This document shows positions 1 through 64,000 of a stretch of DNA of 64,000 nucleotides, one piece after another; positions within the stretch are counted from its first letter, which is position 1; each line of letters begins with the position of its first letter. The stretch covers positions 124,001-188,000 of the forward strand of contig PEBW01000001.1 in NCBI GenBank assembly GCA_003050565.1, read 5' to 3'. This DNA comes from Brockia lithotrophica (GTDB lineage: Bacteria; Bacillota; Bacilli; Thermicanales; DSM-22653). The notes beneath the pieces were generated by a model. The model saw only the letters and a list, made by a program, of their open reading frames with translations, was not told the origin of the DNA and ran no database searches. The position numbers were made by a program, and so were the translations under genes.

Positions 1-266
1 GCGACGCGCGTCTCGATGCGTACCACGGCCGGACCGGCCTTCTTCACCATTTCGGCGACGACACTGTGGCCGTCCTGCTCGAAGATCGCCTCCTTCCCGC
101 CCGCGGAGGGCGCCGCGGCGGACGGCGAAGGAGAGTCGTTTGCGCCTTCGGCGGATCCCTCTCCGGAGCCGGCGGCGCACCCACCCGCCAGGAAAGCGAG
201 CAAAAGGACGAAGGCGGACGCGACGACGAACGGCCGCAGCCGACGAGGATTTGTCCCGGAAATCAT
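1..266 (-). CDS. HtrA/DegP-like serine protease, N-terminal part (runs off window)
   Basis: Partial gene; only the first 88 codons lie in the window. The ATG follows an AGGTGAT ribosome binding site. The product begins with a basic stretch and a hydrophobic helix ending in the lipobox-like LAGGC, so it is probably a lipoprotein or membrane-anchored protein. A low-complexity Ser/Ala/Gly/Glu linker follows, then VVAEMVKKAGPAVVRIETRV, which is the typical opening of the trypsin-like domain in HtrA/DegP/YkdA proteins (SVVxI). The catalytic triad and PDZ domain would lie beyond the edge and cannot be checked. Family members degrade misfolded envelope proteins. Direct TTCACA repeats lie about 100 bases upstream, which fits stress-responsive two-component control. 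Confidence 0.7.
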   Translation of the reverse strand, partial: MISGTNPRRLRPFVVASAFVLLLAFLAGGCAAGSGEGSAEGANDSPSPSAAAPSAGGKEAIFEQDGHSVVAEMVKKAGPAVVRIETRV

Positions 267-364
267 CCGATCACCTGCTTTCCCGCAAAGTTTTCCGGAA
301 GCTCGGCCGCTTCCGCGCTTCGCCTTCAGTACACCCCACCATGCTGAAGCTTTCCTGAGCAAAA

Positions 365-381
365 TGTGAACGAAGTGTGAA
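365..381 (-). promoter_or_regulatory. Direct-repeat operator candidate upstream of the htrA-like gene
   Basis: Read on the minus strand, TTCACA occurs twice separated by exactly five bases (TTCACA-CTTCG-TTCACA), an 11-base period. OmpR-family response regulators such as CssR and PhoP of Bacillus bind tandem six-base repeats with this spacing, and CssR controls htrA genes. The position about 100 bases upstream of the start fits. The identity of the regulator is inference. Confidence 0.35.
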
Positions 382-390
382 CAAAGCGCT

Positions 391-1203
391 TCACCAGACG
401 ACGGGAAGGAGGATGACGGCGAGGAGGAAGCGGTAGACGACGAAGGGGAGAAGCCCGATCCGTTCCACGAAGCGGACGAAGAGGCGCACGGCAGCATAGG
501 CCGAGGCGAACGCGGTCCCGAAGCCCAAAGCGAGAACGAGGGCGCCGCCGTCGGCGAGCACGGAAAAGCTCTTCGCGAGGTCGAAGGCCGTCGCGCCGAG
601 CATCACCGGAACGGCGAGGAGGAAAGAAAACTCCGCCGCCGCCGTACGGCTCAGCCCCACGAGCACACCCCCGCCGATCGTCGCCCCGGCACGCGAGAAC
701 CCGGGAAACAGGGCGAAGCTTTGGAACACGCCGATCCACAGAGCCTCGCGGTACGTGAGGGCGTCGAGCGCCTTCCCCTCCGCACCGCGCGCGTCTCGCC
801 CTTCCCTTCGGCGGCCGTATCCTTCCGCCACGAGCATGAAGATGGAGCCGAGGACGAGGCCGACGACGACGCTTCGGGGGGAAAAGAGGCGAGATTTGAT
901 CGCGTCGTGAAAGACGGCACCTAAGACAAAGGCCGGGAGGACCCCCAGGAAGAGATGTCCGAGGTCGAGCCGTCCCGAACCCACGTAGGGCGGAGCGAGG
1001 AGGCTACCCAGGCGACGGGCGTACAGCTTCACGACCGCGAGTACGGCGCCGAGCTGGATTGCGATCGTAAACGTGTCCGCAAGCGGGCCGACGAAGCCCA
1101 GGGCGTGCCCGGCGAGAATGAGGTGCGCCGTCGAAGACACGGGCAGAAACTCGGTGAGACCTTCGAGGAGTCCGAGGAGGACGCTCGTCAACCATATGTT
1201 CAC
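391..1203 (-). CDS. uppP: Undecaprenyl-diphosphatase (BacA/UppP type)
   Basis: A 270-residue integral membrane protein. It carries the family signature near the N-terminus, EGLTEFLPVSSTAHL (about residues 14-28), and the second conserved block GFSRAGATIGGGVLVGLSR (about 168-186), where family members have GxSRSG. Length matches UppP (265-275). The enzyme removes a phosphate from undecaprenyl diphosphate at the membrane so that the carrier lipid can be reused in peptidoglycan and wall polymer synthesis. The gene stands alone between the htrA-like gene and the glycosyltransferase, all on the same strand. Confidence 0.93.
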   Translation of the reverse strand: MNIWLTSVLLGLLEGLTEFLPVSSTAHLILAGHALGFVGPLADTFTIAIQLGAVLAVVKLYARRLGSLLAPPYVGSGRLDLGHLFLGVLPAFVLGAVFHDAIKSRLFSPRSVVVGLVLGSIFMLVAEGYGRRREGRDARGAEGKALDALTYREALWIGVFQSFALFPGFSRAGATIGGGVLVGLSRTAAAEFSFLLAVPVMLGATAFDLAKSFSVLADGGALVLALGFGTAFASAYAAVRLFVRFVERIGLLPFVVYRFLLAVILLPVVW

Positions 1204-1302
1204 GCAATTCCCTCCCTACGGTCGGCCGCGCCCGCTTTCCCGCCGCCTTCGGGGCGGGAGGTTCTTCCACGCCTGCGAAAAAAGAAGGCGGATCTTGCCA
1301 TG

Positions 1303-1346
1303 CAAAAAAGCGGCCCCCTCGGGAGTCGCGTACGCGCCGCCTTTTT
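1303..1346 (-). terminator. Rho-independent terminator after the GT4 gene
   Basis: Read on the minus strand, an A-run and GGCGGC are followed by a GC-rich loop and GCCGC plus a run of six T. It lies just after the glycosyltransferase stop codon and before uppP. The A-tract before the stem makes it potentially bidirectional. Confidence 0.6.
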
Positions 1347-1390
1347 CCGCGCGACCTAGGTCTTCCCCGCCCAGACCGTTCCTCCGGCCT

Positions 1391-2623
1391 TCACCCCACT
1401 TCCTGGGGGACGCGCCTCCGCGCAGGGAGACCTTGGCTCCCTGCATCCGACCACGGCGGACTGCGGTCCGGCTCTTCGGAGGTGCGACGCGCCACCTTCT
1501 GCATCGACGCGAGCAGGCGGGAAAATACCGCATCCCACGTGAGCGGCCGGACCGCCGCGTGCCCCGCACGCCCGAGACGCCGGCGCAAGTCCTCGTCCAG
1601 GGCGAGGCGCTCGATTCCCCGGGCAAAGGCTTCCGGGTCGCGGGGCGGCACGAGCCATCCCGTCTCCCCGTGGACGACGCGCTCGGCGACGCCCCCGGCG
1701 GAAACGCCGAGGACGGGGAGCCCTACGGCCATCGCCTCTTGGACCACGTTCCCGTACGTCTCTGTGCTCGAAGGGAAGACGAAGACGTCCGCACCCTGGT
1801 ACGCTTCGCGCAGGTCCGCCCCGCGGAGGAACCCGGCAAAGCGCACGGGAACCCCCGCCTGTGCGGCCTTCCGCTCGAACTCGCCGCGGTACGGGCCGTC
1901 GCCGACCACGAGGAGGGCCAGGTCCTTTCGAACCGCGGGAGAGATGTAAGCAAAGGCGTCCACGAGGACGTCGAGGTCTTTTTCCACGGCGATTCGACCC
2001 ACGTAGAGGAGGAGGAGCGGGGCGTCGAGGCCGTAGCGCTCCTTTAGACGTCTGCGGGCGGCCAGAGGGTCTTCGGCCGGGTGGAAGAGGCGCGCGTCCA
2101 CCCCCCGGGGAAAGAGCTCGAGGCGGCGGATCCCCATCGCTTCCAAGCGCTCCCACGTCTCGCGGCTCGGGACGTACACCCGCTCCATGGGCGCGTGGAA
2201 CCAGGCGTTCAGCGATTCGTACGCCCCCTGCAGGGCTTCCAGGCGGTAGTAGGCGAGGTAGCGGTCGAGGTGCGTGTGGTAGGACGCCACCATGGGAACG
2301 CGAAAGCGCCGGCACAAGTAGCGGCCGAAGAGGCCCATCGTCCCCGGCGTGGCGATGTGGCACAAATCGGGGCGGAATTCGCGAACGCGACGCTGCGCGC
2401 GCAAGGGGTTGGGAATTCCCAGGCGGATCGGCGGGTAGAGGAAGAGGGGCGCGCTCAAGAAACGCTCGACGAAATCGCGAGGCTCATCGCCTTTCGGGGG
2501 ATCGGGCGCGAAGACTTTGAGCGCCACGCCGCGCTCGCGGAGCCATTCCGTCCAACGGCCGAGCGTCATGGAGACGCCGTTGACGTCCGGAGGAAAGGTA
2601 TCCGTGAAGAGGAGGAGGCGCAT
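1391..2623 (-). CDS. GT4-family glycosyltransferase (mannosyl/glucosyl transferase-like)
   Basis: Predicted 410-residue GT-B fold retaining glycosyltransferase. The N-terminal domain opens MRLLLFTDTFPPDVNGVS, and a central HTHLDRYLAYY segment is typical of the group that includes GDP-mannose-dependent alpha-mannosyltransferases and diacylglycerol glycosyltransferases. The C-terminal nucleotide-sugar half has LLYVGRIAVEKDLDVLVDAF, VGDGPYR and PSSTETYGNVVQEAMAVGLPV, the last supplying the E-x7-E type motif. I chose the internal ATG because GGGAGAG sits just upstream; a GTG seven codons earlier is also open. The last roughly 35 residues are Arg/Ser/Pro rich and look non-conserved. Donor and acceptor cannot be told from sequence alone; a glycolipid or cell-envelope role is likely. 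Confidence 0.85.
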   Translation of the reverse strand: MRLLLFTDTFPPDVNGVSMTLGRWTEWLRERGVALKVFAPDPPKGDEPRDFVERFLSAPLFLYPPIRLGIPNPLRAQRRVREFRPDLCHIATPGTMGLFGRYLCRRFRVPMVASYHTHLDRYLAYYRLEALQGAYESLNAWFHAPMERVYVPSRETWERLEAMGIRRLELFPRGVDARLFHPAEDPLAARRRLKERYGLDAPLLLLYVGRIAVEKDLDVLVDAFAYISPAVRKDLALLVVGDGPYRGEFERKAAQAGVPVRFAGFLRGADLREAYQGADVFVFPSSTETYGNVVQEAMAVGLPVLGVSAGGVAERVVHGETGWLVPPRDPEAFARGIERLALDEDLRRRLGRAGHAAVRPLTWDAVFSRLLASMQKVARRTSEEPDRSPPWSDAGSQGLPARRRVPQEVG

Positions 2624-2707
2624 CGCTCTCCCTCTTTCCCGCACGGTAGTAACTCTACCGTATCACGTACGGGAAGGGAAGAGGGATAAGACCTCGTAAA
2701 GATTCGA

Positions 2708-3376
2708 TTAACCTTGCGTAAACTCCGCGCGCCCGCGACGCATGGCCTCGGCGATCGCCCGGGCGGCCTCCTCGGGATCGCGGGCGCGGGCGACCGCGCG
2801 GATGAAGGCGACGCCGTCCGCCCCCGCCCGGGCAGGAAGGTGGGCGTTGTGCGCATCGATCCCCCCGATGGCCACGAGGGGGAGGTCGATTCCCGCCCGC
2901 CGCATTTCGCCGAAGATTTCCAAACCTACGGGGCGCTTTTCCGCCTTGATCGGCGTGGGGAACACGGGACCCACACCGAGGTAGTCTGCACCGGCGTCGC
3001 GGGCGCGGAGGGCGCAGGCCACGCTCGCACACGATGCCCCTACGAGGAGGCGGTCTCCGACCCGCCGCCGCACCTCGGCGACGGAGAGGTCTTCTTCGCC
3101 GACGTGTACCCCGTCCGCCTCGACGGCGAGGGCGAGGTCCACGTCGTCGTCGACAAAAAAGAGAATCCCGAGGCGACGGGCGGAGTCCCGCAAACTCCGG
3201 GCGAGCCGGAGGCGCCTTTCGCCTTGCAAGGCCCCGGGTCCCTTTTCGCGAAACTGGTACGCCGTCACGCCGCCGCGCACGGCCGCCTCGAGGAGCGCTT
3301 CCGGCGGCCAAGGGGTATCCGGCGTGCCGAAGAGGAAGTACACGCGAAGGGCAGCGCGAAGGTCCTCTCCCTTCAT
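2708..3376 (-). CDS. thiE: Thiamine-phosphate synthase
   Basis: Predicted 222-residue TIM-barrel enzyme that joins HMP diphosphate and HET phosphate to make thiamine phosphate. Visible motifs are AYQFREKGPG (phosphate/Mg site), LFFVDDDVDLALAVEADGVHVGEEDL and DYLGVGPVFPTPIKAEK, the thiazole-phosphate binding loop, followed by VAIGGI. The ATG is preceded by GGGAGGAGG. It overlaps the thiD stop codon by four bases (ATGA), so thiM-thiD-thiE are probably one translationally coupled operon. With no thiC or thiG in the window, the operon as seen serves salvage. Confidence 0.93.
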   Translation of the reverse strand: MKGEDLRAALRVYFLFGTPDTPWPPEALLEAAVRGGVTAYQFREKGPGALQGERRLRLARSLRDSARRLGILFFVDDDVDLALAVEADGVHVGEEDLSVAEVRRRVGDRLLVGASCASVACALRARDAGADYLGVGPVFPTPIKAEKRPVGLEIFGEMRRAGIDLPLVAIGGIDAHNAHLPARAGADGVAFIRAVARARDPEEAARAIAEAMRRGRAEFTQG

Positions 3377-4275
3377 CGCTCGCACGCCTCCTCCCAACGC
3401 TCGACGGCGAGATCCGCGCCGTCGAAACGAAGGCTCGCATACGCCCAGTGGTTCGTAGGTCCGTGCCCTTTTCCTAGGGGGAAGGCGTGGCGAATCGCGG
3501 CATCGATGAACGCTTCCCCGAGGGCGACGGCCTCGACGAGTTCCGCCCCCTGGGCGAGGGCGGCGGTGACCGCCGCCGAGAAGGTGCACCCCGTCCCGTG
3601 CGTGTGCGGGGTAAGCCAGTAATCCTTGCGAAAAACCACGATTCCTTCCGCCGTGGCGAGGACGTCCTCCACGAACTTGCGCCCGCGAGCATCGGGGGAG
3701 ACGGGATTCCCTTCCTCGTCGACGGGGGCATGCCCGCCCTTCACGAGCACGGCTTTCGGGCCGTACGCGAGGAGGCGGCAGGCCGCCTTCTTCTTTTCCG
3801 CCCGCGTCCGCGGCGCCTCTCCGAGGAGAGCCTCGACTTCCGGCAAGTTGGGCGTCACGAGCAAGGCGAAGGGGAAGAGGTGCTCGCGCAAGGCCTTCTC
3901 CGCCTCCGGCGCAAGAAGGGATGCCCCGCTCTTCGCGCGCATCACGGGGTCGACGACGAGCTTGAGGATCCCGTGGGCGCGCACGCGGTCCGCGACGACC
4001 TCGACGATCTCCCGGGAAAAGAGCATCCCCGTCTTCGCCGCGTCGACCCCGATGTCCTCGACCACGGCGTCGATCTGCGCCGCCACCGCCTCCGGTTCGA
4101 GCGGATAGATCCCGCGCACCTCGCGCGTGTTTTGCGCCGTAACCGCCGTGACCGCGCTCATCCCGAAGACCTCGAGCGCATGGAAGGTCTTGAGGTCCGC
4201 CTGAATGCCCGCCCCGCCGCCGGAGTCCGAACCGGCGATCGTGAGCGCCCGGGGTACGGGTACTCCGCCCTGCAT
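3373..4275 (-). CDS. thiD: Hydroxymethylpyrimidine/phosphomethylpyrimidine kinase
   Basis: A 300-residue ribokinase-fold enzyme that phosphorylates HMP and HMP-P. The N-terminus carries ALTIAGSDSGGGAGIQADLKTF, the substrate-binding signature of ThiD. VVDPVMRAKSG and LVTPNLPEVEALLG follow, and the C-terminal anion hole and catalytic Asp lie in THGTGCTFSAAVTAALAQG. Length is slightly above the usual 265-275 because of a C-terminal extension rich in Glu and Trp. It is the middle gene of the thi operon and ends inside the thiE start codon. Confidence 0.94.
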   Translation of the reverse strand: MQGGVPVPRALTIAGSDSGGGAGIQADLKTFHALEVFGMSAVTAVTAQNTREVRGIYPLEPEAVAAQIDAVVEDIGVDAAKTGMLFSREIVEVVADRVRAHGILKLVVDPVMRAKSGASLLAPEAEKALREHLFPFALLVTPNLPEVEALLGEAPRTRAEKKKAACRLLAYGPKAVLVKGGHAPVDEEGNPVSPDARGRKFVEDVLATAEGIVVFRKDYWLTPHTHGTGCTFSAAVTAALAQGAELVEAVALGEAFIDAAIRHAFPLGKGHGPTNHWAYASLRFDGADLAVERWEEACER

Positions 4276-4420
4276 CGCACGTCCCTCCTCGGATTTTACT
4301 TTCTATTTCGGTCGCCCGATCCGGTCGTCGGCGCCCCCTCCCGGCCGGAACCCCGAGAACCCCCGTTTCTCCGACAGGGGAGGCCCACTTCGAGCGAAAG
4401 GCGCGCCTCAGCTCGGGGGG

Positions 4421-5284
4421 TCACGCCTCGGCGGCGGGAAGGACCACCTTTCCGTAGCGAAGGAGCTCGCCTTCCCCCACCTCCGCCAAGGCGTCCAGGA
4501 TGTACGCCGCAAAAGTCGCCGGCCGCTCTCCCGCGCCGAGACGGACGCGGGCCAACTCCCCGGCGACTTTCGCCGTGAGCGCCGCCGCCAGCGCGGCGAC
4601 AAAAGCGTCCTCGCTTACCGCGGCGAAGGCGGCGACCACGGCCCCGAGGAGACATCCGCTCCCCGTAAAGCGCGTGAGGAGGACGTCGCCGCCGCCGACG
4701 TAGGCGGTGCGGCCGGCGGCGTCGGCGAGGACGTCCCACGCTCCGGTGGCCAGGACGACGCCCCCCGTCTCGCGGGCGAGGGTGCGGGCCGCTTGAGCGA
4801 CGACCTCGCGAGGTGCCTCGCCGGCGTCCACTCCCTTTTGCGGGAGGGAGGTTCCCGCGAGGAAGGCGATTTCCGCAGCATTTCCCCGGACGACGTCCGG
4901 GCGGAGTTCGCGCACGAGTTCGGCCGCCGTCCGGTTGCGGAGCTCCGTAAACCCCGCGCCCACGGGGTCGAGGACGATAGGCCGCCGGGCGGCGCGGGCG
5001 GCGCGTCCTGCGCGGAGCATGGCGGCCACGAGTTCGGAAGAGAGGGTGCCGAGGTTCAGGAGGAGGGCGTCGGCCTTTGCGGCCACCTCCTCCACTTCTT
5101 CGGGCGCCTCGGCCATGATGGGCGACGCCCCGAGGGCGAGGAGCCCGTCCGCCGTCCGCTCCTTGACCACGTCGTTCGTCATCGCGTGGACGAGCGGACG
5201 GCGTGCGCGCACGGCGGCGAGGAGAGAAGAGGCGGTCGCACGCAAGGCGTGACCCTCAAGTCCCTTTGCACAGGCTTCTTCCAT
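4421..5284 (-). CDS. thiM: Hydroxyethylthiazole kinase
   Basis: Predicted 287-residue ribokinase-superfamily enzyme that phosphorylates the thiazole alcohol HET for thiamine salvage. Motifs: PLVHAMTNDVVKERTADGLLALGASPIMAEAPEE near the N-terminus (family: HxITNxV...), IVLDPVGAG and FTGSGCLLGAVVAAFAAV, the last containing the anion hole. The start is the ATG with GGGAGGA upstream; an in-frame extension of 40 codons would read through the preceding terminator and is rejected. It is the first gene of thiM-thiD-thiE. I looked for a TPP riboswitch in the upstream region and saw no CTGAGA/CTGATC core. Confidence 0.93.
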   Translation of the reverse strand: MEEACAKGLEGHALRATASSLLAAVRARRPLVHAMTNDVVKERTADGLLALGASPIMAEAPEEVEEVAAKADALLLNLGTLSSELVAAMLRAGRAARAARRPIVLDPVGAGFTELRNRTAAELVRELRPDVVRGNAAEIAFLAGTSLPQKGVDAGEAPREVVAQAARTLARETGGVVLATGAWDVLADAAGRTAYVGGGDVLLTRFTGSGCLLGAVVAAFAAVSEDAFVAALAAALTAKVAGELARVRLGAGERPATFAAYILDALAEVGEGELLRYGKVVLPAAEA

Positions 5285-5331
5285 CCCGTCCGTCCTCCCT
5301 GCGAGGAAGAGAACTTTACATAACCCGTCGG

Positions 5332-5357
5332 CAAAAGCCCCGGAATGCATTCCGGGG
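5332..5357 (-). terminator. Terminator between the RNase H fusion gene and thiM
   Basis: A perfect 20-base palindrome (CCCCGGAATG and its complement) at 5338-5357 is followed on the minus strand by CTTTTGCC. It lies seven bases after the stop codon of the upstream gene, so it probably ends that transcript and separates it from the thi operon. Confidence 0.65.
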
Positions 5358-5363
5358 AGGAGG

Positions 5364-6839
5364 TCAGGAAGATGGGGCCTTGGAAGATGCCGCAGGCGGC
5401 CCATCTCGAAGGAGGGTCGGTTTGCGGTACGTCGGGCAACGGCACCCTTCCCCTCCCGGAGGAGCGGCCACCAGGGCGTCGAGGAGGATGTGGCCCACGA
5501 GCTCCGCCTCGCCGTAGAAGATGTCCTTGAGCTCGTCGTGCTCCCAGTCTCGAATCACGCCTTCCGCGTAGTTCGTCACGAGGTGGATCCCCGCGTAGCA
5601 GGCGCCGATCTCCCGTGCGAGGTACACCTCGGGCACGAGGCTTTGGCCGACGACGTCGCCGCCCATCTGGCGAAACGCCTGCACCTCGCTCCGGCTTTCG
5701 AAGTGCCGTCCGTCTGTGGCCACGTAGACGCCGCGGCGAAACACTCGGCGCCCCGTGCCGCGCACCCGAGCCTCCGCGGCGCGGGCGAGGATCTCCGCGC
5801 CTACGGGGCAGATGGGTTCGCGCATGATGAGGAGGTACGGAAGCCCCAAGGAAACGTCCTTGCGCATCGTCATGTCGATGTAGTCGTCGGGGATCACGAA
5901 GTCGCGGAGTTCGAGAAGGCGGCTCAAACTCCCGACGCCCCCCTCGGCGAAGATCCGCCGCACCCCCGCCTCGCGGAAAACCCAGAAGACCTGGCGCGAG
6001 GCGTCGGCACGACTCACGTGGGGCGGTCGCCATCCGTGCATGCGCACGGTGAGCACCCGCTTTCCTTGTATCTCGAAGAGGGTGAACGGGGGGCTTTCGC
6101 CAAAGGGAGTGGCGAAGACGAGTCCCTCCTCGAGCACCCGGACTTCCGGCCGGTTCAGCGCCGCGGGAAAGCGGAGGGAAAACGTGCTCGAACCGCCGAT
6201 GACGGCAAAGGAGGCCGAAGGCACGGGCCGCCCCTCGCCATTCTCTGCGCTTTGGGGAGACCTTCCCTGCAAAAGCGGTTCGGGGTTCTCCCGCCCGGGC
6301 TCGTCCGCAGCGCGATCGTGCGGGGAAACCCCGTGCGAAGCCGCCTCCCGCCCAAGACCGCGGCGGATCGCCTCCCGGGCCAGCGCATCGGCGCGCTCGT
6401 TCCCCCAAACGCCGGCGTGTCCGGGCACGTGGGCGACCTCCCAGGGGATTCCCTCGAGCAGGGCGAGCAACTCTTCCCAAAGGTCGGCGTTTTTGGCCGG
6501 CGAACCCGACTTCGTGCGGTAACCCTGGGAACGCCACGTCCAGGGCCAGCCGTTGCGAAGGGCGTCCGCCACGTAGGCGCTGTCCAAGAAAAGGCGGACG
6601 CGAAGACGCCCCGAGCGCAGATCCTCCCCCGCCTTCCCGCGAAGGCGGCGGAGGCCTTCGATGACGGCCATGAGCTCCATGCGGTTGTTCGTCGTCGAAG
6701 GCGAAAACCCGGAAACTTCCTCCACACGGCCGTCGGGAAAGACGAGGACCGCGCCGTACCCGCCGGGACCCGGATTTCCCGAACACGCGCCGTCCCCGTA
6801 GAGGGCAACGGTGTCTCCTTCCTTTGCTCCTCCCGCCAC
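5364..6839 (-). CDS. Ribonuclease HI fused to an MTAP-family purine nucleoside phosphorylase
   Basis: One uninterrupted reading frame of 491 residues. Residues about 9-157 are RNase HI with all four catalytic acids visible: D16 (YGDGACSGNPGPGGYG), E55 (NNRMELMAV), D86 (LFLDSAYV) and D151 (GNERADAL), plus H141 in VPGHAG. A polar linker of about 50 residues follows. From about residue 211 there is an MTAP/PNP fold: FAVIGGSSTF, FATPFGESP, a probable RHG-equivalent RMHGWRP, DDYIDMTMR, ATDGRHFESRSEV and LVPEVYLAREIGACYAGIHLVTNYAEG. The usual EGPRFSS is DGRHFES here, so substrate preference may differ. The GTG start has an ideal GGAGGTGAT; an upstream start 27 codons earlier does not. RNase HI degrades RNA in RNA-DNA hybrids; MTAP enzymes recycle methylthioadenosine. 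The fusion is unusual. Confidence 0.85.
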   Translation of the reverse strand: MAGGAKEGDTVALYGDGACSGNPGPGGYGAVLVFPDGRVEEVSGFSPSTTNNRMELMAVIEGLRRLRGKAGEDLRSGRLRVRLFLDSAYVADALRNGWPWTWRSQGYRTKSGSPAKNADLWEELLALLEGIPWEVAHVPGHAGVWGNERADALAREAIRRGLGREAASHGVSPHDRAADEPGRENPEPLLQGRSPQSAENGEGRPVPSASFAVIGGSSTFSLRFPAALNRPEVRVLEEGLVFATPFGESPPFTLFEIQGKRVLTVRMHGWRPPHVSRADASRQVFWVFREAGVRRIFAEGGVGSLSRLLELRDFVIPDDYIDMTMRKDVSLGLPYLLIMREPICPVGAEILARAAEARVRGTGRRVFRRGVYVATDGRHFESRSEVQAFRQMGGDVVGQSLVPEVYLAREIGACYAGIHLVTNYAEGVIRDWEHDELKDIFYGEAELVGHILLDALVAAPPGGEGCRCPTYRKPTLLRDGPPAASSKAPSS

Positions 6840-7016
6840 GCGATCACCTCCGCTTGTCCGACTTTGCCGCACGGGAAACCGTTCGCGTCCCCGAGGAAAA
6901 AGACGAAGGAGGATCTCCACTCCTCCGCACCCGCCTGACGGGACGATCGCAACCGGCTTTCCCGCTTTACCGCGGGAAGACCTGTGCCATCCCCTCCCCG
7001 CGGGAAGCGACGCGAC

Positions 7017-7694
7017 CTACCGCGCGGGAGGCGCCGAGCCCGGGGAGGACGAAGTACCGTCCTTCGAGGGAGAAGGCACGGCTCCTTGAGGCGGCCGGGA
7101 CGACGGTTTCTCCGGCTTCTCGGCCCCCTTTTCCTTCTCGCCCTCCTTTTCCCCTACCTCGAGGCGGCCTAAAAGGTCGAAGAGGTAGAGGACGTCTTCG
7201 CCCGTAAAGTTTCCGCGGATCAGCGACGTGAGTTCGACGGTGCGCGCAAACGCGCTCCGGTCGGCCCAGAGCTTGACCAACGCGTCGAGCACGTCCGGCG
7301 TGAGCTTGGCCTGAGCCCAGCGCAGGAAATCCTCCCGCTCTTTGGGCGTCATCGACCGTTCGAGGGCGGCGAAAAGCGCCGCCGCGTCGGCGGGAACGGA
7401 AGAGAAGACCTCCCGTGCCTCCCCTTCCGGGCGGGAAGCCGGATCCGCATTGCCCTCCCCTTCCGGGAGTGCGCCGAGAACGGAGGTGGCCAGGCTACCC
7501 CATCCGGCCCGCTCGCCCAGCTGGGCTACGCCTTGGGCGAGGCCGTCCCGCACCCCTTCGGCGAGCGCCTGGCGAAGGTCCTCGCGCACGACCTGCGCGA
7601 TGCGATCGCCGAATGCAGGAGAAGCCAGGACGCCGAGGGAAAACCCGAAGAGTACGGCGAGAAGGACGGCGAAGAAACGGCGAAACGCGGCCAA
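7017..7694 (-). CDS. Unknown membrane-anchored protein
   Basis: Predicted 225 residues from a TTG start that has GGGAGGGAT upstream. A single N-terminal hydrophobic segment (FFAVLLAVLFGFSLGVLAS) would anchor it with the rest outside the membrane. The middle part is helical and ends in a conserved-looking block, SMTPKEREDFLRWAQAKLTPDVLDALVKL and GNFTGEDVLYLFDLLGRLE. The last 45 residues are a Lys/Glu then Pro/Ser-rich tail. I do not recognise a family. It lies between pepA and the RNase H fusion gene, all on one strand. It may be a spore-cortex or envelope protein, but nothing in the sequence proves it. Confidence 0.6.
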   Translation of the reverse strand: MAAFRRFFAVLLAVLFGFSLGVLASPAFGDRIAQVVREDLRQALAEGVRDGLAQGVAQLGERAGWGSLATSVLGALPEGEGNADPASRPEGEAREVFSSVPADAAALFAALERSMTPKEREDFLRWAQAKLTPDVLDALVKLWADRSAFARTVELTSLIRGNFTGEDVLYLFDLLGRLEVGEKEGEKEKGAEKPEKPSSRPPQGAVPSPSKDGTSSSPGSAPPAR

Positions 7695-7765
7695 CGGCGA
7701 TCCCTCCCTGTCCTGCGTGCGGGGCAACCGCCCTCGGGCCTAGTCTCGCCGCTTCGCGCTCGCCT

Positions 7766-9262
7766 TTAAACCTCCCGGGCCTCGCGAAAAGCCAGGCGCA
7801 CGAGAGTCCGGACCATGACTCCCGTCGGCCCTTTGGGGACGAGGGGCGAACCTTCGTCGTCCCAGGCCGTGCCGGCGATGTCCAGGTGCAGCCAGGGTAG
7901 AGGATCGGCAAATTGCTTGAGGAACATTCCCGCGGTGATCGTACCGGCATTTCGGCCGCCGGAATTCTTGAGGTCGGCGATCCGCCCGCGGATCCGCTCG
8001 AGGTAGACGTCGAAGGCGGGAAGGCGCCAGATCCGCTCATCTTCTTCGGCCGCCGCCTCGGCAAAGCGGGCGTACAACTCCTCGTCGTTGGCCATGACCC
8101 CCGTCGTCTCCGTGCCCAGAGCGACGAGCACGGCGCCCGTGAGCGTAGCGACGTCGACGATCTCCCCCGCGCCGCGCCCCCGCGCGTACGTGATCGCGTC
8201 GGCGAGGACCAACCTCCCCTCGGCGTCCGTGCTGATCACCTCCACGGTCTTACCGGACATCGTCCGGATGACGTCTCCGGGGCGGTAGGCCTTGCCGTCG
8301 GGCATGTTTTCCACCATGGGGAGGACGGCCATGAGGTTGCGGCGAACACCCAAGCGCGCTGCGGCGAGGATCGCCGCAAGGGCCGTGGCCGCCCCCGCCA
8401 TGTCCCTCACCATGGACTCCATTCCCTGGGCGGGCTTCAGGGAAATGCCCCCCGTGTCGAAGGTGATTCCCTTCCCCACAAACGTGAGGGGGGCCTTCCA
8501 TTCCGGTTCCCCCGTGTACTCGAGGACGACGAGGCGCGGCTCGTTGGCGCTACCCCTGGCGACGGCGAGGAGTGCCCCCATGCCCAGGGATTCCATGTCT
8601 TCGCGCTTGAGGACGGCGTAGCGGAGGCCGACTTCCTTGGCCGCCTCCACGGCCCGCGCGCAAAACGCCTCCGGCGTGAGGACGTTTGGCGGCGTCTGGA
8701 CGAGGTCGCGGGCGAAGTTCACCGCCTCGCCCAAGATCCGTCCGCGCCGAAGCCCTTCCTCCGCGCCCGCGGAACCGGGCGCGATGCGCACGGATTCCAC
8801 GGCGGGGCGCGGAACGTCCTCACTGCGGAACTCGTCAAAACGGTACTGGGAAAGGTATGCGGACGTCGCCAGCCACTCCGCGACGCGATCGGGAGGAAAT
8901 CCCGCCTCGTAGAGGGCTTCCACCCAGAATACGAGGTCGCGGGCACCCACGGCCTGCGCCTCGCGTACCCCGCGGGCGAAGAGGGTGCGCAGGCGACTCC
9001 GCTCGGGAGCTTCCGGCGTCCCGACGAGCATCACGTGCCGGACGGGAATTCGTCCGAGGGTCGATACGGTGAGGACGACGTCCTCGCCGCGGCGGCGATA
9101 GGCGAGCTTGCGCGTCCATGCATCTGCCAGCGCGCCGCCTAAGGCTTCGTCGATGCGGCGTATGGCGGGCGAAAACGCTTCCCCGAAGTGCAGGGCGACA
9201 AGCGCGTCCCCCTTGACGACCAGGGGGTCGTTCCCTTCCCAGGTCCCGAGCTCGATGTGCAT
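7766..9262 (-). CDS. pepA: Leucyl aminopeptidase (M17 family)
   Basis: Predicted 498-residue cytosolic metallo-exopeptidase. The C-terminal catalytic domain shows FVGKGITFDTGGISLKP (metal-binding Lys and Asp), MVRDMAGAA, ENMPDGKAYRPGDV and STDAEGRLVLADA, the M17 signature in which Ser replaces the usual Asn. It removes N-terminal residues from peptides. In Bacillus subtilis the orthologue yuiE is adjacent to yuiD, yuiC and yumC, all of which are also present in this window, so local gene content is conserved though split. The ATG has AGGGGGG upstream; an 78-codon in-frame extension is Arg/Pro-rich and is discounted. Confidence 0.93.
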   Translation of the reverse strand: MHIELGTWEGNDPLVVKGDALVALHFGEAFSPAIRRIDEALGGALADAWTRKLAYRRRGEDVVLTVSTLGRIPVRHVMLVGTPEAPERSRLRTLFARGVREAQAVGARDLVFWVEALYEAGFPPDRVAEWLATSAYLSQYRFDEFRSEDVPRPAVESVRIAPGSAGAEEGLRRGRILGEAVNFARDLVQTPPNVLTPEAFCARAVEAAKEVGLRYAVLKREDMESLGMGALLAVARGSANEPRLVVLEYTGEPEWKAPLTFVGKGITFDTGGISLKPAQGMESMVRDMAGAATALAAILAAARLGVRRNLMAVLPMVENMPDGKAYRPGDVIRTMSGKTVEVISTDAEGRLVLADAITYARGRGAGEIVDVATLTGAVLVALGTETTGVMANDEELYARFAEAAAEEDERIWRLPAFDVYLERIRGRIADLKNSGGRNAGTITAGMFLKQFADPLPWLHLDIAGTAWDDEGSPLVPKGPTGVMVRTLVRLAFREAREV

Positions 9263-9420
9263 CGAACCCCGTACCCCCCTTGCTCGAACGTATCTTTCCG
9301 GCGGAGCTCCCGCGTGCCGACGGCGCCCGGCCCTTTTTTCCGCCGGAAGAGCAAAGGCGAAGAGCAAAGGCCGTGATCCCCGCGGGCGCACCGGAGGTGC
9401 ACACTCGCTGAGGAGAGAAA

Positions 9421-9460
9421 AAGGAAAAACCCGCCCGGTGTCCCAAGGCGCCGGGCGGGA
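9421..9460 (-). terminator. Terminator of the liv operon
   Basis: CCCGCCCGG (9430-9438) pairs with CCGGGCGGG (9451-9459) across a 12-base loop. On the minus strand this is followed by TTTTTCCTTTTT. It follows the livF stop codon. Confidence 0.8.
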
Positions 9461-9492
9461 GGCCGGAGACGGGCGATCTCCGGACCTCGGCA

Positions 9493-10197
9493 TCAACCAC
9501 CCAGGTACGCCGCCCGCACCTCCTCGCTCGCCCGCAGCCGATCGGCGGTGTCCGCGAGCACGATGCGCCCCGTCTCGAGCACGTAGCCGCGGTGGGCGAC
9601 GGAAAGGGCCATGTGCGCATTTTGCTCGACGAGGAGGAGGGTGGTGCCCTGTTCGTTGATTTCTTTTAGTGTAGCAAAAATCTGCCGTACGAGCAGAGGG
9701 GCGAGGCCCAGAGAGGGTTCGTCCAAGAGAAGCAGCCGGGGACGCGCCATGAGCGCGCGCGCGATGGCGAGCATCTGCTGCTCGCCCCCGGAAAGGGTCC
9801 CCGCCTTTTGCTGCAGGCGCTCCTTGAGGCGCGGAAAGAGGGCGAAGACGCGCTCGAGGCTTTCCGCAACCTCCTTCGGATCGCGGCGCAGGTAGGCGCC
9901 TAGGGCGAGGTTTTCGCGCACGGTCATGTTGGCAAAAATCCTGCGACCTTCGGGAACGTGGGAAATCCCCAGGCGCACGATCTCTTCGGCCTTGAGGCGC
10001 GTGAGCGGACGCCCTTCAAAGGTGATGCTCCCCTCGCGCACCGGCACGAGGCCGGAAATCGCCCGGAGCAGGGTCGTCTTGCCCGCTCCGTTTGCCCCGA
10101 TGAGGGTGACGATCTCCCCGGCCTCAACCGCGAGGGAAATCCCCTTCAAGGCGTGGATACGCCCGTAGTAGACGTGGACGTTTTCGATCTTGAGCAT
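9493..10197 (-). CDS. livF: Branched-chain amino acid ABC transporter, ATPase LivF
   Basis: 234-residue ABC ATPase of the short LivF type. Walker A is GANGAGKTTL, the signature is LSGGEQQMLAIARALM, Walker B is LLLLDEPSLGLAPL, and the H-loop region is LLVEQN, typical of LivF. It hydrolyses ATP on the cytoplasmic side to power import of Leu/Ile/Val or related amino acids. The ATG overlaps the livG stop codon by one base (TGATG). It is the last gene of livH-livM-livG-livF. The in-frame N-terminal extension of 145 codons covers livG out of frame and is a shadow. Confidence 0.93.
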   Translation of the reverse strand: MLKIENVHVYYGRIHALKGISLAVEAGEIVTLIGANGAGKTTLLRAISGLVPVREGSITFEGRPLTRLKAEEIVRLGISHVPEGRRIFANMTVRENLALGAYLRRDPKEVAESLERVFALFPRLKERLQQKAGTLSGGEQQMLAIARALMARPRLLLLDEPSLGLAPLLVRQIFATLKEINEQGTTLLLVEQNAHMALSVAHRGYVLETGRIVLADTADRLRASEEVRAAYLGG

Positions 10198-11003
10198 CAC
10201 GACACCTCTTCCCCGAGGTAAGCTTCGATGACGCGCCGGTTCTTCCGGATTTCCTCGGGGCGCCCTTCGGCGATGAGCACCCCGTGGTCGAGGACGTAGA
10301 TGCGCTCCGAGATCCCCATCACGACGCTCATGTCGTGCTCGATGAGGAGGACCGTGAGCGAAAAGCGCTCGCGAATCTCGCGGATGAGCCGCATGAGGTC
10401 CTGACTTTCCTGGGGATTCATCCCCGCCGCCGGTTCGTCCAAGAGGAGGAGCTTGGGCCGGAGGGCGAGGGCGCGGGCGATTTCGAGGCGCCTCTGCAGG
10501 CCGTAGGGGAGATTGCGCGCCTTTTCGTCCCGGTAGGCGGAAAGGCCCATGAGTTCCAAAAGCTCTTCGGAAACGCGGGACATCTCCGCTTCCTCGCGGT
10601 AGAACCGGGGCAAACGGAGCATCGCCTCCCACGTGCGGTAGCGGGAGTGCACCGCCGCGGCGATGCGCACGTTGTCAAAAACGGAGAGGTTGCCGAAGAG
10701 ACGGATGTTCTGAAAGGTGCGGGCAATCCCGCGCCGCGCGAGGACGTGCGGGGGAAGCCCGTTGATCCGCTGGCCCTCAAAGAGGATCTCCCCCTCCGTA
10801 GGGGCGTAGACCCCGGTGAGGAGGTTGAAGACCGTCGTCTTGCCTGCGCCGTTGGGCCCGATGAGCCCCACGAGCTCTCCCTGTTTCAGGTAGAGGTCGA
10901 GGTTGTCCACGGCCTTAAGCCCGCCAAAGCGGATCCCCACACCCTTGAGGCGGAGGATTTCCCGTTCTCCCGCGGAGGAAGCCGCGAGCGCTTGCTCCTT
11001 CAC
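10197..11003 (-). CDS. livG: Branched-chain amino acid ABC transporter, ATPase LivG
   Basis: 268-residue ABC ATPase. It has FGGLKAVDNLDL, Walker A GPNGAGKTTVFNLLTG, GIARTFQNIRLFGNLSVFDNV (the LivG-specific Q-loop region), and a signature degenerated to LPYGLQRRLEIARALA, which is normal for LivG. Walker B is LLLLDEPAAGMNP and the H-loop is LIEHDM. The GTG start overlaps the livM stop codon by four bases (GTGA) and has AAGGAGGCGG upstream. It forms the ATPase heterodimer with LivF. Confidence 0.93.
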   Translation of the reverse strand: MKEQALAASSAGEREILRLKGVGIRFGGLKAVDNLDLYLKQGELVGLIGPNGAGKTTVFNLLTGVYAPTEGEILFEGQRINGLPPHVLARRGIARTFQNIRLFGNLSVFDNVRIAAAVHSRYRTWEAMLRLPRFYREEAEMSRVSEELLELMGLSAYRDEKARNLPYGLQRRLEIARALALRPKLLLLDEPAAGMNPQESQDLMRLIREIRERFSLTVLLIEHDMSVVMGISERIYVLDHGVLIAEGRPEEIRKNRRVIEAYLGEEVS

Positions 11004-11962
11004 CGAACACCCGCCTCCTTCTTCGGACGAAAGACGGACAAAAGATCTCCGAACTCGCGGTCCCCGAGGAGACCTTGCGGCCGAAAGAGCATGATGAGGA
11101 TGAGGGCCACGCTGTAGAGGATCATGCGGATCTCGGGAAACTGCTGGAGGTAGGTCGACAGGATCGTGAGAAGGACCGCCGCTAAAGTCGCCCCCGAGAG
11201 GCTGCCAATCCCGCCGAGAACGACGAACACGAGGATTTCGAACGACTTGAGAAAGCCGAAGTCCACGGGTTGAATCACGTAAAACGTATGGGCGTACAGA
11301 CCTCCCGCGAGGCCGGCGATCCCCGCGCCTAAGGCGAAGGCAAACACCTTGACAAAAGTCGGAGAGATCCCCACGGCCTCGGCGGCGATTTCGTCCTCGC
11401 GCACGGCAAGCGTCGCACGCCCGTACGCGGAGTGCGTAAAGGTGAGGACGAGGGTGAAGACGAGGACGAGGGAAAGGAAGAGGTGCGTCCACGTCGTGAG
11501 GTGCGGAAGCTGCATGCCCGCCGCGCCTCCGACGTAGTCGATGTTGAGGAGCGAAATTCGCACGATCTCGGCGAATCCGAGGGTGGCAATCGCGAGGTAG
11601 TCCCCCCGCAGGCGAAGCGTGGGAAGCCCCACGAGGAGCCCCATGAGCACGGAAACGACTACGGCGGCGAGGAGCGCGAGCTCAAAGGGCATGTCCAGGC
11701 GGGTGGTGACGACGGCGGAGGTGTAAGCACCTACGGCGAGGAAACCCGCCTGACCGATGGAAAACTGCCCCGCGAGGCCGAGAATGACGTGTAGGCTCAC
11801 GGCGAGAAGGACGTTGATCCCGATGGCCATGAGCACGTTTTCCCCGTAGCGCCCAATCCAACCGCTCCTCAGGGCGAGCTCTACGACGCCGTACCCAACG
11901 AGGAGTGCGAGGAGCACGCCGCCGACGCGAATCCAAGGTCGCGTCTCGAACAAACGTTCCAT
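11000..11962 (-). CDS. livM: Branched-chain amino acid ABC transporter, permease LivM
   Basis: 320-residue polytopic membrane protein of the LivM family. Landmarks are LAVSLHVILGLAGQFSIGQAGFLAVGAYTSA, the GDYLAIATLGFAEIVR block that contacts the ATPase, AVREDEIAAEAVGI, and LGGIGSLSGATLAAVLLT. It pairs with LivH to form the translocation path. The gene is 19 bases downstream of livH and overlaps livG. Confidence 0.93.
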   Translation of the reverse strand: MERLFETRPWIRVGGVLLALLVGYGVVELALRSGWIGRYGENVLMAIGINVLLAVSLHVILGLAGQFSIGQAGFLAVGAYTSAVVTTRLDMPFELALLAAVVVSVLMGLLVGLPTLRLRGDYLAIATLGFAEIVRISLLNIDYVGGAAGMQLPHLTTWTHLFLSLVLVFTLVLTFTHSAYGRATLAVREDEIAAEAVGISPTFVKVFAFALGAGIAGLAGGLYAHTFYVIQPVDFGFLKSFEILVFVVLGGIGSLSGATLAAVLLTILSTYLQQFPEIRMILYSVALILIMLFRPQGLLGDREFGDLLSVFRPKKEAGVR

Positions 11963-11981
11963 CTGCTTGCCTCCTTACGCG

Positions 11982-12893
11982 TCAGACTTTCTCCCGCACG
12001 TGCTCGCCGAAAATCCCTTCCGGCCGGACGAGGAGGATGAGGATGAGGACGATGAACGCCACGGCATCCCGGAAGAGGGAAAAGCCGAGGGCGCTCACTC
12101 CCGTCTCGAGAAGACCGATGAGGAAACCGCCGACCATCGCCCCCGGAATGGAACCGATTCCACCTACTACGGCGGCGATGAAGGCCTTGAGGCCGGGGAG
12201 AAGCCCCATGAACGGGTCGATGCTCGTGTAGTAGAGCCCGTACACGACGCCGGCGGCGCCGCCCAAGGCGGAACCCAGGGCGAAGGTGATGGAAATCGTG
12301 CGGTCTACGGAGATCCCCATGAGCCGCGCCGCATCCATGTCGAAGCTCACGGCGCGCATCGCCCGGCCGGTCTGCGTGTTTTGTACGATGAACTGGAGGA
12401 CGACCATGAGCACGAAGGAAGTCACGAGGATGACCAAGGCGTCCATCTTGAGCGTCGCCCCGAAGAGGTCGAGGTGGGCGGTGAAGAGGGTGGGGTAGGC
12501 TTCCGGCTGCGCACCCTGCGACCCGCGGAGGTAGATCGTGCCGTATTCCAGGAGGAAGGAGACGCCGATCGCCGTGGTGAGCGCCGCGAGGCGGGGGGAG
12601 TTGCGCAGGCGCCGGTAGGCCACGCGCTCGATCGTCACCCCGAGGAGGGTGGACCCGATCATCGCCACGAGAAGGGCTACGAGGAGCTTCATCAAGGGAT
12701 TTGCCCCGAGCGGAGTTCCGTCCACGAGGAGCATGGCGTAGTATCCGAGAAACGCCCCCACCATGAAGACGTCTCCGTGGGCGAAGTTGATGAGTTTGAT
12801 GATCCCGTAGACCATCGTGTACCCGAGGGCGATGAGCGCGTAGATGGCCCCGAGGGAGATGGCGTTTAGGAGCTGTTGCAGCCACATGTCCAT
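11982..12893 (-). CDS. livH: Branched-chain amino acid ABC transporter, permease LivH
   Basis: 303-residue permease. It shows LQQLLNAISLGAIYALIALGYTMVYGIIKLINFAHGD, the highly conserved LivH opening, then TQTGRAMRAVSFDMDAARLMGI and VVGGIGSIPGAMVGGFLIG. It is the first of four tightly packed transporter genes and lies downstream of the binding protein gene, separated from it by a strong hairpin. Confidence 0.93.
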   Translation of the reverse strand: MDMWLQQLLNAISLGAIYALIALGYTMVYGIIKLINFAHGDVFMVGAFLGYYAMLLVDGTPLGANPLMKLLVALLVAMIGSTLLGVTIERVAYRRLRNSPRLAALTTAIGVSFLLEYGTIYLRGSQGAQPEAYPTLFTAHLDLFGATLKMDALVILVTSFVLMVVLQFIVQNTQTGRAMRAVSFDMDAARLMGISVDRTISITFALGSALGGAAGVVYGLYYTSIDPFMGLLPGLKAFIAAVVGGIGSIPGAMVGGFLIGLLETGVSALGFSLFRDAVAFIVLILILLVRPEGIFGEHVREKV

Positions 12894-12962
12894 AGGGCAA
12901 AGACCCCTTTCCCCGCTGGAAGACTATGCTTTGGAATATTCACTCGAATCTGAACCGGGAAT

Positions 12963-12990
12963 GCCCCGGCCGCCGAACCGCGGCCGGGGC
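12963..12990 (-). promoter_or_regulatory. Intergenic hairpin between binding-protein gene and livH
   Basis: GCCCCGGCCG (12963-12972) and CGGCCGGGGC (12981-12990) form a perfect 10-base-pair stem with an eight-base loop. No T-run follows on the minus strand. Such stems after solute-binding-protein genes commonly protect the upstream message and reduce readthrough, giving more binding protein than permease. That role is inferred. Confidence 0.5.
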
Positions 12991-12999
12991 GTGGGAAAC

Positions 13000-14166
13000 C
13001 TACGGTTCGACTTTCTTGCGGAACGTCTGTTTCCCGTCCACGTACTCGAGGACTACGGCCGCCTTGATCGGGTTGTGGTCGGGACCGATGGTGATCGTCC
13101 CGGAGACGAGCGGGAGGTCCTTCGTCGCCTCCAAGGCCTCCTTTACTTTGGTCGGATCCGTCGACCCGGCGCGCTTCACGGCGTCCGCGTAGAGCATCAC
13201 GGCATCGTACCCGAGGACGGCGAAGCCGTCGGGGATCGCGTTGTACTTCGCCTGGTACTCCTTTACAAACTCCTGAATCCGCGGATCCGGGTCGTCGGCG
13301 GCGTAGTGGTTCGTGAGAAAGACCTTGGCCATGTTGGACGCGCCGGCGATCTCCACGAGCTTGGGCGAGTCGAACCCGTCTCCGCCGATGATCGGCACCT
13401 GAATGCCCAGGTCGCTACGGGCCTGCTTGATGATGATCCCCGCCTCCTGGTAGTACCCGGGGAGGAAGATCACGTCGGGCTTGGCATCCCGGATGCGCGT
13501 GAGCTGCGAGAGGAAGTCCTTGTCGTTCTTCTGATAGGACTCTTCGGCGACGATCTCTCCGCCCAACTTCGTAAAGGCCTGCTTAAAGGCGTCCCGAAGA
13601 CCTATGGCGTAGTCGGAGGAAACTTCCGTGAACACGGCGGCCTTTTTCGCGTGGAGGTCCTGGATCGCGTACTTGGCCGCCACTTCTCCCTGGAAGGGGT
13701 CGATGAAGCAGGCGCGGAAGACGTACGGACGGGTCGCCTTCGTCTTGGGGTCCACGGTGACGTCGGGATTCGTCGCCGTCGGCGAAATCACGGGGATCTT
13801 GTTTTCGTCCGCGATGTTCACCATCGCGAGCGTCGTCCCCGAAATCGTCGTACCTACGATCACGTCCACCTTGTCTTGCTGGATGAGCTTGAGGGCGATG
13901 CTCGAGGACTCGCTCTTTTCCGACTTGTTGTCCCCCTCTACGAGGACGACCTTCTTGCCCAAAAGCCCGCCGTCGGCGTTGATCTTCTCTACGGCCATGC
14001 GCGCTCCGTTTTTCGCGGACTGGCCGAACGTCGCCGTCTGGCCGGAAAGCTCGAGGTTGAGGCCGATGCGGACTTCGTTCCCCTTCCCGGCCCCTCCCCC
14101 GCCGCAGCCCCCGAGGACGAGGGCCAACGCCAAGAGGGGAAAAAAGGCCCAGCGCGCGAGCTTCAT
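13000..14166 (-). CDS. livJ: Branched-chain amino acid ABC transporter, substrate-binding lipoprotein (copy 1)
   Basis: Predicted 388-residue type I periplasmic-binding-protein fold. The signal peptide ends in LVLGGCGGGG, a lipobox, so it should be tethered outside the membrane. The mature part begins EVRIGLNLELSGQTATFGQSAKNGARMAVEKIN and contains VVGTTISGTTLA, VISPTATNP, VFRACFIDPFQGEVAAKYA and LPGYYQEAG, the usual LivJ/K blocks. The chosen ATG has GGGGGAG upstream. It is closely related along its length to the next gene upstream (copy 2), so one arose by duplication. Confidence 0.92.
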   Translation of the reverse strand: MKLARWAFFPLLALALVLGGCGGGGAGKGNEVRIGLNLELSGQTATFGQSAKNGARMAVEKINADGGLLGKKVVLVEGDNKSEKSESSSIALKLIQQDKVDVIVGTTISGTTLAMVNIADENKIPVISPTATNPDVTVDPKTKATRPYVFRACFIDPFQGEVAAKYAIQDLHAKKAAVFTEVSSDYAIGLRDAFKQAFTKLGGEIVAEESYQKNDKDFLSQLTRIRDAKPDVIFLPGYYQEAGIIIKQARSDLGIQVPIIGGDGFDSPKLVEIAGASNMAKVFLTNHYAADDPDPRIQEFVKEYQAKYNAIPDGFAVLGYDAVMLYADAVKRAGSTDPTKVKEALEATKDLPLVSGTITIGPDHNPIKAAVVLEYVDGKQTFRKKVEP

Positions 14167-14260
14167 CCGCGTCTCCCCCCGTCGCATGGTCTTGCCGTAT
14201 TTTCTTCGATTTTAAAGCATTGGCAAGCGGCTGTCTAGAGAAACTCGGTCGATCCGTTCA

Positions 14261-14294
14261 GAAAAAAAGAGGAAGGAGACGATCTCCTTCCTCT
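14261..14294 (-). terminator. Terminator between the two livJ copies
   Basis: AGAGGAAGGAGA (14268-14279) and TCTCCTTCCTCT (14283-14294) form a perfect 12-base-pair stem with a three-base loop, followed on the minus strand by seven T. The second binding-protein gene is therefore largely a separate transcription unit. Confidence 0.85.
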
Positions 14295-14329
14295 GCCCTA
14301 GAACAGAACCGTTCGTTCTGCGAAAGGCC

Positions 14330-15490
14330 TTACGGCTGAACGGTGGTCCGGTACGTCTGCTTGCCGTCCTTGAACTCGATGACCACCGCCGGCTTCACGG
14401 GGTTGTGCTTCTCGTCGAAACTGAGCTTGCCCGTAACCCCCTGGAAGTCCTTGGTCGCCTCGAGGGCGTCGCGAATCTTCTTGGGATCCGCTTCGCCCGC
14501 CCGCTTGATGGCGTCGACGAGGAGACCTGCGGCGTCGTACCCGAGGGCGTGGAAGCCGTTCGGTTCGCTGCCGTACTTCTGCTTGAAGAGCTTGACGAAC
14601 GTCTGCACCGCCGGCTCCGTAGATTCCGGCGAGAAGTGGGCGGTCATGTAGGCATTGTTCAGGTTGCTCGCGTTGCCCGCGAGCTTCACGAGCTCCGGCG
14701 AGTCCCACCCGTCGCCTCCGAGGACGGGGATGTCGAGACCGAGCTCGCGCGCCTGGCGGATTTGCAATCCGACGTCCTCGTAGTAGTTCGGGAGGTAGAG
14801 GACGTCGGGCCTCTGCGCCTTAATCCGCGTGAGCGCCGAGTTGAAGTCCTTGTCCCCCTTGGAGTACTTCTCCTCCGCGACGATCTCTCCGCCTCCCTTG
14901 AGGAACGTCTCCTTAAAGGAGTTCGCCAGGCCGATGGCGTACTCGTCGCTCTGGTTGACGAGGAGCGCGGCCCGCTTGGCCTTGAGGTCGTTCAGGGCGA
15001 ACTTCGCCGCCACCTCTCCCTGGAAGGGGTCGATGAAGCAGGCGCGGAAGGCGTAGGCAAGGGTATTCCCGTCCTTCACGGTGACCTCGGGGCTCGTCGC
15101 CGAAGGGCTCACGAACGGGACCTTGTGCTCTTCGGCGATGGGGGCAAAGGCCATCGTAACCCCGGACGTCGCCGCGCCGATGATCGCCACGACCTTGTCC
15201 TGTTCGATGAGGCGGAGGGCGGCGTTCGTGGCGTCCGTCTTTTCCGATTTGTTGTCCACCTTTACGAGTTCCACCTTGCGCCCCAACACGCCGCCGTTCT
15301 TGTTGATCTCCTCCACATAGAGCTCCGCTCCCTGGACGAAGGACTGCCCGTAGGAGGCAACCCGTCCCGTGAGCTCGGCGTTCACGCCGATCTTGATCGG
15401 CTGCCCCTCGGCTCCCTTGCCGCTGCACCCCGCGAGGACGAGGGCCGCGGCGAGAAAGACGGCGAGGATCGGCAGACGCAGACGTTGCAT
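14330..15490 (-). CDS. livJ: Branched-chain amino acid ABC transporter, substrate-binding lipoprotein (copy 2)
   Basis: Predicted 386 residues. The lipobox is LVLAGCSGKG. The sequence then follows copy 1 block for block: KIGVNAELTGRVASYGQS, IIGAATSGVTMAFAPI, FVSPSATSPEVTV, AFRACFIDPFQGEVAAKFA, LPNYYEDVG and GGDGWDSPELVKLAG. The ATG has AAAGGGGGAATT upstream, and a consensus promoter lies about 70 bases before it. Being separated by a terminator from copy 1, it may be expressed independently and bring a second specificity to the same permease. The ligand of each copy cannot be read from sequence. Confidence 0.92.
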   Translation of the reverse strand: MQRLRLPILAVFLAAALVLAGCSGKGAEGQPIKIGVNAELTGRVASYGQSFVQGAELYVEEINKNGGVLGRKVELVKVDNKSEKTDATNAALRLIEQDKVVAIIGAATSGVTMAFAPIAEEHKVPFVSPSATSPEVTVKDGNTLAYAFRACFIDPFQGEVAAKFALNDLKAKRAALLVNQSDEYAIGLANSFKETFLKGGGEIVAEEKYSKGDKDFNSALTRIKAQRPDVLYLPNYYEDVGLQIRQARELGLDIPVLGGDGWDSPELVKLAGNASNLNNAYMTAHFSPESTEPAVQTFVKLFKQKYGSEPNGFHALGYDAAGLLVDAIKRAGEADPKKIRDALEATKDFQGVTGKLSFDEKHNPVKPAVVIEFKDGKQTYRTTVQP

Positions 15491-15557
15491 TCCAATTCCC
15501 CCTTTTTTGGCAACTCTGGGCCTTCTCTGCCTTGCGGCCCTTCGAATTTTGGTGTCC

Positions 15558-15586
15558 ATTATAGCGCCGCACGCGGGCGATGTCCA
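15558..15586 (-). promoter_or_regulatory. Sigma-A-type promoter of livJ copy 2
   Basis: On the minus strand: TGGACA (15581-15586), a 17-base spacer, then a perfect TATAAT (15558-15563). It lies 68 bases upstream of the livJ copy 2 start. Confidence 0.75.
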
Positions 15587-15745
15587 GAGGGCTTCCGTCC
15601 GCCCGAGGTCACCTCCCGAAGGTCGTCGCCTCGTCTCGCCCTCTTGCAGGGCGGAAAATTCCCCCGCACCGGTGCGTAGAAGTATATATGCGATCTCCCC
15701 GCGCGCCGCAGGCGCCAAAGCTGCGCGAAAGGACGGACGACCTCG

Positions 15746-17686
15746 ATGAACGTGTACGCGGTCGCCGATTTTTCCGGGATCCTCTCCTTTGCCGAATTCC
15801 CACCCGACCGAGAAGGTCTCGCGCGTGCGTGGAATCTCCTTCCGGCTTCCCGATCGTCCGATCCCCCGATCGAGGCCTTCGATACCTCGGGAACGAGCCT
15901 TCGCTTCTACGCACTCGGGACACCCCTGAAAGCCGGGCACGGGAAGACCGCCCTTTTGCCGAATCCCTCCCCTTCGTCCCGAGCGCAGAGGATTCTCCTG
16001 GCCGACACCCCGTGGAGCGGTCGCCTCGGCGGCGCGGCGGCGGGAACCGAGCGCCGGCACCTCGCGGGAGCGCTCCGCGAGTACCTCGCCTCTCTCCCCC
16101 AGCCCGGCGCCTACGCCCTCTGGGACGGAGAGGCGGAGGTTCTCACGTTGTACCGCGACCCAACAGGAGGGCGTACGGTCTTCCTCCGCGCGGAAGGGAG
16201 CAGCCTCGCCTTCGCCACCCACCCGGAGCTCCTCTTCGCCCTCTACCCGGGGAAGTGGCGCCTGTGCCCCGAAGCCGTCGCCGTCCTCTTTGCCTACGGA
16301 CCGGCGCGTCCGCCGGGAAGCGCGATCCTCTGCGAGCTGTACGAACTCGCCCCGGGCGAAGCCCTCGCCTTCTCCCGCCGCGGCGAAGACTTCCTCCTCC
16401 GCCGCGAGCACACCCGCCTCTTTGCGTCCGCCGGATCCGCGGCACGCCCGAAGCCTTCGCGAGACGTCTCGGCCGCCCTCCGGGAGAGCCTCTTCGCCTC
16501 CGTCCGGGGCGCGTACCGCGAGGGAGCGCGCGGCGTGTTTCTCTCGGGCGGCCTCGACTCCAGCGCTGTCCTCGCCCTTTTGCGCCGCAGCGCACCGGCA
16601 GAAGCGCTCTTCTCCGCTTCCGTCGACTACGAAGGCGAAGACGCGCACTTCGTCGCCTCGCCGCTTCTTCCCGAACGCGACGCCGCCTACGTGGGGATCA
16701 TGGTTCGGGCGGCGGGGAGCGAGCACCGCGCCGTGGTCCTGTCCGTAGAAGAGATCGTTTCTTCCCTCCGCGCCCTCGGGCATTTCCGAGGGTTTCCGGG
16801 AATGCTCGACGTCGACGCGGCCCTCCTCCTCTTCTTCCGCGAGGTCTCCGGGTGGAACGCGGAAATCGCCTGGCTCACGGGAGAAGGGGCCGACGAGACC
16901 TTTGCCGGCTACCCGTGGGCGGAAGGGACGTTCCTTCGGGCCGCAGCCGCGCATCGGACCGGCCGCCGCGCAGACTTTCGCCGCCTCTTTCCGTGGATGC
17001 GGCACGTCGATGAGCGCCTCGCGCTTCTCCGTCCGGAGGCCGCCCGAGCGGCGCGCGTCCGCCTCGACGAACTCCTCCTCCAAGCCCTAGGTCGTACCGA
17101 CCGCCACCTGCCGGAAGAGTCCGCGCCTTCGCACCACGCCGCACCTCTTCCGGGTGCCGTACACCCGGACGCGGGAACCGCCGGAGAAGAGGAAGAGGCG
17201 GTTCTTTGGGCCTCCGCCCACACCGCCTTGCACTTCGGAAGCGTCCTCCTGGAGCGGATGGCGCGGGCGGGCAAGGCCACGGGGATCCGAATCCTCTTCC
17301 CCTTCCTCGACGGAGACGTTCGCGCCTTCGCCCGCTTCGCCCGCAGGGGCGAGTCTTCCCTGCGCAAGCCCCTTCTCCGGGAAGCGCTCGCAGGTGTCGT
17401 GCCCGAGGAGATCCGCCTGCGCAGGAAAAGCCCCTTCCCCAAGAGCCATCACCCTCAACTCGTCCGGAGTCTTCGGGCGCGGGGAGAAGAACTCTTGGCG
17501 GCGCCCCAGGCGAGGATTTGGTCCTTCCTCGATCGCGGCGCCGTCGTGCGCTTTCTCCGCAATCCGCCCCCGCGCCTCCCGTGGTTCGGTCAGCTCCTCG
17601 ACGCCCCCCATTACGCGGCGTATCTCGCCGAAGTCCACGACTGGCTCGAACGGGTTCGCCCGCGCCTTCCCGACCGCGACTCCTGA
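15746..17686 (+). CDS. Asparagine-synthetase-like protein lacking the glutaminase cysteine
   Basis: 646 residues with the two-domain layout of AsnB. The N-terminal region (about 1-230) resembles an Ntn-type glutamine amidotransferase domain (LYRDPTGGRTVFLR, FATHPELLFALYP), but it starts MNVYAVADF rather than MCGI, so the catalytic Cys2 is absent. The C-terminal domain (about 260-630) has the PP-loop GVFLSGGLDSSAVLAL, LTGEGADETFAGYPW and FLDGDVRAFA, so ATP-dependent acyl-adenylation is likely retained. It may use free ammonia or an amine, or act as an amide ligase in a small-molecule pathway. No partner gene is adjacent; it diverges from livJ. The ATG has GGACGG about 10 bases upstream. Confidence 0.75.
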   Translation: MNVYAVADFSGILSFAEFPPDREGLARAWNLLPASRSSDPPIEAFDTSGTSLRFYALGTPLKAGHGKTALLPNPSPSSRAQRILLADTPWSGRLGGAAAGTERRHLAGALREYLASLPQPGAYALWDGEAEVLTLYRDPTGGRTVFLRAEGSSLAFATHPELLFALYPGKWRLCPEAVAVLFAYGPARPPGSAILCELYELAPGEALAFSRRGEDFLLRREHTRLFASAGSAARPKPSRDVSAALRESLFASVRGAYREGARGVFLSGGLDSSAVLALLRRSAPAEALFSASVDYEGEDAHFVASPLLPERDAAYVGIMVRAAGSEHRAVVLSVEEIVSSLRALGHFRGFPGMLDVDAALLLFFREVSGWNAEIAWLTGEGADETFAGYPWAEGTFLRAAAAHRTGRRADFRRLFPWMRHVDERLALLRPEAARAARVRLDELLLQALGRTDRHLPEESAPSHHAAPLPGAVHPDAGTAGEEEEAVLWASAHTALHFGSVLLERMARAGKATGIRILFPFLDGDVRAFARFARRGESSLRKPLLREALAGVVPEEIRLRRKSPFPKSHHPQLVRSLRARGEELLAAPQARIWSFLDRGAVVRFLRNPPPRLPWFGQLLDAPHYAAYLAEVHDWLERVRPRLPDRDS

Positions 17687-17780
17687 CGTTTACGGGCGTT
17701 TTCCCCCATCGCCGAACTCCTTCGATTCGCGGACGCGCGCAGCTCGCCGGGAAACGTACCTACCTCCGGGGATCTCTCCC

Positions 17781-18962
17781 CTAACTCTCGCGCGGTTGCG
17801 GATTCCCTCCTCCCCAGAGGAGCACGGCGACGGCCGTAGCCGCGGAAAGCCCGAAAAACACCCCGAAAAGGGCACCCTGCCCGACGCCACGGGCGAGGAG
17901 AAAACCGACGGCGTACGGAGCAACGACCGCCATGATCCGACCCCAAGAAGCCGCGAGACCCGTTCCACTCCCCCGCAGGTCGGCGGGATACTGCTCCGGC
18001 GTATAGGCGTAGAGGGCACCCCACGCTCCAAGGTGGAAAAAGTTCAACAGGGCGCCGCTCGCGAGGAGGACGGCGGTATCGGGGGCAAAGCCGAAGGCCG
18101 CAGCCGCCAAGGCGCCGCCCAAAAGGTAGCTCCCGAGGACGACCGAACGCCCCCACCTCTCGACGAGCCACGCCGCCGTGAGGTAGCCGGGAATCTGAAA
18201 GAGGTTCATCGCAACGATGTAGCTAAAGCTCCGGACAATCTCGTAGCCCCGGTCTACGAGGAGCGAAGGAAGCCAGAGGAACAAGCCGTAGTACACGCCG
18301 TTCATGGCCATCCAGAGGAACCAGAGGAGGAGCGTCCGGCCCCGAAGCCCTCGGGCGAAAAGGGCGCGCACGCTTTCGCGCGGTCGGGCCGCGGGAACCT
18401 GAGGCACGGACTCCGGCATGCGCGTGCGGGCGAGCAGGGCGACGAAGGCGGGAAGCGCTCCGAAGGCGAGCACGGCCCGCCAACCGCCCACGGGCAAGAG
18501 GAAGCGGGCCGTGAGGGATGCGGCCAGCGCGCCGAGCGCCCAAAAGCTCTCCGCGAGCACGACGGCACGACCGCGGATTTCCCGCGGCGCCGTCTCGGAC
18601 ACGTAGGCGGCGGCCACCGGCAGCTCCGCCCCGAGTCCTACGCCCACGAGAAACCGCAGGGGAAAGAGGACGTCCACACGGGATGCGAGCGCCGTAAGTC
18701 CCGTACCCAGGCCGTACAACGCCATGGAGACGAGGAAGACCGGCTTGCGCCCCACGCGGTCTGCCAACCAACCGCCGAGGAGCGCGCCCACCGCCATCCC
18801 CACGGTCCCCGCGCTCAACAGAAGGCCGCGCATCTCCGGATCCAGGTCCCACTCCCGGGCAACGGCCGGAAGAACGAGGCCGAAGAGGAGCACGTCCATC
18901 GCGTCGAAAAAGAAACCCAGCGCGCCCAAGAGAAACGAGGGCGACCGGTAGTACCCGCGCAT
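17781..18962 (-). CDS. MFS transporter, NiaP-like
   Basis: Predicted 393 residues with 12 probable membrane helices. The first helix carries GFFFDAMDVLLFG, and the loop after helix 2 has the MFS motif GGWLADRVGRKPVF. RFLVGVGLGAELPVAAAYVSE and ETAPREIRGRA are typical of the sugar-porter/aromatic-acid branch that includes the Bacillus niacin transporter NiaP. The ATG was chosen because GGAGGGG precedes it; 16 extra codons upstream lack this. The substrate is not determinable; organic acid or nicotinate import is a reasonable guess. A perfect TTGACA lies about 50 bases upstream, with a poor -10. Confidence 0.82.
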   Translation of the reverse strand: MRGYYRSPSFLLGALGFFFDAMDVLLFGLVLPAVAREWDLDPEMRGLLLSAGTVGMAVGALLGGWLADRVGRKPVFLVSMALYGLGTGLTALASRVDVLFPLRFLVGVGLGAELPVAAAYVSETAPREIRGRAVVLAESFWALGALAASLTARFLLPVGGWRAVLAFGALPAFVALLARTRMPESVPQVPAARPRESVRALFARGLRGRTLLLWFLWMAMNGVYYGLFLWLPSLLVDRGYEIVRSFSYIVAMNLFQIPGYLTAAWLVERWGRSVVLGSYLLGGALAAAAFGFAPDTAVLLASGALLNFFHLGAWGALYAYTPEQYPADLRGSGTGLAASWGRIMAVVAPYAVGFLLARGVGQGALFGVFFGLSAATAVAVLLWGGGNPQPRES

Positions 18963-19063
18963 CCGCCATCCCCTCCGTTTTCGGAGAAAGCGTAGCGCAC
19001 CGGCGCCCAATTGTCAAATTCGATGTAAGATACACTGTCTTTACACAAAGGCGGGGTTCGATG

Positions 19064-19086
19064 CCGCGCCCCCGGTTCGGGCGCGG
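19064..19086 (-). terminator. GC-rich hairpin after the mqn pair
   Basis: CCGCGCCC (19064-19071) and GGGCGCGG (19079-19086) form a perfect eight-base-pair stem with a seven-base loop just beyond the mqnE-like stop codon. No clear T-run follows on the minus strand, so termination strength is uncertain. Confidence 0.4.
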
Positions 19087-19095
19087 TACAACGGG

Positions 19096-20223
19096 TTAGC
19101 GCCTCCCGCCTGGGCGGCTCTCTTCTTTCTCGTAGACGACGACGGGGTTGTAAAACGTGTCCCGCTCCACGGGAATCCGACCCGCGCCTCGAATGAGCCA
19201 GATGAGCTCTTCGCGCGTGATCCCGGCTTCCGTGAGCGCGCCGGCGGCGTGGCTAATTCGCTCCTCGACGAGGGTTCCGTGGAGGTCGGAAGCGCCGAAG
19301 GTGAGGGCGAGCTGCGCAAGCTGAAAGCCGATGTTGATCCAGTACGCCTTGATGTGCGGCACGTTGTCCACGAACAGGCGGCTTACGGCGATCATCCGAA
19401 GGTCGTCGTAGGCGCTCGTGCGCTTCGTGAGCGGCGCGTCCTTGCGGTACGGCTGAACCGCCAAGGGAATGAAGGCCAGAAAGCCCCCGGTTTCGTCCTG
19501 GAGCTCCCGGATGAGGCGCATGTGCTCGAGCCGCTCCTCCAGCGTCTCGACGGACCCGTAGAGCATCGTCGCGTGCGTCTTCATCCCCATGCGATGGGCC
19601 GTGCGGTGTACGTGGAGCCACTCTCCGACGCTCGCCTTGTCCGGACTCATGATCCGGCGGTAGCGCTCCGAGAGGATTTCCGCCCCGCCCCCCGGCATCG
19701 TGTCCAGGCCGGCATCCCGGAGCTCGCGCAGGACGTCTTCGACGGTGCGACCGGAAAGGCGTGCGAAAAAGACGATCTCCGCCGCCGTATAGGCCTTGAT
19801 CGTGATGTGGGGAAAGTTTTCCTTGAGGGCGCGGATCACTTCTACGTAGTAGGAGAAGGGGACGTGCGGGTTGTGCCCACCCGTCATGTGAAACTCCCGC
19901 GTCGTCGGAGTGATCCTAGAGCGGGCGTAAGCGACGAGTTCTTCGGGGGTGTACGTGAAGGCGCCCTCCTCCTCGGGGTCGCGGCGAAAGGCACAGAAAG
20001 CGCAGCGCGCTTCGCAGACGTTCGTATGGTAGAGGTGCAGGTTTTCGATGAAGTAGACGTACGGACCGTTTTTCCTGCGGTTCACCACGTCCGCGAGCTG
20101 GCCGAGCGTGAGGATATCGGGCGTCCGCATGAGCACGAGGCCGTCCTCCCACGTCAGGCGCTCGCCCCGGAGGACCTTTCCCACGATCGGCTCGAGCGCC
20201 GGATCGCGCACGACGAGTTCCAA
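19096..20223 (-). CDS. MqnE-like radical SAM enzyme of the futalosine pathway (copy A)
   Basis: Predicted 375 residues from a TTG start with AAAGGAGGAGG upstream. The radical SAM cluster motif is C70-x3-C74-x2-C77 in HTNVCEARCAFCAF. MTGGHNPHVPFSYYVEV, GGGAEILSERYRRIMSPDK, HATMLYGSVETLEERLEHM, ELQDETGGFLAFIPLAVQP and INIGFQLAQLALTFGASDLHGT are shared with aminodeoxyfutalosine synthase MqnE and, more distantly, with cyclic dehypoxanthine futalosine synthase MqnC. It is a clear paralogue of the next gene upstream. One of the pair is likely MqnE; whether the other substitutes for MqnC cannot be settled by eye. Confidence 0.8.
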   Translation of the reverse strand: MELVVRDPALEPIVGKVLRGERLTWEDGLVLMRTPDILTLGQLADVVNRRKNGPYVYFIENLHLYHTNVCEARCAFCAFRRDPEEEGAFTYTPEELVAYARSRITPTTREFHMTGGHNPHVPFSYYVEVIRALKENFPHITIKAYTAAEIVFFARLSGRTVEDVLRELRDAGLDTMPGGGAEILSERYRRIMSPDKASVGEWLHVHRTAHRMGMKTHATMLYGSVETLEERLEHMRLIRELQDETGGFLAFIPLAVQPYRKDAPLTKRTSAYDDLRMIAVSRLFVDNVPHIKAYWINIGFQLAQLALTFGASDLHGTLVEERISHAAGALTEAGITREELIWLIRGAGRIPVERDTFYNPVVVYEKEESRPGGRR

Positions 20224-20364
20224 GCCGCCTCCTCCTTTCTGCCTTCTCCCGGAATGCCCCCGCCCGCAGGCGCGTGCGCCTCGGAAGCGGGGGGAACCGG
20301 CCTTTCCCACCGATCCTCACAACAATCTTCATGCCGGAGGGAACGGACGCGGGGACGCAGAGGT

Positions 20365-21462
20365 CTACGCGTACACGGCGATGGGGCGATAGAGCGTGTC
20401 GCGCTCGACGGGTACGCGCCCCGCCTCCCGAAGGAGCGCGATGAGCTCCTCCTTCGTGAGCCCCTGGGGGGCTTCCGATCCGGCGTCGTGGATGATGTGC
20501 TCCTCGAGCACCGTACCGTCGATGTCGTCGGCGCCGAAGTAGAGGGCCACCTGGGCGAGCTTGAGTCCCGTCATCATCCAAAGGACGCGGATGTGCGCGA
20601 AGTTGTCCAAGAGAAGTCGCGCCGTGGCGAGGAGCCGCAAGTCGTACATCCCGCTCGTTTCCCGCGGAAAGGCGCGCTCTCGGGCGAGGGGCGTGTTTTC
20701 CGGATGAAAGGCGAATCCGAAAAAGGCGTCGAAGCCGCCGGTCTCGTCCTGGAGCTCCCGCAGGCGCAGGAGGTGGTCGACGACGTGCTCCGGCCGCTCG
20801 ATCGTCCCGTAGAGGATGGAGGCGTTGGACCGGATGCCCATGCCGTGGGCAACCTTGTGGATCTCGAGCCACCGCTCGGCGTCGGTCTTGTGCCCGGCAA
20901 TGGCCAGACGTACTTCCGGGTCGAACACCTCCGCTCCGCCGCCGAGAAGGGAGCCGAGCCCGGCTTCCCGCAGGCGGGCGAGTACCTCGACCGCGTCCAT
21001 GCGGAACAACCGGCTCATGTAGTCGATTTCCACGGCCGTGAAGGCCTGCACGTGCACGTCGGGCAGGATCTCCTTCACGAGGCGGAGCATGTCGGTGTAG
21101 TACGAGAACGGGAGCTTGGGGTTGATCCCGCCGGTGATGTGCACTTCGCGGATGCCGCGGCCCCGAAGGCCCCGGAGCTTCTCGGCGATGTCTTCGAGGG
21201 AAAGGGTGTACGCGCGCGGATGGCCCGGCTTGACGGCAAAGGCGCAAAACTTGCAGTTGAGGGCGCAAACGTTTGTGTGGTTGAGGTGGGCGTTTACGAT
21301 GAAGTACGCGCGGTCGCCGTGCAGGCGGCGGCGCACACGGTCGGCCATGAATCCGAGGCCCAAGAGGTCTTGCGTCGTGAGGAGGACGAGGCCGTCGGCG
21401 AAGCCGAGCCGCTCCCCCCGCTCCACCTTTTCCCAAATGGGTAGGAGTTCCGAAGTGAGCAA
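20365..21462 (-). CDS. mqnE: Aminodeoxyfutalosine synthase, MqnE-type radical SAM enzyme (copy B)
   Basis: Predicted 365 residues from a TTG start with AAAGGGGG upstream. The radical SAM motif is C66-x3-C70-x2-C73 (NVCALNCKFCAF). HITGGINPKLPFSYYTDML, FTAVEIDYMSRLF, LLGGGAEVFDPEVR, SILYGTIERPEHVVDHLLRLRELQDETGGF and YFGADDIDGTVLEEHIIHDAG match MqnE closely, so this is the better MqnE candidate. MqnE adds a SAM-derived adenosyl radical to 3-[(1-carboxyvinyl)oxy]benzoate to make aminodeoxyfutalosine in menaquinone synthesis. A TATAAT lies at 21488-21493 on the minus strand. The gap to copy A is about 140 bases. Confidence 0.85.
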   Translation of the reverse strand: MLTSELLPIWEKVERGERLGFADGLVLLTTQDLLGLGFMADRVRRRLHGDRAYFIVNAHLNHTNVCALNCKFCAFAVKPGHPRAYTLSLEDIAEKLRGLRGRGIREVHITGGINPKLPFSYYTDMLRLVKEILPDVHVQAFTAVEIDYMSRLFRMDAVEVLARLREAGLGSLLGGGAEVFDPEVRLAIAGHKTDAERWLEIHKVAHGMGIRSNASILYGTIERPEHVVDHLLRLRELQDETGGFDAFFGFAFHPENTPLARERAFPRETSGMYDLRLLATARLLLDNFAHIRVLWMMTGLKLAQVALYFGADDIDGTVLEEHIIHDAGSEAPQGLTKEELIALLREAGRVPVERDTLYRPIAVYA

Positions 21463-21663
21463 TCCTCCGCCCCCTTTCTTCCGTACCATTATAGCGCTCC
21501 GAAAGAGGAAATTCCGGGTGGGGGTGCGCACCTCGCGGCCGGGCAAACGCCCCGGGAAGGGGAAGGCGGAGGATTCCGAACAAAAAGGCGGGCACGCCCG
21601 GGGCGTGCCCGCCGCATACGACGTCCGCCGGCGCCTCGAGGCGACCGTAAGCCGCGGTCCGGC

Positions 21664-22659
21664 TCAGCGGAGGTTGAGGTCGGACGAATGCGCCGGTACG
21701 CGGTCTTTCGGGTCGACGTATTGCTTCGCCCGGTTTACTGCGATCGGCGCCTCGCCGAAGCCGACGGCGATGAGCTTTACCTTGCCCTCGTACGTCGCGA
21801 CGTCTCCCACGGCAAACACGCCGGGGATGTTCGTCTCCATCCAGCGGTTCACGACGATGCTGTTCTTTTCCAGTTCGAGGCCCCAGTCCTTGATCGGACC
21901 CAGAGAAGCCACGAAACCGTAGCTCACGACGAGCTCGTCCACGGGAAGCCGCGCCTCTTCCTTGGTTTCCGCGTGGGCGAGGACGAGTTCCGGCGTCGCG
22001 TCCCCTTCCACGCGCGCGACGTTGTACGGAACGAGGACGTTCACCTTGGACTGGGCGAGGAGCTCCACGGAGTGCTCGTGGGCGCGAAACTGCGTCCTCC
22101 GGTGCACGAGGTGGACTTCCGAGGCTACCCCCTGGAGGGTGAGCGCCCAGTCGACGGCGGAATCCCCTCCGCCGAGGACGGCGACGCGCTTCCCGAGGAA
22201 GTGCTCCACCTTGGGCACGAAGTAGTGGAGCTTGCCCAACTTCTCCCAGCGATCCGCCCCCTCCACCTCGAGGCGCCGCGGGTCGAAAGCGCCCGCTCCT
22301 GCAGCGATGATCACCGTCCGCGCGCGGTGCTCCCCACGAGAGGTCACGAGGCGAAAGGTACCGTCGGCTTCCTCGCGATGGAGTTCGAGCACCTTCTCGT
22401 CGACGCACACGTCGGGCTCGAAATACAAAGCCTGATCCTTCAGGCGTTCTACGAGTTCGCCGGCCTTGATCTTGGGGAAGCCGGCAACGTCGAAGATGTA
22501 CTTCTCCGGATAGAGGGCCGCCAGTTGCCCGCCGAGCTCGGGGAGGCTCTCGAGGATCTTCACGGACATCCTCCGCATTCCCGCGTAGAAGGCGGCGAAG
22601 AGCCCGACCGGGCCACCCCCTACGACCGCCACGTCGACTACGTCGCTTCTGCAGGCCAC
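21664..22659 (-). CDS. yumC: Ferredoxin/flavodoxin-NADP+ reductase, thioredoxin-reductase-like (YumC type)
   Basis: Predicted 331 residues. FAD-binding VVGGGPVGLFAAFYAGMR at the N-terminus, ESLPELGGQLAALYPEKYIFDVAGFP, NADPH-binding VLGGGDSAVDWAL, and TNIPGVFAVGDVATYEGKVKLIAVGFGEAPIAVN at the C-terminus are the YumC layout. There is no redox CxxC, which separates it from thioredoxin reductase. It passes electrons between NADPH and ferredoxin. The GTG start has GGAGGCGGAAC upstream. A promoter with TTTTCA, 17 bases and TATAAT lies at 22823-22851. Confidence 0.9.
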   Translation of the reverse strand: MACRSDVVDVAVVGGGPVGLFAAFYAGMRRMSVKILESLPELGGQLAALYPEKYIFDVAGFPKIKAGELVERLKDQALYFEPDVCVDEKVLELHREEADGTFRLVTSRGEHRARTVIIAAGAGAFDPRRLEVEGADRWEKLGKLHYFVPKVEHFLGKRVAVLGGGDSAVDWALTLQGVASEVHLVHRRTQFRAHEHSVELLAQSKVNVLVPYNVARVEGDATPELVLAHAETKEEARLPVDELVVSYGFVASLGPIKDWGLELEKNSIVVNRWMETNIPGVFAVGDVATYEGKVKLIAVGFGEAPIAVNRAKQYVDPKDRVPAHSSDLNLR

Positions 22660-22822
22660 GTTCCGCCTCCACCTCCGTCTACGAGTTCGTGCCCGTCCCC
22701 TGCCCAGCCGTCGCGTCCCCTTGAGGTACGCGCTTTTCATCTTATCGCGATGCGCGCCAAAAGGGAACTACCGGCGAACCTCGGGGTACTCCGAGAAGCC
22801 CCCTTTCCAGGCTTCGCGGACT

Positions 22823-22851
22823 ATTATAAAGTTTTCGCTCGCGAATGAAAA
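22823..22851 (-). promoter_or_regulatory. Promoter upstream of yumC
   Basis: Minus strand TTTTCA (22846-22851), 17-base spacer, TATAAT (22823-22828). The implied leader before the yumC GTG is about 155 bases. Confidence 0.5.
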
Positions 22852-22916
22852 GTGCGGACGCGAAGGGGGAATAAAAATCCCCCTCCTGGGAAAAGGTGGA
22901 CGGTGGAGGGATGGAA

Positions 22917-23699
22917 ATGCCCGGACGCCGTCTGCCTAAGGTCCTCCTGGCCTTGGCCGCGACCGTCTTTTTTACCGCGGGGAACGCGTACGGAGAACCG
23001 CCGCGACCAGAGCCGCCGGGCAGAGAGGTTTCGGCCGCAGGGGGAGAGAACCGCCGCTCCGAGGAAGCGCGGGCTTCGGAAAACGAGGCGGTCTCTGCCG
23101 TAGATCCCGGGGAGAAGCACGAAGACGCGCATGAGCCCGCAACGCCGGACGAAGGCCTCCCCGCGGCGACGCCCCGGACGACGGAGCCGTCCGCGCCCGA
23201 ACGGATCGCGCCCGAACTCGCCGCCGCCGTTTCCCCGGAAGAACAGCTCTTGCTCACGGCCGCGGACATCCCCCGGGTGCGCGTCGTCGCCACCGCGTAC
23301 ACGGAGGGACGAGAATCCACGGGAAAGTCGCCGGGCCACCCGGCCTACGGAGTGACCGCCTCCGGTGTCAAGGTCCGCCGCGACCGGTTCTCGACGATCG
23401 CCGCCGACCCGCGAGAATTCCCCTTCGGAACGGTGCTCTTCATCCCGGGGTACGGCTTTGGCGTCGTCGCCGATACGGGGGGGCTCGTCCGCGGAAAGCA
23501 CATCGACCTCTACGTTCCGAGCGTCCGCGAGGCGCTCAACGAGTGGGGAAGACGTACCGTAGAGGTATACATCCTCGCCTGGGGGAAGGGAAAAGTCGAG
23601 GAAGACTTCCTCGACCGCTTGAACACCTCGGGCCTTCGCGCCCTCCGAGAAATGCAAGGACGGGAAGCTGCGGCTCAGGACGCGCGCAGTCTCGAATGA
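22917..23699 (+). CDS. yuiC: 3D-domain cell-wall protein, YuiC-like
   Basis: Predicted 260 residues. A signal peptide (LPKVLLALAATVFFTAGNAYG) is followed by a Pro/Glu/Ala-rich linker of about 90 residues. The C-terminal 3D domain has VVATAYTEG, YGVTASGVKVRRDRFSTIAADP, FPFGTVLFIPGYGFGVVADTGG and GKHIDLYVPS; the three conserved Asp are in AADP, VADTGG and IDLY. This double-psi beta-barrel fold occurs in MltA-type lytic transglycosylases and in the YuiC/Sps stationary-phase muralytic proteins. The start is the ATG seven bases after GGAGGG. In Bacillus it also neighbours yumC and yuiD. Confidence 0.85.
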   Translation: MPGRRLPKVLLALAATVFFTAGNAYGEPPRPEPPGREVSAAGGENRRSEEARASENEAVSAVDPGEKHEDAHEPATPDEGLPAATPRTTEPSAPERIAPELAAAVSPEEQLLLTAADIPRVRVVATAYTEGRESTGKSPGHPAYGVTASGVKVRRDRFSTIAADPREFPFGTVLFIPGYGFGVVADTGGLVRGKHIDLYVPSVREALNEWGRRTVEVYILAWGKGKVEEDFLDRLNTSGLRALREMQGREAAAQDARSLE

Positions 23700-23703
23700 G
23701 GCG

Positions 23704-24159
23704 TCAAGGCCACGCGCGCAGTCCGCTCGCCCCGAGGAGAAGGCCGACCAAGACGCCGAGGAAGAGACCCGCGGCGACCTCGACGGGCCTGTGCCCCAAG
23801 CGCTCCTTGAGACGCAGGAAGTCGATCCTTTCCTCTTCGGGGAAAAATTGGGCGAGCCTCTCGATGAGGCGGTTTAAGATCGCGGCGTGTTCTCCTGCCT
23901 GCCGCCGCACGCCCGCCGCGTCGTACATGACGATCATGGCGAGGACGGCGCTGATGGCGAAGTTCGCCGAGGCCGGCCCATCGAGGACGAGAAACGTCGT
24001 CGCCAGAGCGCTCACTCCTGCGGAGTGGGCGCTCGGCATTTCTCCTGCAGAAAAGACGAGGCTGAAGTCCCACGAACCGAACTGCACGCGGTAGAGGAAG
24101 ACCTTGAGCGCCTGCGCCAGCGTGACGGCGAGGAGGGCGGCGACGAGCGCCACATGCAT
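23704..24159 (-). CDS. yuiD: Divergent PAP2 family membrane protein, YuiD-like
   Basis: Predicted 151 residues with four or five hydrophobic segments. It carries FSAGEMPSAHSAGVSALATTFLV, which resembles the SxxxPSxH motif of acid phosphatases, and MIVMYDAAGVRRQAGEHAAILNRL followed by LKERLGHRPVEVAAGLFLGVLVGLLLG, the DUF212/YuiD signature. The phosphatase chemistry of this family is unproven. The ATG is preceded by GGGAGGTCAACCCGG. It converges with yuiC, the two stops being five bases apart. Confidence 0.85.
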   Translation of the reverse strand: MHVALVAALLAVTLAQALKVFLYRVQFGSWDFSLVFSAGEMPSAHSAGVSALATTFLVLDGPASANFAISAVLAMIVMYDAAGVRRQAGEHAAILNRLIERLAQFFPEEERIDFLRLKERLGHRPVEVAAGLFLGVLVGLLLGASGLRAWP

Positions 24160-24202
24160 CCGGGTTGACCTCCCGAAGGGGAAAGCCCACACCGCAGGGG
24201 CA

Positions 24203-25006
24203 TCACCCTACCGTGCGGGCCCCCTCAAACCAGGGAATCGGCGCAACGTCCAAGCCGAACGCGGCCCACGCCTCTCGGAACTTCCGCACGGCGTTCGCCC
24301 ATTCCGTTTCGCGGTGCACGCGGGCGGCGAGGCGGGCTTCCGCTTCGCGGACGTTGCCCTCGCGGTATTTCTTGTACGCTTCGATCCACTCGTAGGGCAA
24401 AAGGAAGACCCCGTAGACAAACGGCCCCTCTTCGGGCACGAAGGGGCGCACTTCCGCATATCCGCGGAGAAACGCGAGCGCCGACTCCGGACCCTCTTCG
24501 GCGAGGACGTGGCGCGCGTAGTGGGCGACGTCGCGCGTCGGAACGTCAAAACGCCACGTGTCGGGGGCGAGAAAGACGATCCGGCCGTCCTCCCATGCGA
24601 CGAGCGGCGGAGCAAGCATCTGATGGGCGAGAACGCCGTACCGGCGGAGTTCGACGGACAGGCTCTCGTACCCGTGATCGAGAAGGTAGTAAAGGGCCGC
24701 CTGGGCGAGCTGGTGGTAGTACGCGTACGTCTCTTCGAAGAGCGGCCAGGCGGATTCCGGGGGTGACGCGCGCAAGGTTTCGCCAAACGCCCGCGCTTCC
24801 CGAAGTACGTCCACCCATCCTTGGACGAGGCGGCCAAAACGCAGGCGCGGCGAGCGTCCGGGGAGCGGATAGCCGCGGGATGCGAGGTGGAGGCGCGCCA
24901 GCGCTTCGCCTACGGCCCTATGCCCCGCTTCGCCCGCCCGAACCGCCACGGCGCGACCGGCTCCGCGGCGTTCGAGGTAGCGGAGGAGATCTTCCGGTAC
25001 GGACAT
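24203..25006 (-). CDS. CotS/YutH-like kinase-fold protein
   Basis: Predicted 267 residues. The C-terminal half (QMLAPPLVAWEDGRIVFLAPDTWRFDVPTRDVAHYARHVL) looks like the catalytic region of the CotS/YutH spore-coat branch of aminoglycoside-phosphotransferase-like proteins. The HGD catalytic motif is replaced (AHQML) and the DFD/DFG position is APD, so it is probably not an active kinase. The position next to yutF matches yutH in Bacillus, which supports a spore-coat role. Two starts two codons apart both sit behind GGGGGG; I chose the one with better spacing. The family call rests partly on gene context. Confidence 0.55.
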   Translation of the reverse strand: MSVPEDLLRYLERRGAGRAVAVRAGEAGHRAVGEALARLHLASRGYPLPGRSPRLRFGRLVQGWVDVLREARAFGETLRASPPESAWPLFEETYAYYHQLAQAALYYLLDHGYESLSVELRRYGVLAHQMLAPPLVAWEDGRIVFLAPDTWRFDVPTRDVAHYARHVLAEEGPESALAFLRGYAEVRPFVPEEGPFVYGVFLLPYEWIEAYKKYREGNVREAEARLAARVHRETEWANAVRKFREAWAAFGLDVAPIPWFEGARTVG

Positions 25007-25059
25007 CTCCATCCCCCCGAGTTAGCCTATGACGGAGCGAAAGGAAAAAGACCGAGCGA

Positions 25060-25860
25060 TTACAGGGCGGCCAAAAACGCCTCGAGGTCGCGCCGAACGG
25101 ACCACAGGTCTTCGGCGGGATGTAAATTCGCGGGAAGCCCGCTCAAGGCGGAGGGCGGCGTGACGCCGGTGCCGACGATGTACGTGCGCATGCCGAAACG
25201 CCGGCCGAAGAGCCCGTCCGTTTGGAGGTTGTCCCCCACGAGGACACACGGCCGGCATTCTCCCCCCACGGCCTGAAGGGCGACGTGGTACATGGGTTCG
25301 TGCGGCTTCCCGACGACGAGGGCTTCGACGCCGGTGGACGCCTCGAGAAAGGCGAGGATTGCCCCGCTCCCCGGCGAAAAAGAGCCGTCCTCGCGGGGAA
25401 AGCGGCGATCCCGGTTCGTCGCCGCAAAGATCGCCCCCCGCTCGATGAGCGCGTGTGCGCGGGCGAGGTCCGCGTACGTCGCCGTGCGGGCAAGGCCTAC
25501 GGCGACAAAATCCGCATCCTCGTCGGCCAAGACGAAACCCTTTTCCTCGAGAGCCTCGCGAAGGCCGGATTCCCCTACGACGAAGACGCGATCGCCCCAG
25601 CCCTTTTCCCGAGCGTAGGCGGCGAGGACGGTATTCGAAGCGACGATCCGCCCCGGGGAAACCGGCATCCCCAGAGATTCGAGGCGCGCTTGGACCTCGC
25701 GGGGGTGGCGCGTAGAATTGTTCGTGAGGACGGCAAAGGGAACGCGGGACGCCTCGAGCCAGAGGAGGAGTTCCCGCGCACCGGGAAGGGCCGACCCTTC
25801 TCGGACGAGCGTCCCATCGAGGTCGAAGAGCACACCGGGACGGACGGGTTCTCGCACCAC
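25060..25860 (-). CDS. yutF: HAD-superfamily IIA phosphatase, YutF/NagD-like
   Basis: 266 residues. Motif I is LFDLDGTLV, motif II LTNNST, the cap-adjacent block is GSGAILAFLEASTGVEALVVGKPHEPMY, and motif III/IV is VLVGDNLQTDGLFGRRFGM. This is the class IIA layout of YutF and NagD, which dephosphorylate nucleotides and sugar phosphates. The physiological substrate is unknown. The GTG start follows AGGAGG. Neighbours (yutH-like, lipA, lytH-like) repeat the Bacillus yut cluster. Confidence 0.88.
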   Translation of the reverse strand: MVREPVRPGVLFDLDGTLVREGSALPGARELLLWLEASRVPFAVLTNNSTRHPREVQARLESLGMPVSPGRIVASNTVLAAYAREKGWGDRVFVVGESGLREALEEKGFVLADEDADFVAVGLARTATYADLARAHALIERGAIFAATNRDRRFPREDGSFSPGSGAILAFLEASTGVEALVVGKPHEPMYHVALQAVGGECRPCVLVGDNLQTDGLFGRRFGMRTYIVGTGVTPPSALSGLPANLHPAEDLWSVRRDLEAFLAAL

Positions 25861-25903
25861 CCTCGCACCTCCTCAACCCGGATTCCTCGCGGGAGGGATT
25901 TCC

Positions 25904-26173
25904 GTGGACATCCTCTACGATCGAGAAGAGAAAAGCCGGCTTCGCGCCTTCGGCGCGATTTCCGAAGACGGGACGCGCGCCGACTTCGTCGTCGTCCAGA
26001 GCGAACTCTTCTTGGGAAAGGCGGTCGTCGTAAACCTCCTCACGGGGCGCGCCGCCGTCCTCGGCCGCGACGACCTCCAAGAAGAGGAGGAGTGGGCCGT
26101 CCCGCTGGGTATCCCCCTCTCCGAGGCGCCCACGTGGCGGGAAACTCTCGAGCGGCTCCTCCCCGAGGCGTAG
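25904..26173 (+). CDS. DUF3055-like small protein
   Basis: Predicted 89 residues from a GTG start with GGGAGGG upstream. The sequence ILYDREEKSRLRAFG ... RADFVVVQSELFLGKAVVVNLLTGRAAVLGRDDLQEEEEWA resembles DUF3055 of Bacillaceae as I remember it (LYD...E, FDLAIV, YGK, GPDDL). No function is known. It is the only plus-strand gene between yutF and lipA and converges with lipA, the stops being about 35 bases apart. Confidence 0.6.
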   Translation: MDILYDREEKSRLRAFGAISEDGTRADFVVVQSELFLGKAVVVNLLTGRAAVLGRDDLQEEEEWAVPLGIPLSEAPTWRETLERLLPEA

Positions 26174-26207
26174 GTCAACCTTCCGGGGGGAAGCTCACGT
26201 CCGCAAA

Positions 26208-27080
26208 TCACCTCTCCCGCGTCGCGTCGTACCCCACGTGCGCGTGGTACGAGCTTCGCACGAGGGAACCCGCGGCAACGTAGGTAAATCCCAGGGCGTA
26301 CGCCTTCCGGGCGATTTCCCGGAACTCTTCGGGGGAGTAGTAGCGCACCACGGGCAACTGGGCCGGGGTGGGACGGAGGTACTGCCCGACCGTGAGGAGG
26401 TCCACCTGCGCATTCCGAAGATCGCGCAAAAGCTCCTCGATTTCCTCGCGCGTCTCCCCGAGTCCGACCATAAATCCGGACTTGGTGGGCACGTGCGGAG
26501 CGCACGCCTTCGCCGCGGTGAGGACGGATAGGGAACGATCGTACGTCGCCCGCGCCCGGACGGAAGGCGTGAGCCGACGCACGGTTTCCACGTTGTGGTT
26601 GAACACGTCGACGCCCGAGGCGAGGACGGTACAGAGCGCCTCGCGGTCGCCCCCGAAGTCTGGGACGAGCACCTCCACCCGGACGCCGGGAATCGCCTCC
26701 TTGAGGGCGCGCACGGTCTTGGCGAAGTGCCCGGCACCACCGTCCGGCAGGTCGTCCCGCGCCACGGAGGTGAGGACGACGTAGCGGAGACCGAGTCGGC
26801 GCGCGCCTTCGGCGACGCGGAAAGGCTCGTCCGGATCCGGCGGGGCGGGCCGCCCCGTCTTCACCGCGCAAAACCGGCAATTCCGCGTGCACACGTCCCC
26901 CAAGAGCATGAACGTGGCCGTCCCGGAGCCGAAGCACTCCTGACGGTTTGGGCACCGGGCCTCTTCGCAAACGGTGGTGAGGCGGAGTTCCCGAAGCGTC
27001 CGCCGGACCTCTCCGAGCGTCGGCGACGCCGCCAGCGTCACCTTGAGCCAGGAGGGCTTGCGTTCCTCCCTGGGAAGCAT
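26208..27080 (-). CDS. lipA: Lipoyl synthase
   Basis: Predicted 290-residue radical SAM enzyme. The auxiliary cluster ligands are in CEEARCPNRQEC and the radical SAM cluster ligands in CTRNCRFC; the conserved C-terminal serine ligand is in RSSYHA. VLTSVARDDLPDGGAGHFA and FNHNVETVRRL are also diagnostic. It inserts two sulfurs into octanoyl groups on lipoyl domains such as the GcvH encoded at 34.0 kb. The ATG is behind GAGGAGG. A leader of about 220 bases with a direct repeat precedes it. Confidence 0.95.
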   Translation of the reverse strand: MLPREERKPSWLKVTLAASPTLGEVRRTLRELRLTTVCEEARCPNRQECFGSGTATFMLLGDVCTRNCRFCAVKTGRPAPPDPDEPFRVAEGARRLGLRYVVLTSVARDDLPDGGAGHFAKTVRALKEAIPGVRVEVLVPDFGGDREALCTVLASGVDVFNHNVETVRRLTPSVRARATYDRSLSVLTAAKACAPHVPTKSGFMVGLGETREEIEELLRDLRNAQVDLLTVGQYLRPTPAQLPVVRYYSPEEFREIARKAYALGFTYVAAGSLVRSSYHAHVGYDATRER

Positions 27081-27401
27081 GGCATCCTCCTCTTTCCGTC
27101 GGTCCTCCTCGGGTAAGGCGCGGGTGGTCCGCCGGGCAAGCCGCCATCGGACACCGGCCCCGGTCGGCGGAAGGGACAACGTCTCCCGCCTTCGGAAGGA
27201 GAGCGCCTTTGCGGCCGCGGGAAAGACTTCCCCGCGTGTGCGGTTGCCCGGCTCGTCCCCGGGTGCAGGTGGGGGCAAGACTTTCCCGCGCGTGCGGCTG
27301 CCCGCTTCATTATAGCGAAGAGGAAGGGAAAATTAAAAACGACCTGCGCCTTTCGCGTCCGGCCGCCAGGTCCCGGGAAGTCTCCTGAAGAGGTGAGCGG
27401 C
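27081..27401. other. Divergent intergenic region lipA/lytH-like with 36-base direct repeat
   Basis: No gene. A 36-base element occurs twice with a 54-base period, at 27219-27254 and 27273-27308 (GGGAAAGACTTCCCCGCGTG versus GGGCAAGACTTTCCCGCGCG at the start of each). A TATAAT for lipA lies at 27309-27314 on the minus strand with a weak TTTAAT at -35. The repeats therefore fall in the transcribed leader of lipA. Confidence 0.5.
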
Positions 27402-28430
27402 GTGCGAACCAACGGGCCTCTGAGGAGGACGGTCTCTGCGGGCATCGTCGTCGCGCTCCTCGGGAGCGCCCTCCTCGTTTCGCAACCCGGGGAAGCCCTC
27501 GAGGTACAACCCGCGGACGCGGGCGACGTCTACGGGAAACGGATGGAACTCTACGTAGCCACGGAGGCCATGACGCTCGTCCCTTGGACGCTTCTCGCGG
27601 CGGTCGACCAGTACGCCCGCTCCCTCCGGCGGGGGAGCGAGAAGGAGCTCGTCGCCGTCCGACTCCCCCCGCCCCTCTTTTCGGGGGTGGGAAATCCCTC
27701 CTTCGGCGCCGCCGACGAAGCGACGATTGACTTCTTCGGCGGAAAGGGGCGGGACGCAAACGGGGACGGTTTCGTCGACCCCGACGACCCCTTGGACCGC
27801 CTCTTTTCCGTGGCCGCATTCCTGCGGGAACGCATGGGCGAAGGTGGCTCCGAAGGCGAAGGCGCGCTCTGCTCCACCCTCGAGGAGCTCCTCGGCGACG
27901 GGCGGGCTTGCGACGTCGTCCCCAATTTCGCCCGCGTGTACGAAACCTTCGGACGCCTCGACCTTCACCGGCACGTGTTCGTCCTCCCTCCGGGCTCGCG
28001 GTACACCTTGCAGGCGAACTTCGGCGCACCACGGCACTTCGGCGGCAGGCGGATCCACGAGGGCGTGGACATCTTTGCCCCCTACGGCACGCCCGTGCGC
28101 GCCGCGACGTACGGCTACGTGGAAGTCGTGGGATGGAATCGCCTGGGCGGCTGGCGCGTAGGCATCCGCGACCTTCAGAACTTCTACCACTACTACGCCC
28201 ACCTGTCCGGTTTTGCCAAGGGGATCGAGGTGGGAAAGGCCGTCGCCCCCGGGGAGATCCTCGGGTACGTCGGATCCTCGGGCTACGGTCCCCCGGGCAC
28301 CCAAGGGAAATTCCCTCCCCACCTCCACTACGGGCTCTACCGCTGGAACGGTCGCGTGGAGTACGCCGTAGACCCCGCCCCCCACCTCCGTGCGTGGCTT
28401 CAGGAGGAAAAGAAGGGAAAAACCCGCTGA
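27402..28430 (+). CDS. M23-family metallopeptidase, LytH-like
   Basis: Predicted 342 residues with an N-terminal signal anchor (TVSAGIVVALLGSALLVS). A unique middle region of about 190 residues is followed by a LytM/M23 domain. Zinc ligands are in GGRRIHEGVDIFAPYGTPV (His and Asp) and in PPHLHYGLYRW (second His of HxH), with GYVGSSGYGPPGTQG between. Bacillus LytH is an L-Ala-D-Glu peptidase that trims spore-cortex stem peptides and is encoded next to lipA and yunB, as here. The GTG start follows AGGTGA; an earlier GTG lies inside that ribosome binding site. Confidence 0.85.
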   Translation: MRTNGPLRRTVSAGIVVALLGSALLVSQPGEALEVQPADAGDVYGKRMELYVATEAMTLVPWTLLAAVDQYARSLRRGSEKELVAVRLPPPLFSGVGNPSFGAADEATIDFFGGKGRDANGDGFVDPDDPLDRLFSVAAFLRERMGEGGSEGEGALCSTLEELLGDGRACDVVPNFARVYETFGRLDLHRHVFVLPPGSRYTLQANFGAPRHFGGRRIHEGVDIFAPYGTPVRAATYGYVEVVGWNRLGGWRVGIRDLQNFYHYYAHLSGFAKGIEVGKAVAPGEILGYVGSSGYGPPGTQGKFPPHLHYGLYRWNGRVEYAVDPAPHLRAWLQEEKKGKTR

Positions 28431-28434
28431 CGCC

Positions 28435-29115
28435 TCACCTTTCCGGTAGGGAGTCTTTGGGGCCCGCCTCGGACGGAGGAGAGGGGACGAGAGGAACGAC
28501 GCTCCCCCCGTGGAAGTAGTACACGGGTACCTTGCCCACGATGAGCTCCTGGGCGACGGGGATCCGGTCCTCGAAGAGGACGACCTTGCCGGAAAAGGGG
28601 ACGACCACACGGACGTGCGTCCGAACGACGAGGTACAAGGTGAGGTGGACGTTGTTGATTCCCGTCTCCTCTACGGTGGGGAGGAGGGAGACCTCCGCCG
28701 CACCCACCGGGATCACGTGGACGGGAACAAGCGGTCCCATGGAGGCGAAGAGCTCGTGCCCCGTGGCCACCCCTGCGGGGACGCGGATCTCCTTTTTTCC
28801 GAGACCCGCGAGGTAGGCGTTGATCCCCTCGTAGGCGCGTGACTCGAGGCGGAGTACGGCCCGCGAGTCCAGGCTCACGGCGACGAGTTCGCCGGACGCG
28901 TTCGTATGCCGGAGGAAGAGGTCGCCGAGGAGCTGCTCGTCGGCGACGATGTCTTTGAGCGCACCTTGAAGGGACTCGTGGGCCCACTGCAGGGCGCGCA
29001 CTTCGGCGGCATCCTGCACGACGGGGGCGACGTGCCGTTCGAGCTGAAAGAGCGCGAGGTAGGCGGAGGCGAGGAGAAGGAGGGCGACAATCCCCCACCG
29101 CTTCCTCTGCCGCAC
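28435..29115 (-). CDS. yunB: Sporulation protein YunB-like
   Basis: Predicted 226 residues. A single N-terminal membrane helix (GIVALLLLASAYLALF) is followed by an extracytoplasmic domain. The block MGPLVPVHVIPVGAAEVSLLPTVEETGINNVHLTLYLVV and FEDRIPVAQELIVGKVPVYY is characteristic of YunB, a sigma-E-dependent sporulation membrane protein of unknown activity. The GTG has GGGGGAGGG upstream. It converges with the lytH-like gene, as both belong to the same Bacillus neighbourhood. Confidence 0.85.
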   Translation of the reverse strand: MRQRKRWGIVALLLLASAYLALFQLERHVAPVVQDAAEVRALQWAHESLQGALKDIVADEQLLGDLFLRHTNASGELVAVSLDSRAVLRLESRAYEGINAYLAGLGKKEIRVPAGVATGHELFASMGPLVPVHVIPVGAAEVSLLPTVEETGINNVHLTLYLVVRTHVRVVVPFSGKVVLFEDRIPVAQELIVGKVPVYYFHGGSVVPLVPSPPSEAGPKDSLPER

Positions 29116-29255
29116 GGCATTTCCCTCCCCCGCACCCGATTCCTCCGCTTCCTGGAGAAAATCGTATGCACCGCGCAGCCGAGAAAGGCGGCGGATGGGA
29201 GAAAACCGAAGCGCGTTCGAGGAAAACCCCCTCCCGCCTCCGAAGCGGCGAAACC

Positions 29256-29290
29256 AAAAAAAGCCCCGGCTTCCCGGAGAAGCCGAGGCT
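29256..29290 (-). terminator. Terminator of the suf operon
   Basis: AGCCCCGGCTTC (29262-29273) pairs with GAAGCCGAGGCT (29279-29290) with one G-U pair. On the minus strand seven T-rich bases follow. It lies about 70 bases after the sufB stop codon. Confidence 0.75.
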
Positions 29291-29359
29291 TCCGCATTGC
29301 GCAGCGTGCTTCCGCGAAGGGGACGCGGCCCTCCAGGCCCCCGAGGCTGCGGACAAAGC

Positions 29360-30763
29360 TCAGCCAAGACCGCCCTCGATCTCGAGCTCGATGAGCCTGT
29401 TGAGCTCCAAAGCGTACTCCATGGGGAGCTCCTTCGTGAAGGGTTGGAGAAACCCTTGGACGATGAGTTGGGTTGCTTCCGTCTCCGAAAGGCCGCGGCT
29501 CATGAGGTAGAAGAGCTGTTCCTCGCTCACCTTGGACACGCTCGCCTCGTGCTCGAGGACGACGTCCGCGGTCTTTACCTCGTTGTACGGCACGGTGTCG
29601 GAAAAGCTTTCGTCGTCCAAAAGAAGCGTTGCGCAGTCCACCTTGGCCCGCGAACCCCAGGCCTCGGGACCGAAGAGGACGAGCCCGCGGTAGTTCACCT
29701 TACCGCCGTCCTTGGCGATGGACTTGGACACGACGGTCGCCGTGCAGTTCGGCGCGTTGACGAGGATTTTCGTCCCGGCATCCTGCACCTGCCCCTTTCC
29801 CGCCAGGGCGATGGAGAGCACGTCGGCGTGCGCCCCCTCGCCCCGGAGGATTACGGAGGGGTACTTCATCGTCACCTTGGAACCGAGGTTGCCGTCCACC
29901 CACTCCATCGTGCCGTGGGCCTCGACGCTCGCCCGCTTCGTCACGAGGTTGTAGACGTTGGGAGACCAGTTTTGAATCGTCGTGTAGCGCGCCCGCGCGC
30001 CGCGCTTCACGATCACCTCGACGACGGCCGCGTGCAAGGAGTCCGAGGCGTACAGGGGAGCCGTGCACCCTTCTACGTAGTGGACGCTCGCCCCCTCGTC
30101 GACGATGATGAGCGTGCGCTCGAACTGCCCCATGTTTTCCGCGTTGATCCGGAAGTACGCCTGGAGGGGAATCTCCAGCCGGACCCCCCGCGGGACGTAG
30201 ATGAACGTCCCCCCGGACCATACGGCGCTGTTGAGGGCGGCGAACTTGTTGTCGCTCGGCGGTACCACCGTGGCAAAGTACTCGCGGAAGAGCTCCGGAT
30301 ACTCCTTGAGGGCCGTGTCCGTATCGAGGAAGATCACGCCTTTGGCCCCGAGCTCTTCCTTGAGGCTCGCGTAGACGACCTCCGACTCGTACTGCGCCGT
30401 CACACCGGCGAGGAACTTTTGCTCCGCCTCGGGGATCCCCAGGCGTTCAAAGGTGCGCTTGATTTCCAGCGGAACTTCGTCCCACGAACGACCTTTGCGT
30501 TCCGTAGGCTTCACGTAGTAGACGATTTCCTCGAAGTCGATCCCCGACAGATCGGGACCCCAGCGAGGAAGGGGCTTCTCCAGAAAGAGGTCGAGCGCCT
30601 TGAGGCGGAACGCCGTCATCCAATCGGGTTCGCCCTTCATGCGCGAGATTTCCAGGACGAGGTCCCGCGTGAGGCCCTTAGGGGCCTTGAACACGTACGC
30701 TTCCGGATCGCGAAATCCGTAGCGGTAGGCGTCGGGAAGGAAAGAAATGTCCGCCACATCCAT
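29360..30763 (-). CDS. sufB: Fe-S cluster assembly scaffold SufB
   Basis: Predicted 467 residues. [74 protein letters not shown] and [24 protein letters not shown] are diagnostic, as is the C-terminal beta-helix with [14 protein letters not shown] (the conserved Cys). SufB is the scaffold on which clusters form within SufBCD. The ATG was chosen because it starts the conserved region. The upstream sulfur donors SufS and SufU are not in the window, unlike the usual Bacillus sufCDSUB order. Confidence 0.95.
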
Positions 30764-30872
30764 CACCCCGCCTTCGCACCCGAAGGTGCGGCGTATGAAC
30801 CGTGAAGACAACCTTGGACTCGGCCGAAGAGTGGGCGCTCCGCCGCGCGACACGGCGCGAGCACGGAAAGGG

Positions 30873-32207
30873 TCAGTACGCCGCAGCCGGTACGAGACCG
30901 AGCTTCCGTTCTACGCCCCGGGCGATTTGCTCGGAAAGCTCTCCTGCAGCGAAGTCCCTTAGAACTTCCTCGAGGAAGCCGAGCACGAGGAGACGCTCCG
31001 CTTCCGCGCGCGGGAGTCCGCGGCTCATGAGGTAGAAGAGCTGGAGGTCGTCGACTCGCCCCGCGCTGGCCGCGTGGTCCGCGTACAGGTCGTTGTCGTC
31101 GATGAAGAGAAAGGGGTTTGCGTCGCCGCGGGCGCGGCCTCCGAGCATGAGGAGGCGCGTCGTCTGCTTCCCCGTGGACTTCTTGGCACCCTTGTGGATG
31201 TGGGTGATCGCGTTGAAGACCTGATGCGCCTCGTCCTTGAGGATGGCCTTCACCAACGTGCGGCTTTCCGTGGCGCGCGAACGGTGGATCTGGGTAAAGG
31301 TGTGGGCCCCCCGCTGCTTCCCGGAGCCGATCCCGGCGAAGCGGATCGTCCCCCGGCCTCCGTCGGCGTCGTAGAGAAGGTTCGTGAGGATCGGACCGTC
31401 GCCGTCTCCCAGATCGGCCTCCCGGACGTCGAGCGAGGCGTCGCGCCCTACGCGCCCCGTACGCACCTCGAAGCGGCGCGTCCCGCGTCCCCCGACGTGC
31501 AGGATTTGGAAGTTCACCTGCGCTCCCTCCGCGGCAAAGACCTCGGCGACGTGGGTGGCGAGGACGCGGACGTCGTCGGCAAAGAGGCGCCGCTCGACGA
31601 GGGTGAAGCGCGAACCCCGACCGGCGACGACGAGCGTGCGCGTGTGCCGCGCTACGCCCTGGTTTCGGTCGCTCACCACCCAGACGATCTCCAAAGGCTC
31701 CGCCACCTCCACGCCGGCGGGGACGTAGAGGAAAGCCCCTTCCTGCCAGAGCGCCGCGGACAAAGCCGACAGCCGATCGGATGCGTCGGGTACGGCGGTG
31801 CCCAGGTAGGGCTCGACGAGTTCGGGACGCCGAGAAGCCGCTTCGCGGAGGGAGAGGAAGAGGACACCCCGCTCTCGGAGGGACGGCGCGACCTCCGCGC
31901 GTACCAGCGCCCCGTCCACCGCGAGGAACTCGGCCGCTGCGCCGGCAGGGAGAAAGGAGGGAAGCGGCTCGGGGAGGTCCCGTTCCTCGAACCCCACCGC
32001 CCGAGCGCCGAACCCCTCGGAAAGGTGGGAAAACTCCTCGATGCGCAGGTTGGCGGCGTTGTACTTTTCGACGTGCGGATAGGCGAGCTCTCCGACGCGG
32101 GCGAGGGCGTCCTTGCGGCGGTTCAAGAGCCATTCGGGTTCGCCGAGGGTGCGCAGGCGCGCGATAAGTCCCTCCGCTTCGGCGGCGTGCAGGAGTTCCG
32201 TCGCCAT
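30873..32207 (-). CDS. sufD: Fe-S cluster assembly protein SufD
   Basis: 444 residues. [13 protein letters not shown] at the N-terminus, [21 protein letters not shown], and the C-terminal [39 protein letters not shown] and [34 protein letters not shown] match SufD, a paralogue of SufB that partners it in the SufBCD complex. It lies 12 bases downstream of sufC and about 110 bases upstream of sufB. Confidence 0.94.
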
Positions 32208-32219
32208 CGAAATCCCCCC

Positions 32220-33005
32220 TCACGCTTCCTGGCCGACGACTTCGTCGGTGATCCCGAGCTCTTCCCGAATCCAGTCGTACCCTCTGGCCTCGAGTTCGCG
32301 CGCGAGTTCCGGTCCCCCCGACTTCACGATGCGCCCCTGCATCATCACGTGGACGTAGTGCGGTTCGACGTACTGGAGGATCCGCTCGTAGTGCGTGATG
32401 AGGAGGAAGATCCGCTCCGGCGACGCGAGGTGGGTAATCCCGCGGGCGACAACCTTGAGCGCGTCGATGTCGAGCCCCGAGTCCACCTCGTCCAAGATGG
32501 CGACCGTGGGCTTGAGGAGGAGCATCTGAAGGATCTCGTTGCGCTTCTTTTCGCCGCCGGAAAAGCCCTCGTTCACAGAACGCCCCGCCATCTTGACGTC
32601 CATCTCGAGGAGGGCAAGCGCCTCGTTCAACTGCTTCATGAACTCCGTGAGGGGAAGCGGGTTGTCGGCCGGCCGCCGGGCGTTTATCGCAGCCCGCAGG
32701 AAGTCCGAATTCGTCACCCCGGGGATCTCGCTAGGGTATTGCATGGCGAGGAAGAGCCCCCGCCGCGCCCGTTCGTCGACCGAGAGTTGGAAGAGATCTT
32801 CGCCGTTGAGACGGACGCGCCCACGGGTGACCTCGTAGCGCGGATGTCCCATGATCGCCTGGGCGACCGTGCTCTTTCCCGCCCCGTTGGGGCCCATGAT
32901 CGCGTGGATCTCTCCACCCCGCATCGTCAAGGAAAAGCCGCGGACGATGGGCTTCCCGTCTACGCTCACGTGCAGATCTTCGATGACGAGCTCCGGCTGC
33001 GCCAC
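32220..33005 (-). CDS. sufC: Fe-S cluster assembly ATPase SufC
   Basis: 261-residue ABC-type ATPase without a membrane partner. Walker A is GPNGAGKST, the SufC-specific signature is FSGGEKKRNEILQMLLL, Walker B is VAILDEVDSGLDIDALK, and the H-loop is ITHYERIL. It drives conformational change in SufBCD. It is the first gene of sufC-sufD-sufB. Confidence 0.95.
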   Translation of the reverse strand: MAQPELVIEDLHVSVDGKPIVRGFSLTMRGGEIHAIMGPNGAGKSTVAQAIMGHPRYEVTRGRVRLNGEDLFQLSVDERARRGLFLAMQYPSEIPGVTNSDFLRAAINARRPADNPLPLTEFMKQLNEALALLEMDVKMAGRSVNEGFSGGEKKRNEILQMLLLKPTVAILDEVDSGLDIDALKVVARGITHLASPERIFLLITHYERILQYVEPHYVHVMMQGRIVKSGGPELARELEARGYDWIREELGITDEVVGQEA

Positions 33006-33357
33006 GTTGATCCCTCCCCGAAAGAATCGGCCGCTTCGGCCCGTTGTAATCGCTCGGGATGCGCGCGGAAGCGCTCACAGGTGAGTGTGCCCGGGTACAT
33101 ACTCCCCCCGCGGGCATCGGAACGCATCCCAAACCCCTTTTCCTGGTCACAGTACCAAAACAAAGAGCAAGAATCAAGTGATTTTCAACGAATGTTCACA
33201 CCCTTGCTCCTTCGCCGAACTCGCCGAACGGAGGAGCAGGATGAGAACTAGAATCACCTGCGAGATTGAGTCTACTCCTATCTAGGAAAAAAAGCAAGCC
33301 GGAAAGCGCCGCGCGCCGGGCGAGACGCCCTTTCCCGAAGGGACGCCTTGCCGTTCC
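33006..33357. other. Intergenic region between sufC and the zinc-ribbon gene
   Basis: No gene is supported. A T-run on the minus strand at about 33289-33296 follows a GC-rich imperfect hairpin and may end the zinc-ribbon transcript. The rest is the sufC leader. I found no clear -35/-10 pair and no recognisable Fur or IscR-type palindrome; the short palindrome GAGTAGACTC near 33270 is the only symmetry seen. Confidence 0.3.
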
Positions 33358-33804
33358 TCACCCGTTTGAGGGTTCCTCGCGCAGTCCTTTCTCCGCGAAG
33401 GCCAGGCGATCCCGGTACCGCGTGGCGAGCACGGCAAACCGCCGGCGGAGTTCTCCCGACCACGCTTCGTCGGCGAGGTGCTCGGCCGCTCCGTACAGAT
33501 CGAGGGTGTGGTCGATGAGCTCCGCGAGGAGGCGTTCGTCGACCTCCTCCTCGTCGTCCACCCAGAAGGGCACGCTCTCCTTGAGGGCCTCCCAGTCCAC
33601 CGTGGCCACCTCGTCGAAGGAGAAAAAAGCCGATTCGATGTGCTCGCTCATCTCTTCGATGATTTCGAACTCCCCGTACACCTTGGGGTGGATTTCCCCG
33701 CGCCCGCAGACGGGACACACGAGAAAGGGGACGTCCGCGACGACGATCCCGCCGGCCTGAATCTTCGCCTTCGTGCCCACCATGAGCGCCCCGCAGCACC
33801 GCAT
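33358..33804 (-). CDS. Unknown protein with N-terminal zinc ribbon
   Basis: Predicted 148 residues from an ATG with GGGGGAGGCGGGG upstream. MRCCGALM and VCPVCGRGEI supply CC and CxxC that could bind zinc, resembling YgiT/YokU-type zinc fingers. An acidic helical region follows (EIIEEMSEHIESAFFSFDEV; DDEEEVDERLLAELIDHTLDLY) and a basic C-terminus. I do not recognise the family. The promoter at 33881-33908 drives it alone; gcvH upstream has its own terminator. Confidence 0.65.
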   Translation of the reverse strand: MRCCGALMVGTKAKIQAGGIVVADVPFLVCPVCGRGEIHPKVYGEFEIIEEMSEHIESAFFSFDEVATVDWEALKESVPFWVDDEEEVDERLLAELIDHTLDLYGAAEHLADEAWSGELRRRFAVLATRYRDRLAFAEKGLREEPSNG

Positions 33805-33880
33805 CGTCCCCGCCTCCCCCGCGTCGACCCAGCCCGTCTGCCGAGCGCCGAAATTCCCACTTCGCGCTTCTGGTTCACCC

Positions 33881-33908
33881 ATTATATCGCTTCTTCCGAA
33901 ACTGGCAA
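33881..33908 (-). promoter_or_regulatory. Promoter of the zinc-ribbon gene
   Basis: Minus strand TTGCCA (33903-33908), 16-base spacer, TATAAT (33881-33886), about 75 bases before the start codon. Confidence 0.65.
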
Positions 33909-33919
33909 AGCGTAAAACC

Positions 33920-33965
33920 AAAGAAGGCGCGGCGTAAGACCTCGCAGAGGCCTTGCACCGCGCCT
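33920..33965 (-). terminator. Terminator of gcvH
   Basis: AGGCGCGG (33925-33932) pairs with CCGCGCCT (33958-33965); the long loop can form an inner stem. On the minus strand TCTTTGGTTTT follows. Confidence 0.6.
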
Positions 33966-34018
33966 GACGGCTTCTCCCCACCGGAGCAGGTTTTTGCCGG
34001 ATGGAAGACGAGTCTTCC

Positions 34019-34408
34019 CTACGCTTCGCCCACGTGTGCCCGGTAGGCGTCCGCATCCAAGAGTTCGGCGAGTTCGGCAGGGTCGCGCATTTCCACGACG
34101 ATCATCCATCCATCCCCGTAAGGCGAGGAGTTAATGCGTTCCGGCGCGTCTTTGAGGCTTTCGTTCACCTCTACGACACGTCCGCTCACGGGCGCGTACA
34201 GGTCGGACACCGCCTTGACCGACTCCACACTCCCGAATACGCTTCCCTTCTGGATCTCCGTCCCCACCTCCGGGAGGTCCACGTAGACGACGTCGCCCAG
34301 TTCGCTCTGCGCGTAGTCCGTGATTCCCACGCGCGCGAGCTTCCCCTCCACGCGTACCCACTCGTGTTCCGTCGAATACTTGAGCTCGGCGGGAAACTCC
34401 ATTCCCAT
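34019..34408 (-). CDS. gcvH: Glycine cleavage system H protein
   Basis: 129 residues. The lipoylation site is the Lys in [15 protein letters not shown], with [10 protein letters not shown] near the N-terminus and [12 protein letters not shown] near the C-terminus. GcvH shuttles the aminomethyl group between the P, T and L proteins, and in Bacillus is also the entry point for lipoyl assembly, which fits lipA in this window. No gcvP or gcvT is adjacent. GGAGGAGAAAGGGGC precedes the ATG; a second ATG two codons in is possible. Confidence 0.95.
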
Positions 34409-34481
34409 GCCCCTTTCTCCTCCGGCGAACGTGTTGGGGCGGCCCTATCCGCCCGTTCGTAGGTTGGACCGATCCGCCACC

Positions 34482-34510
34482 ACTATAGCGCCTTTCCCGG
34501 CAAAAGACAA
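34482..34510 (-). promoter_or_regulatory. Promoter of gcvH
   Basis: Minus strand TTGTCT (34505-34510), 17-base spacer, TATAGT (34482-34487), about 75 bases before the gcvH start. Confidence 0.6.
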
Positions 34511-34544
34511 CGAAACCTCCCGCGCGCTTCGTGTCGACGAGCCT

Positions 34545-35888
34545 CTACGTTCCCCTACCCTTTCCAGCCGCCGCGGCAAAGGGAGCCACGGGGCTTTCGT
34601 TGCGGGCGTCGCAGCGCGGCAACAGCCAGAGGAAGAGGGCGGAAAGGGCGCGCAAGAAGGACGAAACCCACATGGCGCCGACGATCCCCAACTTTGCCGC
34701 GACGAGCACGCCGACTTGCGGGGCGAGGAAACCGATGATGCCCACGCCGGCGTTGTACAGGGCGATCGCCCCGTTTCGATCTCGAACTTCCCCGAGGGCG
34801 AGAAGGACGTTGAAGATGAGAAGCTGCACGCCCGAAAGAAACAACCCCGTCCACAGGTTCACCAAGGCCAGGTACGGGAGCGACACGGAGAGGACCGTGA
34901 GGGCGGGAATTGTCGCCATGCCCAAGGTGGCGACGCCTAGAAGGCGCCGCCCGTCCCGAACTTCGGCAAGCCGCCCCCAAAATCCGTAGGTCACGAGCTG
35001 CCCAAGGAGGGAGGTCACGGTGAAGCTCGCCAACCAAAAGGCGTCGGCGCGGGCGACCTTGACGTTGTAAAGGGTGAAGAGCGGCCAAGCCATCTGCCAG
35101 GCGAAGTGGAAGAAGAGGACGGCTCCCAGGAAACGGCGGAAGCGCGGTTCCCGCAGGCTCTCCCAAAGATCGGCAAGGGAAAAGGTCGGAGGAACACGTT
35201 GGGCCGGAGGCGGGGCGGACACGCGGTGTTGGGCGAGAAAGTACACCTCCAAAAGGCCCGCCGCGAGGGCGATGGAGAAAAAGACTTGGTACGGCCAGAG
35301 GAGGCGCTTGTCGAATGCGCTCATGAAGGCGCCCACGAGGAGGACGGCAACCATCGAGGCGAGCGTAGCCAGGCGGTTCCGGGCGCTGAAAAAGGCGTTC
35401 CTCCGCTCCGCCGGAATGATCTCCCCGACGAGCGCCTGCCAGAAGAGGTTGGCGAGGGCTTGGGGAAAGGCCATGATTCCCACGAGAAGTACGAGGAGGT
35501 CCGCCGCACGCCCGAAGGGCAACCAGGGAAGAAGGATAAACCCCGCGAGGAGGCCGCGGGTGACAAGCAGGCTCCAAAACGTAAGGCGCTTGACCTCCCC
35601 CGCATAGGCGCGCAAAAGGACCGTGCCGATAATCGTGGCCAGGAGGGTCGTAATCTGGGGGAGGGAACTCAAGAGGGCGACCTGGTAGTCGTCGGCGCGC
35701 AGGGCTTCCACGGCGAAGAGGGGGAGAAAGCTGGAGACGAGCGTGAGGGAGATCGCCGCGAAGAGACCGTTCCAGAGGCTCATCTGCTCGTTCCAAAGGA
35801 GGTCGGAACTCGCCTCTCCCGCTCCAAACCCGTTGCCGAGACCACGACAAAACGCCCGGAAAGAAAAAGGCGGCCGCCTGACCCGCAT
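34545..35888 (-). CDS. MFS transporter, unassigned substrate
   Basis: 447 residues with about 12 membrane helices. NEQMSLWNGLFAAISLTLVSSFLPLFAVEAL opens the transporter region, and IIPAERRNAFFSARNRLATLASMVAVLLVGA is the amphipathic loop after the first helices. It is similar in layout to the uncharacterised Bacillales MFS proteins that carry an ERRN motif. No substrate clue is visible. GAAGGAAGG precedes the ATG. It starts nine bases after the yigZ stop, so the two are probably cotranscribed. Confidence 0.75.
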   Translation of the reverse strand: MRVRRPPFSFRAFCRGLGNGFGAGEASSDLLWNEQMSLWNGLFAAISLTLVSSFLPLFAVEALRADDYQVALLSSLPQITTLLATIIGTVLLRAYAGEVKRLTFWSLLVTRGLLAGFILLPWLPFGRAADLLVLLVGIMAFPQALANLFWQALVGEIIPAERRNAFFSARNRLATLASMVAVLLVGAFMSAFDKRLLWPYQVFFSIALAAGLLEVYFLAQHRVSAPPPAQRVPPTFSLADLWESLREPRFRRFLGAVLFFHFAWQMAWPLFTLYNVKVARADAFWLASFTVTSLLGQLVTYGFWGRLAEVRDGRRLLGVATLGMATIPALTVLSVSLPYLALVNLWTGLFLSGVQLLIFNVLLALGEVRDRNGAIALYNAGVGIIGFLAPQVGVLVAAKLGIVGAMWVSSFLRALSALFLWLLPRCDARNESPVAPFAAAAGKGRGT

Positions 35889-35897
35889 GGCCTTCCT

Positions 35898-36641
35898 TCA
35901 CTTCCCCTCGGGGATCTCGCCGACGACCGGCTCCGGACGAACGCGAATTTCCCCTCCACCTCCGAGGAGCTCGCGCAGTGACGCAAGGAGGGCGGAAACC
36001 TCCGCTTCGGGGACGTCGGCGGTGAGGTGCACGCGCTCGGCGAAGCCCGCGGTAAACGCACAGGCCGCACCGCGCAGGAGGGACTCCACGGCTCCGTAGT
36101 GTGCGTAGGCGACGACGAGGGAGATGCGCCGGCAAGGGACGAGCCGCGCGTATCCCGCCGCCTCGAGGGCGAGCTGCGCCGCATGGCGGTAGGCGCGCAC
36201 GAGTCCCCCCGCGCCGAGCTTTTTCCCGCCGAAGTACCGGGGAACGGCCACCGCCGCGCACACAAGCCCGAGTTGCTCGAGGAGCTCGAGCATCGGCCGG
36301 CCGGACGTCCCATGCGGCTCCCCGTCGTCGTCCGCTTTCTTTGCGGGCACCCGACCGCCGAGGACGTAGGCGTACGGGATGTGCGTCGCGTCCCAGTGCC
36401 TTCGCCTGAGCTCCGCGAGGAAGTCCTGCACCTCACCCTCCGTACACGCACGGCGGGCGTACCCGAGGAAGCGCGAGCGCTCCACGACGTACTCCACCCG
36501 TGCGGAACCGCGAAGGGTGCGCACGCCCGCTTCGGGCAGCCAAAAGGCCCCCTCTGCCGACGGAACCGCAGAATCCCCCGTTCCACACCCCTCCGAGGTG
36601 CCGTAGTCGGGCCCCGGAACGCCTTCCGGACCGCGCTCCAA
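35898..36641 (-). CDS. yigZ: YigZ/IMPACT family protein
   Basis: IMPACT/UPF0029 domain with HWDATHIPYAYVLGG, KKADDDGEPHGTSGRPMLELLEQLGL, VAVPRYFGGKKLGAGGLVRAYRHAA, and a C-terminal RRM-like DUF1949 domain. Members occur widely in bacteria and may act in translation control; the exact role is unsettled. The start is uncertain: a TTG at 36641 has GGGGAGGG six bases upstream and gives 247 residues; a GTG at 36524 gives 208, nearer the family norm, but lacks a ribosome binding site. Confidence 0.85.
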   Translation of the reverse strand: MERGPEGVPGPDYGTSEGCGTGDSAVPSAEGAFWLPEAGVRTLRGSARVEYVVERSRFLGYARRACTEGEVQDFLAELRRRHWDATHIPYAYVLGGRVPAKKADDDGEPHGTSGRPMLELLEQLGLVCAAVAVPRYFGGKKLGAGGLVRAYRHAAQLALEAAGYARLVPCRRISLVVAYAHYGAVESLLRGAACAFTAGFAERVHLTADVPEAEVSALLASLRELLGGGGEIRVRPEPVVGEIPEGK

Positions 36642-36710
36642 TTCCCACCCTCCCCTTCGCAACCTCTTGTTGCGGTCTGCGCCGTGCGCGCCCCGCGGTA
36701 CGCTATACCC

Positions 36711-36740
36711 AAAACAAAAAAGAAAGCCCCTCGCGGGGCG
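36711..36740 (-). terminator. Terminator of tRNA-Thr
   Basis: GCCCC (36726-36730) and GGGGC (36735-36739) form a stem with a TCGC loop; on the minus strand TTTCTTTTTTGTTTT follows. It is immediately downstream of the tRNA. Confidence 0.85.
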
Positions 36741-36750
36741 TGTGTTCTCG

Positions 36751-36824
36751 TGGTGCCGAGTCGGAGAATCGAACTCCGAACTGCGCATTACGAGTGCGCC
36801 GTTATACCATTTAACTAACTCGGC
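36751..36824 (-). tRNA. tRNA-Thr (anticodon CGT)
   Basis: A full cloverleaf on the minus strand. The acceptor GCCGAGT pairs with ACTCGGC, the D-arm is GTTAAATGGTATAAC, the anticodon stem GCGCA/TGCGC encloses the loop CTCGTAA (anticodon CGT, reads ACG), and the T-arm is CGGAG-TTCGATT-CTCCG. CCA is encoded. Length is 74 bases including CCA. Confidence 0.95.
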
Positions 36825-36852
36825 AGGCCGTCCTGCGCCAGGCGCAAGTTTT

Positions 36853-36880
36853 ATTATACACCCGCAGAGGCGGTTGTCAA
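36853..36880 (-). promoter_or_regulatory. Consensus promoter of tRNA-Thr
   Basis: Minus strand perfect TTGACA (36875-36880), 16-base spacer, perfect TATAAT (36853-36858), about 28 bases upstream of the mature tRNA 5' end. Confidence 0.85.
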
Positions 36881-36959
36881 CCCGCAGGTTGCCGCTTCTC
36901 CACCGCCCTCTCCCCGCGTTTCCCCACCGGAGCCGAGTTCTGCCCGTTTCTCCCAAAGG

Positions 36960-37110
36960 TCGTGAAGTCGCGCAGGTGGAATCGACGACGGCGATCTGGG
37001 CGTCCGGATGGGAGGCGCGGAACTCCTCCGCCGCGAGGTAGGCGTGTTCGGGGGGAGATCGATCGTGCCGTCGACGAGGATCCGGAACAAAAGGAACCGC
37101 CCTTTCAACC
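36960..37110 (-). pseudogene. Possible DegV-family remnant
   Basis: Two minus-strand frames together read ILVDGTIDLPP and then HAYLAAEEFRASHPDAQIAV followed by VDSTCATS. The second piece resembles the DegV segment ...SAxLAAEEFPDAxIxVIDSxSAS, and the first the DegV opening DSTADLPxE. They are in different frames and out of normal spacing, so if real this is a deleted, frameshifted relic. The match is from memory and short. Confidence 0.25.
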
Positions 37111-37342
37111 GAAAAGTTTCTCGACCCGCGCCGAGGGTTCGGGGCGAAATCCGGCGTCCGCCGGGAGGGAAGGGGGCGCGGGAGACGGTAAAGCTTTCTC
37201 CCCGACTCAAAGCTCCGCCGAAAAGGATTTCTCCAGGTCTCCGGGAAGCCCCGCTCTTCCGACCTCAGATTTTCACGCCGTCTATGGTACGATGTACAAT
37301 GTAGGCACGAAGCGATCCGCCACATCCACAACGAAGATTTCC

Positions 37343-37382
37343 GGAGGTGAAGGTCCGACCGCGAACGGTCGGACGTGCCATG
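37343..37382 (+). promoter_or_regulatory. hemQ leader: ribosome binding site and start codon separated by a perfect hairpin
   Basis: GGAGG at 37343-37347 is 32 bases from the hemQ ATG (37380). Between them GTCCGACCG (37353-37361) and CGGTCGGAC (37366-37374) form a perfect nine-base-pair stem with loop CGAA. With the stem folded, the effective spacing is about 10 bases. No other ribosome binding site precedes the ATG. Confidence 0.6.
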
Positions 37383-38114
37383 CGTTACACACCCAAAACG
37401 TACGAAGGGTACCACATGCTCCACGACTTCCGCCGCGTCGACTTCTCCTTCTGGCGCACACTGGTCGAAGACGAACAAAGGGCGCGACTCGAAGCCCTCC
37501 GCGAGCTTCTGGCGGGATGGGCCGAACTCGAAACCCGAGGAGAAGGGCATTCCCGGGTGTACGCCGTCCTCGGCCACAAGGCCGACCTCCTCTTCCTCCA
37601 CTTCCGAAAGTCGTTCGACGCCCTCCTCGACGCCCAATTCGCCCTGAACCGCATCCCCGCAGGGGACCTCTTCCCCCCGGCGTACGGCTACTACTCCGTC
37701 GTCGAACTCGGAAGCCACACGGGCGACCCTTCCTCCGACCCCAAACTCATGGCCGAGCTCTACCCCACGCCTCCCAAGGACGGGTACGTCGTCTTTTACC
37801 CCATGAGCAAGAAGCGGAGCGAGGACGAGAACTGGTACTGGATGCCGCAGGAAGAGCGGGCGCGGATGATGCGCTCCCACGGCGAGATCGGCCGCAAGTA
37901 CGCGGGTACGATTCTCCAGGTCGTCGGCGGCTCCCAAGGTCTCGACGACTGGGAGTGGAGCGTGACGCTTTTCGCCGACGACCCGATCGCCTTCAAAAAG
38001 ATCGTCTACGAGATGCGCTTCGACGAGGCGAGTGCCCGCTACGGCCTCTTTGGTCCCTTCTTCGTCGGCCGCGCGCTGGATGAGACTAATTTAAAAAATA
38101 TTTTTGGTATTTAA
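37380..38114 (+). CDS. hemQ: Coproheme decarboxylase (HemQ/ChdC), with replaced C-terminus
   Basis: Predicted 244 residues of the chlorite-dismutase fold. YPMSKKRSEDENWYWMPQEERARMMRSHGEIGRKYAG contains the proximal His (SHG), and DDWEWSVTLFADDP and MRFDEASARYGLFGPFFVGR are classic HemQ. It converts coproheme III to haem b in Bacillota. The final eleven residues (DETNLKNIFGI) are encoded by AT-rich DNA, starting at about 38085, that continues into the island; the normal C-terminus has apparently been replaced. A terminator follows at 38139. Confidence 0.92.
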   Translation: MRYTPKTYEGYHMLHDFRRVDFSFWRTLVEDEQRARLEALRELLAGWAELETRGEGHSRVYAVLGHKADLLFLHFRKSFDALLDAQFALNRIPAGDLFPPAYGYYSVVELGSHTGDPSSDPKLMAELYPTPPKDGYVVFYPMSKKRSEDENWYWMPQEERARMMRSHGEIGRKYAGTILQVVGGSQGLDDWEWSVTLFADDPIAFKKIVYEMRFDEASARYGLFGPFFVGRALDETNLKNIFGI

Positions 38115-38138
38115 TTTAAAAACAAATTTGTAAATTTT

Positions 38139-38162
38139 AAGCGGGAAAAAGCCCGCTTTTTT
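38139..38162 (+). terminator. Terminator of hemQ
   Basis: AAGCGGG (38139-38145) pairs with CCCGCTT (38152-38158), followed by TTTTTTA and more T. Confidence 0.85.
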
Positions 38163-38189
38163 ATTTTTTAATTTTATAAAATATTACTT

Positions 38190-38990
38190 GGCGGAACACC
38201 GGAATTTCGGCGTTCCTTGTTTTTCGTCAAAGCCGACCTCGGTCATGATCCTCGTTCGCGGACACATACAGAACATGCAACTTTTGTTGTTATACACAAC
38301 ATTTTGTTTGTCGATCAAAAAGTCGTATTGTCTCTCAGTCGTGCCAAATAGTCCGGATGTGGATCATCTGTCGGATGCGGTGTTCGTCCCACAGGCCCAT
38401 GATAATTTTTAAGTCTTCATAGATTTTGTCCGCAAAAAAATTGAATCGCGTAATAACTTATAAGTTTTTTGTTGCAAATTAATCAAAATAGTATCATCTG
38501 ATGTAACATTAACTTTTTAAACGAGTGTTACGATATATGCGACCTGTAGTTCATGCGTGATGTTGACGATGAGACGCAGCTTGTATCCAAACACCGTAGT
38601 TTTGTCACGTATCCCTCGCTTTCGTGCACCGTCTTAGGACCATAAACCGCATCCCCGTCTCAACTCGCTACCCGTCGGGCACGGTTTTTTCGGCCGATGA
38701 CGCGCTAACGGTCGATTAGCTTTGCTGTGTCGGATGGCTTTGCTGTCTAGAGTCAGACGTTTCCCGTAGTCGGAAAGGTATGTGGCCACAGTCCGCTGAA
38801 GCCCGACAACGTAGGACTTCAGATCAGCCTAATGAGCATCAACCCATATCCAGTAGCAACTGAAGACCGCGGCACTTGGTATGCAATCACCGAAATCCAA
38901 AAGCCAGCGTAACTGTTCGTTTTGAATCGGGGTTCGTGTCGCAGAGATTCGACACACGGGCAACAAAATACGGTTTGGTATTTATTTTCT
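38190..38990 (-). pseudogene. Decayed DDE transposase (IS4/IS5-like)
   Basis: Conceptual minus-strand translation, joining frames, gives RTPIQNEQLRWLLDFGD then PSAAVFSCYW, YLSDYGKRLTLDSKAIRHS, DKTTVFGYKLRLIVNITHEL, ADKIYEDLKIIMGLWDEHR, and near the C-terminus RTIWHD and a piece like NAEIPVF. This order (RHDP..LR..GF; DSKAI; WFGYKLHLIVD; ADKGYDD; IDIRKMW) is that of DUF772/DDE transposases common in thermophilic Firmicutes. Several stops and frameshifts interrupt it, so it is inactive. It sits between the hemQ terminator and the bacteriocin genes. The remaining non-coding stretch to 39239 is plain AT-rich DNA. Confidence 0.65.
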
Positions 38991-39239
38991 TGCAAATTTA
39001 AAATTAATCCGAATACCAATGCACTGTAACAGTGAAAAAACTTAATTGACTTATACTCTTAAAAAAGTTTTTTATCTCCGATCTTAGACATATTACAGAA
39101 TATAGTCTAGTAATTGTAATATATATTAATTTATGCACGTAAACGATTAAAATAAAAATTTTTAAATCGTTTATTTGTTTTAACATACTTAACATAAAAT
39201 TATAAATTTTATTTTTATTTATATTTTTATAAAAATACT

Positions 39240-40424
39240 TTATAACAAAGAAATTATTGATATTATTACACTCATAATAATAATTATAAATAAAAACATA
39301 TAGTTCAGCAAGAACGATTTATAGTTTTGATTAATTAATTCAATTTTTCTGTAATACATAAATCCTGTTATAAAGGTTAAAAATATTATTGCTAAGTTGT
39401 TTATTACATAATTGTAACTAGGTTTGTTATCACTTGTGATATATGAAATTATTATTGTTCCGATCATTCCGACAAATATCAAAGAAATCATTATTAAGCT
39501 ATAAAAGTATATTGTACTCGCTTTAAATCTACCTAATTTATTTATTATCAAAGAAGACTGAAGTAATTCAGATCTTGATTTATCTATTTCGTTTTCTTCG
39601 CGGTTATTTCCAATAAATGTATGTAGTAACAGTATGTAAATTTCGTACACAAACGCAACAGACGGAATAACATAACCTTTTGTTAATAAAATACCTGTCC
39701 CTTTTTCTATATAAATTGAAATAAAATTGTCAGTCACTTTATCAAAAATGTACATTATAAGTGCAACTATTATCGATATAATAATAAATAAACTTCTATT
39801 TTTTGTAATATAATCTATAAATATTTTTGTTATAGATCTGGGTATTTTACTTGATTCAGAAGCAAGTAGTTTAAGAGAAATATTATTAGTATATTTATAT
39901 AACATAAGATAAACTAATATCACAATTATTTTAAAAATAAGCAAATAAATATAAAAGTTTAGCTTGTAATTAAAAATAAAACTTAGTTGGATTAAACAAA
40001 TAATCTTTAATATCATTTGTAAATATTTATTAAGTAAATAATTTAGAAAAAATATTATTGTTTCTAATATCATTATAAAGAAGTATGCATACTCTTTTGT
40101 TAAAATTAAGAAAAATGTTAATAAGATAAAGGATAAAGATAATTGTAATGAATATCCTTTTTTTACAGTATAATATAAGTGTCTTATTATATAAATAATA
40201 TGTACAAAAATGACGCTAGGTCTTTTATATTCATAAGTAAAATCAACTTTATTAATATTTGTTTCTAATATTATGTAATTTAATATAAAGTACCCAAGAA
40301 TTATATAATTTAAAGGAAATGAATTAATCTTAAAAAAAGAAATCACAATAAACGAAATTATTGATAATGTTAAAATCAGCATTTCTATATATGTAATTAA
40401 GCTTTTTTCGTATAGACGAATCAT
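39240..40424 (-). CDS. Multi-pass membrane protein of the bacteriocin locus (putative exporter/maturation component)
   Basis: 394 residues, extremely rich in Ile, Leu, Tyr and Lys, with about 10-12 predicted membrane helices. A hydrophilic stretch, GNNREENEIDKSRSELLQSSLIINKLGRFKAS (about residues 275-306), resembles the cytoplasmic coupling region of ABC-2-type permeases. No family is recognisable by eye. As the last gene after the bacteriocin precursor it occupies the place of the large membrane protein (CirB-like) found in circular bacteriocin clusters. Together with the ATPase at 41.8 kb it could form the exporter. It starts 33 bases after the 170-residue gene. Confidence 0.6.
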   Translation of the reverse strand: MIRLYEKSLITYIEMLILTLSIISFIVISFFKINSFPLNYIILGYFILNYIILETNINKVDFTYEYKRPSVIFVHIIYIIRHLYYTVKKGYSLQLSLSFILLTFFLILTKEYAYFFIMILETIIFFLNYLLNKYLQMILKIICLIQLSFIFNYKLNFYIYLLIFKIIVILVYLMLYKYTNNISLKLLASESSKIPRSITKIFIDYITKNRSLFIIISIIVALIMYIFDKVTDNFISIYIEKGTGILLTKGYVIPSVAFVYEIYILLLHTFIGNNREENEIDKSRSELLQSSLIINKLGRFKASTIYFYSLIMISLIFVGMIGTIIISYITSDNKPSYNYVINNLAIIFLTFITGFMYYRKIELINQNYKSFLLNYMFLFIIIIMSVIISIISLL

Positions 40425-40457
40425 TTTAATCTCCTCCTCTTATAAATATTTTTTAGT

Positions 40458-40970
40458 TTACATATGAAAAATCTTCGTGTGCTGTATAAAAGAATATATA
40501 ATATCCAAAATATAAATAACTGAAAAAACAATTACAGCTTTCCAATTTTTTATTTTATGATTAATAAATAACATCATAACTGTTATACCTATGATTTGTG
40601 GTATAATGTATAAACTATAATTGTATTTCCCAAAAACAAAGAAAAATATTATACTTAAAATAACTGTTAAAGATTTCGGCAAAAACACAAGATACATATA
40701 TATTACATTTTTAAACTCATCATCAAAAAACATTAATATTAAAAATCTAGATATTAAATATTGAATTATTGTCATAGCAATTATGAATATTGTTGATAAA
40801 ATCGTTAAAGTTTTATATAAGCTATACTCATTTTCAAAAAAATTTTTTAGATCTAACGAATTATTCGCGATTGAGTTTAATATAATAGGTAACATTAAAT
40901 AAATATAAATGTAAACTAAAATAGCGTAAATTAATATACTAATTATCGATAAAAAAAATTCTTTTTTCAT
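40458..40970 (-). CDS. Four- or five-helix membrane protein of the bacteriocin locus
   Basis: 170 residues with hydrophobic segments at about 7-30, 57-80, 89-112, 119-138 and 144-160. Size and position match the roughly 170-residue DUF95/SpoIIM-like proteins (CirC, As-48C) of circular bacteriocin operons, but I do not see the Gly/Asn pattern of DUF95, so the assignment is contextual. The gene lies about 200 bases downstream of the precursor, behind a hairpin that could reduce its expression. ATG preceded by AGGAGG (CCTCCT on the plus strand at 40980). Confidence 0.6.
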   Translation of the reverse strand: MKKEFFLSIISILIYAILVYIYIYLMLPIILNSIANNSLDLKNFFENEYSLYKTLTILSTIFIIAMTIIQYLISRFLILMFFDDEFKNVIYMYLVFLPKSLTVILSIIFFFVFGKYNYSLYIIPQIIGITVMMLFINHKIKNWKAVIVFSVIYILDIIYSFIQHTKIFHM

Positions 40971-41126
40971 ACAAATATACCTCCTATAAAATATTTAGTG
41001 TTGTAATCAAATATATAAACAATAATACATAACAAATTTTTTTATTTTACTTTTTTAATTATTAATTCCTCCGAGATCAATTTTTAATTAATAATTCAAA
41101 TCAACAATTGTTTAATTAAATTAAAT

Positions 41127-41152
41127 AGGATCATCTCTAAAAAGATGATCCT
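41127..41152 (-). terminator. Hairpin after the bacteriocin precursor gene
   Basis: AGGATCATCT (41127-41136) and AGATGATCCT (41143-41152) form a perfect ten-base-pair stem with a six-base loop, flanked by A/T-rich runs on both sides. It probably lets most transcripts stop after the precursor gene, giving excess precursor over export proteins. Confidence 0.7.
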
Positions 41153-41187
41153 AAAAATATTTTTGTTAATTTTTTTTATATTATTAA

Positions 41188-41472
41188 TTAAAACATAGCT
41201 GCTTCATATTGCCCGTATCTCTTCAAAATTCTAAGTGCGGCTGCAAGAATTCCTGCAGAAATCGAACCAACGCCAGTTATAGCACCAACAATGGCAATGA
41301 CAAGAGCCACGTTTTGATAAGCATCCAAAAGTTTTACTACAGTTAGTGCGCTGGCTGTAGAAATACCTAGAGCTTTCGCAATAAATGCTGGTTCACCAAC
41401 AGTAACCGCAAGTAACGTCACCACAAAAACCAGAGCGGTAAAATAAACACCACGTTTGACAAACACTCGCAT
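41188..41472 (-). CDS. Circular bacteriocin precursor (amylocyclicin/circularin-like)
   Basis: Predicted 94 residues from an ATG eight bases after GGAGG. A 30-residue leader with one hydrophobic helix (VYFTALVFVVTLLAVTVGEPAF) is followed by a core starting IAKALGISTASALTVVKLLD and ending LKRYGQYEAAMF. The core is 64 residues if it starts at that Ile, the same length as amylocyclicin (LASTLGISTAAAKK...KKYGKKYAAAW, from memory). It shares LGISTA, a central Gly-rich TGxGxIS turn and a basic C-terminal helix (KRYG). Circular bacteriocins are joined head to tail and permeabilise membranes. Here Phe replaces the usual C-terminal Trp/Tyr. The gene is clearly less AT-rich than its neighbours. ATPase and membrane genes flank it. 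Confidence 0.82.
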   Translation of the reverse strand: MRVFVKRGVYFTALVFVVTLLAVTVGEPAFIAKALGISTASALTVVKLLDAYQNVALVIAIVGAITGVGSISAGILAAALRILKRYGQYEAAMF

Positions 41473-41503
41473 AGCAAAAACCTCCTTAAAGTTTAAGATT
41501 TTT

Positions 41504-41528
41504 ATATGAAGCCAAAAATGCTTCATAT
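41504..41528 (-). promoter_or_regulatory. Perfect inverted repeat in the precursor gene leader
   Basis: ATATGAAGC (41504-41512) and GCTTCATAT (41520-41528) form a nine-base-pair stem with a seven-base loop, ending 32 bases upstream of the precursor ATG. It could be an operator or an mRNA-stabilising stem. I could not identify a convincing -35/-10 pair around it. Confidence 0.45.
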
Positions 41529-41640
41529 CTTGATGATGAGAATATTTTTGTCTAGGTGCTAACTTTTTCCAGTTATCCCATCATCTTCCAATGTTGCCTC
41601 CTAGCCCTACCTTACCATCCTCACCCCTCCCCTGTCGGGG

Positions 41641-41762
41641 AAATGTTTTGGGAGTTCGTTCGGGAGAATCCCCTTGTCGAACGTGTCCTCCTCGACTACG
41701 TCTAGGTCGACGATCGTCATCTGGCTCGCCCTGGCCAAGAACTCCACATAGCACATAATTGA
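41641..41762 (-). pseudogene. Displaced, decayed fragment of pilO
   Basis: From 41664 to 41762 the sequence aligns without gaps to 43858-43956 inside the intact pilO gene; I count about 14 differences in 99 bases (roughly 86% identity). AATCCCCTTGTCGAACGTGT is identical in both. Differences are mostly G/C to A/T in the island copy and create stop codons in the pilO frame. Orientation is the same. The copy lies in the 313-base gap between the ATPase and the precursor gene. Confidence 0.85.
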
Positions 41763-41785
41763 AAATTAATTAGTTATACTGTTAT

Positions 41786-42394
41786 TTAACTTTTCGTAAT
41801 TATTTTTTCTTTATCTATGTGTATTTCATTTGAAATATCAAAAAGAAGTTTATTTATCGTACTATGAGATACATAAATAATAACAGAGTTTTCAGACATG
41901 CTTACAAATCTATCAACTAGCATTTCTACGCTTCTAGAATCTAATGCAGACATTGATTCATCAATTAATACAATATCCCAATCCTTTACAAATACCAAAG
42001 ATAATCCTAGCTTAGCCTTCATTCCTGTAGATCCTTTTTCATAAGGTGTATCTATCTTTCCGTCGAAAAAATCTTCTATTGCCGCAATTTGTTTTGATGT
42101 TGGTTTTATTTTAAATACATTCCATAAAATCTCTAAGTTTTCTCTAAAAGTAAAAGGTCGGATTCCAACGGGATCTACTGTTAGATACAATATATTTTTT
42201 CCTTTTACGGTAATTTTTCCTGAATAGTTTTTGTCAAGACCGGCGATCATCCTAAGTAGAGTTGTTTTACCGGCACCGTTTCTTCCTATTAAATGATAAA
42301 TACCACTAGTAATAGATAAATTTACATTTCTGAAAACAACTAAGTCTCCGAATTTTTTCGTTACATTATCTAATTCAATGCCTACGGTTTTCAT
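41786..42394 (-). CDS. ABC transporter ATP-binding protein of the bacteriocin locus
   Basis: 202 residues, a short ABC ATPase. Walker A is GRNGAGKTTLLRMIAGL, the signature is the degenerate GSTGMKAKLGLSLVF (LSGGQ replaced by STGMK), Walker B is DIVLIDESMSALD, and the switch His is in VSHST. Degenerate signatures of this kind occur in bacteriocin self-protection and export ATPases. It is probably partnered by the downstream membrane proteins for export of, or immunity to, the circular peptide. It lies upstream of the precursor, in the same orientation. Confidence 0.85.
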   Translation of the reverse strand: MKTVGIELDNVTKKFGDLVVFRNVNLSITSGIYHLIGRNGAGKTTLLRMIAGLDKNYSGKITVKGKNILYLTVDPVGIRPFTFRENLEILWNVFKIKPTSKQIAAIEDFFDGKIDTPYEKGSTGMKAKLGLSLVFVKDWDIVLIDESMSALDSRSVEMLVDRFVSMSENSVIIYVSHSTINKLLFDISNEIHIDKEKIITKS

Positions 42395-42424
42395 ATAGAA
42401 TACCCCCGAATTAAATAAATTAAT

Positions 42425-42503
42425 GAAATACCTAGAACAACCGTAATAAATTCTAGTTAACTAACAGTAAATACAAGTAACCTCACCACAAAAACCAGGA
42501 AGG
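42425..42503 (-). pseudogene. Vestigial second copy of the bacteriocin leader region
   Basis: GAAATACCTAGA...GTAACCTCACCACAAAAACC in this segment aligns to 41362-41440 of the precursor gene over about 79 bases with roughly 16 to 20 differences. Read in the matching frame it gives LVFVVRLLVFTVS, a stop, then LEFITVVLGI, against LVFVVTLLAVTVGEPAFIAKALGI in the intact gene. Similarity ends sharply at both sides. It is a relic of a duplicated precursor gene just upstream of the ATPase gene. Confidence 0.75.
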
Positions 42504-42593
42504 GAGATATTAATTTCTTTTTGATAAATCTTAATTCAATTTAAAAGCAAGCATTATTATTAATAATAAAATTAAATTTTAAATTTTTAAATT

Positions 42594-42785
42594 TTAAATT
42601 AATCTTATTATTAATTTTATTGTTGCATACAAAGTTAAAAAAACGTTAATTAGCAATAATATTATAATTGCACTATCATTCCTATTATTTTTGTTCTTTT
42701 CTTTACTGAAAAGGTATCCTAACATTATCCATAAAATTATCGATATCACGGATAATAGAACATCAAAAGAGGACATCTTATCCAA
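42594..42785 (-). CDS. Small two-helix membrane protein (candidate immunity protein)
   Basis: 63 residues with two hydrophobic segments (VLLSVISIILWIMLGYLF and AIIILLLINVFLTLYATIKLII) joined by a charged loop rich in Lys, Asn and Arg. Circular bacteriocin loci usually encode a small, basic, hydrophobic immunity protein of about 50-60 residues, and this is the only such gene here. AGAAGG lies about ten bases before the ATG. It is the first gene of the island after ssrA. The function is inferred from size, charge and position. Confidence 0.5.
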   Translation of the reverse strand: MDKMSSFDVLLSVISIILWIMLGYLFSKEKNKNNRNDSAIIILLLINVFLTLYATIKLIIRLI

Positions 42786-42795
42786 CCTTCTTACT

Positions 42796-42822
42796 TATTA
42801 TTCTTACTGGGTAAAAATAATA
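42796..42822 (-). repeat. AT-only inverted repeat abutting the ssrA 3' end
   Basis: TATTATTCTTAC (42796-42807) and GTAAAAATAATA (42811-42822) form a 12-base-pair stem (one G-U pair in RNA) with a three-base loop. Its outer end touches the CCA of ssrA. It may act as a weak ssrA terminator or mark the island end. Confidence 0.5.
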
Positions 42823-43174
42823 TGGTGGAGGCGGGGGGACTCGAACCCCCGTCCGAAAGCCTCACCACGGCCGCTTCTCCGAGCGCAGTCCGGGTTTTCG
42901 TCTCGCGCTCGGGTCTCCCCCGGACGGGATCCCCAAACGCCAGCCCTCCTTTGTGTCGCCCCTCCCCGGAGGGCGAAGAAAGAGGCCAAGCCCGCTCAGA
43001 TGTCCCCTATGCCGCCCTGCGGGCGCGGGCGACACAGAGGCTGACCGCGCTAATTAGGCAGCCAGGGCAAGTTCGCGTTCGTTCGCACTTCTTGAGTTTT
43101 GCGTTTTTGCGAGGACGCAACCCCTCGGCTCGCTACGACCGCTTCGAGACCCCCGTCGAAACCAAGGCGCCCCC
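42823..43174 (-). ncRNA. ssrA: Transfer-messenger RNA (tmRNA)
   Basis: 352 bases on the minus strand. The 5' end GGGGGCG pairs with the 3' CGCCTCC before ACCA. GGTTTCGACGGGGG near the 5' end and GGGGGTTCGAGTCCCCC at the 3' T-arm are hallmarks. The internal reading frame from GCA encodes the tag AKTQNSRSANERELALAA followed by TAA, ending in the ALAA recognised by ClpXP. tmRNA with SmpB frees stalled ribosomes. A promoter lies at 43191-43220. No GC-rich terminator follows; island DNA begins directly after CCA. Confidence 0.96.
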
Positions 43175-43190
43175 ATGAGCGGCAAACTTT

Positions 43191-43220
43191 ATTATACATC
43201 GAAAAGAACGCAGTACGCAA
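43191..43220 (-). promoter_or_regulatory. Promoter of ssrA
   Basis: Minus strand TTGCGT (43215-43220), 18-base spacer, TATAAT (43191-43196), about 17 bases before the tmRNA 5' end. Confidence 0.75.
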
Positions 43221-43261
43221 GACACCCGAGCGCCACGGCGTTTGGACTAGATTCCCGAAGA

Positions 43262-43618
43262 TCACCCGGTAGCCGTCCTCTCGGAAGGCATCTCGGAAAC
43301 CTCCGCAGGCGGCTTGGGAACGGCGGGCACGGAACGGGCGCCCACGAGGCGATCGACGCCCAGGCGCCGGCGGGCAAGGCTCACGCGCGCCCGCTCCACA
43401 AACCACGCGTAAAAGCCGGCGTAGACCCCCACGACCACCGCGAGGTAGATCCAGAGCAGTGGGGGTTTGAGAAACGCCGCCACGAGGTGCGCGCCGACGA
43501 CCACCGCCGCGGGAAGCCGCGCGAGCCGCTCGGGCCAGCCGGCTTCCCTAAGCCCCCACGCGAGAAGTCCTGCCAATCCGAGGCCGAAAAGTACGCCGAA
43601 GACCGCCGCGGTGCTCAT
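43262..43618 (-). CDS. Small membrane protein at the end of the pilus operon
   Basis: Predicted 118 residues with about three hydrophobic segments (FGVLFGLGLAGLLAWGL, LPAAVVVGAHLVAAFL, LLWIYLAVVVGVYAGFYAWFV) and a cytoplasmic, Pro/Arg-rich tail. The ATG overlaps the pilO stop codon by four bases, so it is translationally coupled to pilO. I do not recognise a family; a role in pilus assembly is suggested only by position. Confidence 0.65.
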   Translation of the reverse strand: MSTAAVFGVLFGLGLAGLLAWGLREAGWPERLARLPAAVVVGAHLVAAFLKPPLLWIYLAVVVGVYAGFYAWFVERARVSLARRRLGVDRLVGARSVPAVPKPPAEVSEMPSERTATG

Positions 43619-44208
43619 TGCCCCTGCCCCCCCACGTTGAGATCCCAAATCCAGGTCGCCCACTCGTACCGCACGCGGAGCGGAGTATCCCCGACAAACC
43701 AAGGAGCGTGCGTGTTTTCCCCGTCCAGGCGAAGGGGTGTGGCGAGGGGCGGGGCGGCCGAAAGGGCGGCAAAAAATGCGGAGAGCGACGCGTACGTCCC
43801 TTCGAAGGTCCCCTGCCAGCGCAAGCGCTTGAGGGGAATGTTCTGGAGCTTTTCCGGCAGAATCCCCTTGTCGAACGTGTCCTCTTCGACGACGCCGAGG
43901 TCGACGATCGTCACCTGGCTTGCCTTGGCCAAGAGCTCCACCTCGCGCATGATCGACCAGCGGTCACTCCGCGACGGCAGATACGCCGCAACCTGGGGAT
44001 CGGCCTGGCTCGGCTTTTCCTTTTCCGCCTGGCGGATCTTGCTCGCGTACACGTCCACCTCTCGCTTCACCCGGTCGCGCTCCTCCGCCGCGTTGCGGAC
44101 TTCACGCAAACCGCCGAGGAAGAGGAAGCCAAACACGCCCACCGCGAGCAGGAGAAAGGCGAGGGCCGCGGCGCCGACCTTGCGGAACACGCGGGCGCTC
44201 GAGGTCAT
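43615..44208 (-). CDS. pilO: Type IV pilus alignment protein, PilO-like
   Basis: 197 residues. One N-terminal membrane helix (GAAALAFLLLAVGVFGFLFLG), a coiled-coil stretch with Glu/Arg repeats (about 35-65) and a ferredoxin-like C-terminal domain with LSAFFAALSAAPPLATPLRL are the PilO layout. PilO dimerises with PilN and links the cytoplasmic PilM ring to the pilus. ATGA overlaps couple it to pilN before and the small membrane gene after. A decayed copy of its middle part lies in the AT-rich island. Confidence 0.75.
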   Translation of the reverse strand: MTSSARVFRKVGAAALAFLLLAVGVFGFLFLGGLREVRNAAEERDRVKREVDVYASKIRQAEKEKPSQADPQVAAYLPSRSDRWSIMREVELLAKASQVTIVDLGVVEEDTFDKGILPEKLQNIPLKRLRWQGTFEGTYASLSAFFAALSAAPPLATPLRLDGENTHAPWFVGDTPLRVRYEWATWIWDLNVGGQGQ

Positions 44209-44855
44209 TTCATGCTCCCCCCTTGCGCCGGCGTCTCTCCGGACGCCGGAGGCTGCGCCTTCGCCTCGGCCGCCTTCCGCGGGAGGAGTTCCACCGTGGC
44301 CGTATACCCGGTCCCCTGGGAATCACGGGTGAAAGGCGTCGGCTGTACAGACCACTCGCCGCCCGCCCGCGCGTCCAAGTAGGGGATCCCCTTGCCCCAA
44401 AGGTCGAGCTTGTCCAAGAAATCCGCGGCGCTCGCGAGGTCCGCGGCCCGCACCTTGAGGACCAACCGCCCGGTGTTCTCGAGGACGAGCCCCTCCACGG
44501 TCACGCCGGGGACGAGGAGCGAGGAGAGGGTCTGCAGGGCGTCGGTCGTCGGAAGCCGGTCGTCCCTAAGGAGCTTGACGGCCTCGGCGCGGGCCGCCTC
44601 CGCGAGGGCGGTGGCCGCGACCTTTTGGTAGTCGTTTTTGAGCTGGCGCAGCTGCGCCTCCAGCGACTCGCGCTCCTGCGCGAGCGGGACCAAGGCGGCG
44701 TGCTGCGCCTGGAGGAGGGCGAAGAGGACGAGTCCGAGGATGCTCAAGAGGAATCCCCCGGCGAGAAGCTTGCGCCCGAGGACGAATTCCTCGCGCACGG
44801 GCCTAAAGGTCACCGAAGGAAAGCGGGATGGCAACGGCTTGGTTTCCACGGTCAC
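44205..44855 (-). CDS. pilN: Type IV pilus assembly protein, PilN-like
   Basis: Predicted 216 residues from a GTG that overlaps the pilM stop (GTGA), with GGAGGGG upstream. A short cytoplasmic N-terminus is followed by a membrane helix (LLAGGFLLSILGLVLFALLQ), a heptad-rich coiled coil (LAQERESLEAQLRQLKNDY) and a globular domain with LQTLSSLLVPGVTVEGLVLENTGRLVLKVRA. This matches PilN of inner-membrane PilMNO complexes. Confidence 0.78.
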   Translation of the reverse strand: MTVETKPLPSRFPSVTFRPVREEFVLGRKLLAGGFLLSILGLVLFALLQAQHAALVPLAQERESLEAQLRQLKNDYQKVAATALAEAARAEAVKLLRDDRLPTTDALQTLSSLLVPGVTVEGLVLENTGRLVLKVRAADLASAADFLDKLDLWGKGIPYLDARAGGEWSVQPTPFTRDSQGTGYTATVELLPRKAAEAKAQPPASGETPAQGGSMK

Positions 44856-45787
44856 GCTCGCTCCCCTCCTTGTGCGGACGCCAGCGCCGCCGTCAGTTCC
44901 CGCGCGCCGGTCAAACCCTCGAGGACGGCGCGCTCGAAGGAAACCTTGGGGAGGGCGAGTGCGCGCGGGCCGTATTCCTGGGCGAGGCGATCGCCCACCG
45001 TCTCGAGGAAGGAAGCGCGGACGTCCTCCCCGCCGAAGAGGACGACGAGGTCCACGGTCCCTCCCACTCCCCACTCCGGGCCCCACGCTCCTTGGTAGAA
45101 GCGTTCGAGCCGCGCCAACGTGCGGGGGATTTCCTCGACGAGAGCTTCCTCTTCTTCCTCGGAACTCGCGGCGGGCAGGTCCCGCACGAGCACGGGAATC
45201 CCGCCTTCGTACAGCGCGAGGAGGACGCGCTCCGCGCCCGCGACGACGACCGCCTTGACGCCGGACGAACCCCCTTCTCCCCCGCGAAGGGCCGGCACGG
45301 CCCGCGCCAAAGCGGAAAGCGGGTGTTCGACGCGCTCCACGGTAAACCCAAGCGCCTCCCAGAGGTCGAGGTAGGCGAGGAGCGTGTCCCGCTCCAGCGC
45401 GACGAGCACCGCGCGCACGCGGTCCTTTTCCTGCGCCAGGGGGAGAACGCGGAACTCGGGCTCCCGCATGGGCACGAGGCTCATCGCCCGATGCTGGGAA
45501 AGGAGGTAGCCCCGCATGTCCGCTTCGGCGAGCGCCGGGAGGACGTGCGCGCGCACGAGAAAGTGTCCCGGGGGAAGGGCGACGGCCACCCTCCCCGGCC
45601 GCACCCCCTGTACGGTAAATCCTTGGTGAAGGCGCCAGAACATTCCCTGCGGGTCGACGATCCGCTCCCACCCGACCTCGCCTTCCAGAGGGTAGCGGAG
45701 CACCGCCGCAAGCCCCGCCCGGAGCGGCGCCGCCACGTATGCGGAACGTGGGGAAAAGTATGCGCCAACATGCACCTGGGAGTTCAT
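44852..45787 (-). CDS. pilM: Type IV pilus ATP-binding protein, PilM-like
   Basis: Predicted 311 residues, actin-like fold. Visible features are VALPPGHFLVRAHVLP, the central LLAYLDLWEALGFTVERVEHPLSALARAV and the phosphate-2 region VKAVVVAGAERVLLALYEGG, which is more diverged than in Proteobacterial PilM. Its position directly before PilN and PilO supports the call. The ATG was chosen for the GGAGGGAG before it. PilM binds the PilN N-terminus in the cytoplasm. Confidence 0.75.
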   Translation of the reverse strand: MNSQVHVGAYFSPRSAYVAAPLRAGLAAVLRYPLEGEVGWERIVDPQGMFWRLHQGFTVQGVRPGRVAVALPPGHFLVRAHVLPALAEADMRGYLLSQHRAMSLVPMREPEFRVLPLAQEKDRVRAVLVALERDTLLAYLDLWEALGFTVERVEHPLSALARAVPALRGGEGGSSGVKAVVVAGAERVLLALYEGGIPVLVRDLPAASSEEEEEALVEEIPRTLARLERFYQGAWGPEWGVGGTVDLVVLFGGEDVRASFLETVGDRLAQEYGPRALALPKVSFERAVLEGLTGARELTAALASAQGGERA

Positions 45788-46016
45788 CTCGCTCCCTCCG
45801 CCTGCCCCGCCGTTCGGGGCGTCCTCGCGTTCTGCAGCGACGTACGTGCCGAGTTCCTGCACCGGACGGCCGCGCCGCCGCCTCTTCGGCAAGCGCTCCC
45901 ACGAAAGACGCACTCCTATCCTATCCTACCACGCCCGCGCCGGCTCTGCCTTCCCCCGAAGAAGACGCACAACGCGGTCCCGCCCGCGATCCCCGAGGAT
46001 TTTGTCACTTATTGGC

Positions 46017-46047
46017 GAAAACGAGGCCGCCCCGCCGCGAGGCGGCC
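46017..46047 (-). terminator. Hairpin between the pilin gene and pilM
   Basis: GGCCGCC (46025-46031) pairs with GGCGGCC (46041-46047); TCGTTTTCGCC follows on the minus strand. A leaky terminator here would leave the major pilin more abundant than PilMNO. Confidence 0.55.
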
Positions 46048-46065
46048 CCATCTTCGCGAGAAGTC

Positions 46066-46527
46066 TTATGGCCACTTCTTATCGCGGATATCAGCAGCGG
46101 TAAATGTCTTTGTACCAATTTTGTCAGAGGTCAACGTCACTTCTTTCAAGCTCCCGTCACTATTAAAGGTCACTGTTCCTGCTGTGATCTCATTCCCCCA
46201 CCCGTCATACGGCTTGGTGATGTAATTATTAGTTACAAGATCATTTACGTCGACTGAATTTTTAGTAGTAAAATCTCCGTTCGCTTCCGTCGTGACGTAG
46301 AGCCTGGCGGCTTCCGCGATCTGGCCCGCCGTGCTGATCGTGGCATCCTCTTTGGAACGCTCGAGGATGTTCCCGATGAGGGGCACGGCGATGGCGATGA
46401 TCACGGCGAGGATCACGAGGACGGCCAGGAGCTCGAGGAGGGTGAAGCCGCCGTCCTTGCGGCGCAGGCGACGGCTCCCTTGGGCGTTCGGCGTCGCGGG
46501 CCGAACGAGGGTGGCGCGAAGAAGCAT
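46066..46527 (-). CDS. Type IV major pilin-like protein
   Basis: Predicted 153 residues. The prepilin site is KDGG-FTLLELLAVLVILAVIIAIAVPLIG, with Glu at +5 and a standard N-terminal helix, preceded by a 25-residue basic leader. The C-terminal region is Thr/Asp-rich, as in GspG/ComGC-type pilins, and ends KKWP without a Cys pair. A prepilin peptidase is not in the window. The ATG follows GGAGGTGATGTGC; a closer upstream ATG would overlap that site. The 3' part of the gene is less GC-rich than its surroundings. Confidence 0.88.
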   Translation of the reverse strand: MLLRATLVRPATPNAQGSRRLRRKDGGFTLLELLAVLVILAVIIAIAVPLIGNILERSKEDATISTAGQIAEAARLYVTTEANGDFTTKNSVDVNDLVTNNYITKPYDGWGNEITAGTVTFNSDGSLKEVTLTSDKIGTKTFTAADIRDKKWP

Positions 46528-46576
46528 GCACATCACCTCCGGAGGATTTTCGGGGAGACCCGGCGGCCTCCGCCGC

Positions 46577-47767
46577 TCAGCGAACGTTTTGGTAGAGCGT
46601 GAGGAGCGGGAGGATGATGGAGAGGATGAGAAACCCCACGACCACGGCCATGGCGAGGACGAGGATCGGTTCGAGGGAGCGCTCGAGGCGCTGGAGCGCC
46701 TGCTCGAGGTCCATCTGGTAGAACTCGGCGAGCTTTTCGAGCACCGCGTCCAGCGACCCCGTCGCCTCACCGACGGCCACGGTCTGCACGAGGAGCGGGG
46801 GGAAGGTCCCGCCCTCGGCCAGGGCCTGGGAAAGCGAAAGCCCTTCGCGAAGCCGCGCGCGGACTTCCTCCAGTTCCTGGCCCAAGGCGGCGTTGCCGAT
46901 CACATCCTTCGCAGCTCCGAGGGCGTCGAGGAGGGGGGCGCCGGCGGCGTAAAACACGGCGAGCGTGCGGGCGAGGAGGGCGTAGGCGCCTACGCGCACG
47001 GCGCCGCCTATGCCCGGAAGGGCGAGGAGGAGGCGGTCGCGAAACCCCTTGCCGGCGGCGGCAAAGAGGAGGACGAAGGCGACGAGCGCCGCCACCACGG
47101 CCCACCAGTACGACCCGAAGAACCCCGCCACGGCGAGGACTACGCGGGTGATCCACGGGAGGGAGACGTTCATCTGGGCGAAGAGGGACGTAAAGCGCGG
47201 AAGGACGAAGGTGAGGAGGAAGATCACGACGAGGACGGAAAAGACGAGGAGGAAGAGGGGGTAGGCGACGGCGCCCGCGAGCCTTTGCCGCAGCGTAAAG
47301 CTCCGCTCGTAGAAGGCGGCGGCCTCGTCGAGCGTGCGCGAGAGCTCGCCGGAAAGCTCGCCGGCGCGCACCATGGCGACGAAGAAGCCGGGAAAGACGC
47401 GGGGGTAGTGGGCGAGGGCGTCCGAAAGGCTCACCCCTTCCCGGAGCTTGTCCACGACCCCGAGAAAGACCTCCCGCGCCCGCGCGTTTCGCGCCTGCTG
47501 GGCGAGGAGGGTGAAGGCGCGCACCATGGGCACGCCGGCGTCGATGAGGATGGCGAATTGCCGGACGAAGAGGACGAAGTCCCTCCCGCTCAGGGGCGAA
47601 GAGAGGACGATTTCTTGTGTCAGAAAAGAAGGAGCGTATTCTTCGAGGGCGAGGACGGTCCCCTGGCGCGAAAGCTCGCCGTACGCCGTCCGAACGTCAC
47701 CCGCCTCGTGCGTCCCCTTGAGGCGCCTCCCCGTCCGGTCGAGGAGGACGTAGCGATACGTGGCCAC
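46577..47767 (-). CDS. pilC: Type IV pilus inner membrane platform protein
   Basis: 396 residues with two GspF/T2SSF domains. Each has the FxxQ/LxxL pattern: FVRQFAILIDAGVPMVRAFTLLAQQ (about 64-88) and LARTLAVFYAAGAPLLDALGAAKDVIGN (about 261-288), each followed by LxxG-S/L-A motifs and membrane helices. It forms the membrane platform acted on by PilB. It starts seven bases after pilB ends. Confidence 0.92.
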   Translation of the reverse strand: MATYRYVLLDRTGRRLKGTHEAGDVRTAYGELSRQGTVLALEEYAPSFLTQEIVLSSPLSGRDFVLFVRQFAILIDAGVPMVRAFTLLAQQARNARAREVFLGVVDKLREGVSLSDALAHYPRVFPGFFVAMVRAGELSGELSRTLDEAAAFYERSFTLRQRLAGAVAYPLFLLVFSVLVVIFLLTFVLPRFTSLFAQMNVSLPWITRVVLAVAGFFGSYWWAVVAALVAFVLLFAAAGKGFRDRLLLALPGIGGAVRVGAYALLARTLAVFYAAGAPLLDALGAAKDVIGNAALGQELEEVRARLREGLSLSQALAEGGTFPPLLVQTVAVGEATGSLDAVLEKLAEFYQMDLEQALQRLERSLEPILVLAMAVVVGFLILSIILPLLTLYQNVR

Positions 47768-47773
47768 GGAGCC

Positions 47774-49435
47774 TCAACCCCCTTGATCGCCGGAGATCTC
47801 CTGGAGCACCTCTTCCACGGTCGTGAGCCCCTGCACCGCTTTGGCCAGGGCGTCTTCCCAGAGGGTGGTCATCCCCCGCTCGCGCGCCATGCGGTAGAGG
47901 TCGTCGCGCTTCGCCCCCTCGGAAATCGCCTGGCGCAGGGGCTCGTCGAGGTAGAGGACCTCGTGCACCGCGATGCGGCCGAGGTACCCCGTGCCTCCGC
48001 ACGTCGGACAGCCGCGGCCCCGGGTGAGTTCGGCGGCGTCCGTGCCCGACTGGCGGAGGAGCTTGAGCTCCCAGGGTTCCGGCGCGTACGTCTCCGCGCA
48101 TTCGGGGCAGACGCGGCGCACGAGCCGCTGGGCGACGACGCCGTTGAGCGAGGCGGCGATGAGGTAGGGGGGCACCCCCATGTCCACGAGGCGGTAGACG
48201 GCGCCCACGGCGTCGTTCGTGTGGAGCGTGGAGAGCACGAGGTGTCCCGTGAGGGCGGCGCGGATGGCGATCTCCGCCGTCTCCTGGTCGCGGATTTCTC
48301 CGACCATGAGGATGTCCGGGTCTTGCCGGAGGAGGGAGCGAAGCCCCGCGGCAAAGGTGAGCCCCGCCCGCTCGTTCACCTGCACCTGGTTCACGCCCGG
48401 GATCTCGTACTCCACCGGGTCCTCGATCGTCGTGATGTTCACCTCGTCGCTCTTCAGGTACTGGAGGGCCGCGTAGAGGGTCGTCGTCTTGCCGCTCCCC
48501 GTAGGGCCCGTGAGGAGGACGATCCCGTGGGGTTGGCGGATCATGCGGAGGAAGAGCTCGTGGTTGCGGGCGGAAAACCCGAGTTCGTCGATCGTCTTGA
48601 GGCCCGCGCGGCTGTCGAGGAGGCGGAGGACGATCTTTTCCCCGTGGATCGTCGGCAGCGCGGAGACGCGGACGTCGATCTCCCGGTCGTCCACGTGGAA
48701 ACTCATCCGCCCGTCCTGCGGACGGCGGCGCTCGGCGATGTCCATGTTTGCGAGGATCTTGATCCGCGCGACGACCATGTTGTAGAGGCGGAAGGGAAGC
48801 GTCTGCTCGCGGCGCAGGCGCCCGTCGATGCGGAAACGGACCTGCGCTCCGTCGGAAAAGGGCTCGATGTGGACGTCGCTCGCCCGCAGGCGCGCCGCCC
48901 GCTGCAAGGTCTCCGTGACAAAGCGGGCCGCCGGAGAGCTCACGTCGACGGCCTCGAGAGGCCGGGACTCCTCCCCCTTCTCGCCCTGGCCTTCCGCCTC
49001 ACCGCTGTACAGGCGGGCCATCGCGTTGTGAAAGTCGGCGCTCGAGGCGAGGTACGGCTTCACCTTGAGGCCCGTGACGCGCTCGAGGTCCTCGATGGCA
49101 AAGACGTCGAGCGGATCCAAAAGCGCGACGTGGAGGACGTCCCCGTCCCGCTGAAAGGGAATGGCCCGGTACCGCTCCGCGAGCTCGCGCGGGACGAGGC
49201 GCGCGAGGCGGGCGTCGAAGTGGTACCGGGAAAGGTGCACCTGGGGAATCCCCAGCTGCGAACTGAGGACGCGCAAGAGCTCGCCTTCCGTCACGTACCC
49301 CAAGGAGACGAGCACGTCCCCCAGGCGCTCGCGCGTCTTGCGCTGGCGGGCAAGCGCCTCCTCGAGCTCGGCCTGCGTGATGATCCCCCACTCTACGAGC
49401 AGATCCCCCAACCGCTTCCTGGCTTCCGTCGCCAT
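47774..49435 (-). CDS. pilB: Type IV pilus assembly ATPase
   Basis: Predicted 553 residues. It has an N-terminal MshEN/GspE_N domain (RLGDLLVEWGIITQAELEEAL and a second copy LGDVLVSLGYVTEGELLRVL), then the GspE ATPase core: Walker A GPTGSGKTTTLYAAL, Asp box TIEDPVEYEIPGVNQVQVNE, Walker B MVGEIRDQETAEIAIRAALTGHLVLSTLHTND, and the CPEC/CPTC zinc site. It powers pilus extension. It is the first gene of the operon; its promoter lies at 49599-49627. Confidence 0.95.
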   Translation of the reverse strand: MATEARKRLGDLLVEWGIITQAELEEALARQRKTRERLGDVLVSLGYVTEGELLRVLSSQLGIPQVHLSRYHFDARLARLVPRELAERYRAIPFQRDGDVLHVALLDPLDVFAIEDLERVTGLKVKPYLASSADFHNAMARLYSGEAEGQGEKGEESRPLEAVDVSSPAARFVTETLQRAARLRASDVHIEPFSDGAQVRFRIDGRLRREQTLPFRLYNMVVARIKILANMDIAERRRPQDGRMSFHVDDREIDVRVSALPTIHGEKIVLRLLDSRAGLKTIDELGFSARNHELFLRMIRQPHGIVLLTGPTGSGKTTTLYAALQYLKSDEVNITTIEDPVEYEIPGVNQVQVNERAGLTFAAGLRSLLRQDPDILMVGEIRDQETAEIAIRAALTGHLVLSTLHTNDAVGAVYRLVDMGVPPYLIAASLNGVVAQRLVRRVCPECAETYAPEPWELKLLRQSGTDAAELTRGRGCPTCGGTGYLGRIAVHEVLYLDEPLRQAISEGAKRDDLYRMARERGMTTLWEDALAKAVQGLTTVEEVLQEISGDQGG

Positions 49436-49799
49436 GACCGTTCTCCCTTCTCTCGGCACTCTCGGAAACCCGCCGCCGCTCTTGCGCCACAACGGCGCGT
49501 CCACCGCCACACCTCCGATACGCGCGGGACAACCGGATCCTTTTACGAGAAATATGCTCAATAAAGAGAAGTTTGTGTCGGACGCGTTTCTTAGGAAGAG
49601 TATAACCCAGAGGTTCGCCCGTGGCAAGAGCGGAACGGGAAACGTTGAGACAAATCTCCTTAGCCATAGGGTAGGGGGTATGAAGGGGGGTATCTTCCTA
49701 TTTTCGCGAGCAAAATGGTATACTTCGGATACCGGACAAGAGGCCCGTGGCGAGGCGAGGACGTCGGAAAAACGGAAACGCGAAAAGTAGGTGGGGTCC
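49436..49799. other. Divergent promoter region of the two pilus operons
   Basis: No gene. It contains the pilB promoter on the minus strand (see next entry) and, on the plus strand, an extended -10 (TGGTATACT at 49716-49724) without a good -35, about 75 bases before the first minor pilin gene. Confidence 0.5.
49599..49627 (-). promoter_or_regulatory. Promoter of the pilB operon
   Basis: Minus strand TTGCCA (49622-49627), 17-base spacer, TATACT (49599-49604), about 160 bases before the pilB start. Confidence 0.65.
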
Positions 49800-50348
49800 G
49801 TGGCGAGCGCACGAACGAGACTACGGAAGAACGCGAAGAACGCAAAGAAGGTCGCCCCCGAAACTACCCGAATTTCGGGCGAGGAGCGAAAACGCGGGCG
49901 GGACGGGGGCTTCGGTCTCGTGGAAGTCCTCGCGGCCCTCGTCCTCTTTTCCCTGATCGCCGTGGTCACCTTGGAGCTCGTCGGCGAAAGCGCCCGCCTC
50001 GGCGCGATCAGCCGGCAAAAAGCGGACGGACTCGAGCTGGCGACCGCCGTGGCGACCGTGTATTCGACCGCCCCGCCCGAAAGTCTCGAAAACGAATTTC
50101 AAAACCAAGCCGCGCTTGCAAGCGCTTCCCCCTGTTCCCGGGCGCCGCAGCAAGGGTTCTACCGCCTCCCCCAGGAACGCGAGGTTTCCTTGAAGGCCCT
50201 TCTCCGCCAAGGAACGTGGGACGAGGGGTGGGAGGTGTGTACGCGCCTCGAAAAACCGCACGACGGGGTGTACCACCTCTTCGTCCACGTGCGGGGGCCG
50301 ATCACGCACGTGGACTACGATGCCTACCTGGGAGGGGAAAACCCATGA
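49800..50348 (+). CDS. Minor pilin-like protein, module 1 (PilV/GspI type)
   Basis: Predicted 182 residues. A long basic leader (about 38 residues) precedes the prepilin site GRDGG-FGLVEVLAALVLFSLIAVVTLELV, in which Gly-Leu-Val-Glu keeps the Glu at +5. The C-terminal part has two Cys that could pair. It starts a three-gene module that parallels 53248-56047. The GTG has AGGTGGGG upstream; a GTG three codons earlier is possible. Confidence 0.75.
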   Translation: MASARTRLRKNAKNAKKVAPETTRISGEERKRGRDGGFGLVEVLAALVLFSLIAVVTLELVGESARLGAISRQKADGLELATAVATVYSTAPPESLENEFQNQAALASASPCSRAPQQGFYRLPQEREVSLKALLRQGTWDEGWEVCTRLEKPHDGVYHLFVHVRGPITHVDYDAYLGGENP

Positions 50349-50890
50349 GACGGAATGCGCGTCCTCCCCACCGCCGAGGGCGGCGACCCGAAGACGCCGG
50401 GGCCTCCCTCGTCGAACTCCTCGCGGCGCTGGCCGTGGGCTCGCTCCTCCTCCTCGGGGTCTACGCGATCACGGGCCTCTTCACCTCCGCCATCGGCACT
50501 CAGCTGGCCGAGCGTTCGGTCGACCGCCAAGCGGACGCCGTCGTCCAGTTCGTGGAGCGCTCCGTAAAAGACGCGGACCAGTTGTCCGCGGACGGTTCGG
50601 AGATCACGGCCACGCGCAAGGTCGTCGAATCGGAGACCGCCCCTTCGAAGCGCGAAGTCGTCACGCTCACCCTTGAGGCGGGAAAGGTGAGCCGGAGGTG
50701 CGTGCTCTACGACCCAAACGACACTCCCCTCCCCTGCACGTCCCTAAAAGGCGACTCCGTCCTCGAAGTCCCGGACCTTTTGGACACGAGCGAGGTCCGC
50801 GTGGATCTCCGCGCGCTCGTTTTTACGCTCCGCTTCCGCGTGCCCGGCGGGGAGCGGGAGTTCGTGCGCGTCGTACCGCTCATGCGCTGA
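50345..50890 (+). CDS. Minor pilin-like protein, module 1 (PilW/GspJ type)
   Basis: Predicted 181 residues. Prepilin-like site EDAGA-SLVELLAALAVGSLLLLGVYAI; the residue before the cleavage is Ala rather than Gly, which peptidases tolerate poorly, so processing is uncertain. After the helix comes VVQFVERSVKDADQLSADGSEITA, typical of PilW/GspJ, and a beta-rich C-terminus. The ATG overlaps the previous stop codon (ATGA). Confidence 0.72.
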   Translation: MRRNARPPHRRGRRPEDAGASLVELLAALAVGSLLLLGVYAITGLFTSAIGTQLAERSVDRQADAVVQFVERSVKDADQLSADGSEITATRKVVESETAPSKREVVTLTLEAGKVSRRCVLYDPNDTPLPCTSLKGDSVLEVPDLLDTSEVRVDLRALVFTLRFRVPGGEREFVRVVPLMR

Positions 50891-50906
50891 AGGGGGAAAG
50901 AAACCC

Positions 50907-53006
50907 ATGAAGTGGTGGAAGGCGCCGCGAGGCGCAAACCGTGGGACGAGCCGGATCTTCCGAAGGTGGAGGGCAATTCGGGAGAAAGCGCGGCGCGAAG
51001 CGCGGAAGGCGGGCGGGTACGCCCTAGTCCTCGTCCTCATCGTGTTCCTCCTCTTTTCGTTCTTGGGAACGGCGCTTCTGGAACTCACCGTGCTTTCGGC
51101 ACACGCGGGGAAGAAAAGCGACACGTTCCTTCGCGCGCAGAGCCGCGTGGAAGACGCCGCGGTGAACTTCGAAGCGCGGCTCGCAAAGGAGCTCAAAACC
51201 CTCCCCCCCGCCCCCGGCGGCGGCACGGGCGAAAACCAGATCCGCCAGGCGGTGGATCGGGCCCTCCAGAGCATGCCCCAAGACCCGAACTTCGAAGCAG
51301 AGCTCGAAAAGCTCGAGAGCACCTTGGATACGGGCGTGGCGTACAGCGGCGTGCTCACGATGAAGTTCACGGGGCGGGACGCCCTGGGGAGCGAGCGCGC
51401 CGTACGGCGGACCTACGCCGTGAGCAACCTTCCGTTCGCCTACGCCGTAGCCTCACAGGGCGAAGTCGTCCTCAACGGCGCCCCCTTCATCCAAGGGGAC
51501 ATCGCGGCGAAGGGGCCGCTGCACGTGAACAAGGAGGCGAAGTGGCACGGCTGTTCCCTCGAGCAAAACAACCTGATCGGCTTTCTCCTCTGCCTCATCG
51601 ACCACTACATCCTGGGAACGGGTTGTACGTTTGAGGCCGGCTACCCCGCGATGCAGCGAACCGACGGGAGCGCGGCGCTCATTTCCCTCGAAAAAAAGGA
51701 TCTCTACATCGACGGAAATCGCTACGACTTCACGGACGCAAACCTCGCCCGGGCCTTCGCCCACACGAACACGATCCCCGCACCGCAGGCGAGCGCGGTG
51801 ACGAAGCAGATCTTTTCAATCGACGTGGGGGCCCTCGTGGACAAAAAGGCCAAAGAGGCGGAAGCGTGGCGGCAGCAAATCCTCAGCTGCATGAACGACC
51901 CGAAGAACAGGGGTAACCTCAAACACGGAACGGAATCCTACGATCGCTACTACAAAGGGCAAGGATCGATCCCTGTACTGATCGGTGTAACGCGCGGTGA
52001 GATGGACTGCGGGAACGAAAGGATTTACCTGTACTACGTCGAAAGCGGGCTTTTGCCCAGCCGACTCGTGATCAACATGAACCACACGGATCCCGTAGGA
52101 AGTGGCGGTATGGGGCGAACCGTCGTGTACATCAACCGTGACCTCACCATATCCGCAGAGTTCTTTCCGGTAGTGTACTCCGTCCACGGCGACCTCATCG
52201 TCGACGGCGACCTCACCCTCAAGTGCAGCGAAGACGGACGTTGCCCGCGGCTTAAGACCACGGGAAACGTGTACGTCACGGGAAAGGTGGACATCGAAGG
52301 CGGAAACCTGGACATCGGGAGAGACGCGAACAGCTGGATGGTCGTCCGCAAGTCCCCGGAGGGGATTTTCCAAAAGTTGGGGTGGTTGATCGGAGATCTG
52401 GTGACTTTCCTCACGGGACTGTACGACAAAACGCCCAAGATCCGCAACGCCGAGATGTACTGGGGAAACCTGTACATCAACGACAGCGTGCACATCCAAA
52501 ACTCCTTCCTGGGCTCCGCAACGAACAAGCAGTCTGCCAATCCCGTCGCCGTGTACGTGAAGGGGGACGCTTACCTGGACAACTTCACGAACAAGTACGA
52601 CCAAAACGAGCGCACGCTGTACCTCCTCGCCGAGCGCAACATCTACATGTTCAACAACAACGAGTTCCGGGACGAACCGCAAAAGATCAAAGCCTACCTG
52701 TACACGAACCAAAAGCTCGCCCTCTACGGTGTCGCCTCGCACGTGGAACTTCACGGCGGCGTGTACGGAAAACAGGCGGTGATCTTGAACGCCACGAAGG
52801 GAAAGACGAGGAACGTGGGCGGCGGAAACCCGGAGCCGGAAGCCGACCAGCTCTCCCTCTCCCCCGAACAGTCGCGGCTCAGGATCGTCTTCGACCCCGA
52901 CATGATCCTCCTCCCGCCGAAGGGGCTCGAATCCGTCTTCAGCCCCGGCGTCTACTCGCCGGGCCAGCTCACGTTTCAGACCCTCACGACCGAAATCGTC
53001 CGCTAG
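50907..53006 (+). CDS. Large PilX-like surface protein with beta-repeat region, module 1
   Basis: 699 residues. A basic N-terminus precedes one membrane helix (GGYALVLVLIVFLLFSFLGTALLEL), as in PilX/GspK-like proteins. Beyond residue 200 it contains repeated short strands (VHGDLIVDGDLTLKC, GNVYVTGKVDIEGGNLDIG, GNLYINDSVHI) suggesting a right-handed beta-helix like bactofilin. The conserved C-terminal block YMFNNNEFRDEPQKIKAYLY, ALYGVASHVELHGGVYGKQ and DPDMILLPPKGL recurs in the module 2 paralogue. It is probably exposed at the pilus tip or cell surface, perhaps for adhesion. Composition is somewhat less GC-rich between 51.5 and 52.7 kb. Confidence 0.72.
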   Translation: MKWWKAPRGANRGTSRIFRRWRAIREKARREARKAGGYALVLVLIVFLLFSFLGTALLELTVLSAHAGKKSDTFLRAQSRVEDAAVNFEARLAKELKTLPPAPGGGTGENQIRQAVDRALQSMPQDPNFEAELEKLESTLDTGVAYSGVLTMKFTGRDALGSERAVRRTYAVSNLPFAYAVASQGEVVLNGAPFIQGDIAAKGPLHVNKEAKWHGCSLEQNNLIGFLLCLIDHYILGTGCTFEAGYPAMQRTDGSAALISLEKKDLYIDGNRYDFTDANLARAFAHTNTIPAPQASAVTKQIFSIDVGALVDKKAKEAEAWRQQILSCMNDPKNRGNLKHGTESYDRYYKGQGSIPVLIGVTRGEMDCGNERIYLYYVESGLLPSRLVINMNHTDPVGSGGMGRTVVYINRDLTISAEFFPVVYSVHGDLIVDGDLTLKCSEDGRCPRLKTTGNVYVTGKVDIEGGNLDIGRDANSWMVVRKSPEGIFQKLGWLIGDLVTFLTGLYDKTPKIRNAEMYWGNLYINDSVHIQNSFLGSATNKQSANPVAVYVKGDAYLDNFTNKYDQNERTLYLLAERNIYMFNNNEFRDEPQKIKAYLYTNQKLALYGVASHVELHGGVYGKQAVILNATKGKTRNVGGGNPEPEADQLSLSPEQSRLRIVFDPDMILLPPKGLESVFSPGVYSPGQLTFQTLTTEIVR

Positions 53007-53092
53007 ACGACGCGCCTACACCCACCGGAGGAGAAGGCAAGGGAGTCTCCCGCCTGCCGCTTCCCGTCGCGCCAAATTTCTCCCTGCGCTTC

Positions 53093-53117
53093 CCGCGCCG
53101 AACGGCGCGGTTTTTTT
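53093..53117 (+). terminator. Terminator after minor pilin module 1
   Basis: CCGCGCCG (53093-53100) and CGGCGCGG (53103-53110) form a perfect eight-base-pair stem followed by seven T. Confidence 0.85.
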
Positions 53118-53118
53118 C

Positions 53119-53147
53119 TTGCCTATTTCTTCTCGGTTCGATAGAAT
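53119..53147 (+). promoter_or_regulatory. Promoter of minor pilin module 2
   Basis: TTGCCT (53119-53124), 17-base spacer, TAGAAT (53142-53147), about 100 bases before the first gene of module 2 and immediately after the module 1 terminator. Confidence 0.6.
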
Positions 53148-53247
53148 CCGACTAGAAATCCCGGGCCTCTCGTCCCTATTCTTCCCTACATCGATCAGGA
53201 CGTAAGACCTAGTTCTCGCGCAGGGGGCGGCATGGGAGGAGCACAGC

Positions 53248-53757
53248 GTGTTCGAAAGGCACTTGCGGAAACCGGAAACGGGACTCCGGTACGTCGGCAT
53301 GCACACGGTCGGGAGGCCGAAAGAACCCGCTCCGGGCTTCAGCCTCGTGGAAGTTCTCGTGGCCCTCGGCCTCGTGGCCCTCTTGGCCGTCGTGGGCTTC
53401 GAACTCCTCGCGGGCGCCGCGCGCCTCACCGCCCTGCGGGAAGAGCGGGAGGGGGCCTACCGCCTCGCCCGGGCGATCGGCGACATGTACCGCCACCTCC
53501 CCGCCCAAGAAACCTCCCGTGAGGCGCAGAACTTCGTCGCCACGGGTTGCGGGGGAAGCCCGGAGTTCTCTCCCCTTCCCGCAGCGCGCAAAGACGAGTT
53601 CCCCGGAGAACTCCTCGGAACGTACGTCCCGTGTATCCGCTACGTACCCACGAGCGAAGGCTACACCCTCCTCGTCGTGCGCGTCCACGGATTGCACACC
53701 GAGGCCGAAGAACGCGTCTTCCTGCCCGCGGCTTCACCCGGGGTGGGGACGAGATGA
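53248..53757 (+). CDS. Minor pilin-like protein, module 2 (PilV/GspI type)
   Basis: 169 residues from a GTG with GGGAGGAG upstream. The prepilin region is EPAPG-FSLVEVLVALGLVALLAVVGFELL, with Gly before the cleavage and Glu at +5. Two Cys in the C-terminal half (ATGCGG, YVPCIRY) are placed like those of the module 1 counterpart. Paralogue of 49800-50348. Confidence 0.78.
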   Translation: MFERHLRKPETGLRYVGMHTVGRPKEPAPGFSLVEVLVALGLVALLAVVGFELLAGAARLTALREEREGAYRLARAIGDMYRHLPAQETSREAQNFVATGCGGSPEFSPLPAARKDEFPGELLGTYVPCIRYVPTSEGYTLLVVRVHGLHTEAEERVFLPAASPGVGTR

Positions 53758-54365
53758 GGACCCTTCCCTTTCGCGCGAGTTCCCGTGCCGCACGCGCAGG
53801 CCCAAAGGCACGGTGCCCGCGCGACCCGGGCACGTCGCTCGCGGAGCTACTCGCCGGGCTCGTCCTCCTCTCCCTGCTCCTTCTCCTCCTCACGGGGATC
53901 GTCTCCGCCACGATCGAACGCGCGGCAGATCTCGAGGCGCAAGCCCGCGCTCGCTCCGAGAGGGCGACGCTCGTCCGCCTGCTCGAACGAACCGTCAAGG
54001 ACGCGACGTCCCTCGAAAGCGAAGGGACCCCTTGCCCCGCGGATGAGGGAGCAAACGCCTCGGCGTCCTGGTACTGCGCCGTGCGCATCCTCCGCGAAGA
54101 GCTCACGCCGGGTGGCGAAGCGCAAACCTTTGCGACGTCCCTCTCGTGGAACCGAAACAACGGCGAGCTGCGGCTCGTGCGCACCCTCTCGAGCGAGGGC
54201 GAGGGCACTCCGCCCGAGACGATGGAGAGCGTCTACACCTTTTCCTACATTCGCGAGGTGGCCTTTCGGCCGAGCGGCGAGGTCCTCTACGTCCGCCTCC
54301 GCTCGGGAAGCGAAACACACCCGCGGGAGGAGACGTTCGCCGTGTGGACGGCCGTGCGTCCGTAG
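53754..54365 (+). CDS. Minor pilin-like protein, module 2 (PilW/GspJ type)
   Basis: Predicted 203 residues. The prepilin-like site RDPGT-SLAELLAGLVLLSLLLLLLTGIV has Thr before the cleavage point, and LVRLLERTVKDATSLESEG parallels FVERSVKDADQLSADG of the module 1 gene. The ATG overlaps the previous stop codon (ATGA), as in module 1. It has Cys residues in PCPADEG and WYCAV. Confidence 0.73.
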   Translation: MRTLPFRASSRAARAGPKARCPRDPGTSLAELLAGLVLLSLLLLLLTGIVSATIERAADLEAQARARSERATLVRLLERTVKDATSLESEGTPCPADEGANASASWYCAVRILREELTPGGEAQTFATSLSWNRNNGELRLVRTLSSEGEGTPPETMESVYTFSYIREVAFRPSGEVLYVRLRSGSETHPREETFAVWTAVRP

Positions 54366-54454
54366 TCCGTAGACGCGGGTGGAAAGCCGCGGACCGCAGA
54401 GATTCGGGTGAGCCGGCGAAACGCGCATCCATCCGAGGGGAGTAGAGCGACGCG

Positions 54455-56047
54455 ATGGTTCTTCCCTGCCGAAAAACCGCCCCGCCCTGCGACAGGGGAG
54501 GCGCACTCCTCGTCGTCCTTCTCTTTTTCCTCCTCTTTGTGACCGCGGGACTCGTCCTCCTCGCCGCCGTAGGTCATGCGGGCATGCTGGGGACTAAGGA
54601 AGAGGAATTTTCCCGCGCGGAAAGCGCCGCGGAGGACGGCCTCGCCTGGTTCGACCGCGCGCTGAACGCCGAACTCTCCGGCTTGGGCAACGTCTATCCC
54701 GACACCGCGGAAGCGCGCATCCGCGAAGCGGTCGCGCGCATCGCCCCGCCGCCGGAAATGGGGACGCGCTACGAGACGGACCTGCGCCCGGCATCCGCGG
54801 GAAACGGCCCCCAGTCCTACCTCCTCACGGTGACCTCCACGGGCAACGTCCGGGGGAGCGAAGTGTCCCTCACGCGGACGTACCTCCTCACGACCGTCGC
54901 CGAGCAGTTCCTCTACGCCTTCGTCACCGACGGCGACCTCACCCTGAACGGCGCGCCTTACGTCGTCGGCGACGTCCTCGTCGGCGGAAAACTCACCACT
55001 TCTCCCTACGCCCAATACATCTGGGGAAAACAGCGCGACCACCTCGTCGGCTACGGCGCCGTGCGGGGATCCCTCTCCACGCCGCGCACGGACTTCGTCC
55101 TCGTCGACGAGCGCAAGAGCCAAACCGTCCTCCCCCTCACCTCGGACAACCTCGCCCGCGGCTTTGCCCAACCGCCCACCCTGGCGCCCTCCCGCGCGAA
55201 GGCCGTCCCCCTCGACGTACGAGGGGAAGTGGCGCGGGCGCGGGCAAACGTCCCGCCGACGGCGGACATGGCCGTCCTTTCGTGTCCGTTGTGGTCCTAT
55301 ACGTGCGAGATCACGAAGAGCGCCGCCTACGGGAAAGGGCTTTGGGTCAGGGGAAACCTCCACGTCAGGGGGAACGGCACGAAGGTCGTCGTCGGCGGAA
55401 ATCTCCTCGTCGACGGAACGCTCACCGTAGACGCGGGTGCGAGCTTGGAAGTCCGCGGGAGCGTCGCCTACGTGAAGAACGGGGCCGACGTAAGAGGGAA
55501 AGTCGAACTATCCCCCGGGGGCGCAGCATACGTCGGCGGAAAACTCGCCGCAACCGACGCGTACCTCCAGGGGACGTTTTTTGTCGCCGGGGACGTGACG
55601 CTCCTCGAACACCTCTACGGACGGAGCACGATCTACACCGGGGGCGCAGGCGAAGTGCACGAATTCGAGATGCAAAAGGACAGCTTCCTCGTCCTCCTCG
55701 CCGAAGGACCCGTGCGCGTGTACAACAACAACCTCTTTCAAGACGTGCCCCTCGTCGTGTACGCCTACCTCTATTCGAATGCCGACCTCACGCTCTACGG
55801 CGTGGGCTCGCACCTGGAACTCCACGGGGGGATCGCCGGGAAGAACGTCACCCTCAACGTCGCCAAGGGAAAGACGCGCGACGGGGGAACGGACGTTTCC
55901 TTTGAGGAGCCGCAGACGGGGATTTCTCCCGAGCGCTCGCGCCTCAAGATCTTCTACGACGAATCCATGATCCTCCATCCCCCGGAGGGGATCGACCGGC
56001 CGGGTCCGATCCGGGCGAAGGTGTTGAGCACGCGCTACGGCCGGTAG
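54455..56047 (+). CDS. PilX-like surface protein with beta-repeat region, module 2
   Basis: 530 residues. N-terminal membrane helix GGALLVVLLFFLLFVTAGLVLLAAVGHAG, then repeated strands (LWVRGNLHVRGNG, VVVGGNLLVDGTLTVDAGASLEVRGSV, GAAYVGGKLAATDAYLQG) of bactofilin-like beta-helix character. The C-terminal block VYNNNLFQDVPLVVYAYLY, TLYGVGSHLELHGGIAGKN and YDESMILHPPEGI matches the module 1 protein. It is shorter by about 170 residues, missing part of the middle. GAGGGGAG precedes the ATG at a long distance. Confidence 0.72.
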   Translation: MVLPCRKTAPPCDRGGALLVVLLFFLLFVTAGLVLLAAVGHAGMLGTKEEEFSRAESAAEDGLAWFDRALNAELSGLGNVYPDTAEARIREAVARIAPPPEMGTRYETDLRPASAGNGPQSYLLTVTSTGNVRGSEVSLTRTYLLTTVAEQFLYAFVTDGDLTLNGAPYVVGDVLVGGKLTTSPYAQYIWGKQRDHLVGYGAVRGSLSTPRTDFVLVDERKSQTVLPLTSDNLARGFAQPPTLAPSRAKAVPLDVRGEVARARANVPPTADMAVLSCPLWSYTCEITKSAAYGKGLWVRGNLHVRGNGTKVVVGGNLLVDGTLTVDAGASLEVRGSVAYVKNGADVRGKVELSPGGAAYVGGKLAATDAYLQGTFFVAGDVTLLEHLYGRSTIYTGGAGEVHEFEMQKDSFLVLLAEGPVRVYNNNLFQDVPLVVYAYLYSNADLTLYGVGSHLELHGGIAGKNVTLNVAKGKTRDGGTDVSFEEPQTGISPERSRLKIFYDESMILHPPEGIDRPGPIRAKVLSTRYGR

Positions 56048-56153
56048 CGCCAAAGCGCACGGCACGTCGCTTGCTTGAAGGGGACGTTGCGGGCCGTCCG
56101 TGCCCGCGCGTTCGGAGAAGAACGTCGCAGACGGACGGCGGTCCGGCGACACG

Positions 56154-57545
56154 CTACGCCCGCCGGAGCACCGCCACGCTCTCCACGTGGCCCGTCTGGG
56201 GAAAGAGGTCCACGGGACGCACGACGTGGAGGACGAACCCGTGCTCGCGAAACCGCGCCACGTCCCGGGCCAGGGTAGCGGGATTACAAGAGACGTAGAC
56301 GACCGAGCGCGGAGAAAGGGCCGCCGCGGCGCGGATCATCTCGGGAGGCATACCTTTGCGCGGCGGGTTCACCACGACGACGTCCGCCCGCCTGCCCTGT
56401 TCTGCCCAGCGGGGAAAGACCTCCTCCGCCCGACCGAGGTGGAATTCGGCGTTTGCGATCCCGTTCCTCCGGGCGTTTTCCCGCGCGTCGCGTACCGCCT
56501 CGGCGACGACCTCCACCCCCACGACTCGCCGCACCGCGCGGGCGAGCCAAAGGGAAAGGCTTCCGATGCCGCTGTAGGCTTCGTAGACCTCGTCTTCCGG
56601 GCGAAAATCTCCTAGGGCTTCTACCTCGCGGTAGAGGGCTTCCGCCTGGAGCGTGTTCACCTGGAGGAAAGAGCGGTAGGTTACGTCGAGCTCGAGCTCG
56701 CCCAGGCGCTCGCGGAGCGCCTCGCGGCCGTAGAGGAGGCGAGCCTCGTCTCCGAAGACGTAGTTCGTCGGACGGGGCTGGACGTTTTGCCAGACGGAGA
56801 CGAGGCGGGGAAAGCGGCGGACGAGCTCGCGGGCAAAGGCCCCTCCTTGCGGGAACTCCCGGCGGGCGGTGACGACCACGAGCATGAGCTCTCCGTAGGC
56901 AAAGGATTTCCGGAGGACGAGGTGGCGCACAAACCCCGTGCGCCGCGCTTCGTCGTACGGTGCCAGGCCGAAGGCGGCGAAGAGCTTTTCCGCTTCGGCG
57001 ATGAGGGCGGCAAACTCTTCGGGGGCGAGGAGACAGTCGGCGACGGGGACGAGGGTATGCGTGCCGCGGGCGTAGTAGCCTACCTGAAGCGCCCCGGGCA
57101 CGCCGCCTACGACCATTTGCACCTTGTTCCGGTAGCGCCACGGCTCTTCCGCGCCGCGGATGGGAAGAACCGGAGGCGCGGGGATTCGGGCAAGCCGGCG
57201 GAGGGCGTCGCGGACGAACTCCTCCTTGTAGCGGAGCTGCGCCTCGTAGGTCGCGTGCTGCAACGTGCACCCCCCGCACCGGCCGTATACGGGGCATGGA
57301 GGGGAGGCGCGGTCGGGGGAGGCCGCCTCGAGCGCGAGGAGCTTCGCCCGCGCGTAATCGCGCTTCACCTGCACGACGCGGGCGCGCACCCGCTCCCCGG
57401 GAAGCGCCCCGGGGACGAAGACGACGAACCCGTCGCCGCGGGAGAGACCTTCGCCTTCCTGCGTAATCGTGTCGACGGAGAACGTGCGCTCTTCGCCCAC
57501 CCGGAGGGGAGGAAACGCGTCCTTCTGCGCCTGCGTTCGTTCCAT
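56154..57545 (-). CDS. rlmD: 23S rRNA (uracil-C5)-methyltransferase, RlmD/TrmA family
   Basis: 463 residues. An N-terminal TRAM domain (SVDTITQEGEGLSRGDGFVVFVPGALPGERVRARV) is followed by the iron-sulfur ligands in CPVYGRCGGCTLQHATYEAQ, then the SAM domain with EAYSGIGSLSLWLA, VVNPPRKGM and the catalytic Cys in VYVSCNPATLARD. It methylates uracil in 23S rRNA (U1939-type), or possibly tRNA U54; Bacillus has two such paralogues (RlmCD). The ribosome binding site is weak (GGCGG at a distance). Confidence 0.9.
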   Translation of the reverse strand: MERTQAQKDAFPPLRVGEERTFSVDTITQEGEGLSRGDGFVVFVPGALPGERVRARVVQVKRDYARAKLLALEAASPDRASPPCPVYGRCGGCTLQHATYEAQLRYKEEFVRDALRRLARIPAPPVLPIRGAEEPWRYRNKVQMVVGGVPGALQVGYYARGTHTLVPVADCLLAPEEFAALIAEAEKLFAAFGLAPYDEARRTGFVRHLVLRKSFAYGELMLVVVTARREFPQGGAFARELVRRFPRLVSVWQNVQPRPTNYVFGDEARLLYGREALRERLGELELDVTYRSFLQVNTLQAEALYREVEALGDFRPEDEVYEAYSGIGSLSLWLARAVRRVVGVEVVAEAVRDARENARRNGIANAEFHLGRAEEVFPRWAEQGRRADVVVVNPPRKGMPPEMIRAAAALSPRSVVYVSCNPATLARDVARFREHGFVLHVVRPVDLFPQTGHVESVAVLRRA

Positions 57546-57662
57546 CGGTACGGGTGTTCACCGCCCCTTATCCGCACCGGTGACGGCCACGACCTTGTCG
57601 CAAAAGCGGGCTCTACGCTCGCCGCGCTCGAACCGAAGGTCCCGTTCGGCGTCCATCCGATC

Positions 57663-59135
57663 TCACGCTCCGCCCGGCTCTCCCAAGGCTTCGCGCAAGA
57701 GCCGGTTTACGAGCTCCGGGTGAGCCTTCCCGCGCGTTTCGCGCATGACCTGGCCGACGAGGAACCCGAGGGCTTTTTCCTTCCCTTTTCGGTAGTCTTC
57801 CACGGACTTCGGGTTCGCCTCGATGACCCGTTCTACGATCTTTCGCAGGGCCTCCGGATCCGCGATTTGCACGAGCCCCTCGGTTTCCACGATCTCGCGC
57901 GGATCCCGGCCGCTCTCCGCCATGCGCTGAAAGACGGTCTTGGCGATCTTCGTGGAAATCGTACCTTCCTCGATCAGGGCGAGGAGTTCCGCCCACTGCC
58001 GCGGGGTGATGGGGACATCGCGAACGGAGAGCCCCCGCTCGTTCACGTACCCCAAAAACTCGCTCATGAGCCAATTCGCCAGAGGCTTGGGCGGAGCCCC
58101 CTCGCGTACCCCCGCCTCGAAGAGGTCGCCGAGTTCGCGGTTGGCCGTGAGCACGCCGGCGTCGTAGGCGCTGAGTCCGTACGCTTCCCGTAGCCGCTTC
58201 CGGCGCGCGTGGGGGAGTTCGGGGAGTTCCGCGCGCACGCGTTCCACGTAGCTTTCCTCGAGGACGTAGGGGACGACCTCGGGATCGTGGATCGGGCGGT
58301 AGTCTTCGCCGCCGAACTTTTGCCGCATGGGGAAGGTGAGGCGACGGTCTTCGTCCCAACGCCGCGTCTCGCTCACCACACGTTCGCCGCGGCGGAGGAG
58401 GGCAACTTGCCGCTCGATCTCGTAGGCGACGGCGCGCTCGACGCCGGAGATGGAGTTCAGGTTCTTCACTTCGACTTTGGACCCGAGGACGGGAGAGCCC
58501 TTCGGGCGCACGGACACGTTCGCGTCGGCGCGGAGGGAGCCTTCCTCCATGCGCACGTCGCTGATCCCGAGGTAGAGCATCGTGAGGCGCAATTCCTCGA
58601 GAAAGGCCCGCGCCTCCTCCGGAGAAGAGATGTCGGGTTCGGTGACGATCTCGATGAGGGGGACGCCGGCGCGGTTGAGGTCGATGAGGGTTCCCGCGTC
58701 GTCCGGCAGGTGGACGCTCTTGCCGGCGTCTTCCTCGAGGTGCATCTCCCGAATCCGGATCACCTTGGTACGCCCGCCTACCTCGATGGTGAGTGCCCCG
58801 TTTCGCCCGATGGGGGCGTGAACTTGGCTCATTTGGTACGCCTTGGGGAGGTCGGGGTAGAAATAGTGCTTGCGGTCGAAGTGCACGCGCCGCTCGATCT
58901 CGCACCCCAACGCCAGAGCGGCGCGCAGGGCGTATTCCACGGCCCGCTCGTTCAAAAGCGGGAGCGTCCCGGGATGGCCGAGGCAGATGGGGCACGTGTG
59001 CGCGTTGGGCGGGGCACCGAACGTCGTCGGACAGGAACAAAAGAGCTTGGTGGCCGTGGCGAGTTCCACGTGCACTTCGAACCCGATGACCGCCTCGTAT
59101 TCCGTCGCACGCGCTTCTTCGCGCACCGCGCTCAT
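57663..59135 (-). CDS. gatB: Aspartyl/glutamyl-tRNA amidotransferase subunit B
   Basis: Predicted 490 residues. EAVIGFEVHVELATATKLFCSC, CPICLGHPGTLP, HFDRKHYFYPDLPKAYQMSQ and DLNRAGVPLIEIVTEPD are the GatB kinase-like core, and the C-terminal YqeY-like tail (TISTKIAKTVFQRM, LVGQVMRETRGKAHPELVNRLLREAL) binds tRNA. It activates mischarged Glu-tRNA(Gln)/Asp-tRNA(Asn). The ATG overlaps the gatA stop codon by four bases. Confidence 0.96.
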   Translation of the reverse strand: MSAVREEARATEYEAVIGFEVHVELATATKLFCSCPTTFGAPPNAHTCPICLGHPGTLPLLNERAVEYALRAALALGCEIERRVHFDRKHYFYPDLPKAYQMSQVHAPIGRNGALTIEVGGRTKVIRIREMHLEEDAGKSVHLPDDAGTLIDLNRAGVPLIEIVTEPDISSPEEARAFLEELRLTMLYLGISDVRMEEGSLRADANVSVRPKGSPVLGSKVEVKNLNSISGVERAVAYEIERQVALLRRGERVVSETRRWDEDRRLTFPMRQKFGGEDYRPIHDPEVVPYVLEESYVERVRAELPELPHARRKRLREAYGLSAYDAGVLTANRELGDLFEAGVREGAPPKPLANWLMSEFLGYVNERGLSVRDVPITPRQWAELLALIEEGTISTKIAKTVFQRMAESGRDPREIVETEGLVQIADPEALRKIVERVIEANPKSVEDYRKGKEKALGFLVGQVMRETRGKAHPELVNRLLREALGEPGGA

Positions 59136-60676
59136 CGTCCGCTCCCTCCTTCCCGGGGCGATGATCCCGGAACCTTCCCGCCGAAGGGAGGCCGCGCCTC
59201 CGGCGGACGCGCTTCCTCCCAGGCAAACGCAAACGCGAGGACGTCCAGGTCGGAATAGCGTGGGCCTACGATCTGGAGTCCCACGGGCATCCCGTCGGAC
59301 CCGCGACCGGCGGGCACGCTCACCGCCGGCAATCCCGCGAGGTTGGCGGGAAGCGTGAGGAGGTCCTGCGTGAGCTCGACTACGGGGTCGACGTCCCCGG
59401 CGGCACCCACGACCGGGGCCGTCGTCGGGGTCGCAGGACCGAGGAGGAAGTCGAAGTCGGCAAAGAGGGCCTCGAGGCGGGAGGCGAGGAAGCGGCGGGC
59501 GCGGAGCGCCCGTTCGTACAGGTCGACAAAGGACTCGGAAAGCGTGACGTAGGTGCCGAAGAGGATGCGGCGCTTCGCCTCCCACCCGAACCCTCGGGAG
59601 CGCGTCCGGGTGTACAGCGCGTCGACGTCTCCTGCCGGGACGCGCAGGCCGAAGCGTACGCCGTCGAAGCGGCCGAGGTGCGATGCGGCTTCGGCGCTCA
59701 TCACCACGGCGTACACGGCGCCCGCGTGCTCGAGTTCGGGAACGGACACGGCCTCGACGCGGGCCCCGAGCGCTTCCATGCGGCGGACGGCGGCTTCTAC
59801 GGCGGTACGAACTTCGGGCGATACGCCGTCTCCGAAAAGCTCGCGGACGAGGGCCACCTTTGCTCCGGAAAACCCGCGGGACAAGAGCGCGCGCAAGCGC
59901 TCGGCGCGGGCGGGGTAGGCGAGCCGCCGGAGTTCTGCAAGCCGGTCCGCAAAGGCCGGGGGGAGTTTCCCAAAGCTCGTGGGGTCCTTGGGGTCGCTTC
60001 CGGCGATGTGGACGAAAGCGTAGGCGGCGTCATCTACGGTACGGGCAAAGACGCCCACGGTATCGAGAGAGGCGGCCATGGGAATGAGCCCGTAGCGGGA
60101 GACGAGCCCGTACGTCGGCTTGAAGCCCACGATTCCCGTGTACGCCGCCGGTTGGCGCACGGAACCTCCCGTGTCGCTCCCCAGGGCAAGGGGGGCGAAG
60201 CCTGCGGCCACCGCCGCCGCCGAACCGCCGCTCGAACCGCCGGCCGTACGTGTGGGATCCCACGGGTTGCGCGTGGGCCCGAAGGCGCTCGTCTCCGTCG
60301 AGACGCCCATGGCGAATTCGTCGAGGTTTGTCTTGCCCAAGAGCACCGCACCGCCGTGGGCGAGGCGTTCCCACGCGGTGGCATCTACGGGCGGCACGTA
60401 GGTTTCGAGCATCCGGCTCCCCGCCGTCGTCCGCACGCCGCGGGTGAGGAAGTTGTCCTTCAGGGCAACGGGAATCCCGAAAAAGGGAAGGGTTTGCCGA
60501 TCTTCTGCCCTCAGGTTCCGCGCCTCTTCGCGCGCTTCCTCGCGCACGAGGAGGAAGGCGTGGATCTCGGGGTCGCGCGCGGCTATGGCCTCCAGGTAGT
60601 GCCGGACGACGTCCTCGGGTGCCGCCTCGCCCGAGGCGATGCGGCTCCGCCACGCGAGTACGGAAAGGTCGTCCAT
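59132..60676 (-). CDS. gatA: Aspartyl/glutamyl-tRNA amidotransferase subunit A
   Basis: 514 residues of the amidase-signature family. The catalytic Lys is in PVALKDNF, the cis-Ser in TAGGSSGGSAAAVAAG and the nucleophile Ser in GSDTGGSVRQPA. It releases ammonia from glutamine and channels it to GatB. The C-terminal 30 residues are Pro/Gly-rich and exceed the family norm. It begins nine bases after gatC ends. Confidence 0.96.
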   Translation of the reverse strand: MDDLSVLAWRSRIASGEAAPEDVVRHYLEAIAARDPEIHAFLLVREEAREEARNLRAEDRQTLPFFGIPVALKDNFLTRGVRTTAGSRMLETYVPPVDATAWERLAHGGAVLLGKTNLDEFAMGVSTETSAFGPTRNPWDPTRTAGGSSGGSAAAVAAGFAPLALGSDTGGSVRQPAAYTGIVGFKPTYGLVSRYGLIPMAASLDTVGVFARTVDDAAYAFVHIAGSDPKDPTSFGKLPPAFADRLAELRRLAYPARAERLRALLSRGFSGAKVALVRELFGDGVSPEVRTAVEAAVRRMEALGARVEAVSVPELEHAGAVYAVVMSAEAASHLGRFDGVRFGLRVPAGDVDALYTRTRSRGFGWEAKRRILFGTYVTLSESFVDLYERALRARRFLASRLEALFADFDFLLGPATPTTAPVVGAAGDVDPVVELTQDLLTLPANLAGLPAVSVPAGRGSDGMPVGLQIVGPRYSDLDVLAFAFAWEEARPPEARPPFGGKVPGSSPREGGSGR

Positions 60677-60685
60677 GGAAATCCC

Positions 60686-60976
60686 TCACTCCTCGAGGAC
60701 GTTCGGAACGACAAAGGACCCGTCCTGGACTTCAGGAGCGCTTCGAAAGAGCTCTTCCCGCGAGGGGAATTCCTCCGGCACGTCCGCGCGAAGGACCGGT
60801 TCCACCTCAACGGGCAGGATCATAGGGGAGACACCGTCCAGGGGCAACTGGCGCAGGGCGGACGCGAACGCGAGAAGTTCCTCGAGCTCGTGCTCCATGC
60901 GCACCCTTTCCTCGGCCGAAAGCTCGAGCCGGGCGAGATACTGGAGTTTTTCCCACGTTTCGGGCGAAAGCGGCAC
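60686..60976 (-). CDS. gatC: Aspartyl/glutamyl-tRNA amidotransferase subunit C
   Basis: Predicted 96 residues from a GTG with AAAGGGGG upstream. LSPETWEKLQYLARLELSAEERVRM and the C-terminal VLRADVPEEFPSREELFRSAPEVQDGSFVVPNVLEE match GatC, which clamps GatA to GatB. First gene of gatC-gatA-gatB. Longer in-frame starts upstream give an Arg/Cys-rich extension without a ribosome binding site. Confidence 0.94.
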   Translation of the reverse strand: MPLSPETWEKLQYLARLELSAEERVRMEHELEELLAFASALRQLPLDGVSPMILPVEVEPVLRADVPEEFPSREELFRSAPEVQDGSFVVPNVLEE

Positions 60977-61384
60977 CTCGGGTACCCCCTTTTCGCAGCG
61001 GGAAGCCGCATCGCACGCCTTCCCGAGAAGCCGGCGTACGTCGCGCGCCGCACGAGCTTCGCGCGCCCGAATTCCGCCTCCCAACGGAGACCCGGTACAA
61101 ATCTCGCGGGTCGGCGTGCGGCACACACGAATCATAGCACATCTTCTCCCCGCACACCGCAACGGAATGGGCGCCGGGAAAACGCCGGGAACCCACCGAA
61201 AAAAACTTTGCCCGTAGAAACCCTCCGCTTTGCGCCCAAAGCGCGTCCTAGGAGTGTGGACTTCCGCCGGATCCTACGGTAGGATATTCATCGGCGCATA
61301 TGATGCGGGAACGCCTTCTCCTCACCTCCCTTCTCCGAAGAAATCCCACCGCACCGGTGGATACGTCGCGAAGGAGGTACCCCC
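60977..61384. other. Divergent intergenic region gatC / O-antigen ligase
   Basis: No gene is supported. A possible gatC -10 (TATGAT) lies at 61131-61136 on the minus strand. On the plus strand a 15-base palindrome, ATCCTAC-G-GTAGGAT, at 61271-61285 is followed by TATGAT at 61299-61304, so a regulator could bind over the -35 position of the ligase gene. Confidence 0.35.
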
Positions 61385-62827
61385 GTGCTCTCCGGCGAAA
61401 TCCCCTTGTCCCAAGACCGCGCGTTCGAGCCGAAAAAAGTCGGCGAGGTTTCCCATTACGTAGTTTTGACCATGTTTCTTATCTCTACAAGCGTGTTTTT
61501 TATTTCTTTTTTCACAGAACTGAATATGCTGCCCGAAGTTGTACATGATTTACTCATGGTCGCCGCCTTTGCTTTACAACTATTTTTTCCGATATCATTT
61601 ATTTATATAACTTTTACACGTGCAAAAATTTATTTAAATGAGAGGAGCTCTCCTTACCTTTTCTTGCTATTTTTAATGTACATATTTTTTTTGTTTTCCC
61701 TGTTTTCTTTTTTGTGGAGCGATTATCCGACTTTCGTAATAAAAAAATCGTTAACCATTTTTTTACCAGTGATATTACTATCAATAGTTTTGTTATTTGA
61801 TGAAGATCCGATAAAAACTTTTAACAAAGTATCGATAATATTCATTGCTTTTTCCGTTTTTTCTTCGTTGCACGGAGAAATAGTGTTACTTATGGGAAAA
61901 ATTGACCAAAATCCCCTTGCTCCGAATGTGTATGAGCAGTATATATCCTTAGGGGTGCTAAAGATACCGCAAATTGTTTACGGGACGCCGCCGTTTCTTA
62001 GGATATCTTCTTTTTTGGGGAATCCGAACAGGCTAGCTGTATTGAACTCGGTGGGGATTGTTCTTACGCTTTATTTAACTAGAATTAACTACATAAAAAA
62101 GTTCACCGGCGTTTTTCTTGTCCTCGTTCAATCCATTTCTTTGCTCCTTACCTATTCGAGAGACGGAGTCTTATTTGCCGCTCTCATGCTACTCGCCTAC
62201 TCCATATGGTTCGCGAAAAGGGGGACCCTTCGCATCGCGGGACTCCTCCTCGGAGGCGTGCTCCTTGCTCTTTCCCTCTTGGGAATCTACCTCGTGTACC
62301 AGAGCACCAACCCCGTCCCCGCCCAAGGCGACGGCCAGTCCTTCCTCGAAAAACGGCTTTCTCTCGGACTGAACGGCAGGGATCGAATTTGGAAGCCTGT
62401 CCTCGAGCAAATTGCCGAGACGCCCCTCTTCGGCATAGGATTCGGCACCGCGACGGAAGCGATCTTGCGGCCGCGGGGGATCGAACACACCGTCCACAGC
62501 TCGCACCTTCAGATCCTCGCGGAACTCGGAATTGCGGGGTACGCCCTGTTCCTCGTAACGTTCTTCACCTTTGGAGCGTTTGCGCTTCGCGCGATCCGAA
62601 AGGCGCCAGGTCCCGCCGTCCAACACGTCGGCGCCGTCACGTTTGCCCTGGTCTTCGGCTTCTTCGTCCACGATTTCCTGGAAAGCGTGATCGTCCTCTG
62701 GGGACCGTTTACCCTCCTTACGGGGTACGCGATGTTCACCCTCCTCCATCCGCAGGTGATCGGAGAAGGAGTCCGAGAAGGCAAAACGCGCGGAATTCCC
62801 GTATCGGGGGATTCCGTGTATACTTGA
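61385..62827 (+). CDS. O-antigen ligase / polymerase family membrane protein (WaaL-like)
   Basis: 480 residues with about 11 membrane helices. LLTYSRDGVLFAALMLLAYS, a large extracytoplasmic loop with RDRIWKPVLEQIAETPLFGIGFGTA and the conserved His region VHSSHLQILAELGIAGYALFLVTFF are typical of the Wzy_C/WaaL family, which transfers lipid-linked polysaccharide to an acceptor or to glycoprotein. The GTG start has GAAGGAGGT upstream. Codons for residues about 20-250 are AT-rich while the rest matches the host, so the gene looks like a recombinant. Confidence 0.82.
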   Translation: MLSGEIPLSQDRAFEPKKVGEVSHYVVLTMFLISTSVFFISFFTELNMLPEVVHDLLMVAAFALQLFFPISFIYITFTRAKIYLNERSSPYLFLLFLMYIFFLFSLFSFLWSDYPTFVIKKSLTIFLPVILLSIVLLFDEDPIKTFNKVSIIFIAFSVFSSLHGEIVLLMGKIDQNPLAPNVYEQYISLGVLKIPQIVYGTPPFLRISSFLGNPNRLAVLNSVGIVLTLYLTRINYIKKFTGVFLVLVQSISLLLTYSRDGVLFAALMLLAYSIWFAKRGTLRIAGLLLGGVLLALSLLGIYLVYQSTNPVPAQGDGQSFLEKRLSLGLNGRDRIWKPVLEQIAETPLFGIGFGTATEAILRPRGIEHTVHSSHLQILAELGIAGYALFLVTFFTFGAFALRAIRKAPGPAVQHVGAVTFALVFGFFVHDFLESVIVLWGPFTLLTGYAMFTLLHPQVIGEGVREGKTRGIPVSGDSVYT

Positions 62828-62885
62828 GGCACATCGCCTTCTCGCTTTCACGCCAAAACAAACCCAGCACCGGGAGGTGGGCAGA

Positions 62886-64000
62886 TTGCCCCTGGTCACG
62901 GCAAACCTAGGATATCCGCGCCTAGGCTACCGGCGCGAGCTCAAGCGCGCCTTGGAGGGGTATTGGGAGGGCAAGATCACCCGCGAAACGCTTCTCGCCG
63001 AGCTGGAAGCGCTCGAACGCGCCCACCTCACCCTGCAGAAGGACAAAGGCCTCACCTACGTGCCCGTGGGCGACTTTTCCGCCTACGACCACGTGCTGGA
63101 CCATGCCGCGCTCTTCGGCCTTCTGCCCAAGCGTTTCGGCTATCGGGGCGGGCCGGTAGACCTCGACCTCTACTTCGCCGTCGCCCGCGGTACGAAAGAA
63201 GCCCCGGCGGCGGCCATGGTGAAGTGGTTCAACACGAACTACCACTACATCGTCCCCGAGTGGGAAGAAGGTGTCACGCCCGAACTCACCGGCGAGGGCC
63301 CGGTCGAGCGCGTGCGCCGCGCCCGCGCGTGGGGAATCGAAAACGTCCGGCCCGTCCTCCTCGGACCCTACACCTTCGTCCGCCTGGCGAAAGGCCCCGG
63401 CGTAGAAGACGTCCGCCGGGCCGTGATGGCCCTCGTTCCCCTCTACGGGGAGATCCTGCGCCGCCTGGAAGCGGAAGGCGTTTCTTGGGTGCAGATCGAC
63501 GAGCCTGCCCTCGTGCAGGACGTCCCGGAGGAGCACCTTCCGCTTCTCGAAGAGGCGTACGCCGCCCTCGTGGGCGCCCTTTCTTCCCTTCGCATCCTCC
63601 TTCAGACGTACTTCGAGGCCGTCGACCACTACGAACGCATCGTCCGGCTCCCCGTACACGGCATCGGCTTGGACTTCGTCCACGGAAGGGCGCGAAACGA
63701 AGCGGCGCTCGCCACTCACGGGTTCCCCGCAGACAAGGTACTCGGCGTCGGCCTCGTGAACGGGCGGAACGTCTGGCGTACTCCGCTCGGCGAACGTGCC
63801 GAGTGGCTCAAGGGGCTTACGCGCTACGTGTCTCCCGAGCGCCTGATCCTCCAGCCGTCGACCAGCCTCCTCTTCGTCCCGCACACCGTAAAACTCGAAA
63901 AGAAGCTCTCGCCCGAACTCATCCAAGTCCTGGCCTTCGCCGAGGAAAAGCTCGACGAACTCGCCCTTCTCGCCTACGCCCTCGATCCCACGCCGGAAGT
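62886..64000 (+). CDS. metE: Cobalamin-independent methionine synthase, N-terminal half (runs off window)
   Basis: Partial; 371 of an expected roughly 760 codons. TTG start with GGGAGGTGG upstream. TANLGYPRLGYRRELKRALEGYWEGKI, YVPVGDFSAYDHVLDHAALFG, AAMVKWFNTNYHYIVPEW, RPVLLGPYTFVRLAK and VSWVQIDEPALVQD are the MetE N-terminal barrel, which binds the triglutamyl folate. The catalytic zinc site lies in the missing half. It transfers a methyl group from methyltetrahydrofolate to homocysteine. I saw no S-box or T-box leader in the short upstream gap. Confidence 0.95.
   Translation, partial: MPLVTANLGYPRLGYRRELKRALEGYWEGKITRETLLAELEALERAHLTLQKDKGLTYVPVGDFSAYDHVLDHAALFGLLPKRFGYRGGPVDLDLYFAVARGTKEAPAAAMVKWFNTNYHYIVPEWEEGVTPELTGEGPVERVRRARAWGIENVRPVLLGPYTFVRLAKGPGVEDVRRAVMALVPLYGEILRRLEAEGVSWVQIDEPALVQDVPEEHLPLLEEAYAALVGALSSLRILLQTYFEAVDHYERIVRLPVHGIGLDFVHGRARNEAALATHGFPADKVLGVGLVNGRNVWRTPLGERAEWLKGLTRYVSPERLILQPSTSLLFVPHTVKLEKKLSPELIQVLAFAEEKLDELALLAYALDPTPE

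Follow-up and report, generated by a model that had tools for sequence, protein, structure and literature searches.

The window, i.e., the whole stretch of 64,000 nucleotides that we analyzed, contains an island with five genes on the minus strand, in the order F-A'-D-A-E-B if one counts the remnant A' of a second precursor gene (Table 1). The first-pass annotation had described these five ORFs on AT-rich DNA, and both points hold: all five (A, B, D, E, F) were recovered at the same positions and strand and are open, and the island has 28% GC against 64% in the adjoining hemQ-like gene (a GC profile was also computed). Ribosome-binding sites are clear, by eye, in front of four of the five genes, that of D being the weak one.

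Table 1. Features of the island and of its borders, in coordinates of the window.
Feature	Position	Strand	Description	Evidence
hemQ-like host gene	37347..38114	+	final codons within island DNA	
AT-rich island	38087..42818	.	4732 bp, between hemQ-like gene and ssrA	blastn vs G398
Gene B	39240..40424	-	394-aa multi-helix membrane protein	BLASTP to P. flexa; AGAGGAGG upstream of ATG
Gene E	40458..40970	-	170-aa multi-helix membrane protein	BLASTP, tblastn; AGGAGG upstream
Terminator-like hairpin	41126..41153	-	directly 3' of precursor gene	12-pair stem, T-containing tail; consensus match only
Core peptide (gene A)	41191..41382	-	64 residues (31-94)	profile match, alignment to relatives; predicted cleavage site
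Precursor leader (gene A)	41383..41472	-	30 residues, hydrophobic	translation; AAGGAGG upstream
pilO-like scar	41638..41762	.	partial copy of host gene beyond ssrA (43833-43956)	
Gene D	41786..42394	-	202-aa ABC ATPase	PF00005 3.3e-15; weak GGGGG before ATG
A' remnant	42425..42498	-	second precursor stump: leader end and core start, directly upstream of D	
Gene F	42594..42776	-	60-aa two-helix cationic protein, candidate immunity protein; pI 9.7	
ssrA (tmRNA)	42823..43174	-	island edge	ARAGORN; Rfam RF00023 180.9 bits

The longest ORF of gene A starts at 41526 and encodes 112 aa, and the ATG at 41472, which lies behind the AAGGAGG, gives the 94-residue precursor with a 64-residue core that had been proposed initially. 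This precursor passes the suggested HMM check with both curated profiles, PF09221 (3.6e-12, 46.7 bits for a cut-off of 23.6, covering residues 33-94) and TIGR03651 (1.9e-9, 37.7 bits for a cut-off of 30.7), the latter score being the lowest in its group, where three relatives reach 46.4-65.8 bits. It also matches the PDB sequence of enterocin NKR-5-3B (phmmer, 5.1e-7). Judging from its sequence, it is almost certainly a member of the circular bacteriocins, an already known family, and the earlier view of a divergent precursor of the amylocyclicin kind on a foreign AT-rich island is supported by these profiles and by the match to NKR-5-3B. With the predicted cleavage site, the lengths of core and leader (64 and 30 residues) are within the range given for circular bacteriocins in PMC6131525 (about 58-70 and 2-48). 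The circular core has a calculated mass of ~6474 Da, a pI of ~9.7, five K/R for two D/E, and a GRAVY of 1.12; the pI and the net positive charge agree with group i, described in the same source as cationic with a pI above 9. The terminal Phe, once pointed out as unusual, is indeed present, but it is normal for this group, since it is common to the four members compared (the window, Priestia flexa, G779, and G716). The structure models of the precursor and of E are of low confidence. That of the precursor (AlphaFold2, single-sequence), meant as a check for the proposed saposin-like bundle of four or five helices, is helical, with a mean pLDDT of 60 and a pTM of 0.40. A Foldseek search with this low-confidence model gave no match at E <= 0.001; its 17 hits, with E between 4 and 10, were for the most part DNA-binding regulators.

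The clusters most similar to the island are found on a P. flexa plasmid (NZ_CP120594.1) and in G779 and G716. A, B, D, and E each have a homologue in all three, with 64-residue cores ending in Phe, and the P. flexa precursor carries the annotation of a circular bacteriocin. The ABC ATPase reported next to the precursor is confirmed by its Pfam match and is 56% identical to the one of the P. flexa cluster. Gene B matches the P. flexa gene next after the precursor (BLASTP 2e-38, 28% identity), and gene E the one next after the ABC gene (BLASTP 1e-14, 33% over 97 columns; tblastn 1.1e-13). When members of the group are compared, identity to the relatives is 55-57% for D, 30-31% for B, and 25-26% for E. 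The divergence of B and E, far beyond that of D, is also compatible with relaxed selection. Gene F can start at a TTG, giving 63 aa, or three codons further on at the ATG (42776) preceded by AGAAGG. It is related to the small genes that precede the precursors of P. flexa and G779 (in each case none of 2000 shuffles reached the score), and did not match another small P. flexa gene. Clusters generally have a small, cationic, hydrophobic immunity protein according to PMC6131525, and F fits this expectation in size, charge, and position, which makes it a candidate for the role. The remark that the accessory proteins are without clear family is right in that B, E, and F have no clear Pfam or NCBIfam name, and it fails in that homologues exist in P. 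flexa and G779 and, for B and E, also in G716: these genes are recurrent in a type of cluster of Bacilli.

Searches of plasmids retrieved 110 records with the precursor (108 of them from Enterococcus), one record each with E and B, that of P. flexa, and none with F at E <= 1, although an unannotated F-like ORF exists in P. flexa. Viral contigs searched with the precursor and with B gave no relative. Among 398 genomes of the phylum, E found its own genome and two weak matches, of which tblastn kept one (1.3e-4) and lost the other. A profile search of the genome contigs with the ABC alignment gave 49 loci, with long matches 23-36% identical and short ones up to 52%; from their titles alone, these look like general ABC transporters.

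As had been noticed before, the island has no recognizable DUF95 (SpoIIM) protein, called C in the relatives. Its best frame has an E of 0.05 with a 10-row DUF95 profile, in spite of a control in which 10 of 10 held-out proteins were found (worst E 8.6e-10). With C alone, a search of the island at E <= 1 gave six matches, all at chance level (E from 0.19 to 0.82). By tblastn at E <= 0.05, the proteins of P. flexa and G779 revealed no additional fragment of B, C, or D; A had one additional match, within gene B, which is also at chance level (E 0.04). With an 8-row profile, the precursor frame had itself matched DUF95 (E 0.0096, 8.2 bits); the E rose to 0.4 with 10 rows and we take this match as chance. 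A DUF95/SpoIIM gene is present in 17 of 18 other precursor loci, the exception being truncated by a contig end. The absence is no mere detail, because PMC6131525 describes DUF95 in all circular bacteriocin clusters, while presenting its role in maturation (cyclization or export) as unsettled. Of the precursor, DUF95, and ATP-binding protein by which clusters are recognized in PMC8534725, the island has the ATPase and lacks DUF95.

By blastn, homology with the same-genus genome G398 stops at 38086 and restarts at 42819, and the corresponding site of G398 has 113 bp without the island. The gene at the left border, presumably hemQ, encodes a protein 92% identical to that of G398 over residues 1-252 of 255. 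No copy of the 3' end of ssrA, which would be expected from integrase-mediated insertion, was found at the opposite border of the island with <= 3 mismatches allowed per 24 bases. Within the island, a scar is 84% identical over 124 nt to a host gene that we take to be pilO (score 143, against <= 30 in 200 shuffles), in agreement with a genome search. Private changes affect 13 of its 111 sites and go from G/C to A/T in 11 cases; the scar and the cluster without C may differ in age. The region 38184-39020 was considered as a decayed transposase and dropped (six pieces, best Pfam E 0.094); a plasmid search with one piece gave no match, and the genome has no second copy. Finally, A' is 82% identical to the intact precursor over 74 nt (repeat D1; score 83, against <= 34 in 200 shuffles) and occupies the place before D where the relatives, with the order F-A-B-C-D-E, carry B and C. 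The cluster was very probably acquired horizontally and rearranged. The order of the relatives would have been broken, and one deletion from within a second precursor copy to just 5' of D would have removed B and C there; F-A'-D-A-E-B could be derived from three tandem copies plus deletions.

In the genome, which is 97% complete, SpoIIM (PF01944) is found only on contigs C10 and C11. Each carries a TIGR03651 precursor followed by a fusion of a membrane protein with SpoIIM, of 755 or 736 aa. In the AS-48 subfamily, according to PMC7132975, the putative membrane protein can include a SpoIIM domain. Their precursors are of another type, 20-23% identical to that of the window. The C protein of P. 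flexa matched C10 alone, weakly (1.3e-4, 28%). Since these contigs are short (3705 and 3561 bases, with 47 and 52% GC), assigning them to this genome depends on the assembly and on G400, a family member that has this type too.

Our preferred reading is that an amylocyclicin-type cluster was acquired, lost C by rearrangement, and receives its SpoIIM function in trans, to which we give a probability of roughly 0.5. It draws on the profiles, the accessory homologues, the empty site in G398, the A' stump, the SpoIIM of C10 and C11, and the five ORFs, open in the same island as the changed scar. The leader would be removed and the core joined head to tail; by analogy with the relatives, D with B (and E) would serve in maturation and export, and F in immunity. 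The missing function would most likely be provided by the SpoIIM part of the fusions on C10 and C11. These accompany a different precursor type, which counts against supply in trans, and their compatibility with D and B of the window is hypothetical. We put an island that still works, with SpoIIM provided by another part of the genome, at slightly less than an even chance, and a cluster working without its own DUF95, be it with SpoIIM borrowed from another cluster of the same cell or with B or E as substitutes, at about an even one.

The cluster may instead be decaying, its export lost with C. It would then persist fortuitously, or thanks to an immunity that F, D, B, and E still confer against the circular bacteriocins of neighbors. 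The missing C, the scrambled order, the precursor stump and host-gene scar inside the island, and the strong divergence of B and E would all fit, and PMC7132975 deems some incomplete clusters probably vestigial. We consider this rather unlikely, given the ribosome-binding sites, an intact precursor that immunity alone would not need, and five open ORFs, which are rare in simulated neutral decay (76, 19, 0, and 0 of 500 runs at 1, 2, 5, and 10% change, at rates of our choice).

One might also think that B and/or E assumed the role of DUF95 and that the locus is complete as it is. B of the window has 394 aa, more than the unbroken B of P. flexa (363 aa) and of G779 (377 aa), and lies on a branch that is long compared with that of D. 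According to PMC6131525, cyclic peptide was still present in the cells of a leucocyclicin Q mutant lacking DUF95, and the mining in PMC8534725 and PMC8659200 required a SpoIIM gene and would therefore discard loci without C. This explanation is improbable, as the counterparts of B and E occur in clusters that contain C. Profile comparisons gave nothing, neither for B (against DUF95 and other circular-cluster B proteins) nor for E (against DUF95, B, and proteins that are presumably Yip1-like); with two-row profiles this is a weak test, which also missed links between B proteins across circular clusters.

That an assembly error accounts for the order of the genes and for the missing C is very improbable: the genome is a draft of 12 contigs whose two other clusters lie on short contigs resembling repeat breaks, but the island is within a contig of 357,518 bases, both its flanks match G398, and the assembly has no DUF95 outside C10 and C11. 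Least probable of all is a linear membrane peptide that keeps its leader and has an ordinary ABC transporter as neighbor, since the two profiles, the NKR-5-3B match, and the annotated P. flexa homologue with the same accessory genes weigh against it, even if cyclization is predicted and the low-confidence model has no match among solved structures.

This locus stands out by the lack of DUF95, the altered order, the precursor stump, the insertion absent from G398, and the two SpoIIM-fusion clusters elsewhere in the genome. A natural cluster without DUF95 together with two SpoIIM fusions in one genome offers a test of whether SpoIIM is exchangeable or dispensable, and the locus highlights B, E, and F as recurrent accessory families. 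The rule of precursor, DUF95, and ATPase can miss loci, and if the cluster works without its own DUF95, others of the kind would be hidden by it.

Compared with known systems, the clusters of C10 and C11 have a precursor and an ABC ATPase, like the window, and differ from it by the type of precursor and the presence of SpoIIM. The precursor of G314, which we take to be amylocyclicin-like, is 35% identical to that of the window and ends in Trp instead of Phe. In the clusters of P. flexa, G779, and G716, DUF95 follows B and precedes D, in the order A-B-C-D-E, and B of G716 has a broken frame. P. flexa and G779 share with the window the small F ahead of the precursor, and G779 (in shortened form) and G716 have second precursor copies comparable to A'. 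Finally, the window cluster differs from the amylocyclicin and enterocin NKR-5-3B type (group i) by lacking DUF95, and shares with it a cationic core of 64 residues and a long leader (lengths from PMC6131525).

The precursor peptide encoded by gene A, on the minus strand of the window, belongs to a known family of circular bacteriocins. In profile searches it scored 46.7 bits with PF09221 (cut-off 23.6) and 37.7 bits with TIGR03651 (cut-off 30.7), as expected from the class proposed by the first-pass annotation, and the solved structure nearest to it by sequence is NKR-5-3B (2mp8, E 5.1e-7). The leader would be cleaved and the core cyclised, with a calculated pI of 9.7 and circular mass of about 6474 Da. 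The terminal Phe, pointed out in the first-pass annotation, is present in all four cores compared and is therefore not unusual.

Features of the locus and of related loci
Feature	Location	Description
Precursor gene A	window 41191-41472	start codon best placed at ATG 41472, AAGGAGG upstream; 43% GC vs 19-23% in surrounding B, E and F
Core	precursor residues 31-94	64 residues; cleavage site predicted from relatives
G779 cluster (Bacilli)		F-A-shortened A-B-C-D-E
G779 shortened precursor	L105:5535-5756	second precursor; leader and core end kept, core middle missing
G716 cluster (Bacilli)		A-A-B-C-D-E; B frame broken
Precursor-like ORF	L017:10463-10663	second such ORF, downstream of G017 cluster; leaderless by appearance
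Homology to same-genus genome G398	window 38086 and 42819	ends at the first, restarts at the second (ssrA edge)
Second tmRNA copy, own genome	G000:C3:10663-11014 (L049)	98% identical to window tmRNA; GGTAGAGG in place of TGGTGGAGG at 3' end
DNA adjoining this copy	G000:C3, 10000-10500	likewise AT-rich, 26% GC
Another low-GC stretch	window 61001-62000	46% GC; overlaps start of 480-aa ORF
480-aa ORF	window 61385-62827	multi-helix membrane protein by appearance

All five ORFs of the cluster were confirmed at their coordinates, as was the AT-rich island (28% GC vs 64% in the adjoining hemQ-like gene). The equivalent site of G398 has 113 bp between the two homology ends, and PF09221 has no match in that genome. 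We found no integrase match among the island ORFs and pieces searched. Nor was a repeat of ssrA detected at the far edge of the island.

The accessory proteins, previously thought to lack a clear family, have homologues in a Priestia flexa plasmid (NZ_CP120594.1) and further ones in G779 and G716. The plasmid order is precursor, 363-aa protein, SpoIIM protein, ABC ATPase and 170-aa protein, preceded by an unannotated 62-aa ORF. Identity to the plasmid counterparts is 56% for the ATPase D, 28% over 391 columns for the 394-aa B and 33% over 97 columns for the 170-aa E. Relatives of the small protein F are the 62-aa ORF and, in G779, a protein of 63 aa (each score reached by 0 of 2000 shuffles). 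The B query matched three of 398 genomes of the class, own genome counted. Two copies of the cluster, about 9955 bases apart, lie on the P. flexa plasmid (L012), which is perhaps a dimer. Beyond the open genes, the homology and the missing DUF95/SpoIIM gene C, which are direct features of the locus, D would export the peptide with B and E, and F is a candidate immunity protein.

The absence of a recognisable DUF95 protein, suspected from the start, was upheld: a 10-row profile search of the island gave nothing convincing (best E 0.05), and the control recovered 10 of 10 held-out proteins at E <=8.6e-10 with close relatives also held out. The precursor frame, matched by an 8-row profile (E 0.0096), was rejected as a candidate since the match was not reproduced with 10 rows (E 0.4). 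We then took a census of 19 loci, i.e., all precursor loci from the genome searches plus P. flexa, the other 109 plasmid records lying outside. A DUF95 frame was present at 17 of the 18 loci besides the window, with closely related genomes among the 18 and several loci also in the training set. The sole other exception, L111, is on a contig that stops 1.7 kb downstream of the precursor; in the window, no DUF95 frame was found within the 21 kb examined (best E 0.54). The census includes L115, whose precursor scores under the Pfam cut-off, and the degraded L116, where at least 3.5 kb separates the precursor and SpoIIM frames. SpoIIM is ascribed to all circular bacteriocin clusters by a review (PMC6131525) and to almost every cluster by a survey of 119 (PMC7132975), and the mining studies PMC8534725 and PMC8659200 both made it a requirement.

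Immediately upstream of D is a 74-nt precursor stump that stops at the core start and shares 82% identity with A. Since B and C occupy the matching position in P. flexa, G779 and G716, a single deletion extends between a second copy of the precursor gene and D. To account for the remaining gene order, further changes would be needed. Between D and A lies a scar, a 125-nt copy of part of a pilO-like host gene (84% identity). Over 111 ungapped sites it is identical to the own and the G398 gene at 93 each; of its 13 private changes, 11 go towards A/T and one goes towards G/C. By its sequence the scar resembles old DNA under no constraint and may come from a third, related species.

The own genome has three PF09221 matches: the window and two short contigs, C10 and C11, where a protein of 755 or 736 aa with SpoIIM at its C-terminal end comes after the precursor. 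Such a fusion is not new, because SpoIIM inside a larger membrane protein is reported for the AS-48 subfamily in PMC7132975. The same-family genome G400 also has the fused type, on a 3-kb contig with the gene split across two frames. A 125-base match near the ends of C10 (L013) and C11 (L014) suggests a tandem array that was split during assembly. In C11 the ABC gene shows six T against five in C10, a difference that breaks its frame near the contig end.

These two fused proteins account for all SpoIIM matches in the genome, and we rate highest the reading that they supply it in trans to the window cluster. A decaying cluster is rated second: against a working locus stand the disrupted gene order, the loss of C and a divergence of B and E far above that of D. 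In favour of a working locus, the five ORFs are all still open; in a decay simulation with rates of our choosing, 500 runs per level left all five open in 76 cases at 1% change, 19 at 2%, 0 at 5% and 0 at 10%. A SpoIIM-independent locus is rated third.

No paper in the literature searched mentions circular bacteriocins together with Priestia flexa. Circular bacteriocins of thermophiles are already known from Geobacillus and Aeribacillus, and of four high-GC thermophile genera one, Kyrpidia, is named alongside the term in one paper (PMC5100339). The locus is a new variant, one that fails the published three-gene rule.

Follow-up and report, generated by a model that had tools for sequence, protein, structure and literature searches.

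Gene content of the bacteriocin island

The window analysed here is a stretch of 64,000 nucleotides from Brockia lithotrophica. Between a hemQ-like gene and the tmRNA gene it contains an island (about 38087-42819) with a GC content of about 20-45%, which is absent from a genus mate (genome G001). The features of the island and of its right flank are as follows:

38181-38985, minus strand: broken transposase of the DDE_Tnp_1/DUF772 type within the island, with 53% identity to the middle of a transposase that is intact in genome G004
39240-40424, minus strand: membrane protein B, 27-30% identical to B of the Priestia flexa, G334 and G397 clusters, with E-values down to 4e-53
40458-40970, minus strand: membrane protein E, 27-31% identical to E of four clusters, with E-values down to 5.5e-20
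41188-41472, minus strand: intact circular bacteriocin precursor A, 94 aa, above the cut-offs of PF09221 and TIGR03651
41637-41763, minus strand: decayed pilO-like gene fragment between D and A, a copy of 43833-43957 at about 83% identity and in direct orientation
41786-42394, minus strand: ATP-binding protein D (ABC_tran, 3.3e-15)
42425-42498, minus strand: precursor-gene relic covering the leader-to-core junction, with an in-frame TAA and without a core, 82.4% identical to 41360-41433
42594-42776, minus strand: small membrane ORF of 60 aa upstream of the relic, resembling the ORF that precedes the precursor in G397
42823-43174, minus strand: tmRNA gene (ARAGORN), the right border of the island as set by comparison with G001
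43615-44208, minus strand: intact host gene of pilO-like type that gave rise to the fragment, named by its neighbourhood and a GspM match below the cut-off

Precursor A scored 46 bits against PF09221 (cut-off 23.6) and 37 bits against TIGR03651 (cut-off 30.7), and both curated cut-offs thus place its predicted product among the precursors of the Uberolysin/circularin A family. The ORF list gives a longer start at 41526 for this gene; the ATG at 41472 was chosen, which is preceded by the ribosome-binding site AAGGAGG. Protein D is 56-58% identical to the D proteins of the Priestia flexa, G334 and G397 clusters. The small membrane ORF could possibly be an immunity gene. An inverted repeat with attenuator-like placement, AGGATCATC...GATGATCCT, is found between the precursor and E (41129-41152). 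Between the small ORF and the relic lies a long AT-rich inverted repeat, a near-palindrome of 57 bases (42559-42615) with an 86% match, which may be a terminator or a hot spot of recombination.

The transposase remnant is heavily frameshifted. No Pfam transposase match was obtained for it, either in single frames or in a joined reading, and it was recognised only via the intact relative in G004. The repeats found did not include a copy of the tmRNA end at the left border, such as an integrase would produce, and a search of viral contigs returned no relatives of the precursor or the ATPase. The end of the hemQ-like gene (38080-38114) has AT-rich last codons unlike those of G001, with the typical hemQ length and residues kept (LDETNLKNIFGI), and looks as if it had been swapped in from an AT-rich homologue.

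A dead copy of the precursor gene

An earlier note on this DNA had described 42425-42503 as the relic of a second precursor gene, based on a match of about 79 bases. The homology was confirmed, while the significant match proved to end at 42498 and to cover 74 bases. Local alignment of 42425-42498 with 41360-41433 of the intact precursor gave 61 identities in 74 gap-free positions and a score of 83. The pairwise alignment with shuffling that the note had proposed as a check placed this score above the expectation for AT-rich random sequence, with a maximum of 37 for 1000 dinucleotide-preserving shuffles aligned against the precursor region; against the whole AT-rich island, the best of 200 shuffles reached 62. 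A blastn comparison of the island against the window returned the pair with E = 7.8e-15, and in a repeat search it was the longest direct repeat in the island. Genome searches detected no third copy beyond these two.

The minus-strand translation reads LVFVVRLLVFTVS*LEFITVVLGI, exactly as had been reported. It has the same orientation and frame as the intact precursor, and the TAA stands in frame at the position of the precursor's Glu codon. The match stops at the core residues GIS, and no core follows. Abrupt loss of similarity had been claimed for both ends. This holds on the ATPase side, where similarity breaks off sharply. On the 5' side, 14 of 39 bases beyond 42498 are identical (p = 0.09), so that DNA similarity is not significant there; the frame nevertheless remains open upstream, with FIKKK against FVKRG in the precursor, and further leader sequence may persist. 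Because the segment is homologous to the precursor, shares its orientation and frame, carries a nonsense codon and lacks the core, it is almost certainly a dead, truncated second copy of the circular bacteriocin precursor gene, whose product could no longer be encoded.

Of the 24 codons compared between relic and precursor, ten have changed, all of them non-synonymously and none silently. Nine of the 13 substitutions run from GC to AT. Only one of the 13 falls at a third position (p = 0.04), a skew for which GC-poor third positions could account. Since the third positions of the precursor are already AT-rich, the pattern fits decay under AT-biased mutation, with no sign of a preserved peptide. 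The pilO-like fragment likewise changed mainly from GC to AT (13 of 15 changes).

Two readings would deprive the segment of this meaning. Chance likeness, for which the AT-richness of the island might speak, was ruled out by the shuffles (83 against 37) together with the blastn E-value, and its probability is practically nil. It is also very improbable that the segment has a function, for instance as a translated leader or in the regulation of the ATPase gene, and retains its precursor sequence by coincidence. It does lie in the transcript upstream of D, it aligns with the precursor without gaps, and the frame past its stop continues until it overlaps the start of the ATPase gene in an ATGA. 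However, all ten altered codons change the amino acid and the spectrum is of the decay type, like that of the pilO-like fragment, and all four related clusters lack an element of this kind before D. The dead copy is most likely without any role now, and most likely a scar of the rebuilding of the cluster.

Gene order in related clusters

Four clusters served as references: those of the Priestia flexa plasmid NZ_CP120594.1, Streptococcus sp. M334, and genomes G334 and G397. All four have the order A-B-C-D-E, with C the SpoIIM/DUF95 protein. In the window the order of transcription is small ORF, relic, D, pilO-like fragment, A, E and B, and C is missing. An ATPase search across 398 sampled genomes of the phylum returned no other close cluster.

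The single-precursor clusters of Priestia flexa and Streptococcus sp. M334 (pneumocyclicin-type) share homologous A, B, D and E genes with the window, but they retain SpoIIM and the canonical order. The other two are closer to it in precursor content. The G334 cluster, of the same subtype (D 58% identical), also has a duplicated precursor; there, however, both copies are open with identical cores, the order is canonical and SpoIIM is present. Its adjacent precursors (locus L063, 4922-5209 and 5398-5763) share these identical cores but differ in their leaders, a pattern suggestive of core gene conversion. In G397 (locus L081), again of the same subtype (D 56% identical), the second precursor is defective, being internally truncated by loss of the middle of its core. 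A similar small ORF lies upstream there as well, whereas the order is the canonical A-A2-B-C-D-E and the SpoIIM gene is present. This ORF of 63 residues precedes the precursor, with which it shares the strand, and resembles the small ORF of the window with a score of 87 (shuffle maximum 56). Since the relative of the small ORF precedes the precursor in this one genome, the relic probably occupies the original precursor site and the intact A a derived one.

Clusters with two or three precursors have been published in surveys (PMC7132975, PMC8534725), among them those of Bacillus cereus BCE-01, B. thuringiensis AFS079576 and B. weihenstephanensis SDA_NFFE664, for which duplication was invoked (PMC7132975). 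These resemble the window in having more than one precursor, and in two of the clusters the copies are about 82% identical; in contrast, the copies there are reported to be intact and to have promoters of their own, while the second copy of the window is truncated, dead and located across the ATPase gene (PMC7132975). Duplication of the precursor is therefore already known, and what the window adds is the trapped piece of a pilO-like gene and the loss of SpoIIM. Most multi-precursor clusters catalogued so far are intact sets. In the window, a dead copy together with an equally diverged fragment of a host gene illustrates one way for such duplications to end, with an operon reordered in the process.

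The pilO-like fragment and the history of the cluster

The fragment at 41637-41763 is a decayed copy of 43833-43957, in the same orientation as its source gene 2 kb away. It differs from the pilO-like gene of its own genome at 21 of 125 ungapped columns (16.8%), and the relic differs from the precursor at 13 of 74 positions (17.6%). The two divergences are equal (Fisher p = 1), which is weak evidence of equal age as the samples are short. About 23 bases separate the ATPase stop from the fragment end that corresponds to 43957, which is where the joint of a tandem duplication is expected. At the 11 sites that separate the pilO-like gene of this genome from that of G001, the copy sides with its own genome at five and with G001 at six. 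Because of this near-even split, the fragment appears to be about as old as the separation of the two species, or else to come from a third lineage.

Given that the divergence of the fragment from its source matches that of the relic from the precursor, a single local tandem duplication followed by losses would be the simplest account of relic, fragment and gene order, and we rate it slightly above an even chance. The duplicated segment would have extended from inside the pilO-like gene through the tmRNA, the small ORF and the precursor to just behind ATPase D, and its tandem duplication would create the observed joint between D and the pilO-like fragment. The upstream copy would then have retained the small ORF and the ATPase and lost the SpoIIM gene and most of the precursor, including the core, so leaving the relic. 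In the downstream copy, the intact precursor and a piece of the pilO-like gene would have survived, with E and B behind them, and pilP, the tmRNA, the small ORF, C and D would have been lost. The present order could be reached in this way only if B already stood behind E, which requires an earlier move. We thus infer a single duplication as the origin of both copies, the relic as the mark of the original site, and a position of B behind E beforehand.

The two equally diverged remnants do stand in the order expected from a tandem duplication with loss. A second breakpoint is required in addition, as the 5' end of the relic has no significant match to the 5' end of the precursor. No duplicated tmRNA, small ORF or pilP was detected between the pilO-like fragment and A, and the spacers contained no significant remnants of B, C, D, E, the small ORF, the tmRNA or pilP. 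A candidate tail of the SpoIIM gene (C) just before the ATPase did not reach significance (p = 0.10). The island itself occurred in none of the relatives searched, and neither the genus nor the family nor the sampled class yielded an intermediate or relative with both whole copies, an absence that carries little weight as few close relatives were among the genomes searched. Tandem duplication-random loss is a process described for mitochondrial genomes, where it likewise reordered genes and left decayed copies at the expected places; in contrast to those cases, the window holds a bacterial bacteriocin cluster whose history is read from a single genome.

Two other histories were considered. An adjacent pair of precursors, as in G334, might have arisen first and one member decayed, with D, A, E and B changing places and the pilO-like piece being inserted in separate, later events. 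This course is possible, though we regard it as improbable on balance: the adjacent pair in G334 and the truncated second precursor of G397, which belong to clusters of the same subtype, as well as the published multi-precursor clusters (PMC7132975, PMC8534725), are in line with it, but the copies in the window flank the ATPase gene on opposite sides, and a pilO-like fragment in direct orientation with a divergence matching that of the relic is left unexplained by an adjacent pair alone. Alternatively, the relic and the ATPase could be resident, with the pilO-like fragment, A, E and B brought in by recombination from a second cluster of a related species. The pilO-like copy, as near to G001 as to its own gene (six and five sites) and possibly from a third lineage, would agree with such a merger, as would the AT-rich end of the hemQ-like gene, which looks recombined. 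We nevertheless hold it to be unlikely, as the relic and A are closer to each other than to any outside precursor and no second ATPase is present.

Both alternatives offered in the earlier note gain support: that the island once carried two precursor copies from the two-precursor clusters of relatives, and that it was rearranged by duplication from the host-gene fragment of matching divergence inside the cluster. The identification of a dead second precursor was right yet incomplete, as it left out the rearranged order, the missing SpoIIM gene and the pilO-like fragment between ATPase and precursor; it was also silent on the relic sitting, as it probably does, at the ancestral precursor position.

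The missing SpoIIM gene and the state of the cluster

A gene for a DUF95/SpoIIM membrane protein is an expected member of a circular bacteriocin cluster (PMC8534725, PMC7132975) and is present in almost every cluster surveyed (PMC7132975); when it is removed, mature leucocyclicin Q is cited as staying within the cells (PMC7132975). Of the genes that define a complete cluster, the island has that of the ATP-binding protein (D) and lacks that of the DUF95/SpoIIM protein. No match to PF01944 was found in the island, and the only matches in the genome lie on contigs C10 and C11. The same profile detected the C protein in all four relatives, in one of them just under the curated cut-off.

No stop interrupts A, B, D, E or the small ORF, all of which have full length and the sizes found in relatives. 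In a simple neutral simulation, 5% divergence produced about ten stops in these five genes, which stayed open while their dead neighbours, the relic and the pilO-like fragment, drifted by about 17%. Perhaps C was lost only recently, or a partner encoded elsewhere fills in for it. That the cluster still makes a circular bacteriocin without a SpoIIM protein of its own, with the partner on C10 or C11 or with E serving instead, seems rather doubtful. The window offers a test case of whether the DUF95 partner, deemed indispensable, can be absent from a cluster or supplied from elsewhere in the genome.

Contigs C10 (locus L074) and C11 (L075) of the same 1.69-Mb genome contain two further circular bacteriocin loci. 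In each, a PF09221 precursor is followed by a membrane protein of about 740 residues, a long fusion that ends in a SpoIIM domain. The two loci are about 80% identical to each other, and a similar one occurs in genome G003. The genome also has a second copy of the tmRNA gene on contig C3 (G000:C3:10663-11014; L032 5663-6014), which is 98.3% identical to 42823-43174. This copy is a tmRNA by its Rfam score and was not called by ARAGORN; the ends of its acceptor stem appear damaged.
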